Shown: positions 1 to 59,263 of the stretch, piece by piece | Layout: each line of letters begins with the position of its first letter | Position numbering within the stretch: position 1 is the first letter of the stretch | Assembly: GCA_025055075.1 (NCBI GenBank) | Contig: JANWYV010000018.1 | Span: 1-59,263, forward strand | Reading direction: 5' to 3' | DNA length: 59,263 nt | DNA from: Blastocatellia bacterium | GTDB taxonomy: Bacteria > Acidobacteriota > Blastocatellia > HR10 | Translations under genes and position numbers: made by a program | Notes under the pieces: generated by a model | Told to the model about the DNA's origin: nothing | Databases searched by the model: none | Seen by the model: only the letters and a program-made list of their open reading frames with translations

Positions 1-396
1 GACCTGTTGCGGGACATCGTCCTCGTAAACGGTGAAATGATCCGATTTCAGCCCCGTAACGAAGCGCCCTAGTTGATCGGTCACGCTGATGGAGAGCAAG
101 ACCAGCTCCGACTTGAGCCGAATGAATTGCTCTTGCAAGGACTGATCTGTCGAAGTGGTCACTCGCGTGACTTGCCCCGAAGCGCTTTGTGATCCGGCAG
201 GGTTCGGCACGGGCGCGTCCGCGTTACGCCACACGACCTCCGGAGTCGCAGAGGGCTCTTTCGCTGGGACAACGGCTGATGATTGGATTGGGAAGGGCCC
301 AAACGGGAGGAGCAAAAGCCCTGCCCACATGCACACAAGCGCTCGCCACCACCTGAACGCGAAGGATGGGGAGGTTCTCCTGATCCTTGGGCTCAT
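1..396 (-). CDS. VWFA-related secreted protein, N-terminal part (cut by window edge)
   Basis: Read on the minus strand, an open frame of 132 codons runs from an ATG at 396 to the window edge without a stop. A strong Shine-Dalgarno (AAGGAGGG) lies just upstream of the ATG. Residues about 16-40 are a signal peptide or membrane anchor (two Trp-Trp/Arg residues followed by a Leu-rich stretch). A low-complexity Pro/Ala/Ser linker follows. From about residue 93 the text (LKSELVLLSISVTD, then GRFVTGLKSDHFTVYEDD) matches the N-terminal strand region of the acidobacterial VWFA-related family, in which the VWA domain with its MIDAS motif should come next, beyond the edge. A similar strand pattern starts the complete VWA protein at 46182-47078. 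The family is secreted or periplasmic and of unknown function. The start is well supported; the function is not. Confidence 0.75.
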   Translation of the reverse strand, partial: MSPRIRRTSPSFAFRWWRALVCMWAGLLLLPFGPFPIQSSAVVPAKEPSATPEVVWRNADAPVPNPAGSQSASGQVTRVTTSTDQSLQEQFIRLKSELVLLSISVTDQLGRFVTGLKSDHFTVYEDDVPQQV

Positions 397-455
397 CGTT
401 CCCTCCTTAGTTTCGGTCTTTCGTTTTTAAAAACCTGTTCCGGCGCGGACCCTTA

Positions 456-484
456 ATGATAAAGACAATCGCGCGCCAATGCAA
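456..484 (-). promoter_or_regulatory. Sigma70-like promoter for the VWFA-related gene
   Basis: On the minus strand TTGCAT (479-484) is followed after 17 bases by TATCAT (456-461), five of six matches to the -10 consensus. The -35 is poor. A start near 449 would give a leader of about 50 bases before the ATG at 396. Confidence 0.45.
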
Positions 485-512
485 CGGAAATCTTCGCGCC
501 CTGGGCCGCCGC

Positions 513-1997
513 TCAAACTCCTCGCCTGGCCGGAGAAAAGGAGCGCGTGGCAAGGATAGACTCCACGCTCAGGCGTTCGAGCGCGCGGGCGAGCTCTTGC
601 TGCAGGGGCACGAGAAAGTAAGCTCCCGTAAGCGGATCGCTCGTTCCCAACGTGCCGCGAAGCCGAAGTTCGCCCTGAAGCTCCCCCCGCGCATCGGCCA
701 GAGGAAGATGGACGCTCCAGATCGGCGCGCACCCTTCCAGCAATGCCCGTCGAGAGAGCACGAGCCCCCAGTGCTCCCTCCATCGGACCTCAGCCGAGTC
801 GAAATCGCCGATCTCCAACAAATGGGCGAGCACGGCGCGCAACTGGTGTGGCGACTCCACGTGTTGAAGCTCCATGATCGCGCGCCGCCATTGAATATTC
901 TTGGTCAGGACACGATGATGTCGAAGAGCCCTCCTCAGCGAGGAGAGCAGTTCTTGGAATTCGGGATACCCGAGCGATTGAATGACGAAGAAGACCGAAG
1001 CGCCGAGGACGAAGAGGAGGATGCCCAGTGGCTTCCCTTGTGGGTTCACAAACAGGAGGCTGAACAACCCACAGCCCGCACAGGCGGCGTAGAGCACGAG
1101 CACGACCTGTCGCCGCGTCAGTCCCCGTCGCAACAGCATGTGATGAATATGCTCCAAATCACCCTGAAAGAGCGGTCGTCGGCTGAGGGCTCGACGAGCG
1201 AGTGCCCAGAGGGTGTCCAGGATCGGAAGACCAAAGGAGACCAATGGAATCGCGACGGCGACAGCCGTGGCACTCTTTTGTGATCCTTCCACGGCGAGTG
1301 CCCCGAGCAGAAAGCCCAAGAAAAGGCTTCCCGAATCGCCCAGGAAGATCGTCGCTGGCGCGAAGTTATATCGGAGGAACCCGGCGATCGCCCCGGCGAG
1401 CGCGACTGTGAGGGTGACCATCAGCGGCTGATCGTAAAAGAGTGCGGCCACAAGGAGCGTCACCGTAGCGAAGAGCGCTGCCCCTGCCGAGAGGCCATCG
1501 AGTCCATCGATGAGGTTGAAGGCATTCGTGATGCCGACGAGCCACAGCAGGGTCAATGGGAGCGACAAGAGGCCCAGTTCGATCGTCCCTCCGAATGGAT
1601 TCCAAATTCGGGTGATCTGAACGCCGAGGGCATAAGCCAGTAGGGCCGCCGCGATTTGCACGGAGAATTTGATGCGGGCGTTGGTGCCGCGCAGGTCGTC
1701 GTAGAGGCCGAGCAGGAGAATGAGCGTGCTCGGCACGAGGACCTTCGCAACCTCCGAGAGCTGCGCCCGGAAATGGAGCGCGACTCGATTCTCCACAAAG
1801 AGCAGCCCGGCAAGCGCCAGAAGAAAGGCCGCGTAGATGGCGAGTCCGCCTGGCCGGGGTGTCGGATGTTCGTGAATCTTCTGCGGCCGATCCGGCCGAT
1901 CGAGGATTCCCCATCGAATCGCCAAATGTCGTACGAGAGGCGTCAGTACGGCAGAGAGTGCGAGAGCTAGGATGAACAGCGCCAGATAGGTCTTCAT
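513..1997 (-). CDS. WecA/MraY-family polyprenyl-phosphate sugar-1-phosphate transferase
   Basis: Integral membrane enzyme of the GT4/MraY family that moves an N-acetylhexosamine-1-phosphate from a UDP-sugar to undecaprenyl phosphate, the first step of O-antigen or EPS assembly. The ATG at 1997 is chosen because the hydrophobic first helix begins there (MKTYLALFIL) and a GAGGCG ribosome site precedes it. The 494-residue protein has about ten helices. Family motifs are visible: RPGGLAI near the N-terminus, the aspartate pair in LYDDLRG, NAFNLIDGLDGL, and FLGDSGSLFLG, followed by the loop with HIHHMLLRRG. After the last helix there is an extra soluble part of about 145 residues (described in findings). 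It fits the window's rml and EPS genes. WecA (GlcNAc) specificity is the most likely but not proven; a Wbp-type FucNAc transferase is the alternative. Confidence 0.88.
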   Translation of the reverse strand: MKTYLALFILALALSAVLTPLVRHLAIRWGILDRPDRPQKIHEHPTPRPGGLAIYAAFLLALAGLLFVENRVALHFRAQLSEVAKVLVPSTLILLLGLYDDLRGTNARIKFSVQIAAALLAYALGVQITRIWNPFGGTIELGLLSLPLTLLWLVGITNAFNLIDGLDGLSAGAALFATVTLLVAALFYDQPLMVTLTVALAGAIAGFLRYNFAPATIFLGDSGSLFLGFLLGALAVEGSQKSATAVAVAIPLVSFGLPILDTLWALARRALSRRPLFQGDLEHIHHMLLRRGLTRRQVVLVLYAACAGCGLFSLLFVNPQGKPLGILLFVLGASVFFVIQSLGYPEFQELLSSLRRALRHHRVLTKNIQWRRAIMELQHVESPHQLRAVLAHLLEIGDFDSAEVRWREHWGLVLSRRALLEGCAPIWSVHLPLADARGELQGELRLRGTLGTSDPLTGAYFLVPLQQELARALERLSVESILATRSFSPARRGV

Positions 1998-2073
1998 CGC
2001 CTCGCCCGTCCGTTCCGCGTCTTCGCATCGCTCGCGATCGCCCGTCGTCCGACGTTCGCCACTCGGCTTGCAC

Positions 2074-2102
2074 ACCGTATCACCAAAAGCCCGCGATGTC
2101 AA
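2074..2102 (-). promoter_or_regulatory. Candidate promoter for the WecA-like gene
   Basis: A perfect TTGACA (2097-2102, minus strand) is followed after 17 bases by TACGGT (2074-2079), a weak -10. It faces away from the glycyl-tRNA synthetase gene and would give a leader of about 70 bases. Confidence 0.4.
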
Positions 2103-2184
2103 ATGAGAACCGATGCGACAGATCTCTCATCGAATTCGACGCGGCGGACCGGGCGTCGCCCTATACCCTTCCCATCGGATCGTC

Positions 2185-2193
2185 TGGTATCAT
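2185..2193 (+). promoter_or_regulatory. Extended -10 element upstream of glyS
   Basis: TGG followed directly by TATCAT fits an extended -10 (TGn TATAAT with one mismatch). No acceptable -35 was found at 16-18 bases. Transcription would start about 30 bases before the ATG at 2231. Confidence 0.3.
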
Positions 2194-2230
2194 AACGTGT
2201 CTTGCTGACATCGCTGCGGATGGAGAAGGG

Positions 2231-4039
2231 ATGATGAGCGTGAGCTTGGAAACGATTCGCAGTCTGTGCAAGCGTCGGGGATTCGTCTTCCCGTCCTCGG
2301 AGATCTACGGGGGAATCGAAAGCATCTGGGATTACGGGCCGCTTGGCGTCGAGTTGAAGAACAATATCAAGCGCGCATGGTGGCGGGCCGTCGTCTATGA
2401 GCGGGACGACATCGAGGGGCTGGACGCTGCCATCCTGATGAACCGGCTGGTGTGGAAATATTCGGGGCATGAGGAGACGTTCTCCGATCCGCTGGTGGAT
2501 TGCCGCGAGTGCAAGCGCCGATTCCGAGCCGATGACGTCTTGGAGGAATCCCTCAAATGGGCGGCGGAGCAAGTGATGGCTGATGTTCCTTGGGAGGACT
2601 TGTCGCGATTTGTTGAGGAGAGTGCAGCCTTCCTTGATGAGCTCGAGCGGCAAGAGCGAGAACGTGGGCGCGTCTATCCGAGCCGATGGGCGTTCGTCAC
2701 CGAAGTGACGCAAAACCCTGAGATTCGGGAGCAACTTCAGCGTCGGATCCCGGAATCGCTTCGGCGGCCTTTGCCAGAGATAGATTCCGGTCCGGTGAAA
2801 GCGTGGGCGGAAGTGCTGGAACGGGTCGGGCCGCTCTTCCGTGAGCGGCTGGAGGCGATTCGAGCGCTCGAGGCGAGCTTCGGGCGGACCTATGAGTCTG
2901 AGGCCCAACTTCTTCGGCAAGCGATCGTGACGTATCGGCCGTGGACGACCGACGTGGTGCGCGCGGCGTGGAATGAGCTTTTCGTCCTTCTGAATGAGAA
3001 GAAGGCACTGCGCTGTCCTCGTTGCGGAGCGGTTGCGTCGTTCACCCCGCCGCGTCGGTTCAACCTCATGTTCAAGACCTTCATGGGACCCGTTGAAGAA
3101 GAATCGGCGCTCGTCTATTTGAGGCCGGAGACGGCGCAAGGCATCTTCGTGAATTTTCTGAACGTGCTCGGGAGCGCGCGGCGGAAACTGCCGTTTGGCA
3201 TCGCCCAGATCGGAAAAGCCTTTCGTAATGAGATCACGCCCGGACAGTTCCTCTTCCGCGTGCGAGAGTTCGAGCAGATGGAGATCGAGTACTTCGTGCG
3301 CCCGGGCGAGGACGAAGCGTGGTTCGAGCACTGGGTCGAGGAACGCTTCCGCTGGTATCTCCGCTTGGGCTTTCGCGCGGAGAATCTCCGGCGGCGGGAG
3401 CAGTCGCCGGAGGAGCTGGCCCACTACAGCAAGCGCACCGTGGACATCGAGTACCGATTCCCTATGGGCTGGGGGGAGATCGAAGGAATCGCCAATCGGA
3501 CGGATTACGATCTGCGGGCGCACTCGAAGTCTGATCCGCGGAACGAGCATGCGACGGACGATCTCACCTATTTCGATCAGGCGACGTCAGAGCACATCAC
3601 GCCGTATGTGATCGAGCCTTCGGCGGGCGTGGATCGTATCTTCCTGGCGCTCTTGTGCGATGCGTATCACGAGGAAACCGTGCGCGGGGAGAAGCGCGTC
3701 GTGCTCCGACTGCATCGGGATTTAGCGCCGATCAAGGTGGCTGTCTTTCCTCTGCTCAGGAACCGGAGCGAGTTGGTGGAGCTAGCCCGTCGAATTGCTG
3801 CCGATTTACGCCGAGTCGTTCCTGGACGCGTCGTCTACGATGACACGGCTTCGATCGGACGGCTCTATCGCCGTCAGGATGAGATCGGCACGCCCTATTG
3901 CGTGACCGTGGACGTTCAATCGCTCTCGGACGAGCAGGTGACCATTCGCGATCGCGATACGATGGAACAGGTGCGGCTTCCCATCGCTCGTCTGGGGGAG
4001 TATTTCGCCGAACAGTTCCGATCGTCGCTTGTGGGATAA
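2231..4039 (+). CDS. glyQS: Glycyl-tRNA synthetase, single-chain class II type
   Basis: Charges tRNA-Gly with glycine in the cytoplasm. The 602-residue product begins at an ATG preceded by GGAGAAGGG; the next codon is also ATG (2234), so the start may be one codon later. The N-terminus (SLCKRRGFVFPSSEIYGG) and WDYGPLGVELKNN are typical of the dimeric alpha2 synthetases. Two cysteine pairs, CRECKRRF and CPRCGAV, flank a long insertion and could bind zinc. Class II motif 2 is FRNEITPGQFLFRVREFEQ and motif 3 is PSAGVDRIFLALL. The last 110 residues form the anticodon-binding domain (APIKVAVFPLL to the end). It overlaps nothing upstream and ends 41 bases before the next gene, so the two are probably co-transcribed. 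The insertion makes it longer than the roughly 500-residue Thermus enzyme. Identification is secure. Confidence 0.95.
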   Translation: MMSVSLETIRSLCKRRGFVFPSSEIYGGIESIWDYGPLGVELKNNIKRAWWRAVVYERDDIEGLDAAILMNRLVWKYSGHEETFSDPLVDCRECKRRFRADDVLEESLKWAAEQVMADVPWEDLSRFVEESAAFLDELERQERERGRVYPSRWAFVTEVTQNPEIREQLQRRIPESLRRPLPEIDSGPVKAWAEVLERVGPLFRERLEAIRALEASFGRTYESEAQLLRQAIVTYRPWTTDVVRAAWNELFVLLNEKKALRCPRCGAVASFTPPRRFNLMFKTFMGPVEEESALVYLRPETAQGIFVNFLNVLGSARRKLPFGIAQIGKAFRNEITPGQFLFRVREFEQMEIEYFVRPGEDEAWFEHWVEERFRWYLRLGFRAENLRRREQSPEELAHYSKRTVDIEYRFPMGWGEIEGIANRTDYDLRAHSKSDPRNEHATDDLTYFDQATSEHITPYVIEPSAGVDRIFLALLCDAYHEETVRGEKRVVLRLHRDLAPIKVAVFPLLRNRSELVELARRIAADLRRVVPGRVVYDDTASIGRLYRRQDEIGTPYCVTVDVQSLSDEQVTIRDRDTMEQVRLPIARLGEYFAEQFRSSLVG

Positions 4040-4080
4040 AGGCTCTCGATGTGGTGGACTCTTCGGGGATGAGGGAGGCG

Positions 4081-5508
4081 ATGGCGACATTCGATGTCCC
4101 GGAGAAGATTCTCGCCCTTTGTCGGGCGATTCGAGAGGCGGGAGGGCGTGCGCTTCTGGTCGGTGGCGGCGTGCGCGATCGGCTGCTCGGTCTGCCGTGG
4201 AAGGATTTCGACCTGGAGGTGTACGGGCTTTCCGCCGAGGCGTTGAAGCAGCAGCTCGAACGCTTCGGGGAAGTGAACACGGTCGGCGAGAGCTTCACTG
4301 TCTACAAGCTGCGACTCAATGGGTGGGATGTGGATGTGAGCCTCCCTCGTCGGGAGGTCAAGAGTGGACGCGGACATCGCGGCTTCCTCGTCACGGGCGA
4401 TCCCTTTCTGAGTCTCGAGGAAGCCACGCGTCGGCGCGATTTCACGATCAATGCCATGCTCTACGATCCGCTGGCCGAGGAGCTGCTTGATCCTTTCGGG
4501 GGGCGCATGGACCTCGAGCAGCGGATCTTACGCATGGTGGATGCGCGGACGTTTCCGGAGGACAGTCTGCGCGTCCTCCGCGCCATGCAACTAGCGGCGC
4601 GGTTCGAGTGCACGATCGAGCCGCAGACGCAGGCGCTCTGCCGCTCGATTGACCTTTCGGACCTGCCGAGCGAACGAATTTGGGGGGAAGTCGAGAAGCT
4701 TTTGCTCCTGGCGCGGCGACCTTCCATTGGTCTTCAAGTCGCGCTCGATCTGCTCATCATCGAAAAGCTCTTCCCCGACTTGAAGTGGCTCGTCGGATGT
4801 CCGCAGGATCCGATTTGGCATCCGGAAGGGGACGTGTGGACGCACACGCTCCTGGCCGTGGATCAGGCGGCGACGCTCGTTCGGGAGCATCAGTTGCCGA
4901 AGGCGAAATGGCTGACGGTGATGTTGGCCGTGCTGTTGCATGACATCGGAAAGCCGCTCACGACGAGGGAGGAGAAGGGACGTATTCGCTCCATCGGGCA
5001 CGAAGAAGCGGGCTTGGAACCGAGCCGTCGCGTGCTCGATCGGTTGAATGTCCATACGATCAACGGTTACGACGTTCGCGGGAACGTTTTGGCGCTCGTG
5101 GCCGATCATCTGAAGCCTGCGCAGTTTTACAGAGACCGCGAGCGCGTGAGCGATGGCGCCTTTCGTCGCTTGGCGGCGCGATGCGATCTGGAGTTGTTGT
5201 ATCTTGTGGCGAAAGCCGATGCGTTGGCGCGCGGGCCGGCGTCCAACGCCGAAGCCGAAGAATGGTTCATCGCGCGAGCGCGCGCATTGGGAGTTGAGCA
5301 CGCGCCGCCTCGTCCCTTGCTCATGGGGCGCCATCTGCTCCAATTGGGGATGAAGTCCGGTCCCGAAATGGGGCGCCTCTTGCGGACGATATACGAGATG
5401 CAACTGGACGGAAAGGTCACGACCTTGGAGGAGGCGCTCGCTGTCGCGCGCCAATTGCTCGCGCAGGAGTCCATCGCAGAGCCCTCCGAGCCGCGCTCGC
5501 GGACTTGA
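4081..5508 (+). CDS. CCA-adding/poly(A) polymerase-type nucleotidyltransferase with HD domain
   Basis: Family of enzymes that build or repair the 3' CCA end of tRNAs. The chosen ATG (4081) has GAGGGAGG just upstream and places the start at MATFDVPEKILAL, as in relatives; an in-frame ATG at 4069 is the alternative. Residues 28-44 hold the nucleotidyltransferase signature (GGGVRD, then DFDLEV with two metal-binding aspartates). RRRDFTINAM (about 118-126) and EDSLRVLRAMQ (160-170) are the next conserved blocks. An HD phosphohydrolase motif, LLHDIGK, lies at 285-291, with WTHTLLAVD before it and VADHLKP after it, so this is the HD-bearing subclass. Length is 475 residues. It follows glyQS closely and is followed by a glutamine amidotransferase. 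Whether it adds the whole CCA or only part cannot be told from sequence. Confidence 0.9.
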   Translation: MATFDVPEKILALCRAIREAGGRALLVGGGVRDRLLGLPWKDFDLEVYGLSAEALKQQLERFGEVNTVGESFTVYKLRLNGWDVDVSLPRREVKSGRGHRGFLVTGDPFLSLEEATRRRDFTINAMLYDPLAEELLDPFGGRMDLEQRILRMVDARTFPEDSLRVLRAMQLAARFECTIEPQTQALCRSIDLSDLPSERIWGEVEKLLLLARRPSIGLQVALDLLIIEKLFPDLKWLVGCPQDPIWHPEGDVWTHTLLAVDQAATLVREHQLPKAKWLTVMLAVLLHDIGKPLTTREEKGRIRSIGHEEAGLEPSRRVLDRLNVHTINGYDVRGNVLALVADHLKPAQFYRDRERVSDGAFRRLAARCDLELLYLVAKADALARGPASNAEAEEWFIARARALGVEHAPPRPLLMGRHLLQLGMKSGPEMGRLLRTIYEMQLDGKVTTLEEALAVARQLLAQESIAEPSEPRSRT

Positions 5509-5576
5509 CGCACACGGTGGACGTGGCTGTGACCTCTGGGGAGAATCGCGCGAATCCTCAACGTGGAGGGAGGCTA

Positions 5577-6281
5577 GTGCGAACCGTTTTCGTATTGCAA
5601 CACGCCGCCTGTGAGACGCTCGGCACGATCGCGGCCGCACTGGAACGCGCGCATGTGCGAGCCGTGTACATCCGCGCGTTCGCCGGAGATCCAATCCCCA
5701 AGCACATGGGCGAGGCCGTCGGTCTCATCCTCATGGGTGGGCCGATGGGCGTCTACGAGCAGGATCGGTATCCGTTCCTCACCGAGGAGATCCGCTTGAT
5801 CGAGCACGCGCTCGCGGCGGGTAAGCCTATTCTCGGCGTGTGCTTGGGGAGCCAATTGCTGGCGGCCGCGCTCGGCGCTCGGGTTCGGAAAGGGCTGCAG
5901 AAGGAGATCGGATGGTTCCCTATCACGCTCACGGAAGCAGCGCGCACGGATGAGCTTTTTGCCAGCGCGCCGCCTTCGTTCATCGCCTATCATTGGCATG
6001 GCGACGTCTTCGATTGTCCGTCGGGAGCTGTCTCGCTAGCGCGCTCGGAGTTGACCGAATGTCAGGCCTTCCGCTATGGGACGAACGCCTACGGATTGCT
6101 CTTCCATCTGGAGGTGACCGAGCCGATCATCGCTGAGATGGTTCGAACCTTCGCCGAGGAATTGCGCGAGGCGAGCCTCTCCGGTGAGGAGATCGTCCGA
6201 CAAGCCGCACAGCATCTGCCCGAGCTGGAGCGAATCGGGCACGCGGTCTTTCGCGCCTGGACGCGCCTGATTGAGGCGTGA
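5577..6281 (+). CDS. Class I glutamine amidotransferase (GMP-synthase-like domain protein)
   Basis: Stand-alone glutaminase domain of the GATase-1 family. A GTG at 5577 is chosen over earlier starts because a near-perfect ribosome site (GGAGGGAGG) lies four bases before it and the protein then opens on the first beta strand (VRTVFVLQHAACE). The nucleophile elbow is GVCLGSQLLAAALG with the catalytic cysteine; the downstream histidine-containing strand is IAYHWHGDVFD and the partner motif is AYGLLFHLEVTEP, where the usual His-x-Glu is present as HLE. LMGGPMGVYEQ near residue 60 forms the oxyanion region. Length is 234 residues. No synthetase partner lies beside it, so the ammonia acceptor or substrate is unknown; gamma-glutamyl hydrolases of polyamines or peptides belong to the same group. 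Family assignment is firm, substrate is not. Confidence 0.88.
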   Translation: MRTVFVLQHAACETLGTIAAALERAHVRAVYIRAFAGDPIPKHMGEAVGLILMGGPMGVYEQDRYPFLTEEIRLIEHALAAGKPILGVCLGSQLLAAALGARVRKGLQKEIGWFPITLTEAARTDELFASAPPSFIAYHWHGDVFDCPSGAVSLARSELTECQAFRYGTNAYGLLFHLEVTEPIIAEMVRTFAEELREASLSGEEIVRQAAQHLPELERIGHAVFRAWTRLIEA

Positions 6282-6373
6282 ACGAGAACGCGCGTTCCAG
6301 TCTTTATAAAAGAGACCCGGCATATCTCGCACGCGGCGATGCGTGACAGGAAGCGTCCTCATCGTTAGCCCCT

Positions 6374-6634
6374 TTGCATTTTTTCATCTTGGTGCGTGGA
6401 TCGGGACTTCCGACGCAAGTAGCGACAAGTCCGGCGACTGGAATCCCGTATCCGAAGGTGGAGCGCGAGCCGTACGTGGTGGCTGGAACACTTACGATCA
6501 CCGACTTCTTCGGTCGGACGATCGCTGAGGTGCGCGCGCCACTGGCCGGTATCGCGCTCTACATTGTCGTCACGCCGCCAATCTCGTAGGGCGAACCCGT
6601 GGCCTTCATCAGAGTCTCTAAGTCCTCGAATTGA
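6374..6634 (+). pseudogene. Decayed C-terminal remnant of an M14-family (AstE/AspA-like) deacylase
   Basis: This frame encodes the last beta-domain of M14-type succinylglutamate desuccinylase/aspartoacylase-like deacylases: SPATGIPYPKVE, TITDFFGRTIAEVRAPLAG and ALYIVVTPPIS are all recognisable. A TAG at 6587-6589 interrupts the frame exactly where relatives have a lysine (one base change from AAG), and the frame then continues GEPVAFIRVS before a second stop at 6632-6634. Relatives also have about two more residues before TITDFFG. No zinc-binding catalytic domain (HxxE, H) is found upstream; only 92 bases separate the previous gene from this remnant. I infer a deletion of the 5' part followed by point decay. 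A ribosome site is lacking, so expression is unlikely. Confidence 0.7.
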
Positions 6635-7001
6635 AGCGCTCCGTTCGCTCAGTGCGAGTTTTCGACCCTTCGGCGAGCATCTCGTGGAGGGGGAAATCCC
6701 CCACTCCTGGGGAAAATCTCATGCGTTCTTCTTCGGCGTGCTCGTCGCCCGCGCGAGGATAACTCTCTGCAGGCGTAGGGACTAAAAGCGAGAAGCAGCG
6801 AAGCGGCATGGGGCTTGCAGAAGACGACGAATGGCTATGCGTGAGAGGTATCGTGTCATCATGCCGCACGTCGAGCTTGGGGAGCGAGGGGTCTCTCGTC
6901 AATCGGACGATCGGGCGAGCTTCTGTTCAACCCGGCATCCGAAGATGTGGGGATATTGGCTCGCGAAGCCGAAATTCTGAGCGCTTCGGAGGGGGGATCT
7001 C
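6635..7001. other. Non-coding stretch of unknown content
   Basis: Nothing recognisable is coded here on either strand. A small hairpin, five Gs (6689-6693) and five Cs (6698-6702) with a four-base loop, has no T-run. Short frames in this stretch have no good ribosome sites or family resemblance. It may be the rest of a decayed gene, as it lies directly behind the M14 remnant. Confidence 0.4.
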
Positions 7002-7023
7002 CTCCCTCCATCCCGGGAGGGAG
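6988..7023 (+). promoter_or_regulatory. Competing RNA stems over the PfpI ribosome-binding site
   Basis: A C-rich segment (7002-7009) can pair perfectly over eight bases with the Shine-Dalgarno region (7016-7023), hiding it. The same segment can instead pair over eight bases, one of them G-T, with a G-rich run upstream (6988-6995). The two stems exclude each other, as in RNA switches and thermosensors. This is seen by eye only; no folding was run. Confidence 0.35.
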
Positions 7024-7025
7024 CT

Positions 7026-7574
7026 ATGGAGGAGAAGGGCTTGAAGGGGAAGCGGATCCTCATGGTCATCGCGCCGGAGGAGTTCCGAGATGAGGAACTC
7101 TTCACGCCGAAAGAGATCTTCGAGGCCGAAGGGGCGGAGGTGAAGATCGCCTCGACGCGGCTCGGTCCGGCCCGCGGAATGCTCGGCGGGAGCGCTTCGC
7201 CCGACTTGCTCATTGCCGATGCGCGGGCGGACGATTACGATGCGATCGTCGTCGTCGGAGGGATGGGATCGCCGACATACTTGTGGTCCAATGAGGCACT
7301 GCATCGGTTGCTGCACGAGGCCGATGAGAAGGGGAAGATCATCGGCGCCATTTGTCTCTCGCCAGCCGTTCTCGCGCGCGCCGGTCTCTTGCGCGGACGT
7401 CGCGCGACCGTATACGTGACGGAGGACTCCATGCACGAGCTGCAGCGTGGAGGGGCTCACTATCAGGGCGTGGATGTCGTCACCGATGGGCGGATCATCA
7501 CGGCCAGTGGACCACAAGCGGCTGCCGAATTCGGCCGCGCCATCTGCGCGCAGCTCGGTGCGCGTCCGCGCTGA
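7026..7574 (+). CDS. DJ-1/PfpI family protein
   Basis: Small cytoplasmic protein of the DJ-1/ThiJ/PfpI superfamily, members of which act as glyoxalases, protein or nucleotide deglycases, chaperones or intracellular peptidases. The ATG has GGGAGGGAG four to five bases before it. The 182-residue product shows the Rossmann-like fold order: ILMVIAPEEFRDEEL with the conserved glutamate near residue 20, a long helix, YDAIVVVGGMGSPTYLW, then GAICLSPAVLARAG containing the nucleophilic cysteine at the strand-helix elbow, and a closing VTDGRIITASGPQAAAEFG. The residue after the cysteine is leucine rather than the histidine of PfpI peptidases, which argues against a classical Cys-His peptidase. It converges with mnmA (gap 109 bases). 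Translation may be controlled by the RNA stems described separately. Confidence 0.88.
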   Translation: MEEKGLKGKRILMVIAPEEFRDEELFTPKEIFEAEGAEVKIASTRLGPARGMLGGSASPDLLIADARADDYDAIVVVGGMGSPTYLWSNEALHRLLHEADEKGKIIGAICLSPAVLARAGLLRGRRATVYVTEDSMHELQRGGAHYQGVDVVTDGRIITASGPQAAAEFGRAICAQLGARPR

Positions 7575-7683
7575 GGACGCTTGCGGGGGGCCTTCTCGGT
7601 GAAGTTGGCGCGATGGCTTCTCCGGCGTCAGGGACGTCGCAAGGGAACGTCGGTCTCGGTCAGCGCCTCCGTGTTGATGAGAA

Positions 7684-8817
7684 TTAAAGGATCCAGCCGC
7701 CGCCGATGACGAGATCGTCCTGGTAGAAGACGGCCGCCTGACCCGGAGTGATGGCGCGCTGCGGCTCGTCGAAACGGACGAGCACGGAGCCATCGTCGTT
7801 CGGCTCGATCGTCGCCCATGCCTCCTCGTGCCGATAGCGGATCCTCGCTGTGACGCGCATGGGCTCGCGCAGCTCAGCGATGGCGATCCAGTTCGGGTTC
7901 ACGACGCGGAGCTGCTCTCGATAGAGGTCGCGCTCCTCGCCGACGATGATGCGATTACGAGCGACGTCGAGGTCCACGACGTAGACGGGACGTCCCAAAG
8001 CGAGGCCGAGCCCTCGTCGCTGTCCGATCGTGTAGCGATGAATCCCGTCGTGATAGCCGACGACGCGGCCGTCAGTGGTGACGATCTCTCCGCGCCGCGG
8101 TCGCGGCAACGTCCGACGCTCCTCAGCCAGAGGATCGTGGCCATCTATGACGAGGCCCGTCTCGACGTACTGCTCGACGAAGCGAACATAGTCCCCATCG
8201 GGGACGAAGCTGAGGTCCTGACTCTCAGCCTTCTCCGCCACGGGGAGGCCAAGCTCGCGTGCGAGACGTCGGACGTCCGACTTCGTCAAATGGCCAAGGG
8301 GGAAGACCACGCGCGCCAGTTGCTCCTGCGTCAGCTCGAAGAGGAAATAGGACTGATCCTTCCGACGATCCACGCCGCGCCGCAGCAGGAAGCGGCCGCG
8401 CTCCTCATCCCACTGGACGCGCGCATAGTGGCCAGTGGCCACGCGCTCGAACCCCAACTGCTCGGCGAAGCGGAGGAAGGTGGCGAACTTGATCCGCGAG
8501 TTGCAGGGGACGCAGGGATTGGGCGTGCGCCCGCGCAGATACTCGCGCACGAAGGGGAGGACGATCTCTCGCTCGAACTCCTCCTCGAGGTTGAGGACAT
8601 AGAAGGGAATGCCCAATTGCGCGGCGACACGTCGCGCATCGTAGATGTCGTCGAGTGAGCAGCAACGCGAGGGCAGAGGTTCCCCGTTCGGCCCCGTGAA
8701 GCGACGCTGGTTCCAAAGCTGCAACGAGAAACCAACGATCTCGTGCCCTTCGCCCTTCAACAGAGCCGCGGCCGTCGAGCTGTCCACACCTCCGCTCATG
8801 GCGACGGCAATCCGCAT
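7684..8817 (-). CDS. mnmA: tRNA-specific 2-thiouridylase
   Basis: Adds sulfur to U34 of tRNA Lys/Glu/Gln, using ATP to adenylate the base. The chosen ATG (8817) opens the protein exactly on the PP-loop strand ([14 protein letters not shown]) and has GGAG and AAGGA upstream; an ATG at 8835 would add six residues. Visible blocks: the PP-loop at 8-14, [15 protein letters not shown] at 51-65, [14 protein letters not shown] with Cys102 and Cys105, ATGHYAR at 127-133, the tRNA-contact segment [10 protein letters not shown], and the C-terminal beta-barrel with [10 protein letters not shown]. Oddity: the block that usually reads SQD-x-Cys-F has serine ([12 protein letters not shown], Ser203) where the persulfide-carrying cysteine normally sits. 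Length is 377 residues, normal for the family. It is transcribed divergently from the ATPase gene at 8879. Confidence 0.93.
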
Positions 8818-8863
8818 GGTCCTTGCTCCGTCCATGTGGTAGCGCGCCTCCTTCAAAGATGCT

Positions 8864-8869
8864 ATTATA
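8864..8869 (-). promoter_or_regulatory. Perfect -10 box (TATAAT) for mnmA
   Basis: TATAAT on the minus strand, about 40 bases before the mnmA start codon. I found no good -35 at 16-18 bases. On the plus strand the overlapping TATTAT (8863-8868) could serve the divergent ATPase gene, whose ATG at 8879 would then lie almost at the transcription start. Confidence 0.35.
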
Positions 8870-8878
8870 GCAGAGGCT

Positions 8879-9682
8879 ATGATGGAAGTGGCGGAGAAGT
8901 ATCGGATCAAGCGCGAACCGTTCTACCTGCCGACGAACAATGAGGTGGAGTTGTTCACGGCGGCATATGTTCAGAAGCTCCCCGTGATGTTGAAGGGACC
9001 CACCGGATGCGGCAAGACCCGATTCGTTCAGTACATGGCGTGGCGACTCGGACGACCGCTCATCACCGTCGCGTGTCACGAGGATTTGTCGGCGACGGAT
9101 CTGGTCGGGCGGTTCTTGCTCGAGGGGGAGGAGACGGTTTGGCACGATGGGCCGTTGACGACGGCCGTGAAGATCGGCGCGATCTGTTATCTGGATGAGG
9201 TCGTCGAAGCGCGCAAGGATACGATTGTGCTCATCCATCCACTGACGGACGATCGGCGCATTCTTCCCATTGAGAAGTTAGGGACGCTGCTGGAAGCCCC
9301 CGATGAGTTCATGCTCGTCATCTCCTACAATCCGGGCTATCAGAGCGTGCTCAAAGATCTGAAGCAATCCACGCGGCAACGCTTCGTGAGCCTCGAATTC
9401 AACTACCCCTCCTTTGAGAATGAGGTGCGCATCGTCATGCACGAAGGTGGCGTGGACGAGGAGACGGCGCGCGATCTGGTGCGCATCGGCCAGAAGGCGC
9501 GCAATCTGAAGGGACATGGCCTGGAGGAAGGGGTCTCCACGCGCTTGCTCGTCTATGCCGCGCAGCTCATCCGAAGCGGCATCCCCCCCTATGAGGCGTG
9601 CGAGGCCGCGATCATCCAGACGATCACGGACGATCCCGAGATCCAACGGAGCCTCCGCGAGATTGTGACGACGATCATCTGA
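8879..9682 (+). CDS. MoxR/NorQ/CbbQ-type AAA+ ATPase
   Basis: Cytoplasmic AAA+ chaperone of the CbbQ/NorQ/GvpN group, which works with a VWA-domain partner to activate or insert cofactors into metalloenzymes. The protein has 267 residues. Walker A is GPTGCGKT at residues 40-47, Walker B is ICYLDEV at 102-108, and the sensor region ISYNPGY and the arginine-rich STRQRF follow. [13 protein letters not shown] after Walker A is the family's signature. There are two consecutive ATG codons (8879 and 8882) behind AGAGG, so the start is uncertain by one residue. The stop lies four bases before the VWA partner gene, so the two are translated from one message. No nitric oxide reductase, RuBisCO or methanol dehydrogenase gene is near, so the client is unknown. 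Family assignment is secure. Confidence 0.92.
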
Positions 9683-9686
9683 ACGT

Positions 9687-12600
9687 ATGGACGATTCGAT
9701 GCGAAGGACATTGGAGCGGCAATTGAAGGGGGTGGCGCCAGAGAAAGCCGAGCATCTCGTCGGGCGACTGCTGCGACTGCCGGCCGATCGGGCCTTTCTC
9801 TTAGTGGAGATGGGCTTGAGTTTGACGACGGCGAGCGTTCGGGCAGCGGCGGAATTCGTGCGCGCCGCCCCTGAGGTGGGAATGCAACTGGAACCGGAGG
9901 AGCTGAAGATTTGGGGAGAAGTCGGCCGACGATTGGCGAGCGTGAGTCCGGAGAGCGCGATCGCCTTTTTCCAAGCGAGTCCCTCGGTCCTCGAAGCCCT
10001 TCCCCTTCGCGTGCGGCGCGAATTGTTGCTGACGGTGCATCGGCAATCATTGATCTCCAGCACGGTGGCACTCGAATGCTTTCAGCGCGCGCCCGAAGTC
10101 CTGCGGCGCATCGGGGATGAAGACCTGGCCGCGCGCCTCTATCTCATCGCTGGGGAGATCGCTCGTCGGAGTGCGACACAAAGCGCGGAGTTCTTGGGCC
10201 GCGCGCCCGAGCTGATCGCGCGCTTTCGGCACGGACGCGAGCGTCAATCCGTAGCGCGCGACCTCTCCGATGAGACGGGGGGCACGCGCCGGCTCCTGGA
10301 ACGAGCGCTCGCACTGACGGCCTTCTTCGCGGAGAAGGCCGGAGGCTTAGCGACGGAGTTCCTTTCGACATTCGCGCGCATGCCAGTCGCCGCTCGTCTG
10401 GAGGATCAGCTCAAATTGCTCGATCACACGCATGCGTTCTTGGAACGGGGCGGGGGCATCGCCTTGCAGTATTTTCAGGTCGCGATCCGCGTGCTCGCGC
10501 TGGCGGGGGCCGACGGCTTGGCGCGATGGACGGATCTGACGTGGAAGATCGCCCGGCAAGACAACGCTGCCGTGTACAACTTCCTGAAGCTCACGCCGCG
10601 CGTCCTGGAGGCGCTCACGCAAACGCAGGGGCCGGCGGCGCCTGCGCTCATCCCACATGTCCTTGAGGTCGTGCGCCAGGTGAGCGATCGCAGCATCGCG
10701 TTAGGGATCGAATGTTTCCGCTCCAGTCCGCGAGCCCTGGCCTCGGCCACTCTCGAGCAATTCGTGCAATGGGCCCAATCCGGATTGACGCTCTATCCCA
10801 AGGACAGCCGTCGCGCTCAGGCCTATTATGCTCTGGAGACGCGCGCGAGCCAACACGCCCTCCAACAAACGGCGGGAGGCGTCACCCTCGAGCGCGTGAG
10901 TCAGACGCTGCGCCTCTACATCCAAGGGATGACCGGACGCTCGGTGACCATTCGTCCGTTGAACCATCTGCCCGATCAAGTGTCCGTTGCCGATGGTCAG
11001 ACGATTGCTCTGCCCGCGGTCATCTCTGAGTTCGGGGACGAGGAGGCCGATTTCAAACTCTACAAGGTCTTGGCCGCTCATGCGGCGGGACAGTTGGAGT
11101 TCGGCACGTATGCGCGCGACCTGCCCGAGTTGATCGCCCTGGTTCACGAGCTGCGGCGCACCTCTTGCCCAAGCGACGAGGGTTCGGCGTCCGAGCCCGT
11201 GACCTTCTCGACGATCCTCGCGCTTTTGCCGGATCGGGAATTGGCCGAACGCCTCTTCACGACGTTCGAGAACGGTCGCATAGATTTCCTCCTTCGCCAT
11301 CATTATCGCGGATTGCGTCGGGATCTCGATTTCGTGCGGCAACGGATGCGCGAGCGGCGTCCGCCTTTGGAAGAGTTGTCGCCTGCTGACCTCGTCGTGG
11401 AGGTCCTCTTCCGCCTAGCTCTTCTCGGAGGCGTCGCCGACGAGGTGCGCCATCGACTGCCGCATCTGGTGACGCTTTTGGAAAACGTCCTGGATCAGTT
11501 CATCCGACGCGTGGACGCCACAGTCGCTGATAGCTTACGGGCGACGCACCTGGTCCTCCAGCTCCTGAAGGCACAAGGCGCTTTGCGCGATGCTGAAGCC
11601 ACATCGGAGCAATCTGCCGCGGAGGAGCCGAAGGATGAGGCCGAACCCGAGATGGGAGAACAGCCCGTGCATCCGCGCGTCCTCACTGACCGTCAGCCGC
11701 GTCCGGCCGATCGCCTCGAGCCATTCAACTTCTGGATTCGCCGCCATCGCGATTCGGACTCCGTGGAGTGGGAGCAGATCGAGGAGTCGCCGTTCGCCGA
11801 GGAGTTGGAGGCCCAAGAGTTGGAGCCGGGCGATCAGGCGTTCTATTACGAGGAATGGGATCACGAGCTGGCGGACTTTCGCATGGCTTGGTGTCGGGTG
11901 ATCGAGCGCCCGGCGCGACGCGGCGCGCGGCAGTTCGTCCAAGCCGTGCGCGCGCAGTATGGGCCGATGATCTCCTCGATCCGATACCAGTTCCAGCTGC
12001 TGCGCCCGGAGGCGTTGCAGAAAGTGCGAGGAGAACTGGATGGCGAGGAATTCGATCTGCAAGCGGTGATCGATTACGCCTTGGATCGTCAGACCTCCGG
12101 ACGCGTCTCCGAGCGCTTATACGTGAGACGCCTGCGTCGTCAGCGCGACGTGGCCGTCTCGTTTCTGCTGGATATGTCCAGCTCCACGGCGCGCACGGTC
12201 TCGCCGCGTTCGTCGCGAGCTGGGACGTCGCGCCCGAGCAAGCGGATCATTGACATCGAGAAGGAAGGCCTGGTGCTGATGAGCGAAGCCTTAGAGGCTG
12301 TCGGCGACCGCTACGCCATCCAAGGATTCACGAGCGAAGGGCGGCACAATGTGAAGTTCTACATCATCAAGGACTTCGATGAGAGGCACTCACCCGAAGT
12401 CGAAGCGCGCATCGGGGGCATCACCTATCAGAATAACACTCGCCTGGGCGCGGCCATCCGTCACGCGACGGCTCGTCTGATGAGTCAGGAAGCGCGCACG
12501 AAGCTCTTGATCGTCCTGAGCGATGGCCGACCTTACGATCACGACTACGGCGATGCGCGATACGCGCGCGAGGATACCAAGATCGCTTTGCGCCAAGCTC

Positions 12601-12755
12601 GCATGGCCGGTGTCATCCCCTTCTGCATCACCATTGATCGCGAATCCGAGGTCCAACTCCGCGACATGTACGGCGAGGTGGGATACACGATCATCGACGA
12701 CGTGTTGAGCTTGCCCGAACGCTTGCCAAGCATCTATCGCCGCCTGACGCGGTGA
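9687..12755 (+). CDS. Giant NorD/CbbO-like VWA protein with helical repeats
   Basis: Partner of the preceding AAA+ ATPase, 1022 residues. Residues about 50-360 consist of a helical repeat of roughly 37 residues whose core reads F-x3-4-Pro-x-Val/Leu-Leu; cores lie near residues 57, 95, 132, 169, 225, 263, 299 and 344. Residues about 400-480 hold a NorD-type conserved block ([33 protein letters not shown]). A charged Glu/Pro-rich linker occurs near 630-660. The C-terminal VWA domain starts near 820 with the metal-ion site DMSSS (Asp829, Ser831, Ser833) and continues to [19 protein letters not shown]. These proteins bind the ATPase hexamer and the client enzyme. The N-terminal repeat makes it far longer than the roughly 600-750-residue NorD and CbbO proteins. 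The start ATG has no strong ribosome site, consistent with translational coupling. Confidence 0.85.
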
Positions 12756-12814
12756 GGCGCGGCTCTCCGTCGAATCCCGAGGCGCCAGAGGCGCGAGCCC
12801 GGAGAAAAAAGTTG

Positions 12815-12843
12815 TTGACATTTCGGGGGAAACGGGTTATAAG
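12815..12843 (+). promoter_or_regulatory. Near-consensus sigma70 promoter of the H1-like gene
   Basis: TTGACA (12815-12820), a 17-base spacer, then TATAAG (12838-12843): 11 of 12 consensus matches, the best promoter in the window. Transcription should start near 12850, leaving a leader of about 90 bases that contains a nine-pair hairpin (12891-12914) before the ribosome site. Confidence 0.8.
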
Positions 12844-12890
12844 ATAGGCCAAGATGTTGGGGCTGATCTTTGATTGTGCACAAGCGCAAG

Positions 12891-12914
12891 GTGACCACAG
12901 GATATTGTGGTCGC
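12891..12914 (+). other. Hairpin in the 5' leader of the H1-like gene
   Basis: GACCACA (12893-12899) and TGTGGTC (12906-12912) pair perfectly around a six-base loop; flanking G-C and T-G pairs extend the stem to nine. It ends 15 bases before the AAGGAGAGG ribosome site, and could stabilise the transcript or block 5' decay. Confidence 0.45.
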
Positions 12915-12941
12915 CGAAAATCTCAGCAAGGAGAGGGGACG

Positions 12942-13124
12942 ATGGCGAAGAAAGCGACAGCGAAGAAGACCGCTGCGAAGAAGACCGCAGCCAAGAAGAA
13001 AGCTGCGGCGAAGAAGACCACGAAGAAAGCCGCGAAGATGACGGCGCGCGCTTCGATGGCGAAGTTCGCCACGAAGAAGAAGGCCGCCGCCAAGAAGACC
13101 GCCAAGAAAGGAGGCAAGAAGTAA
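12942..13124 (+). CDS. Lysine/alanine-rich histone-H1-like basic protein
   Basis: A 60-residue protein built of Ala-Lys-Lys and Ala-Ala-Lys-Lys units, resembling the C-terminal tail of histone H1 and bacterial H1-like DNA-binding proteins such as HctB, AlgP tails and acidobacterial H1-like proteins. The ATG at 12942 is chosen over the in-frame ATG at 12870 because AAGGAGAGGGG lies just upstream. About 40 percent of residues are lysine and there are no acidic residues. A short less repetitive middle (KMTARASMAKFATKK) splits two basic blocks. It has its own strong promoter and terminator, which suggests high expression. Expected role: binding DNA or RNA and compacting the nucleoid; this is inferred from composition only. 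The stop codon is one base from the ATG of a 15-residue basic peptide. Confidence 0.75.
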   Translation: MAKKATAKKTAAKKTAAKKKAAAKKTTKKAAKMTARASMAKFATKKKAAAKKTAKKGGKK

Positions 13125-13125
13125 C

Positions 13126-13173
13126 ATGCCGGCCAAGAAGAAAGCGACCAAGAAGAAGGGCGGCAAGAAGTGA
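13126..13173 (+). CDS. 15-residue lysine-rich micro-ORF behind the H1-like gene
   Basis: An ATG one base after the TAA of the H1-like gene opens a 15-codon frame, MPAKKKATKKKGGKK, ending in TGA. An AAAGGAGG (13107-13114) inside the end of the previous gene lies about 11 bases before the ATG, so the gene could be translated by coupling. It ends with the same GGKK as the gene before it but is in a different frame (frame shift of +1), so it is not a simple read-through extension. It could be a real microprotein, or the tail of a second decayed copy of the H1-like gene. It lies between the promoter and terminator of the unit. Confidence 0.5.
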   Translation: MPAKKKATKKKGGKK

Positions 13174-13266
13174 GGATCTCCGAGCGCATCTGGCTCCGGC
13201 GCTGACGTCGGTCCGCTGCGGAAGCGCTCGGTGAGGATTTTCGAAAGCGGCTTTCTCACGCTAAGG

Positions 13267-13292
13267 GGGATGGGATTCCCATCCCTTTTTTT
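13267..13292 (+). terminator. Rho-independent terminator of the H1-like unit
   Basis: GGGATGGG (13267-13274) pairs perfectly with CCCATCCC (13278-13285) around a three-base loop and is followed at once by seven Ts. It is the clearest intrinsic terminator in the window. Confidence 0.85.
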
Positions 13293-13381
13293 GTGTCCTC
13301 TGGGGGCACGCGCGCGACGTGGGCCTTCCACGTCCGGATGCGCTAGAATTACGCCGTTGGTCAATACGCGCGGAGGAGGGC

Positions 13382-14407
13382 ATGTCCGTGAAGTTGTTCG
13401 TCACCGGAGGGGCGGGATTCATCGGTTCGAACTTCATTCGCTACATGCTCGGGACGCATCGGGATTGCGAGATCGTGAATTTCGACAAGTTGACCTACGC
13501 CGGGAACCTCGACAACGTGCGCGATGTGGCGGATTCCCCCCGCTATCGGTTCGTGCGCGGAGACATCTGCGATCCGCAAGCGGTGCTCGCGGCCTTGGAG
13601 GAGGGGACAGATGCGATCGTGAACTTCGCCGCGGAGACGCACGTGGACCGGAGCATTGAGGAGGCGGCGCCCTTTGTGCGGACGAACGTTCTCGGCGTTC
13701 AGGTTTTGCTCGATGCGGCGCGCGTGCGTCGAGTCGCGCGATTCGTGCAGATCTCGACCGATGAGGTGATGGGGAGCTTGGGGCCGACGGGCTACTTCAC
13801 CGAAGAGAGTCCGCTGCGACCCAACAGCCCGTATGCGGCCAGCAAGGCGGCGGCTGAGCTGCTCGTTCGCGCTGCTCATCGCACGTTCGGGATGGACGTC
13901 CTCATTGTTCGCGCGGGGAATAACTATGGGCCTTATCAATTCCCCGAGAAGCTGATTCCGCTGATGATCACCAACGCCATGGCCGATCTCCCCCTCCCGA
14001 TTTATGGAGATGGCCAGCACGTGCGCGATTGGATTTACGTCGAAGACTATTGCCGAGCGCTGGATGTGATCCTTCGCCAAGGGCGAGCGGGAGAGATCTA
14101 TTGCGTGGGCGCGCGCTCGGAGCGGACGAATTTGGAGGTCGTGGAGTTGATCTTGGAGTTGCTCGGCAAGCCGCGATCGCTCATTCGATTCGTCGAAGAT
14201 CGTCCCGGGCACGATCGGCGCTATGCCATTGATCCGAGCAAGGTCGAGCGCGAGTTCGGGTGGCGGCCGCAGGAGACGTTCGAGAGCGGATTACGGAAGA
14301 CCATCGCGTGGTATTGCGCGAATCGCGCGTGGGTGGAGAAGGTGCGCAGCGGCGAGTATCAGCAATATTACGAGCGGATGTACGGACGGCGGAGGGTGAT
14401 CGGATGA
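13382..14407 (+). CDS. rfbB: dTDP-glucose 4,6-dehydratase
   Basis: Short-chain dehydrogenase/reductase of the RmlB type, converting dTDP-glucose to dTDP-4-keto-6-deoxyglucose for rhamnose and other deoxysugars. The ATG at 13382 has GGAGGAGGG immediately before it and opens on the NAD-binding strand. Visible are GGAGFIGSNF (residues 9-18), DKLTYAGNLDN, NFAAETHVDRS, the catalytic STDEVMG with Thr-Asp-Glu, PYAASKAAAE with the Tyr-x3-Lys pair, the substrate block NNYGPYQFPEKLIPLM and GDGQHVRDWIYVEDY. Length is 341 residues, normal. It overlaps the next gene by four bases (ATGA). Together with rfbD it forms a partial rhamnose pathway; rmlA and rmlC are not in this window. Confidence 0.94.
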   Translation: MSVKLFVTGGAGFIGSNFIRYMLGTHRDCEIVNFDKLTYAGNLDNVRDVADSPRYRFVRGDICDPQAVLAALEEGTDAIVNFAAETHVDRSIEEAAPFVRTNVLGVQVLLDAARVRRVARFVQISTDEVMGSLGPTGYFTEESPLRPNSPYAASKAAAELLVRAAHRTFGMDVLIVRAGNNYGPYQFPEKLIPLMITNAMADLPLPIYGDGQHVRDWIYVEDYCRALDVILRQGRAGEIYCVGARSERTNLEVVELILELLGKPRSLIRFVEDRPGHDRRYAIDPSKVEREFGWRPQETFESGLRKTIAWYCANRAWVEKVRSGEYQQYYERMYGRRRVIG

Positions 14408-15270
14408 AAGCGCGCGTCCTCGTCGTCGGAGCAGCTGGACTCTTGGGGCGCTACGTCGTTCGAACGTTCGCCCGCGAGCACGAAGTATGGGCCATGCGAC
14501 GCGCGGATCTCGATGTGCGCGACCGCGAACAAGTGGAACGCGTGTTGCGCGCCGTGCGCCCGCAGGTCGTCATCAACTGCGCGGCGATCTCGGATGTGGA
14601 CGCATGCGAACGGGATCCCGAGCTGGCCTTCCAAGTGAACGCCGAGGGGCCTCGACACTTGGCCGAAGTCTGCTGCGAGATCGAAGCCGCGCTCGTGCAG
14701 ATCAGCACCGATTATATCTTCGACGGCCACAAGCGCGAGCCGTACACGATCGCCGATCCCCCGCGCCCGCTCAATCGGTATGGAGCGTCGAAATGGGCCG
14801 GGGAAGAAGCCGTACGGCGGACGTGGGCGCGGCACTATATCGTCCGAGTGGCGCGCCTTTTCGGCTTCGGCGGTCGGAATTTCGCCAGCTCGCTGCCCGA
14901 ACGACTGCGCGCGAGGGAACCGCTGCGAGCCATTGTGGACGAAGTGGGATCACCGACGTATGCTGCGGATCTGGCGACGCGTCTCCTTGAGATCCTCGCG
15001 CGGGGACACCCAGGGACTTATCACGTCACCAACAGCGGCGTGTGCTCGTGGTATGAGTTCGCTTGCGAGGTGGCGCGCCAATTGGGATGCGAAGACGTGC
15101 GCATCGAGCCCATTCGGAGCACCGACTTGAATCGCCCGGCCCAGCGTCCGCTGTACACGGCGCTGCGGTGTCTGCTCTCGGAGCAACTGGGACTCCCAGC
15201 GCTTCGCTCTTGGTCACTGGCGCTCCGCGATTTCCTGGAGGAGGTGAGGAGCCATGGATCGCTACGTTGA
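14404..15270 (+). CDS. rfbD: dTDP-4-dehydrorhamnose reductase (RmlD-type SDR)
   Basis: Reduces the 4-keto group of dTDP-6-deoxy-L-lyxo-4-hexulose to dTDP-L-rhamnose. Start ATG overlaps the stop of rfbB. The 288-residue protein shows the nucleotide site GAAGLLGRYVV (9-19), VINCAAISDVDACE with the RmlD-typical Asp-x-Cys-Glu, the strand LVQISTDYIFDG, and YGASKWAGEEAVR with the catalytic Tyr-Lys pair. EVGSPTYAADLATRLLEIL and GTYHVTNSGVCSWYEFA complete the family pattern. It ends inside the next gene (17-base overlap). It is one of a four-gene run with rfbB, a cupin and pgi. Confidence is high for the family, slightly lower for exact substrate because rmlC is absent here. Confidence 0.9.
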   Translation: MKARVLVVGAAGLLGRYVVRTFAREHEVWAMRRADLDVRDREQVERVLRAVRPQVVINCAAISDVDACERDPELAFQVNAEGPRHLAEVCCEIEAALVQISTDYIFDGHKREPYTIADPPRPLNRYGASKWAGEEAVRRTWARHYIVRVARLFGFGGRNFASSLPERLRAREPLRAIVDEVGSPTYAADLATRLLEILARGHPGTYHVTNSGVCSWYEFACEVARQLGCEDVRIEPIRSTDLNRPAQRPLYTALRCLLSEQLGLPALRSWSLALRDFLEEVRSHGSLR

Positions 15271-15637
15271 GGAGCGTCCGTGGGGGAAATTCGAGGTCTT
15301 GGAGAAGGCCGATCGCTATCAGATCAAGCGGATCACGGTGAATCCGGGACATCGGTTGAGCTTGCAGTATCACCACCATCGGACCGAACATTGGGTGATC
15401 GTCGCCGGACTCGGGCGAGTGACGCGCGGCGAAGAGGTGATTCCGGTCTCGGCGAATCAGAGCATCGTCATCCCCAAGGGAGCACCTCATCGCATCGAGA
15501 ACACGGGGACGGAGCCGCTCGTGTTCATCGAGGTGCAGTACGGGGACTATCTCGGCGAGGATGACATCGTGCGACTGGCGGATGACTACAACCGCGTGCC
15601 GGCGACCGTCGAGACTTCGAGCGAGGGGGGAGCATGA
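15254..15637 (+). CDS. Mannose-6-phosphate isomerase-type cupin
   Basis: A 127-residue single-domain cupin like the C-terminal half of ManC/AlgA (type II phosphomannose isomerase). The opening YVEERPWGKFEVLEK and the metal-binding block RLSLQYHHHRTEHWVIVAGLGRV (histidines and glutamate) with the second block IPKGAPHRIENTGTEPLVFIEVQYG are diagnostic. The start is supported by GGAGGAGG about eight bases upstream, inside rfbD. Such small cupins may isomerise mannose-6-phosphate or act on nucleotide sugars. Its position between rfbD and pgi, where rmlC (also a cupin epimerase) would often be, raises the possibility of a role in the deoxysugar route, but it does not show RmlC's sequence motifs. 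The stop overlaps the start of pgi (ATGA). Confidence 0.85.
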   Translation: MDRYVEERPWGKFEVLEKADRYQIKRITVNPGHRLSLQYHHHRTEHWVIVAGLGRVTRGEEVIPVSANQSIVIPKGAPHRIENTGTEPLVFIEVQYGDYLGEDDIVRLADDYNRVPATVETSSEGGA

Positions 15638-17400
15638 GGGAAGAATGGTTCGTGCCGGAAGCCCTCGCGCAAGCCGTCCGAGAGCGACTCGCACAATGGG
15701 AGCGAGATCGGATGGTCGAGCGGCTGTGGGCGGGCGAAGCCTCGATTTGGACGAACGACGGAGAGGACCGCTGGTTGGGGTGGCTGCGCGTCGTCGAGCA
15801 GGAGAAGGCGCGCGCACCAATGTACGCCGCGTTGCGAGAGAGCGCGCAACGTGCTGGGATCGCGCATGTGTTGCTGCTCGGCATGGGGGGATCGAGCTTG
15901 GCGCCAGAGGTCTTCGCTCGTGTATTCCCTTCTGGAGAAGGAGCCCCGAGGCTCCTCGTATTGGACTCGATTGATCCCGGTGACGTTCGTGCCGTCGAGG
16001 CACAGATTGATCTTCGCCGCGCGCTCGTCATCGTCTCCAGCAAGTCGGGGACGACGCTGGAGTCGAATCTCCTGCTGGAGTATTTCCTCGCTCGGATGAA
16101 GCGCGCGCTCGGGCCAGAGCGCGCGGGCGAGCATTTCCTGGCGATTACTGATCCGGGGACTCCGCTGAGCGAGATCGCCGTGCGCGAGGGATTTCGACAT
16201 TGTTTCTATGGGCTTGAGAGCATCGGGGGACGATATTCGGCGCTGTCGGTCTTCGGGCTCGTTCCGGCGGCGCTCATGGGCGTGGAGGTCGAGCGGCTTT
16301 TGGAGAGCGCTCAACGCATGATCCGACGATGTCGCCCCGAAGTTCCGATCGCGGAGAATCCGGGCGTCGTCCTCGGAGCGATTCTGGGCGAGTCGGCGCA
16401 GCGCGGGCAGGATAAGATCACGATCCTCGCCTCGCAGAGCCTCGCTGCCTTCGGAGCATGGCTGGAACAGCTTCTGGCTGAGTCTACGGGCAAGGACGGC
16501 AAAGGCGTCGTCCCCGTGGACGATGAAGCGCTCGGACCGCCGGACGTGTATGGTCGAGATCGGGTCTTCGTGGGGTTCCAACTCGAATCCGATTCATCGG
16601 AAGAGCGTCCCGCGGATCGCCTTCGAGCCGCCGGACATGCTCTTCTCGAACGCTCGGACATCGCTTCGCGCTCCGTTGTGGGACCTCCGATCCTTCAGCT
16701 CACGCTCTCGGACCTCTACGATCTTGGCGGGCTATTCTTCCTCTGGGAGATGGTCACGGCAGTGCTCGGCGCGATCCTCGGCGTGAATCCGTTCGATCAG
16801 CCCGATGTCGAAGCGAGCAAGGCGGAAGCGCGAGCGTTGGCTCGCGCGTACGAGGAGACGGGCGTGCTCGCGCATCCTGAGGTCCTGCTGCGCGATGGGA
16901 ATCTCGTGCTCTTCGCTGACGAGGCAAATCGGCGTGAGCTGAATGCGCGCGCGGGGGAGCGTTCGCTCGAAGGGTATTTGCGCGCGCACCTAGAACGCTT
17001 GCGGGAAGGGGATTATTTCGCGCTCTTGGCCTACGTGGAGCGGAGCAACGCGCATCGGCAGCAACTTCGCCTCATTCGGCATCGCGTGCGGGATGGACGA
17101 CGGGTGGCGACTTCGCTCGGATTTGGGCCGCGCTTCTTGCACTCGACGGGGCAGCTCCATAAGGGAGGGCCGAATACGGGCGTGTTCCTGCACGTGATCG
17201 GTAGCGATGCGTGGGATCATGCGATCCCGGGGCGATCGTACACGTTCGGCCTCATCAAGCGCGCGCAAGCGTATGGGGATTTCGCGGTCTTGGCCCGGCG
17301 GGGACGTCGTCAACTCGGCGTGGAGATCGAGGGAGAGGTGAGCGCTGGGCTCGCTCGATTGTGCGAGGCGATCGAGCGCGCACTCCCAGGTGCACCATGA
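15634..17400 (+). CDS. pgi: Glucose-6-phosphate isomerase, of the type fused to transaldolase elsewhere
   Basis: Interconverts glucose-6-phosphate and fructose-6-phosphate. The 588-residue protein has the SIS-type sugar-phosphate sites LLGMGGSSLAPEVF and VSSKSGTTLESN, then ESIGGRYSALSVFGL, the substrate segment ESTGKDGKGVVPV and the late block STGQLHKGGPNTGVFLH. The N-terminal segment (ERLAQWERDRMVERLWAGEASIWT, then DRWLGWL) is the linker that joins transaldolase to PGI in bifunctional Tal-Pgi proteins; here it stands at the very N-terminus with no transaldolase before it. The gene starts by ATGA overlap with the cupin gene and converges with mazG. The function is well supported by the SIS motifs; the ancestry from a fused form is an inference. 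Confidence 0.9.
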   Translation: MREEWFVPEALAQAVRERLAQWERDRMVERLWAGEASIWTNDGEDRWLGWLRVVEQEKARAPMYAALRESAQRAGIAHVLLLGMGGSSLAPEVFARVFPSGEGAPRLLVLDSIDPGDVRAVEAQIDLRRALVIVSSKSGTTLESNLLLEYFLARMKRALGPERAGEHFLAITDPGTPLSEIAVREGFRHCFYGLESIGGRYSALSVFGLVPAALMGVEVERLLESAQRMIRRCRPEVPIAENPGVVLGAILGESAQRGQDKITILASQSLAAFGAWLEQLLAESTGKDGKGVVPVDDEALGPPDVYGRDRVFVGFQLESDSSEERPADRLRAAGHALLERSDIASRSVVGPPILQLTLSDLYDLGGLFFLWEMVTAVLGAILGVNPFDQPDVEASKAEARALARAYEETGVLAHPEVLLRDGNLVLFADEANRRELNARAGERSLEGYLRAHLERLREGDYFALLAYVERSNAHRQQLRLIRHRVRDGRRVATSLGFGPRFLHSTGQLHKGGPNTGVFLHVIGSDAWDHAIPGRSYTFGLIKRAQAYGDFAVLARRGRRQLGVEIEGEVSAGLARLCEAIERALPGAP

Positions 17401-17419
17401 GACAAGCAGTCCTCGAAGC

Positions 17420-18229
17420 TCACTCCGAGGATGAGACATCCTTTCGCTTCGCCTCTTGCCAGAGACGCTCCATCTCCTCCAGCGTGCTCTCCTCGGGCGA
17501 ACGACCCTGACGCCGCAGTTCGCTCTCAATGTAGCGGAAGCGTTCCTTGAATTTCCGATTCGCCGCTTTGAGTGCCGTCTCGGCATCCAGGCCGAGGAGT
17601 CGAGCGAGGTTGGCGACCATGAAGAGGAGATCGCCGATCTCTTCCTTGAGCCGTTCCCGATTCTCGGGCATCGTCTCCATCGCGTGTTTGAATTCGGCGA
17701 CTTCTTCGTCGAGTTTCTCCAGAGCGCTCACGGCGTCGCCCCAATCGAAGCCGACGCGAGAAGCGCGCTCGGCCAATTGCGTGGCCTCAATGAGCGCGGG
17801 CAATCGCGAGGAGACGCCGTCGAGAATAGACGGGGGCTCAGGCCCTCCGCGTTGGGCTTTCTCCTGCAGCTTGATCGCTTCCCAACGGCGCAGGACGTCT
17901 TCGCTCGTTCGCGCCGTCGCATCGCCGAAGACGTGCGGATGGCGCCGGGTCATCTTCTCGTGAACGTGCGCGATGACGTCCTCGATGGTGAATTCGCCTC
18001 GCTCTTTCGCGATCTTCGCGTAGAAGACGACCTGGAAGATGAGATCGCCGAGCTCCGCTTTCATCTGCTCGACGTTTCCCGTCTCGATGGCCTCGAGCAG
18101 TTCGTAGGCTTCTTCGATCGTCATCGGAGCGAGCGTCTCATAGGTTTGCTGTTTGTCCCATGGGCATCCATCGGGACCGCGCAGTTTCTCGACCAGCTCC
18201 ACCAGCGCTTCGAACGATACGGTCGTCAT
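17420..18229 (-). CDS. mazG: Nucleoside triphosphate pyrophosphohydrolase
   Basis: House-cleaning enzyme that hydrolyses (d)NTPs, including aberrant ones, to monophosphates and pyrophosphate. The ATG at 18229 follows the lpxB stop by two bases. Two MazG domains are visible in 269 residues: LRGPDGCPWDKQQTYETLAPMT then EEAYELLEAIE and ELGDLIFQVVFYAKI in the first (EExxE and ExxD metal ligands), and LDEEVAEFKHAME with EEIGDLLFMVANLARL in the second. Length and two-domain layout are normal for E. coli-type MazG. It is the last gene of a ppiD-lpxB-mazG unit. No toxin-antitoxin neighbour (MazEF) is seen. Confidence 0.93.
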   Translation of the reverse strand: MTTVSFEALVELVEKLRGPDGCPWDKQQTYETLAPMTIEEAYELLEAIETGNVEQMKAELGDLIFQVVFYAKIAKERGEFTIEDVIAHVHEKMTRRHPHVFGDATARTSEDVLRRWEAIKLQEKAQRGGPEPPSILDGVSSRLPALIEATQLAERASRVGFDWGDAVSALEKLDEEVAEFKHAMETMPENRERLKEEIGDLLFMVANLARLLGLDAETALKAANRKFKERFRYIESELRRQGRSPEESTLEEMERLWQEAKRKDVSSSE

Positions 18230-18231
18230 CG

Positions 18232-19416
18232 CTAATCCCTCCCTACGATTCCAGGCGCTTCGGCGGTGAGGACGCGCCAAATGATCTCGGCCGCGCGACG
18301 AGCGGCTCCAGCTTCTCCCAAGCGCTTTCTGACCTCGGCCAAGTGCGCCTGCATGATCTCTCGCCGCTTCGGATCGGCGAGCAGCTCCATCATTGTCCCC
18401 GCGAGTCGCTCCGGCGTCAAATCCCATTGGATGAGTTCGGGGACGATGCGTTCTCCGGCGAGCAGATTCACCATGCCGAACGTATCGAGATGCAGGAGCG
18501 GACGGACCAGCAGGTAATTGATCGCTCGCGCGCGATAGACCACGATCATCGGGGTTCCGAGCAAGGCCGCTTCGAGCGTCGCCGTGCCACTGGTGATCAC
18601 GGCCAGATCCGAGTAGGCCAGAGCGTCATAGGTCTCCCGCTCCAGGACGCGCACGGGCAGGTCCATCGGCTGCAGCGTATGACGTAGCAGGGACCAAGCC
18701 ATCTCGGGGGAGATGGTTGCCGCGAGCGGGATCAGAAATTGCGCTGGCCATTGGGCGTGAAGCGCGCGCGCGGCGCGAGCGAGAAAGGGGAGGATGCGTT
18801 CGACTTCCGTTCGCCGACTCCCCGGTAAGAGGCTGATCACTGGCCGATCCGAAGACAATCCATGCTTCGCGTAGAACGCGGCCCGCGAGAGCGTCGGACG
18901 AACCACATCCACCAGCGGATGGCCGACGTATTCGGCCACGATGCCATGGCGGCGATAGAATTCGACCTCGAAGGGCAAGATGACGATGAGCCGGTCCACA
19001 TAGCGACGAAGCGCCCGCACGCGATACGTGCGCCAGGCCCACACTTGTGGGCCGATGTAGTAAATCGTTCGCACGCCCATGCGTTTGAGCGGACGAAGGA
19101 GCTTCATGTTGAACTCGGGCCAATCCACCAGCAGAGCGGCCGTGGGACGTCGCTCGCGCGCGATGCGGAGCAGACGGCGATAGAGGGCGTAGAAACGAGC
19201 GAGAGCGCGGGCAATTTCCACAGGGCCGATGATCGCCGTCTCTGCGATGTCGGCCAGCGTCTCAGCGCCTTCGGCGCGCAAGGCCGGCCCTCCACAACCG
19301 AAGACAGGAAGCGCACCTTCGGGAGCGAGCGTCTTCAACGCGCGCAACACCTCGGCGGCTCGCTCGTCGCCTGAGGCTTCGCCGGCTAGGACCATCAGGG
19401 AACGCGTCGAATTCAC
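18232..19416 (-). CDS. lpxB: Lipid-A-disaccharide synthase
   Basis: Glycosyltransferase family 19 enzyme joining UDP-2,3-diacylglucosamine to lipid X at the inner membrane, which shows that the cell makes lipid A. The GTG start at 19416 overlaps the stop of the upstream gene (GTGA); an in-frame ATG lies seven codons later. The 394-residue product has VLAGEASGDERAAEVLRAL, VFGCGGPALRAEG, VDWPEFNMKL, IYYIGPQVWAWR, LPFEVEFYRR, VGHPLVD, LLPGSRRTEVERILP and the C-terminal SGTATLEAALLGTPMIVVYR. All family landmarks are present. The rest of the lpx pathway is outside the window. Confidence 0.95.
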   Translation of the reverse strand: MNSTRSLMVLAGEASGDERAAEVLRALKTLAPEGALPVFGCGGPALRAEGAETLADIAETAIIGPVEIARALARFYALYRRLLRIARERRPTAALLVDWPEFNMKLLRPLKRMGVRTIYYIGPQVWAWRTYRVRALRRYVDRLIVILPFEVEFYRRHGIVAEYVGHPLVDVVRPTLSRAAFYAKHGLSSDRPVISLLPGSRRTEVERILPFLARAARALHAQWPAQFLIPLAATISPEMAWSLLRHTLQPMDLPVRVLERETYDALAYSDLAVITSGTATLEAALLGTPMIVVYRARAINYLLVRPLLHLDTFGMVNLLAGERIVPELIQWDLTPERLAGTMMELLADPKRREIMQAHLAEVRKRLGEAGAARRAAEIIWRVLTAEAPGIVGRD

Positions 19417-21383
19417 CGCTCCGCTCGTGCCGGCGCCGAGCCGGTCATCGTCGAGAAGATCGCCTCGATGACGTCCTGATGGATGCGGATGCGCCCGTCG
19501 GCGATCATCTTCTCGCGCAGCGTCTCCAGATAGGAACGGTAGAATTGGTCGCGCTTGGTCGAGAGCACGCGCTCGCGGATGGCCTTGCGTTCCGATTCGA
19601 GCTTAGCGCGATCCGGATCACTACGCTTCGTGATACCGAAGACGACGAAATCCTTCCCGATGCGCACTGGCCGTGACGCGACGCGCGAGACCTCGAGGGC
19701 GAAGGCCATACCCTCCAATTGTTCCGATCGCTCCAAATCGGGGAGGAAGGTCCCGCGCTTGAACTCCTCTTGCGTTTTGACCTCGAGCTTCCGAGCAGCC
19801 GCGGCCTTGCGCAACGCTTCGATCGTCGGCGATTGAGCGATCAGTTGTTCGGCCAATTGGCGAGCGCGCTCGATGGCCTTCTGCTCCTGCAGCTTTCGAA
19901 TGACGCGCTCCTTCACCTCCTCGAACGTCGGCGTCTTCGGTTCGCGCTTGGCGATCAGGCGAGGGATGGCATATCCATCGCTCAAGTAGATCTTGCTCCC
20001 GATCTGACCGATCTCATCGAGTTCCGAAGCCGCGCTGCTGAAACCCGAAGCGTAGTCGCCGAACTCGGGAAGATCTTCCCCAGCCGCGAAGAAGCCCGTC
20101 CGCCGCACCAGTTGTTCGACGGGCAGGTTCCCCAACTTCGGCGAGAATTCGGCGGCGACGCGACGCAGGTCCTTCACCTCATCCAGACGCTTCTTGATCT
20201 CATCGGCGAGCTTAGCAGCCTCATCCCGCTGTTTGCGCTCGCGGAGGCGTCGGACTAACTCATCGCGCACTTCGGCCAACGGCTTCCGCTGCCAGCGCGT
20301 CACCTTCAGAATGTAGAATTTCCCCTCCTCGCGAATGGGGTCGGTGACGTCTTTCTGAAAATCGCTCAGCGTGAAGACGCGCTGGCGATAGGATGCGTCC
20401 TTGGAATCTTTTTTGACGAAGCCAATGCTCTTGCCACCCAATTTCTGGAAATCCTCGGCTGGCGTCTTCTCATCGCCGCGCGCGCGTTTGACTAAGTCTT
20501 CGGCTTGGCGACGAACGTCGGCTTCGTTCTGCTCGGTGAAGGGCAACTCGATCTGACTCACGTAGGCGCCTGTCGTGTGTTCGGATTTCGTTCGTTCGTA
20601 CTCCTCGCGAATCTCCGTCTCGGAGATGGAGACGGGGATGCGCGCCATAGGGATGTGGAGGTATTCGACCTGGCGCTCGAGCTGAGTGATGGCGAACTCC
20701 CCACGATGTTTCTCGAAATAGGCGCGAGCCTCATCCTCACTCACCGGGATCGCAGCGCGCAGGTCCTTCGACCGGATGACGACATAGACAAGATCCACGG
20801 CCGCGTTCTCGCGGAGGAATTCTTCCTCGACCTCGCGCGGGCTGACGTCCAGGGCAGCCGTCAAGTGATGACGCACCTTATCTCGGAGGATCGAGCGGCG
20901 CAGGTTCTCCTCGAACTCTTCGACCGTTTGGCCGCTTTGCTGGACGGCGCGGAAGTAGCGCTCGCGCCCGATGAAGCGACCGCTAGCGTCGCGGAACATC
21001 GGCAACAAGGCTTTGAAGACCTCTTCGTCAGTGGCCGAGAGTCCCCATTGCCGGGCCAAGATGAGGACGAGGCGATCTTCGATCAGCTCGTTGAGGATCG
21101 TCGAGCTGAAGGGCTTCAACGAGGCCGGGTCTTCAAAGCCACGGCCTAGGCGAGATTGAGTGAGGCGCATGAGGGCAGCACGGTATTCTCCAGCCGTGAT
21201 CTTCTCCTCCATCACCTCTGCGACTACGGTGGAATCGGTGACTTCGCTCAGACCGACCGCCCGGCGATAGAGCGCTTGGCCGATGGGCATGTAGAGGATC
21301 ACCAGGCCCACGACCATCATGATGGCGACGAACACCAGCAGGATATTCCGGGCGCGTTGTTTCTCGCTCAAGAATCGCAACAT
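19413..21383 (-). CDS. PpiD/SurA-like membrane-anchored peptidyl-prolyl isomerase
   Basis: Periplasmic folding factor with SurA-N and parvulin domains, tethered to the inner membrane. The ATG at 21383 has AGGAGGT nine bases upstream and puts the single transmembrane helix at residues 12-33. SurA-N-like helices run to about 210 (EKITAGEYRAALMRL, LNELIEDRLVLILARQWGL). Residues about 270-365 resemble a rotamase domain but are degenerate (ISQ-type strand VSQIELPF, KLGGKSIGFVKK, ITDPIREEGKFYILKV equivalents). A second helical region with many Arg/Glu follows to residue 656. PpiD proteins help outer-membrane proteins leave the Sec translocon. It heads the operon with lpxB and mazG and is divergent from mreB. 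Confidence 0.85.
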   Translation of the reverse strand: MLRFLSEKQRARNILLVFVAIMMVVGLVILYMPIGQALYRRAVGLSEVTDSTVVAEVMEEKITAGEYRAALMRLTQSRLGRGFEDPASLKPFSSTILNELIEDRLVLILARQWGLSATDEEVFKALLPMFRDASGRFIGRERYFRAVQQSGQTVEEFEENLRRSILRDKVRHHLTAALDVSPREVEEEFLRENAAVDLVYVVIRSKDLRAAIPVSEDEARAYFEKHRGEFAITQLERQVEYLHIPMARIPVSISETEIREEYERTKSEHTTGAYVSQIELPFTEQNEADVRRQAEDLVKRARGDEKTPAEDFQKLGGKSIGFVKKDSKDASYRQRVFTLSDFQKDVTDPIREEGKFYILKVTRWQRKPLAEVRDELVRRLRERKQRDEAAKLADEIKKRLDEVKDLRRVAAEFSPKLGNLPVEQLVRRTGFFAAGEDLPEFGDYASGFSSAASELDEIGQIGSKIYLSDGYAIPRLIAKREPKTPTFEEVKERVIRKLQEQKAIERARQLAEQLIAQSPTIEALRKAAAARKLEVKTQEEFKRGTFLPDLERSEQLEGMAFALEVSRVASRPVRIGKDFVVFGITKRSDPDRAKLESERKAIRERVLSTKRDQFYRSYLETLREKMIADGRIRIHQDVIEAIFSTMTGSAPARAER

Positions 21384-21416
21384 ATGCGTCGACCTCCTCT
21401 CGTTTCGGAAGCTTTG

Positions 21417-21446
21417 ATTGTAGACCGGGATCGGCAGATGGGGCAA
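21417..21446 (-). promoter_or_regulatory. Promoter of the ppiD-lpxB-mazG unit
   Basis: TTGCCC (21441-21446, minus strand), an 18-base spacer, then TACAAT (21417-21422), five of six at -10. A start near 21410 gives a short leader carrying the AGGAGGT ribosome site. Confidence 0.55.
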
Positions 21447-21477
21447 CCGAGAGGGATGGGATTTTTCGAGCACGCCG

Positions 21478-21506
21478 TTGAATGTCCCACGGGGGTATGT
21501 TAAATT
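21478..21506 (+). promoter_or_regulatory. Promoter of the mre-rod operon
   Basis: TTGAAT (21478-21483), 17-base spacer, TAAATT (21501-21506). A start near 21513 lies about 43 bases before the mreB ATG. It sits back to back with the ppiD promoter. Confidence 0.6.
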
Positions 21507-21555
21507 GGATGCCTGAACCGTATGTTTGAAAGACCTGAGGTGGTCAGAGGGATCA

Positions 21556-22599
21556 ATGAGCGCGTTCTCCATCTTTCGATGGTTTTCGAGCGATCTCGCC
21601 ATTGATCTGGGGACGGCCAATACGCTGGTCTACGCCAAGGGCCGGGGGATCGTCGTCAGCGAGCCTTCGATCGTCGTCGTCAACAAGGTGACGCAGAAGG
21701 TGGAGGCGGTCGGTCGGGAGGCCAAGGAGATGCTCGGGCGGACGCATGCGAATATTGTGGCGATCCGCCCGATGCGCGATGGGGTCATCGCGAACTTCGA
21801 GCTGACCGAGGCGATGCTGCAGAACTTCATCCGGAAAGCCCACAACGGGCGCTCATGGGTGAATCCGCGCGTGGTGATCGGGATTCCCAGCGAGATCACG
21901 CAGGTGGAGCGGCGAGCCGTCATTGACGCGGCCTATCGGGCCCGCGCCAGCGAGGTCTATTTGGTTGAGCAATCCATCGCCGCCGCCATCGGAGCCGGGT
22001 TGCCCATCACCGAGCCCATTGGGAATATGATTGTGGACATCGGTGGCGGGACGACCGATATCGCCGTGATCTCGCTCTCGGGGATCGTTTACTCCCGCTC
22101 GATTCGGATCGCCGGCAATGAGATGGATGAGGCGATCATCCAGTACATCAAGAAGAAGTACAATCTGCTCATCGGGGAGCGGACGGCCGAGCAGATCAAG
22201 ATCGAGTTGGGATCGGCCTATCCATTGGAGGAGCCGCTCTCGATGGAAGTTCGCGGTCGCAGTTTGATCGAGGGAGTGCCCAAGACGATCACCATCACGG
22301 ACGAGGAGATTCGGGAGGCCTTGGCCGATACAGTCTCCACGATCGTCAATGCCGTGCGAGTGGCGCTGGAGCGCACGCCGCCGGAGCTGGCGGCGGACAT
22401 CATTGATCATGGCATTGTGCTGGCTGGCGGAGGAGCGCTCCTGAAGGGGTTGGATAAGCGGCTCATGCAGGAGACGAGCGTCCCGGTCATCTTGGCCGAG
22501 GATCCGCTCTCGGCCGTCGTCCTCGGAGCGGGCAAGATGCTCGACGATATTGATTTGCTCAAGCGGGTCTGTACGAATCTGGAGCGTCTGGAATATTGA
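21556..22599 (+). CDS. mreB: Rod shape-determining actin-like protein
   Basis: Bacterial actin that forms filaments on the inner face of the membrane and steers the elongasome. The ATG at 21556 has AGAGGGA upstream; an in-frame start 30 bases earlier would add residues not seen in relatives. The 347-residue product opens with SSDLAIDLGTANTLVYAKG (phosphate-1 loop), then EPSIVVVNK, RPMRDGVIANFELTEAML, IGIPSEITQVERRAV, VEQSIAAAIGAGLPI, the phosphate-2 loop NMIVDIGGGTTDIAVISL, and GIVLAGGGALLKGLDKRL for adenosine binding. All actin-family motifs are intact. It leads mreC, mreD, pbp2 and rodA, the canonical order, with mreC starting one base after its stop. Confidence 0.97.
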   Translation: MSAFSIFRWFSSDLAIDLGTANTLVYAKGRGIVVSEPSIVVVNKVTQKVEAVGREAKEMLGRTHANIVAIRPMRDGVIANFELTEAMLQNFIRKAHNGRSWVNPRVVIGIPSEITQVERRAVIDAAYRARASEVYLVEQSIAAAIGAGLPITEPIGNMIVDIGGGTTDIAVISLSGIVYSRSIRIAGNEMDEAIIQYIKKKYNLLIGERTAEQIKIELGSAYPLEEPLSMEVRGRSLIEGVPKTITITDEEIREALADTVSTIVNAVRVALERTPPELAADIIDHGIVLAGGGALLKGLDKRLMQETSVPVILAEDPLSAVVLGAGKMLDDIDLLKRVCTNLERLEY

Positions 22600-22600
22600 C

Positions 22601-23455
22601 ATGGGCACACCTCCGAGGGGGCGATCGGTCGTCATCGTCTTTCTCGCCCTGCTCAGCGCACAGATGCTCTTGATGTCGGCGCAGGCGCGGCATCCTCAAT
22701 CGGGAGAGTCGCTGCTGCGCGTGTGGTCGGTGACGGCGGCAGCGCCCGTCCTCTCCTCGGTGCATGCGGTCGTCTCTTGGGCAGAGCATGTATGGGAGAG
22801 CTACGCGCGCGTGGACGAGGTCCAGCGGGAGAATCGCGCCTTGCGCGAGGAGGTGGCCGAGCTGCGGCGTGAAGTGGCGCGATTTCGGGAGGAAGCGCGC
22901 GAGGCCGAGCGCCTACGCCAACTGCTGGAGCTGCAACGGGAGCTGCCCGTGCGCACGATCGCCGCGCGCGTCATCGGGCGCGATACAAGCGTCTGGTTCC
23001 AATCCCTTATCGTCAATCGAGGAGCGCGCCACGGCGTGCGCTCGGGAGCGGCCGTGATCACCCCGGAGGGATTGGTCGGACGAGTGATCGAAGTCGGTCC
23101 GACGGTCGCCCGGGTGCAACTCATCACCGATGAACGGAGCGGTGTAGGGGCGGCCATTGGGATTCTGGAAGAGACGCGCGCCATTGGCGTCGTCGTGGGC
23201 AGCAACGAAGCCCTTTGTCGCATGCGATATGTGCCCGGCAGCGAGCCCGTCCGAGAGGGCGAGATGGTCTACACGACCGGTCAGGATGGGATCTATCCGC
23301 GCGGCCTTCCCATTGGCCGGGTCATCGCCGTGCGGCGTGGATCGGCGTTGGTCTCGCATGACATTTTGATCGAACCGGCGGCTCGGCTCAGTCGCCTGGA
23401 AGAAGTTTTGATCCTCCTCGAACGCCCTTCGGAGGTGCGAGTGCCCACACTGTAG
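22601..23455 (+). CDS. mreC: Rod shape-determining protein MreC
   Basis: Bitopic elongasome protein that activates PBP2/RodA from the periplasmic side. The ATG lies one base after the mreB stop. The 284-residue protein has an N-terminal membrane helix at about 9-26 (VVIVFLALLSAQMLLMS), a coiled coil at about 70-115 rich in Arg/Glu heptads (ENRALREEVAELRREVARF), then the two beta-barrel domains of the family, with VNRGARHGVRSGAAVITPEGLVGRVIEVG and VYTTGQDGIYPRGLPIGRVI as signatures. Length is near the usual 280-300. It is followed by a short gene and mreD. Confidence 0.93.
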   Translation: MGTPPRGRSVVIVFLALLSAQMLLMSAQARHPQSGESLLRVWSVTAAAPVLSSVHAVVSWAEHVWESYARVDEVQRENRALREEVAELRREVARFREEAREAERLRQLLELQRELPVRTIAARVIGRDTSVWFQSLIVNRGARHGVRSGAAVITPEGLVGRVIEVGPTVARVQLITDERSGVGAAIGILEETRAIGVVVGSNEALCRMRYVPGSEPVREGEMVYTTGQDGIYPRGLPIGRVIAVRRGSALVSHDILIEPAARLSRLEEVLILLERPSEVRVPTL

Positions 23456-23510
23456 ATCATCGGGGGCGCCTCCCGAGCGAGGGAGAGCGCTTCGGAGAAC
23501 GAGGAGAGGC

Positions 23511-23600
23511 ATGTTCGGCTTCACCACGAGGGCACTTTCGCGAGCCGCCCTTTGGAGGTCGCTCTTCGGGGAAGTCGAGCCTCGCGCGGCGTCACAGTGA
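23511..23600 (+). CDS. 29-codon ORF overlapping the mreD start (possible coupling leader)
   Basis: An ATG at 23511 with a strong ribosome site (GAGGAGAGG, one base away) opens a 29-codon frame whose TGA (23598-23600) overlaps the GTG start of mreD as GTGA. The peptide (opening MFGFTTRALSRAALW, ending in EPRAASQ) has no recognised domain. Since mreD's GTG lacks its own ribosome site, ribosomes finishing this frame could restart on mreD. It may be a leader for dosage control, or the shifted remains of an older mreD start. Confidence 0.45.
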   Translation: MFGFTTRALSRAALWRSLFGEVEPRAASQ

Positions 23601-24118
23601 GCCTGACCAAGACGGTCGTCGTCATCATCGCGGCTTTGCTCGTGCACTTGCTCATCGTGCGGTATGTGCGCGTCTTGCGCCCGGTGGATGTGGTGTTGAT
23701 CGTGACCGTGTACGTGGCATTCGCGCGAGATCCGGTGCGTGCGATGTTGGTTGGAGCGGGAGCAGGACTGCTGCAGGACGGTTTCTCCAGCGGGATCGTG
23801 GGAGCACAGAGCTTGGCCAAGACGGTCGTCGCCCTTCTGGTCTCGTTGGTGAGCGTTCGCGTGGCGTTAGATCATCTCCCGTTGCGGTTTATTGCCCTGG
23901 TCCTGGCGACGGCATTGCATGCGCTGATCTATCTTGGCCTGCATTGGCTTTTCGGGCAGAATTTACTTGGAAATCCCGTGTGGCCGACGCTCCTTGGCGA
24001 GGTGGCGTGGCTGGCGGGCGCCAACGGAGTGGCGGCCTTGATACTCTTCGCGCTCCTAGATTGGGTCTTCGCCGAGCGGGAGCGGAAGTTGGGCCGACCG
24101 GCTCGGCGCCGATGGTGA
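23597..24118 (+). CDS. mreD: Rod shape-determining membrane protein MreD
   Basis: Small integral membrane partner of MreC. The GTG at 23597 is preferred because it opens the protein just before its first helix (VSLTKTVVVIIAALLVHLL) and overlaps the stop of the preceding 29-codon frame; a TTG at 23552 would add 15 charged residues. The 173 residues form five or six helices, with the family patterns RPVDVVLIVTVYVAFARDP and GAGLLQDGFSSGIVGAQSLAKT (the Gly-rich loop after helix 3 is diagnostic). It stops four bases before the pbp2 start. Sequence is poorly conserved across the family but position and topology leave little doubt. Confidence 0.88.
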   Translation: MSLTKTVVVIIAALLVHLLIVRYVRVLRPVDVVLIVTVYVAFARDPVRAMLVGAGAGLLQDGFSSGIVGAQSLAKTVVALLVSLVSVRVALDHLPLRFIALVLATALHALIYLGLHWLFGQNLLGNPVWPTLLGEVAWLAGANGVAALILFALLDWVFAERERKLGRPARRRW

Positions 24119-24122
24119 CAAT

Positions 24123-26105
24123 ATGGCGAGTCGCGGGTTGGATCTCTTGGAGCGAGCGAAGGAGGTGACGGCGGCCACCGATCGCCTCACGCTCCTCCAA
24201 TATCTGTTGCTGGTGCTCTTCATCGGATTGGGCGTGCGATTCTGGTCCCTGCAAGTGGTGCAGCATCAGAAGTATTTGCGCGCGGCCGAGAACAATCGCC
24301 TTCGCCTGATTCCGATCCCCGCGCCCCGGGGGGCAATCCTCGATCGGCATGGGCGCGTCATCGTGGACAATCGTCCGACGCTCAGCATCATCCTGAATCG
24401 CGAAGAACTGCGCGCTCGGGGGCGGAAGCCGCAGGAGCTGGTGGAGGAGCTGATCGCCCAAGGCTTGGCGCTCGATCGCGAGAGCGTGCGGCAGCGCTTG
24501 GAGGCGATGAGCACGCAGCCGGCCTATTATCCGGTCGTCCTCAAGGAGAACGCGACGCTGCAAGAAGTCGCATGGGTCCGAGCACGGCAGATCGAATATC
24601 CGGAATTGGACATCATGGAGCAACCGCAGCGCCGGTATCCCCACGGGACCTTGCTCGCCCATGTGCTCGGCTACGTGGGGGAGATCTCTCGCGAGCAACT
24701 CGCTCGGCCCGAGTTTCGGGACTATCGGCCTGGCGATCTGATCGGACGCGCCGGCGTGGAATTGGTCTACGATCGTCTCTTGCGGGGGCGCGACGGCTAT
24801 CGGCGCGTGATCGTGGACAGCACCGGGCATGAAGTGGGCGAGATCGAGCGCGTGGATCCGATCCCGGGGCACGACATCAAGCTGACGATTGATCTCGACC
24901 TGCAGCGGGTCGCTGAGGAGCAACTCGGCGGGCGGCGCGGCGCCATCATCGCCCTGAATCCGCAGAACGGCGAGATCTTGGCCCTGGCCAGTCATCCGGC
25001 GTATGATCCCTCGCTCTTCTCGCAGCGAATCAACACGCCCGAAGGACGAGCCGAATATCGTCAATTGCTCCTTGATCCGGAGCGTCCACTCTACAATCGA
25101 GCGATTCAAGGCATCTACCCGACGGGCTCGACGTGGAAAATCTTCGTCGCCGCGGCGGCTTTGGAGGAGGGGCTCATTACGCCCGAGCGTTCGACGATTC
25201 CCTGTGGCCGAGGGATCCAAGTGGGAAATCGGTTCGTGCGATGTTTGGGATCGCATGGGATGCCGGATTTGCATCGAGCGATCGTCGTCTCCTGCGATGG
25301 ATATTTCTATCGGTTGGGACTTCGGCTCGGCATTGATCGCATGGAGCAGTGGGTGAAGCGGTTCGGGTTAGGGCAGCGCACGGGGATTGATCTGCCGGAC
25401 GAAGTCGCCGGGTTCGTGCCAAGCCGAGCCCTCAAGGCAAGGCTCAATCCGCGCGATCCGCGTTGGAGGGATTTCGATACGGTGATCGCTTCGATCGGGC
25501 AGGGATCAGTCGCGATCTCGCCGCTGCAGCTTGTGCGCGCGATTGGGGGGATTGCTGTCGGGGGCGTCTTTCACACGCCGCATATCTTCAAAGAAGCGAT
25601 CGGGCCGGGAGGCACGACCTATACGGCGGATCGTCCGCTCGTTGTACCGCTCAGCAAGACGACGATCGAGGCGCTTCGTTCGGCGATGTGGGGAGTGGTC
25701 AACGAGGGCGGCGGGACGGGTGGGGCGGCGCGCGTCGTGGGCTTAGACGTCTCGGGTAAGACAGGAACGGCGCAAGTCGTCGCGAAGGAGAAAGCCGCAG
25801 CGGCCGCACACTTGAAGGATCATGCGTGGTTCGTGAGCTTCGCTCCGCGCGATAATCCGGAGATCGCCGTTGTCGTGCTCATCGAAAACGTGGGGTTCGG
25901 CGGGCGATTCAGTGCGCCCGTGGCCCGCGTCCTCTACGAGACGTACAAGGAGAAATACAAGCCGACGCGCGAAGTCGCCGCCGCGACATCTCCAGTGCCT
26001 GATGGCGCCCCATCAGGACATCCGTCACGGATGCCCGCGTCGCCTGTGGCGCTGGAGGCCATTCGGCGCCGATTGCCCATGCGCGCACCGAACGTGAGCC
26101 AATGA
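24123..26105 (+). CDS. mrdA: Penicillin-binding protein 2 (elongasome transpeptidase)
   Basis: Class B PBP that crosslinks lateral-wall peptidoglycan. A single N-terminal helix lies at about 22-42. The pedestal domain carries APRGAILDRHGRVIVDNRP (residues 67-85). The transpeptidase domain has all three motifs: Ser336-Thr-Trp-Lys339, Ser390-Cys-Asp392, and Lys546-Thr-Gly548 within VSGKTGTAQVV. The 660-residue length includes a C-terminal Pro/Ala/Arg-rich tail of about 45 residues after VARVLYETYKEKYKP that has no counterpart in short PBP2s. Its stop overlaps the rodA start (ATGA), ensuring a matched pair, as RodA and PBP2 work as one glycan polymerase-transpeptidase complex. Confidence 0.95.
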   Translation: MASRGLDLLERAKEVTAATDRLTLLQYLLLVLFIGLGVRFWSLQVVQHQKYLRAAENNRLRLIPIPAPRGAILDRHGRVIVDNRPTLSIILNREELRARGRKPQELVEELIAQGLALDRESVRQRLEAMSTQPAYYPVVLKENATLQEVAWVRARQIEYPELDIMEQPQRRYPHGTLLAHVLGYVGEISREQLARPEFRDYRPGDLIGRAGVELVYDRLLRGRDGYRRVIVDSTGHEVGEIERVDPIPGHDIKLTIDLDLQRVAEEQLGGRRGAIIALNPQNGEILALASHPAYDPSLFSQRINTPEGRAEYRQLLLDPERPLYNRAIQGIYPTGSTWKIFVAAAALEEGLITPERSTIPCGRGIQVGNRFVRCLGSHGMPDLHRAIVVSCDGYFYRLGLRLGIDRMEQWVKRFGLGQRTGIDLPDEVAGFVPSRALKARLNPRDPRWRDFDTVIASIGQGSVAISPLQLVRAIGGIAVGGVFHTPHIFKEAIGPGGTTYTADRPLVVPLSKTTIEALRSAMWGVVNEGGGTGGAARVVGLDVSGKTGTAQVVAKEKAAAAAHLKDHAWFVSFAPRDNPEIAVVVLIENVGFGGRFSAPVARVLYETYKEKYKPTREVAAATSPVPDGAPSGHPSRMPASPVALEAIRRRLPMRAPNVSQ

Positions 26106-27232
26106 TGATCACGTACCGACAAAAGCGGCGCTTCCTTCTGGATTTCGATTGGTGGCTGCTGGGCGGGGCGCTCATCTTGGCGCTGTTGGGCGTGCTGGAG
26201 ATCTATAGCTCGCAACCGCAGGAAGATTTTTGGAAGCGGCAATTGCTATGGCTGGGCATCGCCCTTGTGGCTATGTTCGTGACGGCCACGGTGGACTATC
26301 ATCGGATTGTCGAAGTGGCCCCGTTCATCTACGGCATCTGTCTCTTTCTGCTCGTCCTGGTCCTGCCTTTTGGGCAAGAGGTCTACGGGACGAGGGCCTG
26401 GTTGGGGATTGGGCCCTTCAGCATTCAGCCTTCGGAATTCGCCAAGATCGGCACGATCCTCATGCTCGCCCTCTTCTTGGCCGAGCGTTGGGAAGAGCAT
26501 CGGCGGGAGAAGCATCCCTATCTGACGATGCGCGAGATTCTCATCGCGTCGGGGATCGCTGGAGCGCCGGTCTTGCTGATTCTGCTTGAGCCGGACGTGG
26601 GGACAGCCCTCACGTTCGTCCCGATCTTAGGCGGGATGCTCTTTGTCGCCGGATTACGACCCCGCATCATCACAGCCGGTGTCGTGGGAGTAGCCGTCGC
26701 GCTGAGCCTCGGGTGGTATTTCCGCCATCAGGTCTTGAAGCCGTATCAGGTGCAACGAATCGAAGTGATCTTTCATCCGGAGCGCGCCGATCGTCGCGGC
26801 TATGGGTACCAGACCTATCAATCCATGATCGCCGTGGGCTCCGGGGGACTCACCGGACGCGGCCTCTTTCGCGGGACGCAAAGCCGGTTGCGCTTCTTGC
26901 CGAAGGCCTACACGGATTTCATCGCGGCCGTCGTGGCCGAGGAATTGGGATTCTTAGGCATATTGGGCGTCCTCGCGCTCTATGCGTTCCTCTTGTTGCG
27001 AGCGCTCAATCATGCGAAGTTAGCGCGGGATTCGATGGGCACATTGCTCGTCACGGGGATCGTCTCCCTGTTGAGTTTTCACATCCTCATGAACCTCGGC
27101 ATGATCGTCGGGCTTGTGCCCGTCATCGGCATCCCGCTGCCGCTGATGAGCTATGGAGGATCAGCCCTGGTCGCCACGTTCATCGGCTTGGGGCTGATCG
27201 CCAACGTGCGTTTGCATCGGTATGTGAATTGA
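26102..27232 (+). CDS. rodA: RodA SEDS peptidoglycan glycosyltransferase
   Basis: SEDS-family polymerase that builds glycan strands from lipid II in complex with PBP2. It starts by ATGA overlap with mrdA; two ATG codons are adjacent (26102 and 26105). The 376-residue protein has ten helices. Family landmarks: GTRAWLGIGPFSIQPSEFAKI, LLEPDVGTALTFVP with the catalytic aspartate, GWYFRHQVLKPYQVQRI, SMIAVGSGGLTGRG, the loop FLPKAYTDFIAAVVAEELGF, and the closing GIPLPLMSYGGSALV. It completes the mreBCD-pbp2-rodA unit; the next gene (RNase G/E) is 112 bases further and may be in the same transcript. Confidence 0.95.
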   Translation: MMITYRQKRRFLLDFDWWLLGGALILALLGVLEIYSSQPQEDFWKRQLLWLGIALVAMFVTATVDYHRIVEVAPFIYGICLFLLVLVLPFGQEVYGTRAWLGIGPFSIQPSEFAKIGTILMLALFLAERWEEHRREKHPYLTMREILIASGIAGAPVLLILLEPDVGTALTFVPILGGMLFVAGLRPRIITAGVVGVAVALSLGWYFRHQVLKPYQVQRIEVIFHPERADRRGYGYQTYQSMIAVGSGGLTGRGLFRGTQSRLRFLPKAYTDFIAAVVAEELGFLGILGVLALYAFLLLRALNHAKLARDSMGTLLVTGIVSLLSFHILMNLGMIVGLVPVIGIPLPLMSYGGSALVATFIGLGLIANVRLHRYVN

Positions 27233-27344
27233 CGCCGCCGGTAGCGAGGGGATACGGGGGACGAGTGTGGAAGAGCCCGCCTCCGCGAAGGGCGGGCCCG
27301 AACGAATATCGGCGGCGATATCCTCACGCGGAGGGAGTTCTGCA

Positions 27345-29555
27345 ATGGCGAAGGAGATGATCATCAGCTCCAACGACTTCGAGCGGAAGATCGCCATCCT
27401 CGAAGATGGCGTGCTCACCGAGTACTACGTCGAGCGAGTTGGCGAAAGCCAAGGGATCGTCGGCAACATCTACAAAGGGCGCGTCACGCGCGTCCTCCCT
27501 GGTATGCAATCAGCCTTTGTGGACATCGGTTTGGAACGAGACGCGTTCCTCTACGTCTCCGATGTCATCGAGATGGAGGATCTGGACGTTGAATTCGAGC
27601 CGGCGGAGCTGCTGGTCGCTTCGTCGGTCGAACGCGAGTCCAAAGTCGAAGATACCGTGGAGGAGATCCTTGAAGCGTTGGCAGAGCCGCTGGCCGCAGC
27701 GTCCGAGCGCGCGCGCGAGTCGCAAAAGACTCCTCCTGCAGAGCCGGAGCGCGAGCTGGAGGCTCTCGTCGAGAGTTTGGTTCAGGAGTTGCCTTCGGTC
27801 GAAGCGGGCGAGGAGAGCGCAGTCCTCCCCGAAGTGGACCTGAAAGAGGCGATCTTCGATGAGAAGATCACCGAAGCGTTGCATGCCGAGGAAGAGCGCA
27901 TCGAACTGACGCCCGAAGAACGCGCGGAGGTCGCGGAGGTCAAAGAGTCCGCACCCTCGGAAGAACAAGCGCCGCGCGTCGGCTCGGTTCACGTGCAACT
28001 TGGTGTGTCCTCGCGACGACAGCGAATCGTGGATGATCAGTCGGATCATTTGCTGACCGAGGGCTCACCGACGTCGGAGACGGACGCTTCAGGTGAAGCG
28101 GCCTCCATCGTCGAATCGTCGCAGGAAGTAGCGACGGACGCGGACGCTACCTCTCGTGCCGAGGAGTCGACGTCGAGCGATCCGGAGGATCCGCCGCTTC
28201 CGGACGGAGAGGCATCGGTGCGCTCACCGCAGATTCGCGCGCGCCTGGCCGCGCGGCGGCGCGTTCGCCGTCGGCGAACTGGGCGCACGAGCGCCGCTGA
28301 GTCTCCGGCGAGCGAGGAGCGCGCGGAGGCGAAGCCGACGATCACCGAATTGCTCGAAGAAGGGCAGGAGATCCTCGTGCAGATCGCCAAGGAGCCGATT
28401 GGCACCAAAGGCGCGCGCGTGACGACGCACATCACCCTCCCGGGGCGATACCTCGTCTATCTGCCGACGTTCGAGCATGTGGGCGTCTCGCGGCGGATCA
28501 CCTCCTCGACCGAACGCGCGCGCTTGCGTCGGCTCGTCAGCGAGTTGCGCGCGCGGCAGAAGATCGCCGGGGGCGTGATCGTGCGCACGGCCGCCGAAGG
28601 CTGTGGCGAGGCGGAATTACTCGACGATCTGCTCTACCTCTACCGCACTTGGGTCGACATTCGCACACGCGCCGAGCGTGCGCGCGCGCCGCAGCTCATT
28701 CATCGCGAGCTGGATCTGGTCGAGCGCATCCTGCGCGATCGCCTCTCGGATGACTTCACGGCCATTCGCGTGGACGATGAAGACGACTATGCCCGCATCG
28801 TCAACTTCGTCGCCCGCCTGCAACCCAAGCTGCTCCATCGGGTGAAGCTGCACACGCGACCGACGCCGATCTTCGAGGACTACGGCATTCAGGCGGAGAT
28901 CGAGAAAGCCATTCGCCCGCGGGTGTGGCTGAAATCCGGGGGGTACATCGTCATCAATCAGACGGAAGCACTCGTGGCCATTGATGTGAACACGGGGAAA
29001 TTCGTTGGCAAGACGAACCGCTTCGAGGATACGATCACGCGCACGAATATTGAAGCGGCGCGAGAGATCGCGCGCCAGATCCGATTGCGCGATCTGGGTG
29101 GGATCATCGTCCTCGACTTCATTGACATGGAGGAGCGGAAGAATCGGCAGAAGGTCATGCAGGTGCTGGAGGAAGAGCTGCGGAAGGATCGCGCGCCGAC
29201 GAAGATCCTGCAGTTCAACGATTTCGGCTTGGTCGCCATCACGCGCAAGCGCGTCAAGCAGAGCCTCGAACGGACGCTCTGCGAACCGTGCCCCTATTGT
29301 CACGGGAGTGGATTGGTGAAGTCGCCGCAAACCGTCTGCTTGGAGATCCTGGATGAGGCCAAGCGTATGGCGCTCGCGCGAGAAGTCGAAGATGGCAAAG
29401 AGGTCATCGTGCGCGTCCATCCCGAAGTCGCGCGCGCGCTGCGCGAGAAGTATCCGAAGCTCCTCGAAGAGGTCGAGGCCTATCTCGGCGGCAACGTGAC
29501 CGTCAAAGCCGACCCCTTGATCCATCAGGAGCAGTTCGACATCGCGCTGGTGTGA
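27345..29555 (+). CDS. Ribonuclease G/E family protein with split S1 domain
   Basis: Single-strand-specific endoribonuclease for mRNA decay and rRNA maturation. The ATG at 27345 has GGAGGGA eight bases before it and starts the family's MAKEMIISSNDFERKIAILEDG. The S1 RNA-binding domain begins at about 37 (GIVGNIYKGRVTRVLPGMQSAFVDIG) but is interrupted at residue 78 by about 250 residues rich in Glu, Ala and Ser that end with an Arg-rich stretch (ARRRVRRRRTGR), and resumes near 335 (ELLEEGQEILVQIAKEPIGTKGARVT). The catalytic core follows intact: metal ligands Asp547 in AIDVNTGKF and Asp591 in VLDFIDM, and the zinc-link cysteines Cys649 and Cys652 in CPYCHG. Total length is 736. It lies downstream of rodA, as rng follows mre genes in E. 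coli. Confidence 0.92.
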   Translation: MAKEMIISSNDFERKIAILEDGVLTEYYVERVGESQGIVGNIYKGRVTRVLPGMQSAFVDIGLERDAFLYVSDVIEMEDLDVEFEPAELLVASSVERESKVEDTVEEILEALAEPLAAASERARESQKTPPAEPERELEALVESLVQELPSVEAGEESAVLPEVDLKEAIFDEKITEALHAEEERIELTPEERAEVAEVKESAPSEEQAPRVGSVHVQLGVSSRRQRIVDDQSDHLLTEGSPTSETDASGEAASIVESSQEVATDADATSRAEESTSSDPEDPPLPDGEASVRSPQIRARLAARRRVRRRRTGRTSAAESPASEERAEAKPTITELLEEGQEILVQIAKEPIGTKGARVTTHITLPGRYLVYLPTFEHVGVSRRITSSTERARLRRLVSELRARQKIAGGVIVRTAAEGCGEAELLDDLLYLYRTWVDIRTRAERARAPQLIHRELDLVERILRDRLSDDFTAIRVDDEDDYARIVNFVARLQPKLLHRVKLHTRPTPIFEDYGIQAEIEKAIRPRVWLKSGGYIVINQTEALVAIDVNTGKFVGKTNRFEDTITRTNIEAAREIARQIRLRDLGGIIVLDFIDMEERKNRQKVMQVLEEELRKDRAPTKILQFNDFGLVAITRKRVKQSLERTLCEPCPYCHGSGLVKSPQTVCLEILDEAKRMALAREVEDGKEVIVRVHPEVARALREKYPKLLEEVEAYLGGNVTVKADPLIHQEQFDIALV

Positions 29556-29675
29556 GGCACAGGGTCCTCGCGCGAGCCTGAGCGCGCGCGTGGGGACCTC
29601 GTTGACCTTCACTGAAGGTGTGCCCTGCACGATCGGAGCAACCCTCCTCGCCTTCAACGCCTGCGAATTTCCGCA

Positions 29676-29704
29676 TTGAAGTTCCCTCGAGGTTGTGATA
29701 CGCT
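29676..29704 (+). promoter_or_regulatory. Weak candidate promoter for the TonB receptor
   Basis: TTGAAG (29676-29681), 17 bases, TACGCT (29699-29704). The -10 matches only three of six. A start near 29711 would leave a 39-base leader. Confidence 0.25.
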
Positions 29705-29749
29705 TAGGCCGACCACCGAGCAGGTGAGGCCACTATGGAGGGGAGAGGT

Positions 29750-32700
29750 ATGAGACGAGCGCTCGTTTATTGGGCCTTTCTTTTCCTCGGGGTGTATTTG
29801 ACAAGCCCCACTGCGATCGCCGCTCGGCAAGCGCAGGCGGCTTCGGCGGATCTCACGGGCACCGTACTCGATCCGCAAGCGCGTGTGGTCGTTGGGGCGA
29901 CCGTGACGATCCGAAATCAAGCGACGAATTTCTCGCGCACGGCCACGACCGATGAGGCCGGACAATTCCGCTTCTTAGCGCTTCCTCCCGGGCGATATGA
30001 GGTGACCGTCGAAGCGCCGGGCTTCGCCAAAGTCGTGAATCCGAATGTCGTGTTGACGGTCGGACAGAGCGCGGAGTTGAACGTCCGACTGGAAGTCGCG
30101 CGCTTGGGCGAAGAGGTCACCGTTGAAGCGGGGGCGGAGATCATCGAGCGCACGCGCACGGCCGTTGTGGAGACGATTGATCAGCGTCGCATTGACTATC
30201 TGCCGATCAATGGGCGGAACTATCTCTTCTTCGCCCTCACCAGTTCGCTTGTGACCCGCGATAATGCACCGGCCATTGGTCCGGCGCCGACGTCCGGGCT
30301 CAGCTTCGGCGGGCAGCGCGCGCGCGGCAACAACGTGCAGGTGGACGGCGTGGACAACAACGACAACTCGGTGAACGCCGTGCGGGCGACGGTCTCGCAG
30401 GAAGCCGTGCAGGAGTTTCAGATCATCGCCAACAGCTACAATGCCGAATTCGGGCGGGCTACTGGCGGTGTCATCAATATCGTCACGCGCTCGGGGACGA
30501 ACGAGGTGCATGGCAGCGTCTTCGGCTTCATTCGCCATCGGTCATTCCAGGCCACGAATGCCTTCTCGACGGAGCCGGATCCGGCCTACACGCGCGTGCA
30601 AACGGGGGCGACGCTCGGCGGTCCCTTCGTGCGCGATCGCCATTTCTATTTCTTCTCCTACGAGACGACGCGACGTCAGGAGACGGGTTTCTCCACAATC
30701 GGACAGGGGAATTTCGATCTCGTGCCGGTGACCTTCGGTGGCACGACGGGGCTCTTGACGCGAGAGCAAGCGGCATTCGTCGCAAATCCGGCGGTGCCCG
30801 AGCCGTTGCGCGCGGCCTACTTCCGTACGGTTGCGGCTGCTTCGGCGACGGCTCTCTTTGGCAGTCCGCTCGGTCCTGGGGGGCCGCGCATCTTTCCCAC
30901 CGGTCGCCCCTTGCCTCCGGGATTTCAACCGCTTCGTCCATTGGGGCAGAACTATCCGATCTCGCAGAAGGTGAGCTTCTATCTGGCGAAATTCGACCAT
31001 CAGCTCTCGCCAGCGCATCGGCTCACGACGCGGCTCTCGGTGACGCCGAGCACGACGACGGGCATTCAGACGACGTCGCAGAATCAACCCTTCGGACAAA
31101 ACGCCTTCTCGCGCACGGCCATCGAGCAATTCCGCGATCTCGCCTTCGCCGCGCACATGACGAGCGTCTTGGGGGGGAACATCGTCAACGAAGCGCGCTT
31201 TCAAGCAGCGCGCCGTGGCCTCGGTCTCAAGCCTCAAAGCACGCGAGTCGCCGTCAACATCGCCGGGTTCGCCTTCTTCGGACAAGAGGCCTTCTCTCCC
31301 TTGGATCGCGTGGAGAAGCGGTTCCAGTGGATGGATAATCTCTCCATCGTTCATGGCTCGCACAGCTTCAAGTTTGGGACCGACATCAACTACATTCCGT
31401 TGCGGGCTGATTTCTACCTCTACTTCGGCGGGGTCTACAACTTCGGGCCGCTGCCAGCGTCGGTCCTCGACCCGAATCTGCGTCTGGCGCCGCCGCTGAC
31501 GGCGGTACAGGCATATGGGCTCGGACTGCCGCAGAACTTCATCCAGGGATTCGGCGATCCGCACGTCGCGGGCTCAAACAAGACACTGGCCGTCTTCGGT
31601 CAGGATAGTTGGCGGCCGCGTCCCAATCTGACGATCAACTACGGTGTGCGGTATGAGGTCGAGCTGACGCCTTCGCTCCCGCCGCCTACGCCTCTCTCGG
31701 CTGAGGCTCAGCGCGTTTTGGGCTTGCTCGAAGGTATCGCGCGCGACTACAACAATGTGCAGCCTCGGTTCGCTCTGGCCTGGGATCCGAGGAACACGGG
31801 AAAGATGGTGATTCGCGCCGCCTACGGGATCTTCCACGACAAATCGTTCCTGGCGACGTTTGCGAATGCGCGTGTCGCCAATGGCACGCGCCATCTGGTG
31901 CTCCCTATCGGCACGCCCGCGCCGACGAGCCTCAACGCCGCCTCGGTCTTTCAAGGTGTGCTCGTCTTCCCCGGCTATCTGCCGAACGAACAGCGCTTCG
32001 ATATCAAGACGCCAGCTTTCCAAACCCAAGAGGGCATCTTGCAGGTCAGTCCTCTGCTTCCGTTCATGTTGCCGACAGCGCGCGGGAACGTTCTGCCCTA
32101 TGCCCAGCATGCCAATCTCACGATCGAACGGCAGCTCTTCTCCGACGTGAGCGTCAGCGTCGGTTACCTCTTCGTGAAGGGGACGCACCTGAATCGGCCG
32201 CGCGAGATCAATCCACCGCTCGTCCCGCTGCTGCTCCGGAATCGAGATCGCGCTGTGCAGCTTGGGCTCATCCCACCGGGGACGAACCCGCTGCAGGTCA
32301 CTGTCTTCGATCCAGCGAGTGGCGTCGTGCCGACGGCTTTCTTCAACTTCTTCCGTCCCTCGGGCCCCAATTTCGCGCTATTGCAGCGCGCGGGGATCGG
32401 ACGCGAACAAGCCCTGCAGATCGCGCGCGCGCTCGGCTTGCCGCAGGGACCGGGCGTCTTCATCCCCTATGCGCAGATCGTCCTGCAGGAGACGGCCGGC
32501 AGTTCCACCTATCACGGCTTCTCGCTCAACATCAACAAGCGCTACAGCCGGAATTTCCAATTCCTCGTGAGCTACACCCTCTCGAAGGCGATCGACGATT
32601 CGACCGATCTGCAGTCGCAGCTCATCCCGCAGGATAGCTTCCGCGCGGATCTGGAGCGCTCGCTCTCGAATTTCGATCAACGACATCGCTTCGTCCTGAG

Positions 32701-33169
32701 CGGCGTCTTTCAGAGCCCGTATCGGCGTTCGGACAGCGGATTCTGGAGGAAGCTGCTGGCCGATTTCACCTTCGCGCCCATCTTGGAGCTCTCGTCGGGA
32801 CGTCCCTTCACGATCTATCTTGGGCAAGACAACAACTTCGACACGAGCCCATACAATGATCGGCCGAACTTGGTCGGACCGCCCACGCGCGAGCGGCCGT
32901 TCGGCGTCTTCGCCGTCCCGCCCGAAGGACAGATCGGGAACCTCGGGCGCAACACGGGCATGCGTCCGGGATTCGCCAGCCTCGACATTCGGCTCACGCG
33001 CTCGTTCTTCCTCACCGAACGATGGCGCTTGGACGCCATCTTCGAGATGTTCAACTCCTTCAATCGCGTCAACGTGAGCGATGTGAGCAATAACTTCCTC
33101 ACGGCGGGACAGCCGACGGCGGCCTTCGATCCGCGGCAGATTCAGCTAGCCCTGAAACTCGTCTTCTGA
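29750..33169 (+). CDS. Oar-like TonB-dependent outer-membrane receptor with carboxypeptidase-regulatory-like domain
   Basis: Outer-membrane beta-barrel for import of a large ligand, driven by TonB. The ATG at 29750 follows GGAGGGGAGAGGT; the first 30 residues are a signal peptide. Residues about 35-120 form a carboxypeptidase-regulatory-like (CarboxypepD_reg) domain (LTGTVLDPQARVVVGATVTI, GQFRFLALPPGRYEVTVEAPGF). The plug follows (VETIDQRRIDYLPINGRNY, RARGNNVQVDGVDNND, INIVTRSGTNEVHGSVF). The remaining 850 residues are barrel strands ending in a terminal phenylalanine (LALKLVF), the signal for BAM. Length is 1139. Such Oar-like receptors are greatly expanded in Acidobacteriota. No ExbB/ExbD/TonB or SusD-like gene is near, so the ligand is unknown; peptides or glycans are usual guesses. 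Confidence 0.92.
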   Translation: MRRALVYWAFLFLGVYLTSPTAIAARQAQAASADLTGTVLDPQARVVVGATVTIRNQATNFSRTATTDEAGQFRFLALPPGRYEVTVEAPGFAKVVNPNVVLTVGQSAELNVRLEVARLGEEVTVEAGAEIIERTRTAVVETIDQRRIDYLPINGRNYLFFALTSSLVTRDNAPAIGPAPTSGLSFGGQRARGNNVQVDGVDNNDNSVNAVRATVSQEAVQEFQIIANSYNAEFGRATGGVINIVTRSGTNEVHGSVFGFIRHRSFQATNAFSTEPDPAYTRVQTGATLGGPFVRDRHFYFFSYETTRRQETGFSTIGQGNFDLVPVTFGGTTGLLTREQAAFVANPAVPEPLRAAYFRTVAAASATALFGSPLGPGGPRIFPTGRPLPPGFQPLRPLGQNYPISQKVSFYLAKFDHQLSPAHRLTTRLSVTPSTTTGIQTTSQNQPFGQNAFSRTAIEQFRDLAFAAHMTSVLGGNIVNEARFQAARRGLGLKPQSTRVAVNIAGFAFFGQEAFSPLDRVEKRFQWMDNLSIVHGSHSFKFGTDINYIPLRADFYLYFGGVYNFGPLPASVLDPNLRLAPPLTAVQAYGLGLPQNFIQGFGDPHVAGSNKTLAVFGQDSWRPRPNLTINYGVRYEVELTPSLPPPTPLSAEAQRVLGLLEGIARDYNNVQPRFALAWDPRNTGKMVIRAAYGIFHDKSFLATFANARVANGTRHLVLPIGTPAPTSLNAASVFQGVLVFPGYLPNEQRFDIKTPAFQTQEGILQVSPLLPFMLPTARGNVLPYAQHANLTIERQLFSDVSVSVGYLFVKGTHLNRPREINPPLVPLLLRNRDRAVQLGLIPPGTNPLQVTVFDPASGVVPTAFFNFFRPSGPNFALLQRAGIGREQALQIARALGLPQGPGVFIPYAQIVLQETAGSSTYHGFSLNINKRYSRNFQFLVSYTLSKAIDDSTDLQSQLIPQDSFRADLERSLSNFDQRHRFVLSGVFQSPYRRSDSGFWRKLLADFTFAPILELSSGRPFTIYLGQDNNFDTSPYNDRPNLVGPPTRERPFGVFAVPPEGQIGNLGRNTGMRPGFASLDIRLTRSFFLTERWRLDAIFEMFNSFNRVNVSDVSNNFLTAGQPTAAFDPRQIQLALKLVF

Positions 33170-33183
33170 CGCGCGACGCTTTG

Positions 33184-33214
33184 CCCCCTCGCGGCTTTAG
33201 ATGCCGCGAGGGGG
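33184..33214. terminator. Twelve-pair hairpin between convergent genes
   Basis: CCCCCTCGCGGC (33184-33195) and GCCGCGAGGGGG (33203-33214) pair perfectly around a seven-base loop, 15 bases after the receptor stop. No T-run follows on either strand, so it would be a U-less terminator or a transcript-end stabiliser. The rest of 33215-33450 shows nothing I can recognise. Confidence 0.45.
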
Positions 33215-33450
33215 ATCCCCCGAAAGGACGACGAGGCTCGCAGTCTTGGAGATCTCATCTCGCTAGGTCGTTCACGCTTGAGAAACCTCGGTCGGGATTC
33301 CATCGAGAGAGCAACCCTCAATTCCTCTTGGCCTCTTCGCGGCAGTGCGCGAGCAAGTGCGGGCATCGAACGTCTTTCCCCTTTGGCAGAGACATCAGGG
33401 CCATCGTTCGCTCAGGTCTGAGCGCTCTAGACGGCTCGAAGTACGAGCCT

Positions 33451-34737
33451 TCATCTTCCTGGGCTCATCGGACCGGAAGGGGATTGGAGCAGAGCGGCGA
33501 CGAAGGATTCCAAGCGTTCGACGGGCTGATAGCCACGGATGAGACGACCATTGATAATGAGCGTGGGCGTGGAGTCTACGCCGGAGCGTTCGGCGAGGGA
33601 GATGTCTCGCGCGAGCTGTCGCTGAATCTCGGGGTCTTGTGCGACGCGCGTGGGATCGAGTCCATAGCGGCGCGCGATCTCGTGGATGCGCTCCAGCGTG
33701 AGCGATTCTTGTGCGCGCCAGATCTCGGTGGACCATGCCTCGAAGGCGCCCCGCCGCTGCGCCTCGATGGCCAGTTGCGCCAACAGACAGGCGAACGAAT
33801 GGGCCGTTCGCGTCAACCGCAAGTTGCAGGCTTGATCGAGGGGATAATGTCGGTAGATAACCCGCACCTGGCGCGGGCGACGCGCAAGGAGCTGTCGCAG
33901 CGCTTCTGTTTGCAGCTTGCAGTAGGGGCATTGGAAATCGGTGAAGTAGACGATCGTGATCGGCGCTCCTGGACTTCCGAAAGTCGGACTCAACGGGCTG
34001 GGAGCCGTCACGTCGGTCGCCTCGGCGACGGGGCGCGCCTTCTCTTCCAGCATCCTCTTCGATTCCACGGGAGTCGGAGGCGGTGACGGACGCGCATACC
34101 AGTTCAGAGGAACGATGAGCAGCGCACCGAGCGCAACCGAAGGCCAGAGTGGGCGCAGGATCACCGCGCGCTCTTTGGCGACACGCGCGCGTCGCAGCAG
34201 ATGAATGCCGAAGATGAGCAGCCCCAGATCAGCGATCCAACTCACCGCGCATCCCAGACACAGCGCGCGCAGGTGCACGAGCGAGACGAAGGGCAAGATC
34301 GCTAATCCGATAACGAAGGGCACGATGAGCAACAGTGTGGAGACCGCATAATCTGAAGGTGCGGTCGGCCAGCGTTCTCTACGCTCTCGTATCGTGCGGC
34401 GCAAGACGCGCGTCGTATGCACGATGAGCGCCAAATACCCCCCGGCGCCCCAAACGGCCAAGGGGAGTCCGAAGAGCCGACTCCAGGAAGAGGCCGCTAC
34501 GCGATCGCAATTGATGAGTTCGCTCACGTTGCAGAGCGCTTGATCGCCAGCTCCGGAGAGGAAGAGCTTATAGTGCCACGTGAGATAGAGCGCTGAGAGC
34601 AGTCCGAGCGCGGCGGCGCGTCGAATCCACCGATAGGAGCGCAAAAGCGCTTCCACTTCGGGATTCGCATCACGCGACTTCTCCGATCGCGCGACAGCCT
34701 TGCCCGAATGTGCCGATTGATGCTTCTCTCGCTTCAT
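33451..34737 (-). CDS. VKOR-DsbA fusion (disulfide bond formation)
   Basis: Single-chain oxidative folding system: an integral vitamin-K-epoxide-reductase-like domain, which re-oxidises with quinone, fused to a periplasmic DsbA-type thioredoxin domain. Residues about 38-185 form the four- to five-helix VKOR part, with the outer cysteine pair Cys69 and Cys77 (ALCNVSELINCDRV), the conserved serine in AASSW, and the quinone-side CxxC Cys160-Leu-Gly-Cys163. A further helix (about 197-213) and a Pro-rich linker lead to the DsbA-like domain, ITIVYFTDFQCPYCKLQTEAL with active site Cys270-Pro-Tyr-Cys273 and the cis-proline loop DSTPTLIING. Length is 428. The promoter lies so close that the ATG at 34737 is almost at the 5' end of the RNA. 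It presumably serves the many secreted cysteine proteins. Confidence 0.92.
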   Translation of the reverse strand: MKREKHQSAHSGKAVARSEKSRDANPEVEALLRSYRWIRRAAALGLLSALYLTWHYKLFLSGAGDQALCNVSELINCDRVAASSWSRLFGLPLAVWGAGGYLALIVHTTRVLRRTIRERRERWPTAPSDYAVSTLLLIVPFVIGLAILPFVSLVHLRALCLGCAVSWIADLGLLIFGIHLLRRARVAKERAVILRPLWPSVALGALLIVPLNWYARPSPPPTPVESKRMLEEKARPVAEATDVTAPSPLSPTFGSPGAPITIVYFTDFQCPYCKLQTEALRQLLARRPRQVRVIYRHYPLDQACNLRLTRTAHSFACLLAQLAIEAQRRGAFEAWSTEIWRAQESLTLERIHEIARRYGLDPTRVAQDPEIQRQLARDISLAERSGVDSTPTLIINGRLIRGYQPVERLESFVAALLQSPSGPMSPGR

Positions 34738-34746
34738 CGGGGGCAG

Positions 34747-34776
34747 AGTATAACAACCTCACCCGAGGGTTTTCAA
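34747..34776 (-). promoter_or_regulatory. Promoter of the VKOR-DsbA gene, giving a nearly leaderless message
   Basis: TTGAAA (34771-34776, minus strand), 18-base spacer, TATACT (34747-34752): ten of twelve consensus bases. Only nine bases separate the -10 from the ATG at 34737, so transcription should start two or three bases before the start codon. Confidence 0.6.
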
Positions 34777-34796
34777 CGCATTGCCGGGCGCGCGCT

Positions 34797-35723
34797 TCAT
34801 CCTCGAGCGAGCGGTTCATGGGTCTCCTCGTGTGGGCGAAGGCGCGGGGTTCGCCAGAGCCACAGGCTCGCGCCGATCAACACGACCGTCACCAACACAC
34901 CGCCCTCTGGGCCATAACTCCCGCCGGTGAGCCACGCGGGACCGGTTTGGGATGCGCGGAAGAGGGATGTGCCAATGCGCTCCTCGATGCCGCTCACGGT
35001 TAGGCCATAGATGGTGCTCATCGTGAAGTTCCATCCGGCATGCAGTCCGATCGGGAGCCAGAGCCGATGAGTCTTCATGTACGCGATCGAGAGCCAGACG
35101 CCGGCCAACACCGTATTGAAAACACCTAGCGCCGAAGCGTTTGGATTCCCCGCGTGCCCGAGTCCGAAAAGCAGCGAGGGCGCGCTCACGGCGAGCGTCG
35201 GTCGCACGTCTAGAAGCAGCGTCTGAAGCGGATACCCGCGAAAGAGGAATTCCTCGAAGGCCGCGGCCACATTGAAGAAGAAGAAGGCCTGGAGCGTCCC
35301 GCTCGCCGTTTCGGCGGCAGGGCGTCCCTCCCACTGCAGGTCCACATGACCGAGAGGCAGTTCGATGAGGACAACGATCGTAATCATCAGCGCCGCGAGA
35401 CCGAATCCGACGAGATACTCGCACCATCCGCGCTGGCGCCATTGATAGCCGAGGCTTTGAAAGGGACGCCGATCGAGCCATCGCAGGCACACGGCTGAAG
35501 CCAACAGCGTCGCGCCAAGAAGCGTGCCGTAGGCGAGGAGTTGAAAACCGAGGGCGTTCATTCGCTGAGGAGGAGCGTCACCCGTTGGGAGGATATCATA
35601 GGCGAAGCTGAGGAGCACTCCTCCAAGAGGGCCGAGCACGAGAAAGAGCGCGAAAAATATGAGCACGCGCCACCCGGCGCGCACGCGTCCAGCAGCGTTG
35701 AAGAGGATCGTTCTGGCCATCAT
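34797..35723 (-). CDS. CPBP-family intramembrane metalloprotease
   Basis: Membrane protein of the CPBP/Abi (CAAX prenyl-protease-like) family, which in bacteria serve in immunity to bacteriocins or in cutting membrane proteins. Two adjacent ATG codons (35723, 35720) are possible starts; the earlier in-frame TTG at 35759 belongs to a -35 box instead. The 308 residues form about eight helices. The metal-binding motifs are present: AAFEEFLFRGYPLQTLL (Glu-Glu-x3-Arg), LLFGLGHAGNPN (motif with His), and LPIGLHAGWNFT (third motif with His and Asn). A hydrophilic C-terminal tail follows the last helix. It stands alone between its divergent neighbour, the PLP decarboxylase, and the VKOR-DsbA gene (59-base gap). 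The substrate is unknown. Confidence 0.88.
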   Translation of the reverse strand: MMARTILFNAAGRVRAGWRVLIFFALFLVLGPLGGVLLSFAYDILPTGDAPPQRMNALGFQLLAYGTLLGATLLASAVCLRWLDRRPFQSLGYQWRQRGWCEYLVGFGLAALMITIVVLIELPLGHVDLQWEGRPAAETASGTLQAFFFFNVAAAFEEFLFRGYPLQTLLLDVRPTLAVSAPSLLFGLGHAGNPNASALGVFNTVLAGVWLSIAYMKTHRLWLPIGLHAGWNFTMSTIYGLTVSGIEERIGTSLFRASQTGPAWLTGGSYGPEGGVLVTVVLIGASLWLWRTPRLRPHEETHEPLARG

Positions 35724-35730
35724 CGCGCCT

Positions 35731-35759
35731 ATGGTGTGGCAAAAGCGGCGGGCTGTCAA
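35731..35759 (-). promoter_or_regulatory. Candidate promoter of the CPBP protease gene
   Basis: Perfect TTGACA (35754-35759, minus strand), 17 bases, CACCAT (35731-35736; weak -10). The -10 is seven bases before the ATG at 35723, so the message would be leaderless, as for the neighbouring VKOR-DsbA gene. Confidence 0.4.
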
Positions 35760-35797
35760 TGCGGCGTGAAGTCTGGGGAAATGAGAAGCGTACTCGC

Positions 35798-35826
35798 TTG
35801 AACTTTTCCACGGGCGGCTCTACACT
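35798..35826 (+). promoter_or_regulatory. Promoter of the PLP decarboxylase gene
   Basis: TTGAAC (35798-35803), 17-base spacer, TACACT (35821-35826). A start near 35833 leaves about 27 bases, with AAGGAAG as ribosome site before the ATG at 35860. Confidence 0.55.
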
Positions 35827-35859
35827 ACGACTATTTGAGCCATCGTGGGAAGGAAGCAT

Positions 35860-37338
35860 ATGGAACGCGCTATGGCAGGAGGGGCGGTATCGGACATGCC
35901 CCTGGAGGACTTCCGGCGGTTCGGGCATCAAGTGGTGGAGTGGATCGCCGATTACTTGGCCGGAATCGAACGCTACCCCGTTTTGGCGCGCGTTCGTCCG
36001 GGGGAGATTCGACAGCGCTTGTCCGCGCATCCGCCTCGCGAGGGGGAATCGTTGGAGGTGATCCTGCGCGATTTCGAACAGGTCGTGCTGCCGGGGATCA
36101 CGCATTGGAACCATCCGGGCTTTATGGCCTATTTCGCGATCACGGGATCGGGACCAGGAATTCTCGGCGAGCTGCTCGCCGCGGCGTTGAACGTGAACGC
36201 GATGCTGTGGAAGACGTCGCCGGCAGCCACCGAATTGGAACAAGTCGTGCTCGATTGGCTGCGACAGATGCTCGGGTTGCCACCGGAGTTCGAGGGCATC
36301 ATTTACGATACGGCTTCGATCTCCAGTCTGTGCGCATTGGCCGCGGCGCGCGAGGCCTTGGGATTAGGCGTGCGCGAAGAAGGATTGGCGGGGCGAGCGG
36401 CGTTGCCGCGCCTCCGTATCTATGCCTCCGAGGAAGCGCATTCCTCCATCGAGAAGGCGGCGATCGTCCTTGGCTTTGGGCAAGCAGGCGTGCGGAAGAT
36501 TCCGACCGATGAGGCCTTTCGCATGGACGTGAGCGCGTTGGAGCGCGCCATTGAGGAAGACCGTGCGATGGGATGGCGACCGTGTTGCGTCGTGGCGACC
36601 GTGGGCACGACGTCTACGACGAGCAGCGATCCGGTCCCGGAGATCGCGCGCGTGTGCGAACGCTATGGGGTGTGGCTGCATGTGGATGCCGCGTATGCCG
36701 GAGCGGCAGCGATCGTGCCGGAGTTTCGGCACGTCCTGGACGGATGCGAGCGCGCGGATTCGCTCGTCGTCAATCCGCACAAGTGGCTCTTCACGCCAAT
36801 GGATTTGAGCGCGTTTTACTGTCGGCGCATGGACGTGCTGCGGCGCGCCTTCAGTTTGGTGCCGGAGTATCTCCGCACGGAGGAGGAAGGGGTGCGAAAC
36901 TTCATGGACTACGGACCGCAATTGGGACGCCGCTTTCGCGCCTTGAAGCTGTGGATGGTCATTCGGTATTTCGGGCAAGAGGGATTGGCGGCGCGCATTC
37001 GCGAGCACATTCGCCTCGCTCAGCAGTTCGCCGCATGGGTGGATGCTGACCCTGATTTCGAGCGCGTGGCGCCAACGCCGTTGAGCACGGTCTGTTTCCG
37101 CGCGCGTCCGCAAAGCCTCGCGTTATCGGAGGCCGACTTGGATCGCTTCAATGCCGCGTTGCTGGAGGCGATCAACGCCACGGGGGAATGCTTCCTCTCG
37201 CATACGCGGATACGCGGACGACTGGCGTTGCGCCTGGCGATCGGGAATGTGCGGACCAATGAACGGCATGTGCAGCGCGCGTGGGAGTTGCTGCGCGCGC
37301 ACGCGGCTCGTCTTCGGTCCGAATGGCCGAAGGCATGA
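35860..37338 (+). CDS. Group II PLP-dependent amino acid decarboxylase (aromatic-type)
   Basis: Cytoplasmic fold-type I PLP enzyme like aromatic-L-amino-acid/tryptophan decarboxylases. The ATG at 35860 has AAGGAAG upstream; a GTG 15 bases earlier lacks a site. In 492 residues one sees HWNHPGFMAYFAITGSGPGILGELLAAALN, the family's SPAATELEQVV, the PLP-stacking histidine in SEEAHSSIEKAA, VATVGTTSTTSSDPV, the cofactor aspartate in WLHVDAAYAG, and the Schiff-base lysine Lys308 in VNPHKWLFTPMD. Relatives have T-GG-S-x-A-N near residue 150; here the stretch reads TASISSLCALAAA. It is followed 13 bases later by apgM. Substrate (Trp, Tyr, DOPA, Phe or another) cannot be read from sequence. Confidence 0.9.
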   Translation: MERAMAGGAVSDMPLEDFRRFGHQVVEWIADYLAGIERYPVLARVRPGEIRQRLSAHPPREGESLEVILRDFEQVVLPGITHWNHPGFMAYFAITGSGPGILGELLAAALNVNAMLWKTSPAATELEQVVLDWLRQMLGLPPEFEGIIYDTASISSLCALAAAREALGLGVREEGLAGRAALPRLRIYASEEAHSSIEKAAIVLGFGQAGVRKIPTDEAFRMDVSALERAIEEDRAMGWRPCCVVATVGTTSTTSSDPVPEIARVCERYGVWLHVDAAYAGAAAIVPEFRHVLDGCERADSLVVNPHKWLFTPMDLSAFYCRRMDVLRRAFSLVPEYLRTEEEGVRNFMDYGPQLGRRFRALKLWMVIRYFGQEGLAARIREHIRLAQQFAAWVDADPDFERVAPTPLSTVCFRARPQSLALSEADLDRFNAALLEAINATGECFLSHTRIRGRLALRLAIGNVRTNERHVQRAWELLRAHAARLRSEWPKA

Positions 37339-37351
37339 AGAAGGAGGGGGT

Positions 37352-38569
37352 ATGCTCTCGTTGAACCATTTCCGACAACTCGCGACGAAGACGGATACGA
37401 AGATCGTGCAGCTCGTCCTGGATGGCCTGGGCGGACTGCCGAATGAGACGGGCCGATCGGAGCTGGAGGCCGCGCGCACGCCGAATCTGGATGAGCTGGC
37501 GCGGCGCGCGCTTTGCGGTCTCGCGGATCCGGTCGCCCCTGGGATCACGCCCGGAAGTGGACCGGGCCATCTGGCCATTTTCGGGTATGATCCGCTGGTG
37601 TGGGAGATCGGGCGCGGCGTGCTCGAAGCGTTGGGCATCGGTTTTGAGCTGCAGCCGGGAGACGTGGCAGCGCGGGGGAATTTCGTCACGCTCGATGGAA
37701 CCGGGGTGATCGTGGATCGGCGCGCCGGGCGCATCTCCACCGATCACTGCGTCGAGTTGTGCGCGCGACTGCAAGCGGAGATCCGCGAGATCGAAGGCGT
37801 CGAAGTCCTCATTCGTCCCGTCAAAGAGCATCGCTTCGCATTGATCTTGCGCGGGGAGGGACTGGGCGATGGCATAGAGGATACAGATCCACAGCGGGTT
37901 GGTTTGAAGCCGAAGCCTGTCCAAGTGCGCGATCAATCGTCCGAGCGCACCGCGCGCGTCGTGCGTCGGTTTCTGGAGCGCGCCTTTGAGATTCTCGCCG
38001 ATGAGCGTCCGGCCAATGGCGTGACTCTACGCGGCTTCTCGCGTCGGCCGGACATTCCTCCGATGACCGAAGTCTTCCGCCTCACGCCCGCTGCCATCGC
38101 CACCTATCCGATGTATCGCGGCCTGGCGCGATTGGTCGGCATGCAGATCATCGAGACGCCGCCGGAGGAAGATCTCTCAGCGCTCGCCGAGCGGCTGCGC
38201 GAGAACTTCGACCGTTACGACTATTTCTACGTGCACGTGAAGAAGACCGATAGCTACGGCGAGGATGGGAACTTCGAGGGCAAGGTGCAGGTGCTCGAGC
38301 GCGTGGATGAAATCCTCATCCCGGCGATCCTCGCCTTGCGACCGGATGTCGTCGCCATCACGGGGGATCACAGCACGCCCTCGGTCTTGAGGGGCCACAG
38401 TTGGCATCCGGTCCCGTATCTGCTTTACGCGAAATATCTGCAATCGGACGATGTGACGGAGTTCAGCGAACGGGCGTTCCTGCGTGGCGGATTGGGACGC
38501 TTCCGCTTGGTGGAAGGATTGCCGCAGCTTCTGGCGCACGCGCAGAAGCTCCTGAAGTATGGCGCTTGA
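37352..38569 (+). CDS. apgM: 2,3-bisphosphoglycerate-independent phosphoglycerate mutase, archaeal type
   Basis: Interconverts 3- and 2-phosphoglycerate with metal ions but without 2,3-BPG. The ATG at 37352 has AAGGAGGGGG at a good distance. The 405-residue protein belongs to the alkaline phosphatase superfamily: KIVQLVLDGLGGLP (metal-binding aspartate), AARTPNLDELARR, GITPGSGPGHLAIFGYDP with the phosphorylated serine, RISTDHCVELC, EHRFALILRGEGLGDGIEDTDP, FYVHVKKTDSYGEDGNFEGK and AITGDHSTPSVLRGHSWHPVP with the late Asp-His metal ligands. All blocks are intact. It precedes the glycine cleavage genes; phosphoglycerate is the entry to serine and glycine, which makes a metabolic link plausible. 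Confidence 0.93.
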   Translation: MLSLNHFRQLATKTDTKIVQLVLDGLGGLPNETGRSELEAARTPNLDELARRALCGLADPVAPGITPGSGPGHLAIFGYDPLVWEIGRGVLEALGIGFELQPGDVAARGNFVTLDGTGVIVDRRAGRISTDHCVELCARLQAEIREIEGVEVLIRPVKEHRFALILRGEGLGDGIEDTDPQRVGLKPKPVQVRDQSSERTARVVRRFLERAFEILADERPANGVTLRGFSRRPDIPPMTEVFRLTPAAIATYPMYRGLARLVGMQIIETPPEEDLSALAERLRENFDRYDYFYVHVKKTDSYGEDGNFEGKVQVLERVDEILIPAILALRPDVVAITGDHSTPSVLRGHSWHPVPYLLYAKYLQSDDVTEFSERAFLRGGLGRFRLVEGLPQLLAHAQKLLKYGA

Positions 38570-38630
38570 CGCTAAGGAGTAGCTATGCTAGCTTGCCAAA
38601 TCCGCTGAGGACGCTTGGGGAGATCACGAC

Positions 38631-39734
38631 GTGGTGACTGCGCAACTGAAGCGATCGCCGTTGCACGAGACGCACGAAGCGTTGGGCGCACGCTTCACCG
38701 AGTTCGCCGGCTGGCTCCTACCGCTGCAGTACACGGGAGCGATCGAGGAGCATCTCGCCGTGCGCACGGCCGCGGGCCTCTTCGACGTGAGCCACATGGG
38801 ACGTTTAGAGATCCGCGGGCGAGGGGCCTTGGCCCTTATTCAAAAAGTGACGTGCAATGATGCCGCGCGCCTGCGCGATCATCAGGTCCAATACTCCGCG
38901 CTCACGACCGAGCGTGGGACGTTCGTGGACGATCTCACCGTCTATCGCGTTCGCGAGGACCATTTCCTGCTCTGCGTCAATGCGGCGAATCGGGAGAAGG
39001 ACGCGCGTTGGATCCGGGAACACCGGGAAGGAGAAGAGGCCGAGGTCTATGACGTCAGCGATCAATTGGCGCAGCTGGCGCTCCAAGGCCCAGCGGCCAG
39101 CGAGATCCTTCAACTGCTGACCGACGTGCAGTTGGAGCACATCCGCTTCTACTGGTTCGAACAGGGAGAGGTCGCTGGCGTCTCCTGTCTGATCTCCCGC
39201 ACGGGCTATACGGGCGAAGACGGCTTCGAACTCTACGTCCCGGCCGCTTCGGCCGAATGGGTGTGGAATCGGTTGCTTGATGTCGGCCAAGCGGCGGGAT
39301 TGAAGCCATGCGGCTTAGCGGCGCGGAACACTCTTCGATTAGAGGCGCGGATGCTGCTCTACGGTCACGACATGGATGAGACGACGACGGTATGGGAGGC
39401 CGACCTGGGGTGGATCGTGAAGTTGGAGAAAGGGGACTTCATCGGGCGCGACGCCTTGCGGCGGCAGAAGGAAGAAGGCCTCCAGCGCAAGCTCGTTGGC
39501 TTCGAAGTCCACGATCGCGCTCCGGCGCGAGAGGGGTATCCGGTCCTCGTCCAAGGCCATGTCGTGGGGCAGGTCACTTCGGGCAGCTACGCGCCCTTCC
39601 TTCAGAAGAACATCGGGCTGACCTACCTGCCGATCGAGCACACCACCATCGGGGCGAGATTCCACATTCGCGTGCGAGAGCGAGAGGTCGAGGCGGAGGT
39701 CGTACCCACGCCGTTTTACAAAAGGCCGCGGTAG
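38631..39734 (+). CDS. gcvT: Aminomethyltransferase (glycine cleavage T protein)
   Basis: Transfers the C1 unit from the lipoyl arm of GcvH to tetrahydrofolate and releases ammonia. The gene starts at a GTG (38631) behind GGGGAG; a second GTG follows at once. In 367 residues: SPLHETHEALGARFTEFAGWLLPLQY, AGLFDVSHMGRLEIRG, KVTCNDAARL, FVDDLTVYRV, LALQGPAASEIL, SRTGYTGEDGFELYVP with the catalytic region, GLAARNTLRLEARMLLYGHDMDE and the C-terminal barrel ending in GARFHIRVRERE. All family motifs are there. It opens the gcvT-gcvH-gcvPA-gcvPB run. No glycine riboswitch fits in the 61 bases before it. Confidence 0.95.
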   Translation: MVTAQLKRSPLHETHEALGARFTEFAGWLLPLQYTGAIEEHLAVRTAAGLFDVSHMGRLEIRGRGALALIQKVTCNDAARLRDHQVQYSALTTERGTFVDDLTVYRVREDHFLLCVNAANREKDARWIREHREGEEAEVYDVSDQLAQLALQGPAASEILQLLTDVQLEHIRFYWFEQGEVAGVSCLISRTGYTGEDGFELYVPAASAEWVWNRLLDVGQAAGLKPCGLAARNTLRLEARMLLYGHDMDETTTVWEADLGWIVKLEKGDFIGRDALRRQKEEGLQRKLVGFEVHDRAPAREGYPVLVQGHVVGQVTSGSYAPFLQKNIGLTYLPIEHTTIGARFHIRVREREVEAEVVPTPFYKRPR

Positions 39735-39773
39735 AAGCGGCCTCATGGATGTTTCACAGGGAGGGAAGTGAGG

Positions 39774-40169
39774 ATGGCCACGTATCCTGAGGATTGCCTG
39801 TATACGAGAGAGCACGAATGGATTCGCGTCGAGGATGACGTGGGGGTGATCGGTATCACCGATTACGCGCAAGAGGCGCTCGGCGATATCGTCTACGTCG
39901 AGCTGCCGAGCGTGGGGGATCATTTCAGTCAAGGCGAGCCATTCGGCAACGTGGAATCGGTCAAGGCCGTGAGCGAACTCTACATGCCCGTGAGCGGAGA
40001 GGTCGTGGAGGTCAATGCGGACTTGACCGAATCCCCACAGCTCGTCAACGAGGATCCGTATGGCGATGGTTGGATGGTGAAGATCGCGCTCTCGGACCCG
40101 ACGGAGTTGGAGACGCTCATGTCGGCGAGCGAGTATGAGGAGTACGTCAAGGAGGAGAAGAAGAAGTGA
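39774..40169 (+). CDS. gcvH: Glycine cleavage system H protein (lipoyl carrier)
   Basis: Small protein that shuttles the aminomethyl group on a lipoamide arm. The ATG at 39774 is preceded by GGGAGGGAAG; a GTG two codons earlier is the alternative. The 131-residue product matches the family end to end: YTREHEWIRVEDDVGVIGITDYAQEALGDIVYVELP, then the lipoylation site ESVKAVSE with Lys64, MPVSGEVVEVNADLTESPQLVNEDPYGDGWMVKI, and an acidic tail with a short Lys run. It lies 39 bases behind gcvT and 79 bases before gcvPA. Confidence 0.96.
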   Translation: MATYPEDCLYTREHEWIRVEDDVGVIGITDYAQEALGDIVYVELPSVGDHFSQGEPFGNVESVKAVSELYMPVSGEVVEVNADLTESPQLVNEDPYGDGWMVKIALSDPTELETLMSASEYEEYVKEEKKK

Positions 40170-40248
40170 CTCCCCGCGGAACCGCCTTCGAGATCGTCGC
40201 TGTGTGCGACGGTCCGGCGTTCGGCGGGAGTGAGGGGAGGAGATCGGC

Positions 40249-41589
40249 ATGCGGTACATTCCGAACGCGCCAGAAGAACGGGCCGAGATGCTGCGGGAGA
40301 TCGGCTGCCCCACGGTCGAGCATCTCTTTCGCCCTATTCCGGAGAGATTCCGATTGAGAGAACCGTTGCGGCTTCCACCAGCGCGGTCGGAGGCGGAGGT
40401 CTTAGCGTTCTCCCGAGAATTGGCCGCGCGCAACGCGGCGGCGACCGAATACGCCCTCTTCCTGGGAGCGGGTGCGTATCATCATTTCATCCCGTCGGTG
40501 GTGGAGGCCCTGATCTCTCGCGCGGAGTTCACGACGGTCTATACCCCCTATCAACCGGAGATCGCGCAGGGGACGTTGCAGGCGCTCTTCGAATACCAGA
40601 CGCTCATCTGTCAGCTCACGGGCATGGAGGTCGCTAACGCCTCGCTTTATGACGGTTCGACGGCGCTCGCAGAGGCCGTGCTCATGGCCGAGCGGGTGAC
40701 GCGTCGGCGCGAGATCTTGCTGGCGGATAGCGTGCATCCTGAGTATCGAGAGGTCATTCGCACTTACACGCGGGCGCTCGGAGTGAACATTCGAAGGCTG
40801 GAGTACGATCCGGAGACTGGGGGAATAGCTCAGCGCGGCCTTGCGCCGAGCGCGGAGACGGCGGCCTTAGTCGTGCAATCGCCCAACTTCTTTGGCGTCA
40901 TCGAAGACATCGAAGCGCTCGCCGAACGGGCGCACGAAGTGGGAGCGCTGCTCATTGTGGTCATCACCGAACCGATCAGCTTAGGCCTCATACGGCCGCC
41001 GGGAGAGCTGGGGGCTGACATCGTCGTCGGCGAGGGACAATCCTTCGGCATCCCCCTCAGTTTCGGCGGGCCCTCTCTGGGGATTTTCGCCACGCGCGAG
41101 CGGTTTGTGCGACAGATGCCTGGACGCATCGTCGGGCAAGCCTTCGATTCGCAAGGGCGACGCGGATTCGTCATGACCTTGGCGACGCGCGAGCAATACA
41201 TCCGACGCGAGAAGGCGACCTCCAATATCTGCACGAGTCAGGAGTTGTGCGCCATCATGGCAGCCATCTATCTCTCGACGATGGGACCGCGCGGATTGCG
41301 TGAGGTCGCTGAGCAGAATGCGCAGAAGGCCGCTTATTTGGCCCGCGAGATCTCTCGTCAATCTGGATTCCGCCTTCGCTTCTCCGGTTCGCACTTCAAT
41401 GAATTCGTCGTGCAGTCGGAACGGCCGGTCGAGCTGGTCCTCGACCGATTGCGCGAGCGGAAGATCTTGGGCGGCCTCCCCTTGGGGCCCTACTATCCCG
41501 AGTTGCGCGATTGTTTCCTCGTCTGCGTGACGGAGATGATCACGCGCTCGATGATGGAGACATATTTGCACGTGCTGGATGAACTATGA
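40249..41589 (+). CDS. gcvPA: Glycine dehydrogenase (decarboxylating) subunit 1
   Basis: N-terminal half of the two-subunit P protein. Together with GcvPB it decarboxylates glycine and passes the aminomethyl group to GcvH. The ATG follows GGAGGAGATC. The 446 residues show [113 protein letters not shown] and [17 protein letters not shown]. The PLP lysine is in the other subunit, as expected for this half. The stop overlaps the gcvPB start (ATGA). Confidence 0.95.
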
Positions 41590-43136
41590 AGGAGACACCG
41601 TGCCACGTCAGTCGCGATGAAGCATTGATCTTCGAGCGCTCTCGTCCGGGGCGAACGGCCTATAGTGTGCCGCCGCTCGATGTCCCAACGGTTCCGCTGG
41701 AGACGTGGATCGAAGCGCGTTTTCTGCGCACGGAGCCGGTGGCCGGAATGCCGGAGGTGAGCGAGGTGGACGTCGTCCGGCATTTCACGCGGCTCTCTCG
41801 GTGGAACTATGCCGTGGATGTCGGCCTGTATCCCCTGGGCTCCTGCACGATGAAGTACAACCCGAAGATGAACGAGCGCGTGGCTCGGCTGGAAGGTTTC
41901 GCTTTTCATCATCCGTTGACTCCGGAGGAGCTGTCGCAGGGGAGCTTGGAGGTCCTCAAGACATTGGAGGAGTTGCTCTGCGAAATCACGGGCATGGCGG
42001 CCGGCTGTTTGCAACCGGCTGCTGGAGCGCATGGGGAGTTGACGGGTCTTCTGCTCATCCGCGCCTGTTTGGAAGCGCGGGGCGATGCGCGGCGGAAAGT
42101 CCTCATCCCGGACTCCGCGCACGGCACGAATCCCGCGAGCGCAGCCATCTGCGGATATAGCGTGCAAACGATTCCTTCCAATGAGCGCGGGCTCATTGAC
42201 CTGGACGCGCTTCGCCGCGCGGCCGATCGCGATCTCGCGGCGCTCATGCTCACGAATCCCAACACGCTCGGGCTCTTCGAAGAGGAGATCGAGGAGATCG
42301 TGCGCATTGTGCATGAGGCCGGAGGATTGGTCTACATGGACGGGGCGAATATGAATGCCCTGGTCGGGATCGCGCGTCCGGGAGACATGGGTGTGGACGT
42401 CATTCACCTGAACATCCACAAGACGTTCTCCACGCCGCATGGTGGAGGAGGGCCTGGAGCGGGTCCTGTCCTTGTGACCGCGGAATTGGAACCATTCCTC
42501 CCGGTACCCCGCATCGTGCGTCGCCACGATGGCCGACTCGCGCTCGATTACGACCGGCCTCATTCGATCGGGCGCGTGCGCGCCTTTTATGGGAACTTCG
42601 GTGTGCTCGTGCGGGGGTTGAGCTACATCCTGACGATGGGGCCCGAGGGGTTGCGCGAGGTCGCCGAGACGGCCGTGCTCAACGCCAACTATCTCGCTCA
42701 TCATCTGAAGGACACCTACGAGATCGCCTATCCCGGTCCTGTCATGCATGAGGTGGTCTTCTCCGATAAACGGCAACGGGCCTATGGCGTCCGGAACGTG
42801 GACATCGCCAAGCGGCTCATTGATTATGGGTTCCATCCGCCCACGATGTCCTTCCCGCTGATCGTCCCAGGAGCTCTGATGGTGGAGCCGACCGAGACCG
42901 AATGTCGGGAGGAATTGGACCTGTTCATCGCCGCGATGAAAGCGATCGATCGCGAGTGTCGGGAGAATCCTGAGCTGGTGCGCACGGCGCCACATCGCAC
43001 GCGCCTCGGGCGCTTGGACGAAGTCGCCGCCGCACGGCATCCGGTCTTGCGCTGGCGTCCCGAGGATTCGCGCGCGCGGTCCGCAGCCTCGCCGGAGAGC
43101 GCCGAGAAGGAACGGGTCGCTTCGCCAGAACCCTGA
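41586..43136 (+). CDS. gcvPB: Glycine dehydrogenase (decarboxylating) subunit 2
   Basis: C-terminal, PLP-carrying half of the P protein. It opens by ATGA overlap with gcvPA. In 516 residues: [101 protein letters not shown] with the Schiff-base lysine Lys279, and [12 protein letters not shown]. The C-terminal 50 residues (after [17 protein letters not shown]) are Arg/Ala/Glu-rich and slightly longer than usual. It is the last of the gcv run and converges with the EamA transporter gene, with only 15 bases between the stops. The L protein (lpd) is not here. Confidence 0.95.
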
Positions 43137-43151
43137 GCGCGCCCGCACGAA

Positions 43152-44093
43152 TTACGAGATCGTGAATTCGGACTCGTCGTCGTGAGTGCGCGCTAAAGAG
43201 ATCCCCAACAAGATCATCGCTGCCCCGATCAATTGCTCTGGGCTCGGACGCTCGTTCAATCCAATCCACGCGACCAGCAGGGCGATTGCCGGGCTCAAGT
43301 TCGAGTAGATGGCCGTGCGCGTGCTCCCCAAGCGCTTGAGGCTGTAATTCCACACGATGAAACAGAAGACGATGGCGCCGAGCGCGCTGAACAAGAGCGC
43401 CGCCCACGCCATCGGGCGAATGGTCGTCCACGACTGCTCTCGCAGGGCGGGCAAGGAGACCAACACCAGTGGGATCGTTCCGGCGATCATCGTCAGCAGC
43501 GTGCTCTTCACCGCTCCATAGCGGTGGACATGCCGCTTCACTCCGATCGTGTAGAAGGACCAGCACACGGTCGCCACAAGGAGCAAGAGGTCTCCGAATG
43601 CGGTCTCGCGCAGAGATCCGTCGGCTCCCAGGAGCGCGCGCGGTGCTCGAAGGCGACTCCAATCCTCGCCGATGATGAAGGCGATCCCCAGGAATGAGAG
43701 CCCGATGCCGAGAGCCATGCGCCCGGTCACGCGCTCCTGTCCGCGCGCGGCGCTGAGCAGCGCGACGACCATGGGCGTCGTCGCCAAGATCAAAGCCGCC
43801 GTGCTCGCTCGCGAGCGCGCCAGACCCTCGATGAAGGCGATTTGATAGATCGTGTTCGCTAAGATGCCCAACGCGATGAGCGAGCCGAGGTCCTCGCTCT
43901 CAACGGCCCAAGCTTCCCGTCGCATCCGGAAGAGCAGCACGAGCGCCAGCGAGGCGATGATGAAGCGCAGGGCGTTGAAGCTGAGGGGGGAGAAATCGTG
44001 CAGGGCAATCTTCACCACGGTGAAATTGATCGCCCAGACGGTGGACATCAGCAAGAGCAACCCATCCACCCAGCTCACCCGACTCCGACGCAT
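43152..44093 (-). CDS. EamA/DMT-family transporter
   Basis: Ten-helix drug/metabolite-type exporter, 313 residues, made of two EamA repeats. The first opens with GLLLLMSTVWAINFTVVKIAL and FNALRFIIASLALVLLF, the second with GDLLLLVATVCWSFYTIGVKR. The N-terminal tail is basic and short. A hydrophilic insert of about 25 residues separates the repeats (DWSRLRAPRALLGADGSLRE). The start codon lies inside the end of the DUF72 gene (19-base overlap), so pgeF, the DUF72 gene and this gene form one unit. Family members export amino acids, nucleobases or toxic metabolites; the substrate is unknown. Confidence 0.88.
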   Translation of the reverse strand: MRRSRVSWVDGLLLLMSTVWAINFTVVKIALHDFSPLSFNALRFIIASLALVLLFRMRREAWAVESEDLGSLIALGILANTIYQIAFIEGLARSRASTAALILATTPMVVALLSAARGQERVTGRMALGIGLSFLGIAFIIGEDWSRLRAPRALLGADGSLRETAFGDLLLLVATVCWSFYTIGVKRHVHRYGAVKSTLLTMIAGTIPLVLVSLPALREQSWTTIRPMAWAALLFSALGAIVFCFIVWNYSLKRLGSTRTAIYSNLSPAIALLVAWIGLNERPSPEQLIGAAMILLGISLARTHDDESEFTIS

Positions 44094-44866
44094 CGCGGCC
44101 CGCTCTCCCGTGCGCTGTCGTCCTCTTTCCCCAAGTTGACGAATTCTATCAGCTTCCGCGCGTTCTCGATAGCGTAGCCGTCGAAATCGTTGTTGAAGTA
44201 AGCGTACACATCGAGGTCACGGTCGCGCCACGCGCAAATCTTCTCAGCCACGGCGCGAAGCTGTTCGTCCGTGTAGGCCGAGGCGTAGAGAGCCCCCGGC
44301 CCGTGAAAGCGAAGATAGACGAAAGGCGCGGTCACGACCTCAGCCGTCGGGTATCGTCCGCCTGAATCGGCCTGACAGAAGGCGATCTCGTAATAGCGCA
44401 GCAGAGCATAAGCCTCTTCCTGCAGCCACGTTCGATGCCGCGGTTCCAACGCATAACGGATGCGCGGGCTCTTATGGCGCAGCGTCTTGAAGAAGCGCTC
44501 AACGCCTTCCCGATCAAAGCGCACGCTCGGCGGCAATTGGATCAAGACGGTGCCGAGTTTCTCGCCGAACTCGGAGAGCATCGCGAGGAACGTCTCCAAC
44601 GCTTCCTCAGCGTCGCTCAGTCGGCGCCGATGCGTGATCCGACGATTCATCTTGACCGAGAAGACGAAATCATCCGGCGTCGCCTCGATCCATTTCCGCA
44701 CTGTCGTCGGTCTTGGCGTGCGGTAGAACGTGGCGTTCACTTCGACCGTGCGAAAATGGCGACTATAGAACTCCAGCCATCGAGCCGTGGGGAGGGTTTC
44801 TGGGTAGAAGCGGCTCTTCCAGTGCGCGTAATTCCAACCGGAGGTGCCGATCGCGAGGCGACTCAT
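44075..44866 (-). CDS. DUF72 family protein (YecE-like)
   Basis: TIM-barrel-like protein of unknown function found in most bacteria. The ATG at 44866 overlaps the pgeF stop (ATGA) and opens with the family's own N-terminus, LAIGTSGWNYAHWKSRFYPE. Other conserved blocks are YSRHFRTVEVNATFYRTPRPTTVRKW, DFVFSVKMNRRITH, LGTVLIQLPPS, YALEPRHRTWL, FVYLRFHGPGALYASAYTDEQL and VYAYFNNDFDGYAIENA. Length is 263 residues, normal. Bacterial YecE genes are often found near iron-sulfur or nucleotide-repair genes but no activity is established. It is translated from the same message as pgeF. Confidence 0.9.
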   Translation of the reverse strand: MSRLAIGTSGWNYAHWKSRFYPETLPTARWLEFYSRHFRTVEVNATFYRTPRPTTVRKWIEATPDDFVFSVKMNRRITHRRRLSDAEEALETFLAMLSEFGEKLGTVLIQLPPSVRFDREGVERFFKTLRHKSPRIRYALEPRHRTWLQEEAYALLRYYEIAFCQADSGGRYPTAEVVTAPFVYLRFHGPGALYASAYTDEQLRAVAEKICAWRDRDLDVYAYFNNDFDGYAIENARKLIEFVNLGKEDDSARESGPRCVGVG

Positions 44867-45711
44867 GGTCGGACGGTTGCGATGATTGAGAGCATGCGTC
44901 CGACGCGACCATGGGTTCGGAAATCGCGCCGGTGAGAGAAAAAGAGCTGCGGGTGGCATGCCGTGCAGAGCCCGCTCGTGAAGATCTGCGCGCGCGGGAT
45001 CGCGCAGGCGAGCAGTTGCCGCACGTTGGCTTCCACGAGATCCAGGTGGGCCGTGCCCGATGCCGTGGGCGATGAGAAGAGCGCCGCCGCATATGGGAAC
45101 GTCTGGTGAAATGGTTCCAGGACGTCGGGACCGACTTCGTAACAGCAGGGGCCGATCGTCGGACCGATGGCCGCATAGCAGTCTTCGGGGCGCGTCCCGA
45201 AATGCTCGACCATCGCCTGAACAGTGCGCTCGACGATTCGTCCGAGCGTGCCGCGCCATCCGGCATGAACAGCAGCACGCGCGCGGGTTCGCGCGTCGAA
45301 GAGGAAGATCGGTGCGCAATCGGCCGTATGAATCCCGAGCACGACTTCGCTCTCCCGCGTCGCGATGGCGTCCCCAAGCGGCGGAGGGTCTGGCGTCCCG
45401 CCCCATGCATCCGGATCGAGGATGACGCAGTGGTTCGTGTGCCGCTGCCGCAAGGTGAGCAATGGACGATGCGCCAAGCCCATGGCCGAGAGGAATTGCG
45501 CGAACGCGCGCCCACCGTCTTCAGATCGCGCGCTCGCGATCGGCGGTCCGCCCTGTGACACCATGTCCGGCGCGCCTTGAAAAGATAGGGCGCTTGCGGC
45601 ATGCTCTTGCCTCTGCCGCGTGCTCGTGGCGACGAGCACGCCGAGGGAGAGAAGGGGAACGCAGACGAGAGCTGAGAGACCGTCGGTCGTTCGGAGTTGA
45701 AAATCGCGCAT
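44863..45711 (-). CDS. pgeF: Laccase-domain protein PgeF (peptidoglycan editing/purine nucleoside phosphorylase-type)
   Basis: YfiH/DUF152 family, formerly 'polyphenol oxidase'; known members have adenosine deaminase and purine nucleoside phosphorylase activity, and E. coli PgeF removes misincorporated L-Ser-type peptidoglycan precursors. The zinc ligands are visible at His91 (RQRHTNHCVI), Cys132 (HTADCAPIFL) and His149 (AVHAGWRGT). GPTIGPCCYEVGPDV and the closing CTACHPQLFFSHRRD are family signatures. The start is uncertain: an ATG at 45711 gives 282 residues and shares three of four bases with the acpS start on the other strand, but no ribosome site is visible; earlier in-frame ATGs lie inside acpS. 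Downstream come the DUF72 gene and the EamA gene. Confidence 0.88.
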   Translation of the reverse strand: MRDFQLRTTDGLSALVCVPLLSLGVLVATSTRQRQEHAASALSFQGAPDMVSQGGPPIASARSEDGGRAFAQFLSAMGLAHRPLLTLRQRHTNHCVILDPDAWGGTPDPPPLGDAIATRESEVVLGIHTADCAPIFLFDARTRARAAVHAGWRGTLGRIVERTVQAMVEHFGTRPEDCYAAIGPTIGPCCYEVGPDVLEPFHQTFPYAAALFSSPTASGTAHLDLVEANVRQLLACAIPRAQIFTSGLCTACHPQLFFSHRRDFRTHGRVGRMLSIIATVRP

Positions 45712-46087
45712 GATCGTTGGCATCGGCATAGACATCGTTGAGATCGCGCGCATTGAGGCCGCGATCGCGAGATTCGGTGAGCGCTTTCTTCGGCGCGTCT
45801 TCACGCCAGCGGAGATCGCCTACTGTCAGCGATCCGCGCATCCGGCCGAACGCTTCGCCGCGCGCTTCGCCGCCAAAGAAGCAGCGCTCAAGGCCCTCGG
45901 CACCGGCAAACGCGGCGGCATTCGCTGGCATGACGTGGAGATTTTACCATCTCCGAGCGGTCAACCCCGAATCGAGTTTCACGCCGGCGCGCACGAACGT
46001 CTGCGTGCGCTCGGCGGACAGCGCGCGCATGTCTCCCTGACGCACGGGCGCGATCTGGCCATCGCCCAGGTCATCATCGAGGGATGA
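45710..46087 (+). CDS. acpS: Holo-[acyl-carrier-protein] synthase
   Basis: Transfers 4'-phosphopantetheine from CoA to apo-ACP, needed for fatty acid synthesis. The ATG starts the canonical MIVGIGIDIVEIARI, with magnesium ligand Asp8. The second ligand is Glu57 in FAARFAAKEAALKALGTG. IRWHDVEILPSPSGQPRIEF and the closing HVSLTHGRDLAIAQVIIE complete the family. Length is 125 residues. Its start codon overlaps the divergent pgeF start (CATG), with only a weak GGAG 14 bases upstream; the promoter must lie inside pgeF's first codons. It converges with the VWA gene at 46182. Confidence 0.94.
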   Translation: MIVGIGIDIVEIARIEAAIARFGERFLRRVFTPAEIAYCQRSAHPAERFAARFAAKEAALKALGTGKRGGIRWHDVEILPSPSGQPRIEFHAGAHERLRALGGQRAHVSLTHGRDLAIAQVIIEG

Positions 46088-46181
46088 GACCTGAGGACAA
46101 TGCCTCGCTCTCGGGAGAGGCGCAGAGATTGACGGGGATGAACGCGCGCCCACTCTGAGCTTGGCCTTGGAGCCGTCTCGT

Positions 46182-47078
46182 CTATCCTCGTGGCACGTAG
46201 TAGCCGCGCCGTGTGCGTACAGTGACGCCTGTTCGCGCGACGCGCACTTCGATGCGGCGCCATCGTCCGTCGCGTCGCTCCCATGTCGGGTAATAGCCGA
46301 GCGTGTACTGGTGGCCCAACTCTTGAACGATGGCCTGGAACGTCGCGTACATCTGGGCCCCGCCAGGATCGCGGATATAACGTCCGCCCGTTTGCTCGCT
46401 CAAAGTGCGCAAAGCCATGCGAGCGCGCACGACGTCAGCCGCCGAAGCGGACGCCTCATCCATGAGGTCCACGGCATAGATGGTCACATTCGCGGCCAGC
46501 GCTTCTCGAAGCGCGTCATCAAGCGATGCGCGGCTGGCCGTATCCGCTCCATCGGAGAGCAGCAGGATGGCGCGTCGCTTCTCCGGACGTTCGGCCAAGT
46601 CACGAGCGGCGCGCACCAAGCAGTCGTAGAGCGCCGTATACCCCTCGGCCTTCAGGCTCCAAATTTCTGGCTCGATCTCAGGATACGCGCCGAAGGGTTG
46701 AATCTGCGCGAATTGAGTGGCGAAGGCATAGAGGGCGAAGACGTCGTTCTCGCGCAGACCTTGAACGAAGCTGCGCGCTGCCGCTCGGGCGATCCGCAGC
46801 ATGCGCTCCATACTCCCGCTGACGTCCAGCAGAATGGCTACGGCGAAGGGCGTCTCCTCGGCACTGAAGTGCGCGATCGGCTGCGGGCGCCCATCTTCGA
46901 GGATCGTGAAGTCGCGCTCGCTCAGTCTGGAGACATAGCGACCGTCGCCCCCCGTCACCGTGACGTTCATCAGTACCAGTGGAGCTTCCAAGCGAATGAC
47001 GGGCTCTTGCTCGGGACGTTGCGCTCTCGCCGAGCTGAACGCAAGCGCCATGAGGATGAGCGCACTCCCTATGCGCAT
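46182..47078 (-). CDS. VWFA-related secreted protein (VWA domain)
   Basis: Acidobacterial-type VWFA-related protein of 298 residues. The ATG at 47078 is one base past the stop of the upstream gene and begins a signal peptide (MRIGSALILMALAFSSARA). Residues about 25-75 are the strand module VLMNVTVTGGDGRYVSRLSERDFTILEDGRPQPI shared with the truncated gene at the left edge. The VWA domain follows, with a full metal-ion site: DVSGSM near residue 85, a threonine in GYTALYD near 155, and LLSDGADTAS near 180. The last 40 residues (YTLGYYPTWERRDGRWRRIEVRV, VRTRRGYY) are the family's closing beta module. It is the third gene of an acyltransferase/coiled-coil/VWA unit. The ligand is unknown. Confidence 0.88.
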   Translation of the reverse strand: MRIGSALILMALAFSSARAQRPEQEPVIRLEAPLVLMNVTVTGGDGRYVSRLSERDFTILEDGRPQPIAHFSAEETPFAVAILLDVSGSMERMLRIARAAARSFVQGLRENDVFALYAFATQFAQIQPFGAYPEIEPEIWSLKAEGYTALYDCLVRAARDLAERPEKRRAILLLSDGADTASRASLDDALREALAANVTIYAVDLMDEASASAADVVRARMALRTLSEQTGGRYIRDPGGAQMYATFQAIVQELGHQYTLGYYPTWERRDGRWRRIEVRVARTGVTVRTRRGYYVPRG

Positions 47079-47079
47079 C

Positions 47080-47739
47080 TCACGTCCCCCGATCCGTGCG
47101 CGCATGCTGGCGCAAGTAGCGGGCTAGCCGCACGATCTCATCCGCACGCTCCATGACTTCGACCGAAATGACATATGCCGTGAGCGCTTTCACCGCGTCG
47201 TGCAACCGTTCGGCCGATTCGCGCAATCGTGCGAGCGCGCGCGCCGGATCTTCGGGCAACGGCTCCCGGGGAGACAGATCGCCAGCCCCGCTGATGGAGC
47301 GAATGCGACGGGCGAAACGTTCGATCTCTTGCAATAACTCCTCCGAGCGTCGGGAGTGATGGCGTTTCTCCCATTGTTCGCTCAACTCCCGCGCTCGCTT
47401 CAGGAGCTGCTCCGATGCCTCGACAGCGCGGCGATGCTCGGCCTTTCGATGTTCGATCGCCGCGCGGTCTAGAAGCTCTTGCTCCGGATCCGTGAGTGGA
47501 TCGCGAGAAGCCGATTCCGGCTCTCTCTTCTCCTGCGAACGTTGAGCCTCCGCACTGGAAGGCGTTGGGGGTTTTTGGGAGGACGGCGTCGAAGACGCTT
47601 GGGATGAATGCCCCCGTGGTGCATGATCGCGGGCCTCAATCCATAGAGCGCTTCCTCTTGGGAGCGAGAGGACCAGGCTCACTCCCACAATTCCATACCA
47701 CACTCGTGTCACGATCCTCAGTCGGTCCATTTCGCTCAC
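47080..47739 (-). CDS. Uncharacterised secreted or anchored coiled-coil protein
   Basis: I do not recognise a named family. The GTG start at 47739 overlaps the stop of the acyltransferase gene (GTGA); an ATG three codons later is possible. In 219 residues there is an N-terminal hydrophobic segment at about 10-27 (VTRVWYGIVGVSLVLSL) that could be a signal peptide or anchor, a Ser/Pro/Gln-rich low-complexity linker at about 43-85, and a long charged helical region from about 85 on (DPEQELLDRAAIEHRKAEHRRAVEASEQLLKRARELSEQWEKR is typical), ending in HARTDRG. Placed between an acyltransferase and a VWA protein, it may be a periplasmic scaffold. This is a guess from layout. Confidence 0.6.
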   Translation of the reverse strand: MSEMDRLRIVTRVWYGIVGVSLVLSLPRGSALWIEARDHAPRGHSSQASSTPSSQKPPTPSSAEAQRSQEKREPESASRDPLTDPEQELLDRAAIEHRKAEHRRAVEASEQLLKRARELSEQWEKRHHSRRSEELLQEIERFARRIRSISGAGDLSPREPLPEDPARALARLRESAERLHDAVKALTAYVISVEVMERADEIVRLARYLRQHARTDRGT

Positions 47740-48419
47740 GGTCCTACGATGCTTGCTGGTGGAACCGTCGTCCCTTCGGGGACGCGGGCTCCGGCCAATA
47801 CGATCGCCCGCGCGCCGATCCGAACCCCTCGCCCGAGGCTCGTCGCTCCAACAGCGGAAGCGGCGATATGCGCCCCATTCTCGATGTGCACGTCATCCCC
47901 GATCTCGATGGTGCCGCGATCGTCCAAAGTCACATCGTTCTCGATCGTGACGTTCTCGCCGATCGCGATCTGATAACCATAGCGCCATCGCAGCCCACGA
48001 TGACACACGAAATTCGCTCCGACGCGCGCGAAGATGTACGGCGCGAGGATGCGGCGCAAGCGTTGTCCCACGTGCGCATTCAGTCCCAATGGCGAGCTGT
48101 CGAACACCTGCCAGAACCAGATGAGCGGCTTCCGCTCGGCGTACTTCTGCTGGTCTACGTCCGGACTCCCCTCGGCCTCTAATGTCACGTTCCGCGGATC
48201 GAAACACGCGATCATCGCGCGTGCGGCGATTGGAAATGTGTAATCGCCGAGCTTCTGGAAGTTCGGAGCTTCGGCCAAGTAGAGCTCATAGAGCAAATCG
48301 CGCACGATCTCATTGCGATCGAGTCGCGAATCGGCCAGCTTCTCTTCAACACGGGCGAGGAAGTCCTCGAAGATCGTCTCGATGAGTCCAACAGGACGTC
48401 CGACTTTGTACTCCGACAT
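47736..48419 (-). CDS. LbH-type (hexapeptide-repeat) acyltransferase-like protein
   Basis: The ATG at 48419 is preceded by AGGGAG. The first 115 residues are helical with no named domain (PVGLIETIFEDFLARVEEKL, RNEIVRDLLYELYLAEAPNF); the rest (from about 140) is a left-handed beta helix: IAIGENVTIENDVTLDDRGTIEIGDDVHIENGAHIAASAVGATSLGRGVRIGARAIVLAGARV shows six to seven hexapeptide turns. Length is 227. Such proteins acetylate or otherwise acylate sugars, amino acids or act as gamma-carbonic anhydrases. The DFVCHRG segment before the repeats holds a Cys-His. It heads the unit of three minus-strand genes with overlaps. The acceptor is unknown; the distinct N-terminal domain sets it apart from the common CysE/LacA/WbbJ classes. 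Confidence 0.75.
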   Translation of the reverse strand: MSEYKVGRPVGLIETIFEDFLARVEEKLADSRLDRNEIVRDLLYELYLAEAPNFQKLGDYTFPIAARAMIACFDPRNVTLEAEGSPDVDQQKYAERKPLIWFWQVFDSSPLGLNAHVGQRLRRILAPYIFARVGANFVCHRGLRWRYGYQIAIGENVTIENDVTLDDRGTIEIGDDVHIENGAHIAASAVGATSLGRGVRIGARAIVLAGARVPEGTTVPPASIVGP

Positions 48420-48456
48420 GCTCCCTACTCCCTCGGTTCGGATGAATTCCCTCTCT

Positions 48457-48484
48457 AGCATAGCACGATGGACAGGCGTGTCAA
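48457..48484 (-). promoter_or_regulatory. Promoter of the acyltransferase unit
   Basis: Perfect TTGACA (48479-48484, minus strand), 16-base spacer, TATGCT (48457-48462). A start near 48450 leaves about 30 bases to the ATG at 48419. Confidence 0.55.
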
Positions 48485-48496
48485 TGCGAGGCCGAG

Positions 48497-48502
48497 TATA
48501 AT
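48497..48502 (+). promoter_or_regulatory. Perfect -10 box (TATAAT) for the thioesterase gene
   Basis: TATAAT at 48497-48502 lies about 40 bases before the ATG at 48545. No -35 at 16-18 bases matches well, as the opposing promoter occupies that stretch. Confidence 0.4.
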
Positions 48503-48544
48503 GTGACGGTTTGAAACGACGGACGAAGTCGAGGAGGTTCGAGT

Positions 48545-48976
48545 ATGAACATTCCGCTCGGCGCTTCGGGGACTAAGACGTGGACAGTGACGCGGGAGTT
48601 AACGATCGCGCGCCTGGATGCTCGCCTCCCGGAGGCCTTCGCGACGCCGATGATGATCTACCTAATGGAGATCGCGGCGGCCGAGGCGATCCAGCCCTAT
48701 CTCCCGAGCGGATGGATTTCGGTTGGCGTCTCCGTATCGGTGCGGCATCTGGCGGCAACGCCGACGGGGATGAGGGTGACGGCCCGCGCGGAAGTCATCG
48801 CGGTGGATGAGCGTACGGTCACCTTCGCCATCGAAGCGTATGATGAGCGGGAGAAGATCGGCGAGGGCACGCACGTGCGCGCGCCAGTGGAGTTGGCGCG
48901 CTTCCTTCAGCGGCTCACCCAGAAGGCCGGGACTTCGGGCGAAGGCTTCCGCGAGGATCACGCCGAAAGCGCGTAA
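48545..48976 (+). CDS. FlK-type hotdog-fold thioesterase
   Basis: Single-domain hotdog thioesterase of 143 residues. The ATG has GGAGG eight bases upstream. The family's catalytic set is visible: Thr34 in FATPMMIYLME, Glu42 in MEIAAAEA, and His68 in VRHLAATPTG. The spacing (8 and 26 residues) equals that of Thr42, Glu50 and His76 of the Streptomyces fluoroacetyl-CoA thioesterase FlK. MRVTARAEVIAVDERTVTFAIEAYDEREKIGEGTHVR is the hotdog helix-strand end. FlK homologues in other bacteria hydrolyse short-chain or other acyl-CoAs, so fluoroacetyl-CoA is not implied. It is alone on this strand, divergent from the acyltransferase unit and convergent with the anti-sigma gene. Confidence 0.85.
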   Translation: MNIPLGASGTKTWTVTRELTIARLDARLPEAFATPMMIYLMEIAAAEAIQPYLPSGWISVGVSVSVRHLAATPTGMRVTARAEVIAVDERTVTFAIEAYDEREKIGEGTHVRAPVELARFLQRLTQKAGTSGEGFREDHAESA

Positions 48977-48985
48977 GCCGGGGAC

Positions 48986-49822
48986 TCATCGCCGCAGGCC
49001 TTCGAGCTTATGCTGTTCGCTGGCGCTCGGATGGCAGACCATACAGGAGGCTTGGCCTCGCTCCTCAAAGTCGGAGACCAAGGCGTAGGTCAGGCCGCGA
49101 TCTGACCAAGAGAGGACTTTCCATCCGTTGATCTCCTCGAAATGGAAGACTAGGCCCTGGGAGCGAATCTCTTCGCCCCCAGAAGGACGGGCGACCGTCT
49201 CCGAGGTGACCAATAGCGAGATCGGGCGATTGCGCATGCGGTAGGTGATATAGGCTGCGTAGTCATTTTTGAATCCTACCAAGCGCGCGCCTTCCAGTTG
49301 ATAGGGCTTCGGCTGGCCGGGGAGTTCGCGAAAGCTCGGGAGCTTCAGGTTGAAGGGGACCTTATCAGCGAACCAGGCCGAGATCTCTTCAGGGGACTGA
49401 CTGAGAATCTCAAGCGGGAGTTGTCCGCGCACCCAGCGTTGGTGCGTGTCCACGGCCAAAAGGGCAAATTCCGAACGGCGGTTCCCGGGATCAGCCCATG
49501 AGCGACGGACGCTATCGTAGACGTAGGCCCGGAAGACAAACACCGCCAGGACCACGGCGACTACGCCGAGCGCCCATGCGAAGACGCGCATGCGGGATCC
49601 GGATGGGCGCGCCCACAACTGCTCGATGTGCCTGCGGACTCCCTCGGGCACGGTGTAGAGCGGCCGCGCGTGCGCGAGCAGGGCCATGAAGCGCTGCTCG
49701 CGCTCCAAGCGCACGCGGCATTCTGCGCATTGGGCGACGTGCTCCTCGAATCGCTGGCGCTCTTCGCCTTCCAACTCCTCGTCCAGATACAGCTCGATCA
49801 GATGGACGATGTGTTCACTCAT
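48986..49822 (-). CDS. Transmembrane anti-sigma factor with C-terminal CxxCH motif
   Basis: Partner of the ECF sigma factor, whose stop it overlaps by eight bases; AGGAGAGG precedes its ATG. In 278 residues: a zinc-binding anti-sigma domain (residues 1-45) with His28-x3-Cys32-x2-Cys35 (EEHVAQCAECRVRLE), a membrane helix at about 78-100, and an extracytoplasmic domain of about 170 residues. The latter has beta strands (PKPYQLEGARLVGF, AAYITYRMRNRPISLLV, GWKVLSWSDRGLTYALVS) and ends in Ala-Ser-Cys260-Met-Val-Cys263-His264, a textbook haem c attachment motif. A sensor role for haem, redox or metal is possible. By family, the zinc domain holds the sigma factor at the membrane until a signal releases it. 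Confidence 0.85.
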   Translation of the reverse strand: MSEHIVHLIELYLDEELEGEERQRFEEHVAQCAECRVRLEREQRFMALLAHARPLYTVPEGVRRHIEQLWARPSGSRMRVFAWALGVVAVVLAVFVFRAYVYDSVRRSWADPGNRRSEFALLAVDTHQRWVRGQLPLEILSQSPEEISAWFADKVPFNLKLPSFRELPGQPKPYQLEGARLVGFKNDYAAYITYRMRNRPISLLVTSETVARPSGGEEIRSQGLVFHFEEINGWKVLSWSDRGLTYALVSDFEERGQASCMVCHPSASEQHKLEGLRR

Positions 49823-50447
49823 AGGCCTCTCCTGCTCCGCGAATCCTCTTACTCGCCGTATGCCCCTCTTCTTTCGGCACATTCACAGTGCCCACCACGT
49901 GATGATTCAATCGTTTCCGCAACTCGGCGCGAGCGCGACTGATGCGCGACATGACCGTCCCTGCCGGACAGCCGATGATTGCGGCGATCTGGCTGTAGCT
50001 GAATCCCTCCAGGAATCGCAAGACGATGACCTCGCGATAGACGGCGGGCAGACTCTCAATAGCGTGGCGAATCTCCTGTCCGAGGGAACGTTGTTCGTGC
50101 ATGACATCCGGACGATGTCGTTCGTCGGCGAGAGGGCGCCCCCTCATTCCCTCATCCTCCTCTTTAACGTCCAGTTCCTCGGTATCCTGCTGTCGCCGCT
50201 TTCGCCGCTGGTCGTTGATCCAGATGTTCCGCATGATCGTGAAGAGCCAAGCCTTGACATCGCCGGTCGGCAATCTCTGGGCCGCACCACGAAACGCGCG
50301 AAGATACGTCTCCTGCACCAAATCCTCCGCCTCCGTTCGGTCTCGCGTGAGCGCCATGGCGAAGTTGTACAGTCCCTCCAAATATTCCAGGGCTTGGCGC
50401 TCGAATTCGCGCTCGGCGTGATTCTGCGCTCGCCATCGCCGAATCAT
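49815..50447 (-). CDS. ECF-type RNA polymerase sigma factor (RpoE-like)
   Basis: Alternative sigma factor of 210 residues. The ATG at 50447 is preferred over a TTG six bases upstream because GAGGG is then seven bases away. Region 2 shows LYNFAMALTRDRTEAEDLVQETYLRAF (core binding) and VKAWLFTIMRNIWINDQRRKRRQ (promoter melting and -10 contact). A linker rich in Asp/Glu/Arg follows, then region 4 with SLPAVYREVIVLRFLEGFSYSQIAAIIGCPAGTVMSRISRARAELRKRL, the helix-turn-helix reading the -35. Its gene overlaps the start of the anti-sigma gene, so the pair is made together. The tail after region 4 (about 30 residues) is hydrophilic. Confidence 0.93.
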   Translation of the reverse strand: MIRRWRAQNHAEREFERQALEYLEGLYNFAMALTRDRTEAEDLVQETYLRAFRGAAQRLPTGDVKAWLFTIMRNIWINDQRRKRRQQDTEELDVKEEDEGMRGRPLADERHRPDVMHEQRSLGQEIRHAIESLPAVYREVIVLRFLEGFSYSQIAAIIGCPAGTVMSRISRARAELRKRLNHHVVGTVNVPKEEGHTASKRIRGAGEAYE

Positions 50448-50535
50448 CGTCAACCCTCGCCGCGAGAGCGCTCTCGGACGCTCGGCGCAAGCGTCATCGC
50501 TGCTCGCTCACTGAGAGAACACACTCGAGCGCGCC

Positions 50536-50544
50536 ATTTATTCC
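50536..50544 (-). promoter_or_regulatory. ECF-type -35-like element before the sigma gene
   Basis: GGAATAAAT on the minus strand (50536-50544), about 90 bases before the sigma start codon, resembles the GGAAT/GGAATA -35 motifs read by many ECF sigmas that regulate themselves. A matching -10 is not clear. A guess from motif form and position. Confidence 0.3.
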
Positions 50545-50560
50545 CCGCGATTCCAAGGCT

Positions 50561-52468
50561 TCAGGGAATGGTGATCTCGACCTGGTTCGACTCGGCTACA
50601 TTCCCGGCATTGTCGAAGACGCGGATCAGGAAATAATACGTGCGCCGTGGGAGGTCCAGGGGAAGCGTCCAGGTTTCGATCGTCCCCGCCGGTTGCGGAC
50701 GCGGTGGATCTTTGACCCGAGTGGCGAAGCGCAACGTGCTCGTCGTGATTGGCGACACGCTGTAACGAATATCGTAGAAAGCGGCCTGCCCCACGCGATC
50801 GTCATCTCCGGTCGCCGTCCAAGTGAGCGCGAGTGAAGCGGCACCGCTCATGAGACGCAAATCGGTAATCGGGGCTGGTGGGACCTCATCTCGATCGAGG
50901 GCGCGAAAGGCATTCACTCGTCCACCGGAGACGAGTTTCCCGGCCAGCTCTGGGATCCGATCGACGTTGGCCAGAAGGCGGACTTTCACCTGAATCGGCG
51001 CACTTTCGGGATAAGCCGAGTAGATCAACGCGGCGATACCGCTCACGATGGCCGTCGCTTGAGAGGTCCCATTCCCAGTGATGGTGCCACTGCTGCGTCC
51101 CAGCTCCGCCGAAAGATTCCGCGTCGTGAGGCCAAGGATCGCTACGCCCGGTGCCCCGATGTCCACGTTCACCCGCCCGTAGTTAGAAAAAGAAGCGAGC
51201 TGATTGAACCGATCCGTGGCCGCCACGGCGACGACGTTGTCAAGCCGCGTCGTGAGATACGAAGGGAGATAGGAGGCGACGTCGTTGTTTTGCCCATCGT
51301 TTCCAGCCGCAGCAAGGGCAATAAGGCCTGCGTCGTTGGCCGCGCTCAACGCGCGTTCGAGTCCAAGGCTCGTTCCCGGTCCGCCGAAGCTCATGTTGAG
51401 GACGCGCACGCCAAAGGGAGCCATCGTCACAGCGTAGTTCACGGCTTGGATGATCGCGGACGTCGGAAAATTCCCTCGTTCGTCTCCTGCTTTCAACGGA
51501 AGGAGGCGACTGCCCCAACTGACGCCGGCGATATCCAGGGCATTGTTGGTCTCGGCGGCTGCCAGGCTGCACATCCACGTCCCGTGTCCATTCTCATCGT
51601 CGGGCTCATTATCTCGGCGGATGAAGTCCCATCCGGAGACGTCGTCCACGAAGCCGTTGCGATCATCGTCCACGCCGTTGTTAGGGATCTCTCCGGGATT
51701 GACAAACAGCTTCCGCGCGAGATCGGGATGCGTGGCGTCAATGCCAGTGTCGATGACGGCGATGACCACGTTCGGGTTGCCCGTCGTGATGTCCCACGCC
51801 TCTGGGGCCCCGATATCCGCGCGTCGCTCCAAGAAGACGTTGCGGTCGCGAAGATACCATTGAAGGCCGAAGAGCGGATCGTTGGGCACGATTTGGGGAC
51901 GGAGCACGATATCGGGTTCGGCGAATTCGATCGCCGTCGGATACCGGCGCATGAGCGTCTCCGCCAATCGCGGAGGATCAACGGGGTGGTCGAACTTGAG
52001 CAGCATCAGACGGTCTAAGCCAAAGCGTTCCAGAAGGAGTGCGGCCTCCGAGAGCGAGCGCGGCGCTCGTCGCGCCAGCACTTGACTCGCCCTCTGGCGA
52101 TCGCGGGGGAGAGGGAGCGCGGGACTCAGGCGCACGATCTCGCGGAGCCCAGCCATCCTGACGAGGTCTCGAAAGATCCCTTCCGGCTGCTTCTCGGCGG
52201 CGACTGTAGCTTCGGACGGAAGCGGCACGCCCGGACGGAAGCCGACGATCAGGTGAGTGGGGACATATTGCGGTCGCTTCGATTGAGCAAAAGCCGACGG
52301 AATGGGTAAGTGAGCCGAACGCTTCATCGCGCCACCAGCGGCGGCCCACAGGATCAGGAGGAAGCTGAGCGCGATACGAAGGCGCCTCTGCGCAGCCTCA
52401 ACAGTCTGAGGTCGGTCGCTCCCGCTCGCGCAGGACGACGCGCGAATGCGATGCCGAACCCGTCTCAT
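50561..52468 (-). CDS. Secreted S8 (subtilisin-like) serine protease with C-terminal fibronectin III-like domain
   Basis: Exported peptidase of 635 residues from the ATG at 52468; a GTG at 52549 would add 27 residues. The hydrophobic segment at about 33-46 (LSFLLILWAAAGGA) acts as signal peptide or anchor. A pro-domain of about 170 residues follows. The catalytic triad is Asp240 in AVIDTGID, His295 in NGHGTWM and Ser469 in GNGTSQATA; the usual HGTHV is HGTWM and GTSMA is GTSQA, so accessory residues differ. Aspartate-rich loops (NNGVDDDRNGFVDD) probably bind calcium. Residues about 530-630 form a fibronectin-like module (PITDLRLMSGAASLALTWTA). It lies upstream of the sigma gene on the same strand, 113 bases away. 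Confidence 0.9.
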   Translation of the reverse strand: MRRVRHRIRASSCASGSDRPQTVEAAQRRLRIALSFLLILWAAAGGAMKRSAHLPIPSAFAQSKRPQYVPTHLIVGFRPGVPLPSEATVAAEKQPEGIFRDLVRMAGLREIVRLSPALPLPRDRQRASQVLARRAPRSLSEAALLLERFGLDRLMLLKFDHPVDPPRLAETLMRRYPTAIEFAEPDIVLRPQIVPNDPLFGLQWYLRDRNVFLERRADIGAPEAWDITTGNPNVVIAVIDTGIDATHPDLARKLFVNPGEIPNNGVDDDRNGFVDDVSGWDFIRRDNEPDDENGHGTWMCSLAAAETNNALDIAGVSWGSRLLPLKAGDERGNFPTSAIIQAVNYAVTMAPFGVRVLNMSFGGPGTSLGLERALSAANDAGLIALAAAGNDGQNNDVASYLPSYLTTRLDNVVAVAATDRFNQLASFSNYGRVNVDIGAPGVAILGLTTRNLSAELGRSSGTITGNGTSQATAIVSGIAALIYSAYPESAPIQVKVRLLANVDRIPELAGKLVSGGRVNAFRALDRDEVPPAPITDLRLMSGAASLALTWTATGDDDRVGQAAFYDIRYSVSPITTSTLRFATRVKDPPRPQPAGTIETWTLPLDLPRRTYYFLIRVFDNAGNVAESNQVEITIP

Positions 52469-52722
52469 CGCCTGGTCAGTGTAGCACCGGTCGAGAGCAT
52501 CCACAAGCTCATCCCGGCGGATCGAGTCCCTCGCGATTTCAGACTTCACATCAACGCTGTGCGCTAACTGAGAAAAACGGATTCGCGTCGTGGAGGGAGT
52601 CAGGAGGGGTCTCGATCTATCGTAAGACTCGGCAATTTCGGGATTTAGTTCGAAAGTGGTGAATCTCCAAAGAGGTCATGCGCTGGATTCGACAAAACAA
52701 GCGCGTCGCGTCCAAAATCTCC
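52469..52722. other. Non-coding stretch before the EPS operon promoter
   Basis: Between the S8 protease start and the EPS promoter I see no convincing gene. A weak in-frame extension of the protease gene to a GTG at 52549 lies here. Nothing else is recognised. Confidence 0.4.
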
Positions 52723-52751
52723 TTGACATTGCGAGGGGCGAAACCTACAAT
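52723..52751 (+). promoter_or_regulatory. Strong sigma70 promoter of the EPS operon
   Basis: TTGACA (52723-52728), 17-base spacer, TACAAT (52746-52751): 11 of 12 consensus bases. Start near 52758, giving a leader of about 180 bases to the first certain gene at 52940. Confidence 0.75.
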
Positions 52752-52775
52752 ACGGGCCAATGGAGTCAGGAGCAT

Positions 52776-52865
52776 ATGCGAGCGGCGAAAGGAGATGGAG
52801 GCGGCCTCGTTGGTCTTGGGCGATGGCGTGCTGGCGCATCCCACGAGCGTCTCCTATGGCGATGA
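52776..52865 (+). CDS. Possible 29-codon leader ORF of the EPS operon
   Basis: About 18 bases after the expected transcription start, an ATG with CAGGAG four bases upstream opens a 29-codon frame (MRAAKGDGGGLVGLG, ending in SHERLLWR). It has many glycines and arginines but no known fold. It could be an attenuation or coupling leader, or chance. Another frame that runs to 52950 overlaps the start of the next gene but lacks a good start. Confidence 0.3.
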   Translation: MRAAKGDGGGLVGLGRWRAGASHERLLWR

Positions 52866-52939
52866 GTGGAGCGCTGAAGGGCCCGTGCGAGCGGACAGGC
52901 CCATGCGACGCGCGAACGTTCTCGTGAAGGAGCGAATGG

Positions 52940-53941
52940 ATGAGGAGTAGGGGCTGCGGACATCGAGTGGTGAGATGGGGAATCGGGTGCGCCGTGCTCG
53001 TCCTCATGGTTGGAGCGTGGACAAGCCGTGGGTCGGCGGAGATGGCCGATGAATCGGTGGCCGAGAGTCGCGGACCGCATCCTTTGGCATTGAAGGGAGA
53101 AAATCCCCCCGCGCGCGCAATCCTGGGTGAGGTGATCATCGTCGGGGATGGTCTTGTGCGGCTCAATGGCGTTCCGATCTTTTGGGGAAGCGCCGTCGTG
53201 GACGGGAGCGATATTGAGACGACATCGAGCATGGCCTTTGTGCGGTTGCGCGACAGCCGGGGAGTAATCTTCATCGGCCCGACCAGTCGAGTGCGGATCG
53301 CGCGCGAGCGCTCGCGCGTACGCGTGCGTGTGCTCTACGGTGAGGCGACGATCCGAAGTCAAGACGAGATCGAAGTCGAAGGGCCGGATCGTTCCCTTCG
53401 CTTGAGTCCGCGACATGGTCAAGGGACATCGAAGGGAGCAGCGATTTATTCGCTCTTCGTGCGCGAGGAGAGGCTGTTCGTTCGCCCGGTGGATGAGCGC
53501 TCTCGGTCCAGTGAGACGCTTCGTGCCATCGCGCCAGAAATGGTCGCGGGGCTCGCTATGTTGCCGCTTTTACAGCGGGACGAGCGCGCGCGCGTGGGAT
53601 ATTCGCCGGGACCGATGCTTGTGCCGGACGTGACCGAGCGCCCCCCACTGGTGATTCAGTGTCGGGCAGAGAAGCTGTTTGGTTATGGGCTTCGGGTCGT
53701 CGGGCGAGTCGCCTTGGGCACGACGCCGATTGGAGGAGCACCTGTGATCGTCCGCGTGCTGTTTCGGAATCGGCTTCCTAGCCTGACAGTGATGAATGTC
53801 GTCACAGGGGCTGATGGACCTTTCCTCGGCCACTACCAGGCCCTCTTTGCGGCGACGCCCGCTGATCTGGCGGCTGGAGGCGTCGTCGAAGTCGTGACGC
53901 AAGTCGGGCGGGAGATCGCCACTAACCGGTGTGGGTTTTGA
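52940..53941 (+). CDS. FecR-like secreted protein of unknown role, first gene of the EPS operon
   Basis: Not a family I can name with certainty. The ATG at 52940 has AAGGAG eight bases upstream. A basic N-terminus and hydrophobic core (residues 10-32, GIGCAVLVLMVGAW) form a signal peptide. Residues about 60-150 resemble FecR-type beta proteins (AILGEVIIVGDGLVRLNGVPIFWGSAVVDGSDIETTSSMAFVRL, then IFIGPTSRVRI), in which a helical repeat of strand motifs controls surface signalling or capsular genes. The remainder (to 333) has no recognised domain and ends in a Cys-Gly-Phe. The next gene starts 50 bases downstream. FecR-like proteins near Wza are seen in several EPS operons and may sense or scaffold; no FecI-like sigma is beside it. 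Confidence 0.6.
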   Translation: MRSRGCGHRVVRWGIGCAVLVLMVGAWTSRGSAEMADESVAESRGPHPLALKGENPPARAILGEVIIVGDGLVRLNGVPIFWGSAVVDGSDIETTSSMAFVRLRDSRGVIFIGPTSRVRIARERSRVRVRVLYGEATIRSQDEIEVEGPDRSLRLSPRHGQGTSKGAAIYSLFVREERLFVRPVDERSRSSETLRAIAPEMVAGLAMLPLLQRDERARVGYSPGPMLVPDVTERPPLVIQCRAEKLFGYGLRVVGRVALGTTPIGGAPVIVRVLFRNRLPSLTVMNVVTGADGPFLGHYQALFAATPADLAAGGVVEVVTQVGREIATNRCGF

Positions 53942-53991
53942 ACGCGAGCCGGGGCGTCCCGGCACGGCGTGAAGCAAAGGGAGAGGGGGTT

Positions 53992-55011
53992 ATGGGGATT
54001 TTGAACCTCGCGATTATTTTCGGACTTTGTGGGAGCGTTCTGGTGGAGGGAACGCAGGCGCCGAGCGCGCGCCCACCAGCTCCTGCTGTCCAAGAAGGGC
54101 AGCAAGGGGCGCCGCCGATGCTCTCGTGGCCCGATGAGGAGGAGGAATATGTCATTGGCCCCGAAGACGTGTTGGAGATTCGCGTCTTCGAGCAACCGGA
54201 TCTGAGCGGCGAGGTGCGCGTCTCCCTCAAAGGATACATTCGCATCCTCCCCTTTCCGGAGCCGATCAAAGCCGCGGGATATACGGAGCATCAACTGGCC
54301 GAGATCATTCGCGAGAAGCTCATGGCCTTATTCAAGAATCCCCAGGTGGTCGTTCGCGTGAAAGAGTCGCGCAGCCGATTTGTGGCTGTGATCGGCGCGG
54401 TCCGCAAGCCGGATCGGTATGAGGTCGTGCGCGGCATGCGCCTGCTGAATCTCTTAGCGGCGGCCGGAGGGGTGACTGAAAATGCGGGCAATATGGTGCA
54501 CATCATCCGCACGGGGAAGCGGCCCGTGCGATCGGCAGAAGCGGAGCGCCCTTCGAGCGAGAATGAAGTGGAACCGCAATTGGAGATCGTGGACCTCCGA
54601 CAGCTACTGAGCGGACAGTGGGACTTGGTCAACACGCGCGTCTATCCGGGAGACATCGTGAGCGTGCCCGAGGCCGATCAGATCTTCGTGACGGGGAACG
54701 TCGTCAGCCCCAACGCCTTTCGGATTCGCGGCGATATGACGCTCACCAAGGCGATCGCGCTCGCTGGCGGTCTGCGTCCGCATTCTCAGAAGAACAAGGT
54801 GACAATCCTGCGACACGTGCCGGGACGAGGCGAGCGGGTGGAGATCGTTGTGGACTTAGATAAGGTGGAGCGCGACCAGGTGAAGGACGTGCCGCTTGAG
54901 CCCAACGACATCGTCTTCGTGCCTTCCTCCTCGATGCGCAACGTGGGGATGGCGATGTTGAACGCGTTCAGCTTGGGAGCGGCTTCGCAGCTGATCTGGC
55001 TCTTACGATGA
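53992..55011 (+). CDS. Wza-like outer-membrane polysaccharide export protein (SLBB domains)
   Basis: Exopolysaccharide/capsule exporter. The ATG at 53992 has AAAGGGAGAGGGGG upstream; residues 1-20 form a signal peptide (GILNLAIIFGLCGSVLVEG). The Poly_export domain (about 50-130) reads YVIGPEDVLEIRVFEQPDL and EHQLAEIIREKLMALFKNPQVVVRV. Two SLBB modules follow: VAVIGAVRKPDRYEVVRGMRLLNLLAAAGG and IFVTGNVVSPNAFRIRGDMTLTKAIALAGGL. The short C-terminal hydrophobic piece (MLNAFSLGAASQLIWLL) could be the outer-membrane helix. Length is 339. No lipobox is evident. It forms a translocon with the Wzc-like kinase encoded next (18 bases on). Confidence 0.9.
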   Translation: MGILNLAIIFGLCGSVLVEGTQAPSARPPAPAVQEGQQGAPPMLSWPDEEEEYVIGPEDVLEIRVFEQPDLSGEVRVSLKGYIRILPFPEPIKAAGYTEHQLAEIIREKLMALFKNPQVVVRVKESRSRFVAVIGAVRKPDRYEVVRGMRLLNLLAAAGGVTENAGNMVHIIRTGKRPVRSAEAERPSSENEVEPQLEIVDLRQLLSGQWDLVNTRVYPGDIVSVPEADQIFVTGNVVSPNAFRIRGDMTLTKAIALAGGLRPHSQKNKVTILRHVPGRGERVEIVVDLDKVERDQVKDVPLEPNDIVFVPSSSMRNVGMAMLNAFSLGAASQLIWLLR

Positions 55012-55029
55012 AGTGGGGAGGAGATTCGT

Positions 55030-57339
55030 ATGGCTGAGTCCAACGAGAAGCCTTCTCTTCCAGCGACGCCCCCGGAGCGGTCGTCGCTGCAGGCTCCCGG
55101 GGCAGCGTCAGGGCCTGTGATGAAGTTCTATCCGGCGAGCGTCTTTCGCGAGGAGGAGGGAAGGGAGCGCGATGTCCATTTGCTCGACTATTGGCGGGTG
55201 ATCAAAAAGCGGCGATGGATCGTGTTGAGCGTCCTGTTGGTGGTCGTCACCATCGTGACGATCCGCATGTATCAATTGCCGGTCATCTACGAGGCCACGG
55301 GGCGGATCATCATCAATCCGCAATTGCCCCTGCGGGTGACGCGGGAGAGGGAGACCAGCGCTGATCTCTCCTCCAACGACGCGCAGTATCTGGAGACGCA
55401 GCAGAACGTCTTGCGGAGTCGCGAGCTGGCGCGGCGCGTCATCGAGGCGCTCCATTTGGAGCGACATCCGGAGTTCGCCGACATCACGACGCGCGTCGCG
55501 GATCCGGATCGGCGGCGCGTGTTGCTCATTGATCGCTTCCTGGCGAATCTCAAGGTCGAACTCGTGCGCAATACGCGCGTGGTGGCCGTCACCTACAGCG
55601 CGCACGATCCGCAGTTGGCGGCGCGCGCCGTCAATGAGTTGTTCACCCAGTACGGCGAGTACATGCTCGAGGCGCGCTCGGATTCGACCCGCAAGGCGAC
55701 CGAGTGGTTGCAGGAGCAATTGGCCCTTTTGCGCGATCGCGCCGAGAAGGCGCAAGAGGAGTTGGTTCGCTATAGCCGAGAGAACGAAATTGTGCAGCTC
55801 AGCGAGAATCAGACGATCACGGTCGAGCGATTGGCCGATTTGAATCGGCGCTTGATCGAGGCCGAGACCGATCGCATTCGGGCCGAGACGCTCTATCGGC
55901 TGAGTCGCGAAGGCGAAGTGGATGCCTTGCCTCCGGTATTGGCCGATCCGCAGATTCAGGCATTGAACGCTCGCTTGGCCGAGCTGCGGCAAGAGTTGGC
56001 GCAGCTCAATGTCGAATATCAACCGACGCATCCGCGCGTCGCTCGCGTGCGCGAGCAGATCGCCGAAGTCGAACGCCAACTCGTGCTAGCCAAGCGGCGT
56101 ATTTTGGCCAACATTGAGGCCGAATACAAAGCGGCCGTGCGACGGGAGAGCGATCTTCGTGCGGCCTTAGAGCGGCAGCGGGCCGAGACGCTCCGTCAGA
56201 ACGAGCGAGCCATCGAATTGAGCTTGCGCAAGCGCGAGGTGGAGGTGACGACGCAACTTTATGAGGGCTTGCTCGAGAAACTCAACGACGTGAAGTTGCT
56301 CTCGACGTTGACGACCACCAACGTTCAAATTCTCGATAAAGCCGAGATTCCCTTGCGCCCAGCGCGGCCCCGCAAGCTCTTCAACATCGGACTCAGCGTG
56401 CTCGTCGGACTCATCCTCGGCGTTGGCCTCGCCCTCTTCGTCGAGTATTTGGACAACACGGTCAAATCTGCCGAGGACGTGGATCGCCTGCTCGGCCTGC
56501 CGGTGCTCGGATTAGTGCCGGCGTTGGAGAGCTTGGAGCGGAAGCGATGGGCCACTTTGCCGCGCCTCCATCGAGCGAAGGAGGAGGAGCGCCCGGTCCT
56601 CATCAGTCAGCGGCAGCGGTCGAGCTTCGCCGAGGCCTTCCGCACATTGCGCACCTCGGTTTTGCTCTCGCATGCCGAACATCCGCCGCGCACGATCCTA
56701 TTCACCTCAAGTAGTCCGGGCGAAGGGAAGACGACGACCGCCGTCAACACGGCGATCTCGCTCGCGCAAATGGGCGCGCGCGTCCTTCTCATCGATGGCG
56801 ACTTGCGCAAGCCCGGGCTTCACAAAGCCCTGAACGTGAAGAATCATCCGGGGCTCTCGGCCTATCTGACGCGTCCGCTCGAGGTGGATGCCGTTATCCT
56901 TCATCAACCGGCGGAGAATCTCTTCGTGATCCCCGCCGGCGCGATCCCACCGAATCCCTCGGAACTCCTGGGATCGGCCAAGATGCGGGAGTTGCTCGCG
57001 CAGGTGAGCGAGCGCTACGACTTCATATTGGTGGATTCGCCCCCGGCTTCCACGCCCGATGCGCTCGTGCTCTCGGCGCTGGTGGATGGCGTCATCCTCA
57101 TCATTCGCTGCGGAGAGACGCCGCGCGAGTTGGTGCATCGTGCGCATCAGGCACTCCTGGATGTGAACGCGCGCATTTTCGGCGTCGTTCTCAATCGCGT
57201 GGACGTGACTCAGGACGGATACTCGTACTACTACCGCTACTACTACGCGAGCGATCGCGAGGCGGAAGAGCGCGAGGAACGCGCGGGAACGCCTCCGACG
57301 ATCGCCGACGACCGTTCGTCTTCGGAAGGCGCGTCGTGA
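55030..57339 (+). CDS. Wzc-like polysaccharide co-polymerase and tyrosine autokinase
   Basis: PCP-2a/BY-kinase of 769 residues that controls chain length and export. The ATG follows AGGAGATTC. An N-terminal cytoplasmic tail leads to the first helix (about 60-80, WIVLSVLLVVVTIVTI), a periplasmic region with Wzz block and coiled coils (about 180-430), and a second helix at about 452-475 (LFNIGLSVLVGLILGVGLALFVEYL). The kinase has Walker A SSSPGEGKTTT (Lys567), Walker A' LLIDGDLRKPG (Asp589, Asp591) and Walker B FILVDSPPAS. The tail carries a tyrosine cluster (Tyr731, 733-735, 737-739) for autophosphorylation. A PHP-type phosphatase follows with overlapping codons. Confidence 0.94.
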   Translation: MAESNEKPSLPATPPERSSLQAPGAASGPVMKFYPASVFREEEGRERDVHLLDYWRVIKKRRWIVLSVLLVVVTIVTIRMYQLPVIYEATGRIIINPQLPLRVTRERETSADLSSNDAQYLETQQNVLRSRELARRVIEALHLERHPEFADITTRVADPDRRRVLLIDRFLANLKVELVRNTRVVAVTYSAHDPQLAARAVNELFTQYGEYMLEARSDSTRKATEWLQEQLALLRDRAEKAQEELVRYSRENEIVQLSENQTITVERLADLNRRLIEAETDRIRAETLYRLSREGEVDALPPVLADPQIQALNARLAELRQELAQLNVEYQPTHPRVARVREQIAEVERQLVLAKRRILANIEAEYKAAVRRESDLRAALERQRAETLRQNERAIELSLRKREVEVTTQLYEGLLEKLNDVKLLSTLTTTNVQILDKAEIPLRPARPRKLFNIGLSVLVGLILGVGLALFVEYLDNTVKSAEDVDRLLGLPVLGLVPALESLERKRWATLPRLHRAKEEERPVLISQRQRSSFAEAFRTLRTSVLLSHAEHPPRTILFTSSSPGEGKTTTAVNTAISLAQMGARVLLIDGDLRKPGLHKALNVKNHPGLSAYLTRPLEVDAVILHQPAENLFVIPAGAIPPNPSELLGSAKMRELLAQVSERYDFILVDSPPASTPDALVLSALVDGVILIIRCGETPRELVHRAHQALLDVNARIFGVVLNRVDVTQDGYSYYYRYYYASDREAEEREERAGTPPTIADDRSSSEGAS

Positions 57340-58073
57340 TTGATCTGCATTGCCATCTTCTGCCCGGCGTGGACGATGGGCCGAGGACGTGGGAAGAAGC
57401 CATCGCGCTCGGCGTTCGGCTTGCGGAAGAAGGGGTCACGCTCGCTGTGACCACGCCCCATGTCTTTTGGGGACGTTCTCCGAATCCCGCGCCGGAGCAG
57501 ATTCAAGAGGGCGTCGCACAGTTGAACCGAGCGCTCCAGGGGCGCTTGCGCGTCCTCCCGGGCGCGGAGGTGCGGATCGTCCCCGAACTGAGGGCGTGGG
57601 CCGACCGCGTGATGCGTTCGGCGGTAGATGGAGATCGGGCGCTTCTTCTGAACGGCACATCGTATGTGCTCTTGGAATTTCCGTCCGAGGTCGTTCCTTC
57701 GGGCGCCGACCGGCTCTTCTTCGAGCTGCTGACGGCTGGGGTTCGACCGATCCTCGCGCATCCTGAGCGAAACGCCGCACTGCGGCATCGGCCCGAGCGA
57801 TTGCGTCACTTCGTGGCGCAAGGATGCTACGTTCAAGTGGACGCCCCCTCTCTTCTCGGGGATTATGGACGCGAGGCGCAACGAGTCGCTCAGCGCTGGA
57901 TCGAGGCGGGGTGGGCGCACGTCATCGCATCCGATGCGCATAGCCTTCGCACGCGCCCGCCCAAGTTGCGACGCGCTTGGGAGCATATCGTTCGAGCCTA
58001 CGGAGAGGCCGTCGCGCGCGCGTTGTTCATCGAGAATCCGAAGGCGATCGTAGAGGGAGCGGATCTCTCTTAG
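57336..58073 (+). CDS. PHP-domain tyrosine-protein phosphatase (CpsB/YwqE-like)
   Basis: Metal-dependent phosphatase that removes phosphate from the BY-kinase tyrosine tail. The GTG start at 57336 overlaps the kinase stop (GTGA). In 245 residues: IDLHCHLLPGVDDGPRTWEEA (His5, His7 metal ligands), VTTPHVFWG, VLPGAEVRIVPEL, YVLLEFPSE, RPILAHPERNAALRHRPE, VQVDAPSLLGDYG and VIASDAHSLRTRPPKL. All metal-binding motifs of the PHP family are present. Gene order kinase-phosphatase is typical of Gram-positive cps operons and is also common in Acidobacteriota and Deltaproteobacteria. Dephosphorylation lets the Wzc oligomer cycle during polymer export. Confidence 0.92.
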   Translation: MIDLHCHLLPGVDDGPRTWEEAIALGVRLAEEGVTLAVTTPHVFWGRSPNPAPEQIQEGVAQLNRALQGRLRVLPGAEVRIVPELRAWADRVMRSAVDGDRALLLNGTSYVLLEFPSEVVPSGADRLFFELLTAGVRPILAHPERNAALRHRPERLRHFVAQGCYVQVDAPSLLGDYGREAQRVAQRWIEAGWAHVIASDAHSLRTRPPKLRRAWEHIVRAYGEAVARALFIENPKAIVEGADLS

Positions 58074-58139
58074 ATTCTGGCGCGACGTCGCGCGGAAGCG
58101 GAAGATCGAGTTCGCGTACCGGCTCGCGTGAGAACGGAC

Positions 58140-59263
58140 ATGGCGGAAGCGGACGTTCGAGACGGCTCGTTCGTCATTCGACATCGCGGGATTCGGCTGA
58201 TTGTAGGGATCGGAGCGGCGCTCGGCGGACTGCTCCTTTTTTGGGGATATCCTCACGCTCGGGCGCTTCTGATCGGAACGCACAGTCTCCGCGTCGAAGA
58301 CGTCGACGCTGCGCTCTCGGCAATCCCCATCATTCCTTCCGGCGTGCGCGCGCGATTAGGCGTGCATTATCTCTACGATCCCCTGGCGTTCGATCCTCAG
58401 CGGGCCCTCGGCCATTTGCAGAGGGCCGTACATGAGCAACCCTTCGACTTCCGAAGTTGGATGCATCTCGGTCAAGGATACGAAGCCGTTGGGGATCGCG
58501 CGCGGGCGGACGCCGCCTATCGTCGAGCCATCGCCTGCGCGCCCGAGTATTTCCTCCCCCAGTGGCTCTATGCGAACTTCTTGCTCAAGCACGGAGAGCG
58601 CGAGCGCGCGATCGAAGTCTTCGCCCGCGCTGCTCGCGCGAATCCGGAGGCTGTCCCCAATATCGCCGAGCTGCTGCAAGATGTGGAGTCGCTCCAGCGA
58701 CTCGATCGTCTGGCAGCGACGGCGAGCGTGCGCGCGCGCTTGTGCGCATTCCTGCTTGCGCGTGGCGAACTCGCGTCGGCGCTCGCGCTCTGGCGCGATC
58801 TCGCGTGGGACGATGACGAGGAGACGAAGCTCTGGTTGGCGCGCGCCTTGATCTCGCGGGGAATCTCGCTCGGAGAGACCGAACGGGCGCATGCCTTGTG
58901 GCGCGCGGTGGGAGAGCGCATTTATGCTGTTGCCGGCCAGGGGCTCGTTTGGAACGGCGGGTTCGAGCACGCTTTGTTCAAGGAGCGAGTCGCCGATCCT
59001 CCACCGCCATTGCTCGGAAGCATTCGAGGATCGGACCTCTTCGATCGCGATTTCGATTGGCGGATCGAGAGCGACGAGGGCGTCGTCGCGACGATCGTTC
59101 GCGGAGATTCCCACGAAGGAGAGCGGGCACTCCGCCTCCAGTTCGTGCGGCATGAGGGCGTTCGCTTCTCCGGGATTGGACAGCTTGTGCTCCTGCATCC
59201 GGCGATGACGTACGAATTGTGCTTCGCCTATAGGGCCGATCTCCGTGGGGATCCGCGCATGCT
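58140..59263 (+). CDS. TPR-containing membrane protein of the EPS operon (cut by window edge)
   Basis: An open frame from the ATG at 58140 (a GTG at 58128 is in frame) to the window edge, 374 codons so far without stop. One N-terminal helix (about 22-40, LIVGIGAALGGLLLFWGYPHA) anchors it to the membrane. Residues about 58-160 hold tetratricopeptide-like helices: RALGHLQRAVHEQPFDFRSWMHLGQGYEAVGDRARADAAYRRAIACAPEYFLPQWLYANFLLKHGERERAIEVFARAARANPE. After more helical repeats a beta-rich part begins (about 300 on, GLVWNGGFE and GERALRLQFV), similar to carbohydrate-binding folds. TPR proteins in EPS clusters often help assembly or polymerase regulation. I cannot give a function. Confidence 0.7.
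   Translation, partial: MAEADVRDGSFVIRHRGIRLIVGIGAALGGLLLFWGYPHARALLIGTHSLRVEDVDAALSAIPIIPSGVRARLGVHYLYDPLAFDPQRALGHLQRAVHEQPFDFRSWMHLGQGYEAVGDRARADAAYRRAIACAPEYFLPQWLYANFLLKHGERERAIEVFARAARANPEAVPNIAELLQDVESLQRLDRLAATASVRARLCAFLLARGELASALALWRDLAWDDDEETKLWLARALISRGISLGETERAHALWRAVGERIYAVAGQGLVWNGGFEHALFKERVADPPPPLLGSIRGSDLFDRDFDWRIESDEGVVATIVRGDSHEGERALRLQFVRHEGVRFSGIGQLVLLHPAMTYELCFAYRADLRGDPRM

Follow-up and report, generated by a model that had tools for sequence, protein, structure and literature searches.

The repressor NrdR recognises a palindrome with the consensus acaCwAtATaTwGtgt and is described as specific to the genes of ribonucleotide reductase (RNR). Each NrdR box has a conserved C and a conserved G 9 bp apart (PMC9110341), the boxes lie approximately 31 bp from each other and overlap transcription start sites (PMC9110341; PMC2892513), and NrdR binds pairs of boxes with spacers of 14–17 bp (PMC12051234). 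A non-RNR gene, topA of P. aeruginosa, is activated by NrdR (PMC4409342). Among basic DNA-packing proteins, Hc1/Hc2, AlgP and the Burkholderia H1-like proteins are the closest in character to those considered here, being likewise Lys/Ala-rich, of low complexity and without a fold. Those found here differ in being far shorter (15–72 aa in most families) and below the Pfam and NCBIfam cut-offs, and in their placement under a shared putative operator. An incomplete search of the literature found no paper describing this array of sites and nothing relevant on H1-like proteins of Acidobacteriota.

The window, the whole 59,263 nt stretch of Blastocatellia DNA analysed, carries on its forward strand a unit in the 5' to 3' order of near-consensus promoter, leader, a Lys/Ala ORF of 60 aa (ORF1), a 1 nt gap, a second ORF of 15 codons (ORF2), and terminator. 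The σ70-type promoter, with an upstream A-tract (12815–12843), matches the consensus at 11 of 12 positions, with TTGACA at 12815–12820, a 17 nt spacer, and TATAAG at 12838–12843; TTGAC and TATA are invariant in 43 aligned leaders. An automated scan listed no promoter here solely because it demands a T at the sixth position of the -10. ORF1 (12942–13124), which has no Asp or Glu, is preceded by the Shine-Dalgarno sequence AAGGAG (12928–12933; anti-SD pairing of -8.0 kcal/mol), and the unit closes with an intrinsic terminator, AAGGGGGATGGGATTCCCATCCCTTTTTTT (13263–13296), in which a stem at 13263–13289 is followed by a run of T. The first-pass annotation had reported a promoter, a ribosome site, an acid-free protein of 60 residues, an ATG one base further on and a terminator, and each of these is indeed in place. 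Wherever their contigs extend far enough, the four congeners retain promoter, leader, both ORFs, the 1 nt gap and the terminator; the contig of G004 begins inside the leader. That all of these elements are kept within the genus, and that the promoter and leader recur across the class, shows the arrangement to be more than chance. The terminator stem GGGATGG..CCATCCC is kept across the order in near-identical sequence (L011, L012, L013, L014, L044), which exceeds what a terminator needs. Directly 5' of the unit, at 8879–12755, there is a pair of genes for a CbbQ/NorQ-type AAA ATPase and a VWA protein, the latter syntenic with the unit order-wide.

The same annotation had described the leader as a hairpin. 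A hairpin of 10 bp is present at 12890–12915; the leader consists, however, chiefly of NrdR-box-like sites in a symmetric arrangement that is kept class-wide and had gone unrecognised. Box A, a full palindrome at 12847–12862 with the core CAAGATGTTG at 12850–12859, begins 4 nt 3' of the -10 and, judged from the position of that -10, overlaps the predicted transcription start. Its core, CWANATNTWG, is perfect in 65 of 76 leaders, has at most one mismatch in 74, and is the same as the core at the promoters of nrdJ, the B12-dependent RNR. Box D, also a full palindrome (CCACAGGATATTGTGG, 12895–12910), has at most one core mismatch in 75 of the 76, one mismatch being its usual state, and a near-identical box is present at nrdJ promoters. 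Between them are half-site B (12872–12879, with TTGTG at 12874–12878), 31 bp 5' of the G of box D, and half-site C (12878–12885, with CACAA at 12879–12883), 31 bp 3' of the C of box A. All 20 of the near-invariant leader bases fall inside these four elements: C36, A38, A40, T41, T43 and G45 in box A; T60 and G62, each in 76/76, in half-site B; A66, C67, A68 and A69, again in 76/76, in half-site C; and C84, A88, T89, T91, T92, G93, T94 and G95 in box D. The C and G that are 9 bp apart are kept in 75–76 of 76 leaders in box A (C36/G45) and in all 76 in box D (C84/G93). The distances C36–C67 and G62–G93 are each 31 bp, nearly all of the invariant bases are mirrored about position 64.5, and columns 36–96 are gap-free in the 43 aligned leaders, with the array just 3' of the -10. 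The criterion applied for an NrdR pair was two boxes approximately 31 bp apart, with a spacer of 14–17 or 24–27 bp; the spacer here is 15 bp. The pairs A-C and B-D each combine a full box with a half-site, and between boxes A and D, the full ones, the distance is 48 bp, which is beyond the spacings tested for NrdR.

The link to RNR comes from an unbiased search with the box D palindrome, allowing at most one mismatch, in 12 genomes. Besides the leader it returned eight other sites: five at nrdJ promoters, one 5' of an ORF that is itself located ahead of nrdR in the same orientation, and two elsewhere. The box motif is present at the nrdJ promoters of nine genomes of the order (G000–G003 and G005–G009), and eight box pairs at nrdJ promoters of the order are spaced at exactly 31 bp, with none or one at each other spacing; the background, in 800 kb of a relative, was three pairs over 50 spacings. 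The nrdR gene itself is present, above the TIGR00244 cut-off, in all 20 genomes tested, and no canonical box pair was found around it. Outside the order a single RNR promoter was examined, that of G023 in family f5, and it carries one full box and, at a distance of 31 bp, a half-site (CTAG) similar to half-site B. A box in G006 (contig C66) is located inside a coding ORF, and in G053 (contig C15, 147523; L158) two NrdR-like boxes approximately 90 bp apart are intergenic after a pilus-type gene, without a clear target.

Taken together, the locus is best explained as a transcription unit, complete in itself, that encodes H1-like, Lys-rich micro-proteins and is controlled by NrdR, a reading that is probably correct, in which binding by NrdR and the direction of control are both predicted from sequence. 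It resembles the known regulon in the C and G of the palindrome 9 bp apart, the overlap with the predicted start site, the presence of nrdR in the genome, and the same box at nrdJ; a 31 bp spacing also occurs, here between a full box and a half-site. It differs in that the target is H1-like proteins and not RNR, and in the layout, a dyad-symmetric array of 64 bp 3' of the -10 with two full sites and two half-sites. With topA it would share the feature of an NrdR target that touches DNA topology and not dNTP synthesis, although topA has a single box, is activated, and encodes a DNA topoisomerase.

In the mechanism envisaged, boxes A and D and half-sites B and C would together form a symmetric operator lying over the start site of a strong σ70 promoter. 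When dATP is high, NrdR tetramers loaded with dATP/ATP would occupy A-C and B-D and block transcription, repressing the H1-like unit together with RNR; when dATP is low, or DNA synthesis is active, the promoter would fire strongly and both peptides would be made. In the genus the mRNA would be bicistronic for the 60 aa protein and the 15 aa peptide, the latter started from its own Shine-Dalgarno site or by reinitiation over the 1 nt gap, and both products, as disordered polycations, would neutralise and condense DNA. Since NrdR activates topA, the sign of its control at the H1-like unit could be either. The full proposal, that in Blastocatellia the one repressor NrdR, reading dATP/ATP, couples an H1-like packing micro-protein to dNTP supply through a four-site operator, is put forward tentatively, its chances being somewhat below even.

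It might be argued that the array is the operator of a different regulator with a similar palindrome, as full boxes at 48 bp with adjacent half-sites are unlike the described NrdR operators. The presence of the same box at the nrdJ promoters of the order, in pairs at exactly 31 bp, and, in a different family, once more at the promoter of an RNR gene, makes this improbable. Alternatively, the leader, which lies in the 5' UTR, may be a cis-acting structured RNA, an mRNA stabiliser or switch, with the box D hairpin in the HR10 order and a helix between half-site C and box D elsewhere. The region 12850–12945 folds at -34.5 kcal/mol (z of -3.9 against 200 shuffles), the lower stem of the hairpin covaries within the order, the helix 62–71/89–98 is paired at 87% class-wide as compared with 34–50% when slid, and in ensemble folding each clade prefers a single helix. 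Against this, the leader has no match to any Rfam family, its complementarity follows from repeated palindromic half-sites, and in the species of the window the ribosome site stays mostly free (0.83). Furthermore, the helix partner varies by clade while primary sequence and spacing are fixed, which fits protein sites better than RNA. The covariation speaks for an RNA-only reading, but the return of nrdJ promoters by box D weighs against it, and it is considered unlikely. Under control by NrdR, the covarying helices over the box bases would still leave room for a role at the RNA level, and the HR10-order hairpin may add mRNA stability. Two other RNA candidates were rejected: a CsrA-type GGA loop, as the loop GGA is not conserved in G005, G008 and G009, and a pairing of element 1 with element 3, which has support in part of f5 only.

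Of 162 Blastocatellia genomes, 43 gave a leader hit with a first covariance model, built from nine members of the order, and 80, representing 37 of 53 genera, with a refined model. No genome outside the class had it in a sample of 396 genomes of the phylum. In nearly all cases a Shine-Dalgarno sequence and a Lys-rich ORF of 22–168 aa come after the leader. Among the 80 complete first ORFs, Lys accounts for at least 20% of the residues in 78 and for 19% in a further one; their median length is 34.5 aa, their median Lys content 39%, and 70 contain no Asp or Glu. Among loci outside the set used to build the model, at least 20% Lys is seen in 38 of 39. These proteins are H1-like by character, Lys/Ala-rich and almost acid-free, and from their composition appear disordered. 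No Pfam family was above its cut-off, and among the NCBIfam H1-like models (Hc1/Hc2/Burkholderia H1-like), the only ones to which ORF1 has even weak similarity, the score was 12.1 bits against a cut-off of 80, with none passed. A role in the nucleoid, with DNA-binding read from composition, is plausible. Within the order, a DNA search finds the promoter and leader in common 3' of the same VWA-protein gene, and flanking genes are shared within families only. As the neighbours differ between families, it is the promoter, leader and peptide that form the conserved unit and travel alone. The leader was undetected in genera g11, g30, g32 and g34 and in family f9, although related genera have it, through either loss or divergence.

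That half of the class genomes sampled carry NrdR-like sites at an H1-like unit suggests that a DNA-packing protein is tied to replication supply. For a regulator described as RNR-specific, a class-wide target encoding DNA-packing micro-proteins would tie nucleotide pools to nucleoid compaction, and would, if true, give bacteria a counterpart of the coupling between histone synthesis and replication. The array is, in addition, an unusual operator layout for the study of NrdR oligomers.

ORF2 (13126–13173, ATG at 13126 and TGA ending at 13173) is in the +1 frame and encodes MPAKKKATKKKGGKK; the form of the peptide named as a target for mass spectrometry is PAKKKATKKKGGKK. Its Shine-Dalgarno sequence, AAAGGAGG (13107–13114), lies within the end of ORF1 in Gly-Gly codons, and the GGAGG at 13110–13114, 11 nt 5' of the ATG and kept in G000–G005, has the strongest anti-SD pairing within ORF1 (-10.9 kcal/mol). 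All 15 residues are identical across the five species of the genus, the window species and its four congeners, and the nucleotide sequence varies at four sites, every one a synonymous third position. In contrast, up to 23 positions differ, by ungapped count, in the 30 nt 3' of the stop codon. The gap from ORF1 is a single base in all five genomes, its letter varying (C, C, G, C, A). About 19% of the sites in ORF2 are synonymous, which gives a chance of approximately 0.1% that four out of four changes would be so, a figure that would be weakened by third-position bias. On this pattern of substitution, ORF2 is real and under purifying selection; the synonymous-only change and the constant gap rule out a chance ORF.

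It had been suggested that this frame is either a coupled second peptide or the tail of a decayed second copy, with conservation as the test. The former fits what is seen, with frame, ATG and one-base gap kept in five of five species and synonymous changes only. The latter is rejected as a description of the present state by the 15/15 identity. ORF2 does resemble the tail of ORF1, GGKK ending both, and its start, MPAKK, is like that of H1-like proteins in other families, so that an origin by duplication is possible; that ORF2 is today what is left of a decayed second copy is extremely improbable, given its unchanged residues and the comparable second ORFs in other genomes. The sister genus (G005) has MALKTAKRPGAAP... 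in the place of ORF1 but retains, behind AGGAGG and in the +1 frame, a second ORF of 15 aa, MAAKKKAPAKKKGKK. In G007, MATKKKAAKKTAKKKR comes 40 nt after an unrelated first ORF. The second ORF is therefore retained as the first changes. Analogous second ORFs of 15–16 aa are retained in other families of the order, while G006, G008 and G009 each have one longer H1-like ORF. If the two ORFs were joined by programmed frameshifting (+1) at the stop codon of ORF1, this would account for the frame of ORF2 and for the GGAGG 7 nt 5' of the TAA, an arrangement close to that of the RF2 gene. However, +1 re-pairing at AAG|UAA is poor, ORF2 has a conserved ATG of its own, and the gap in G007 is 40 nt, making this very unlikely. 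First ORFs of at most 35 aa (41 of 80) and a second ORF of 15 aa are of sizes often missed by gene callers, and annotations may therefore lack most of an abundant component of the nucleoid.

A separate H1-like protein of the genus, with an acidic N-terminus (MQLEPEALTTTPSPE...KKAAAKKPAAKK), is encoded at 88853–89010 of contig C20 in G000 (L019, L026, L152), where the model found no leader. Second copies of the leader are present in G017 (L130), G150 (L144) and G019 (L150). In the latter two genomes the second leader heads a Lys/Pro repeat protein (KLTKVPPT...), a different basic protein behind the same kind of leader.
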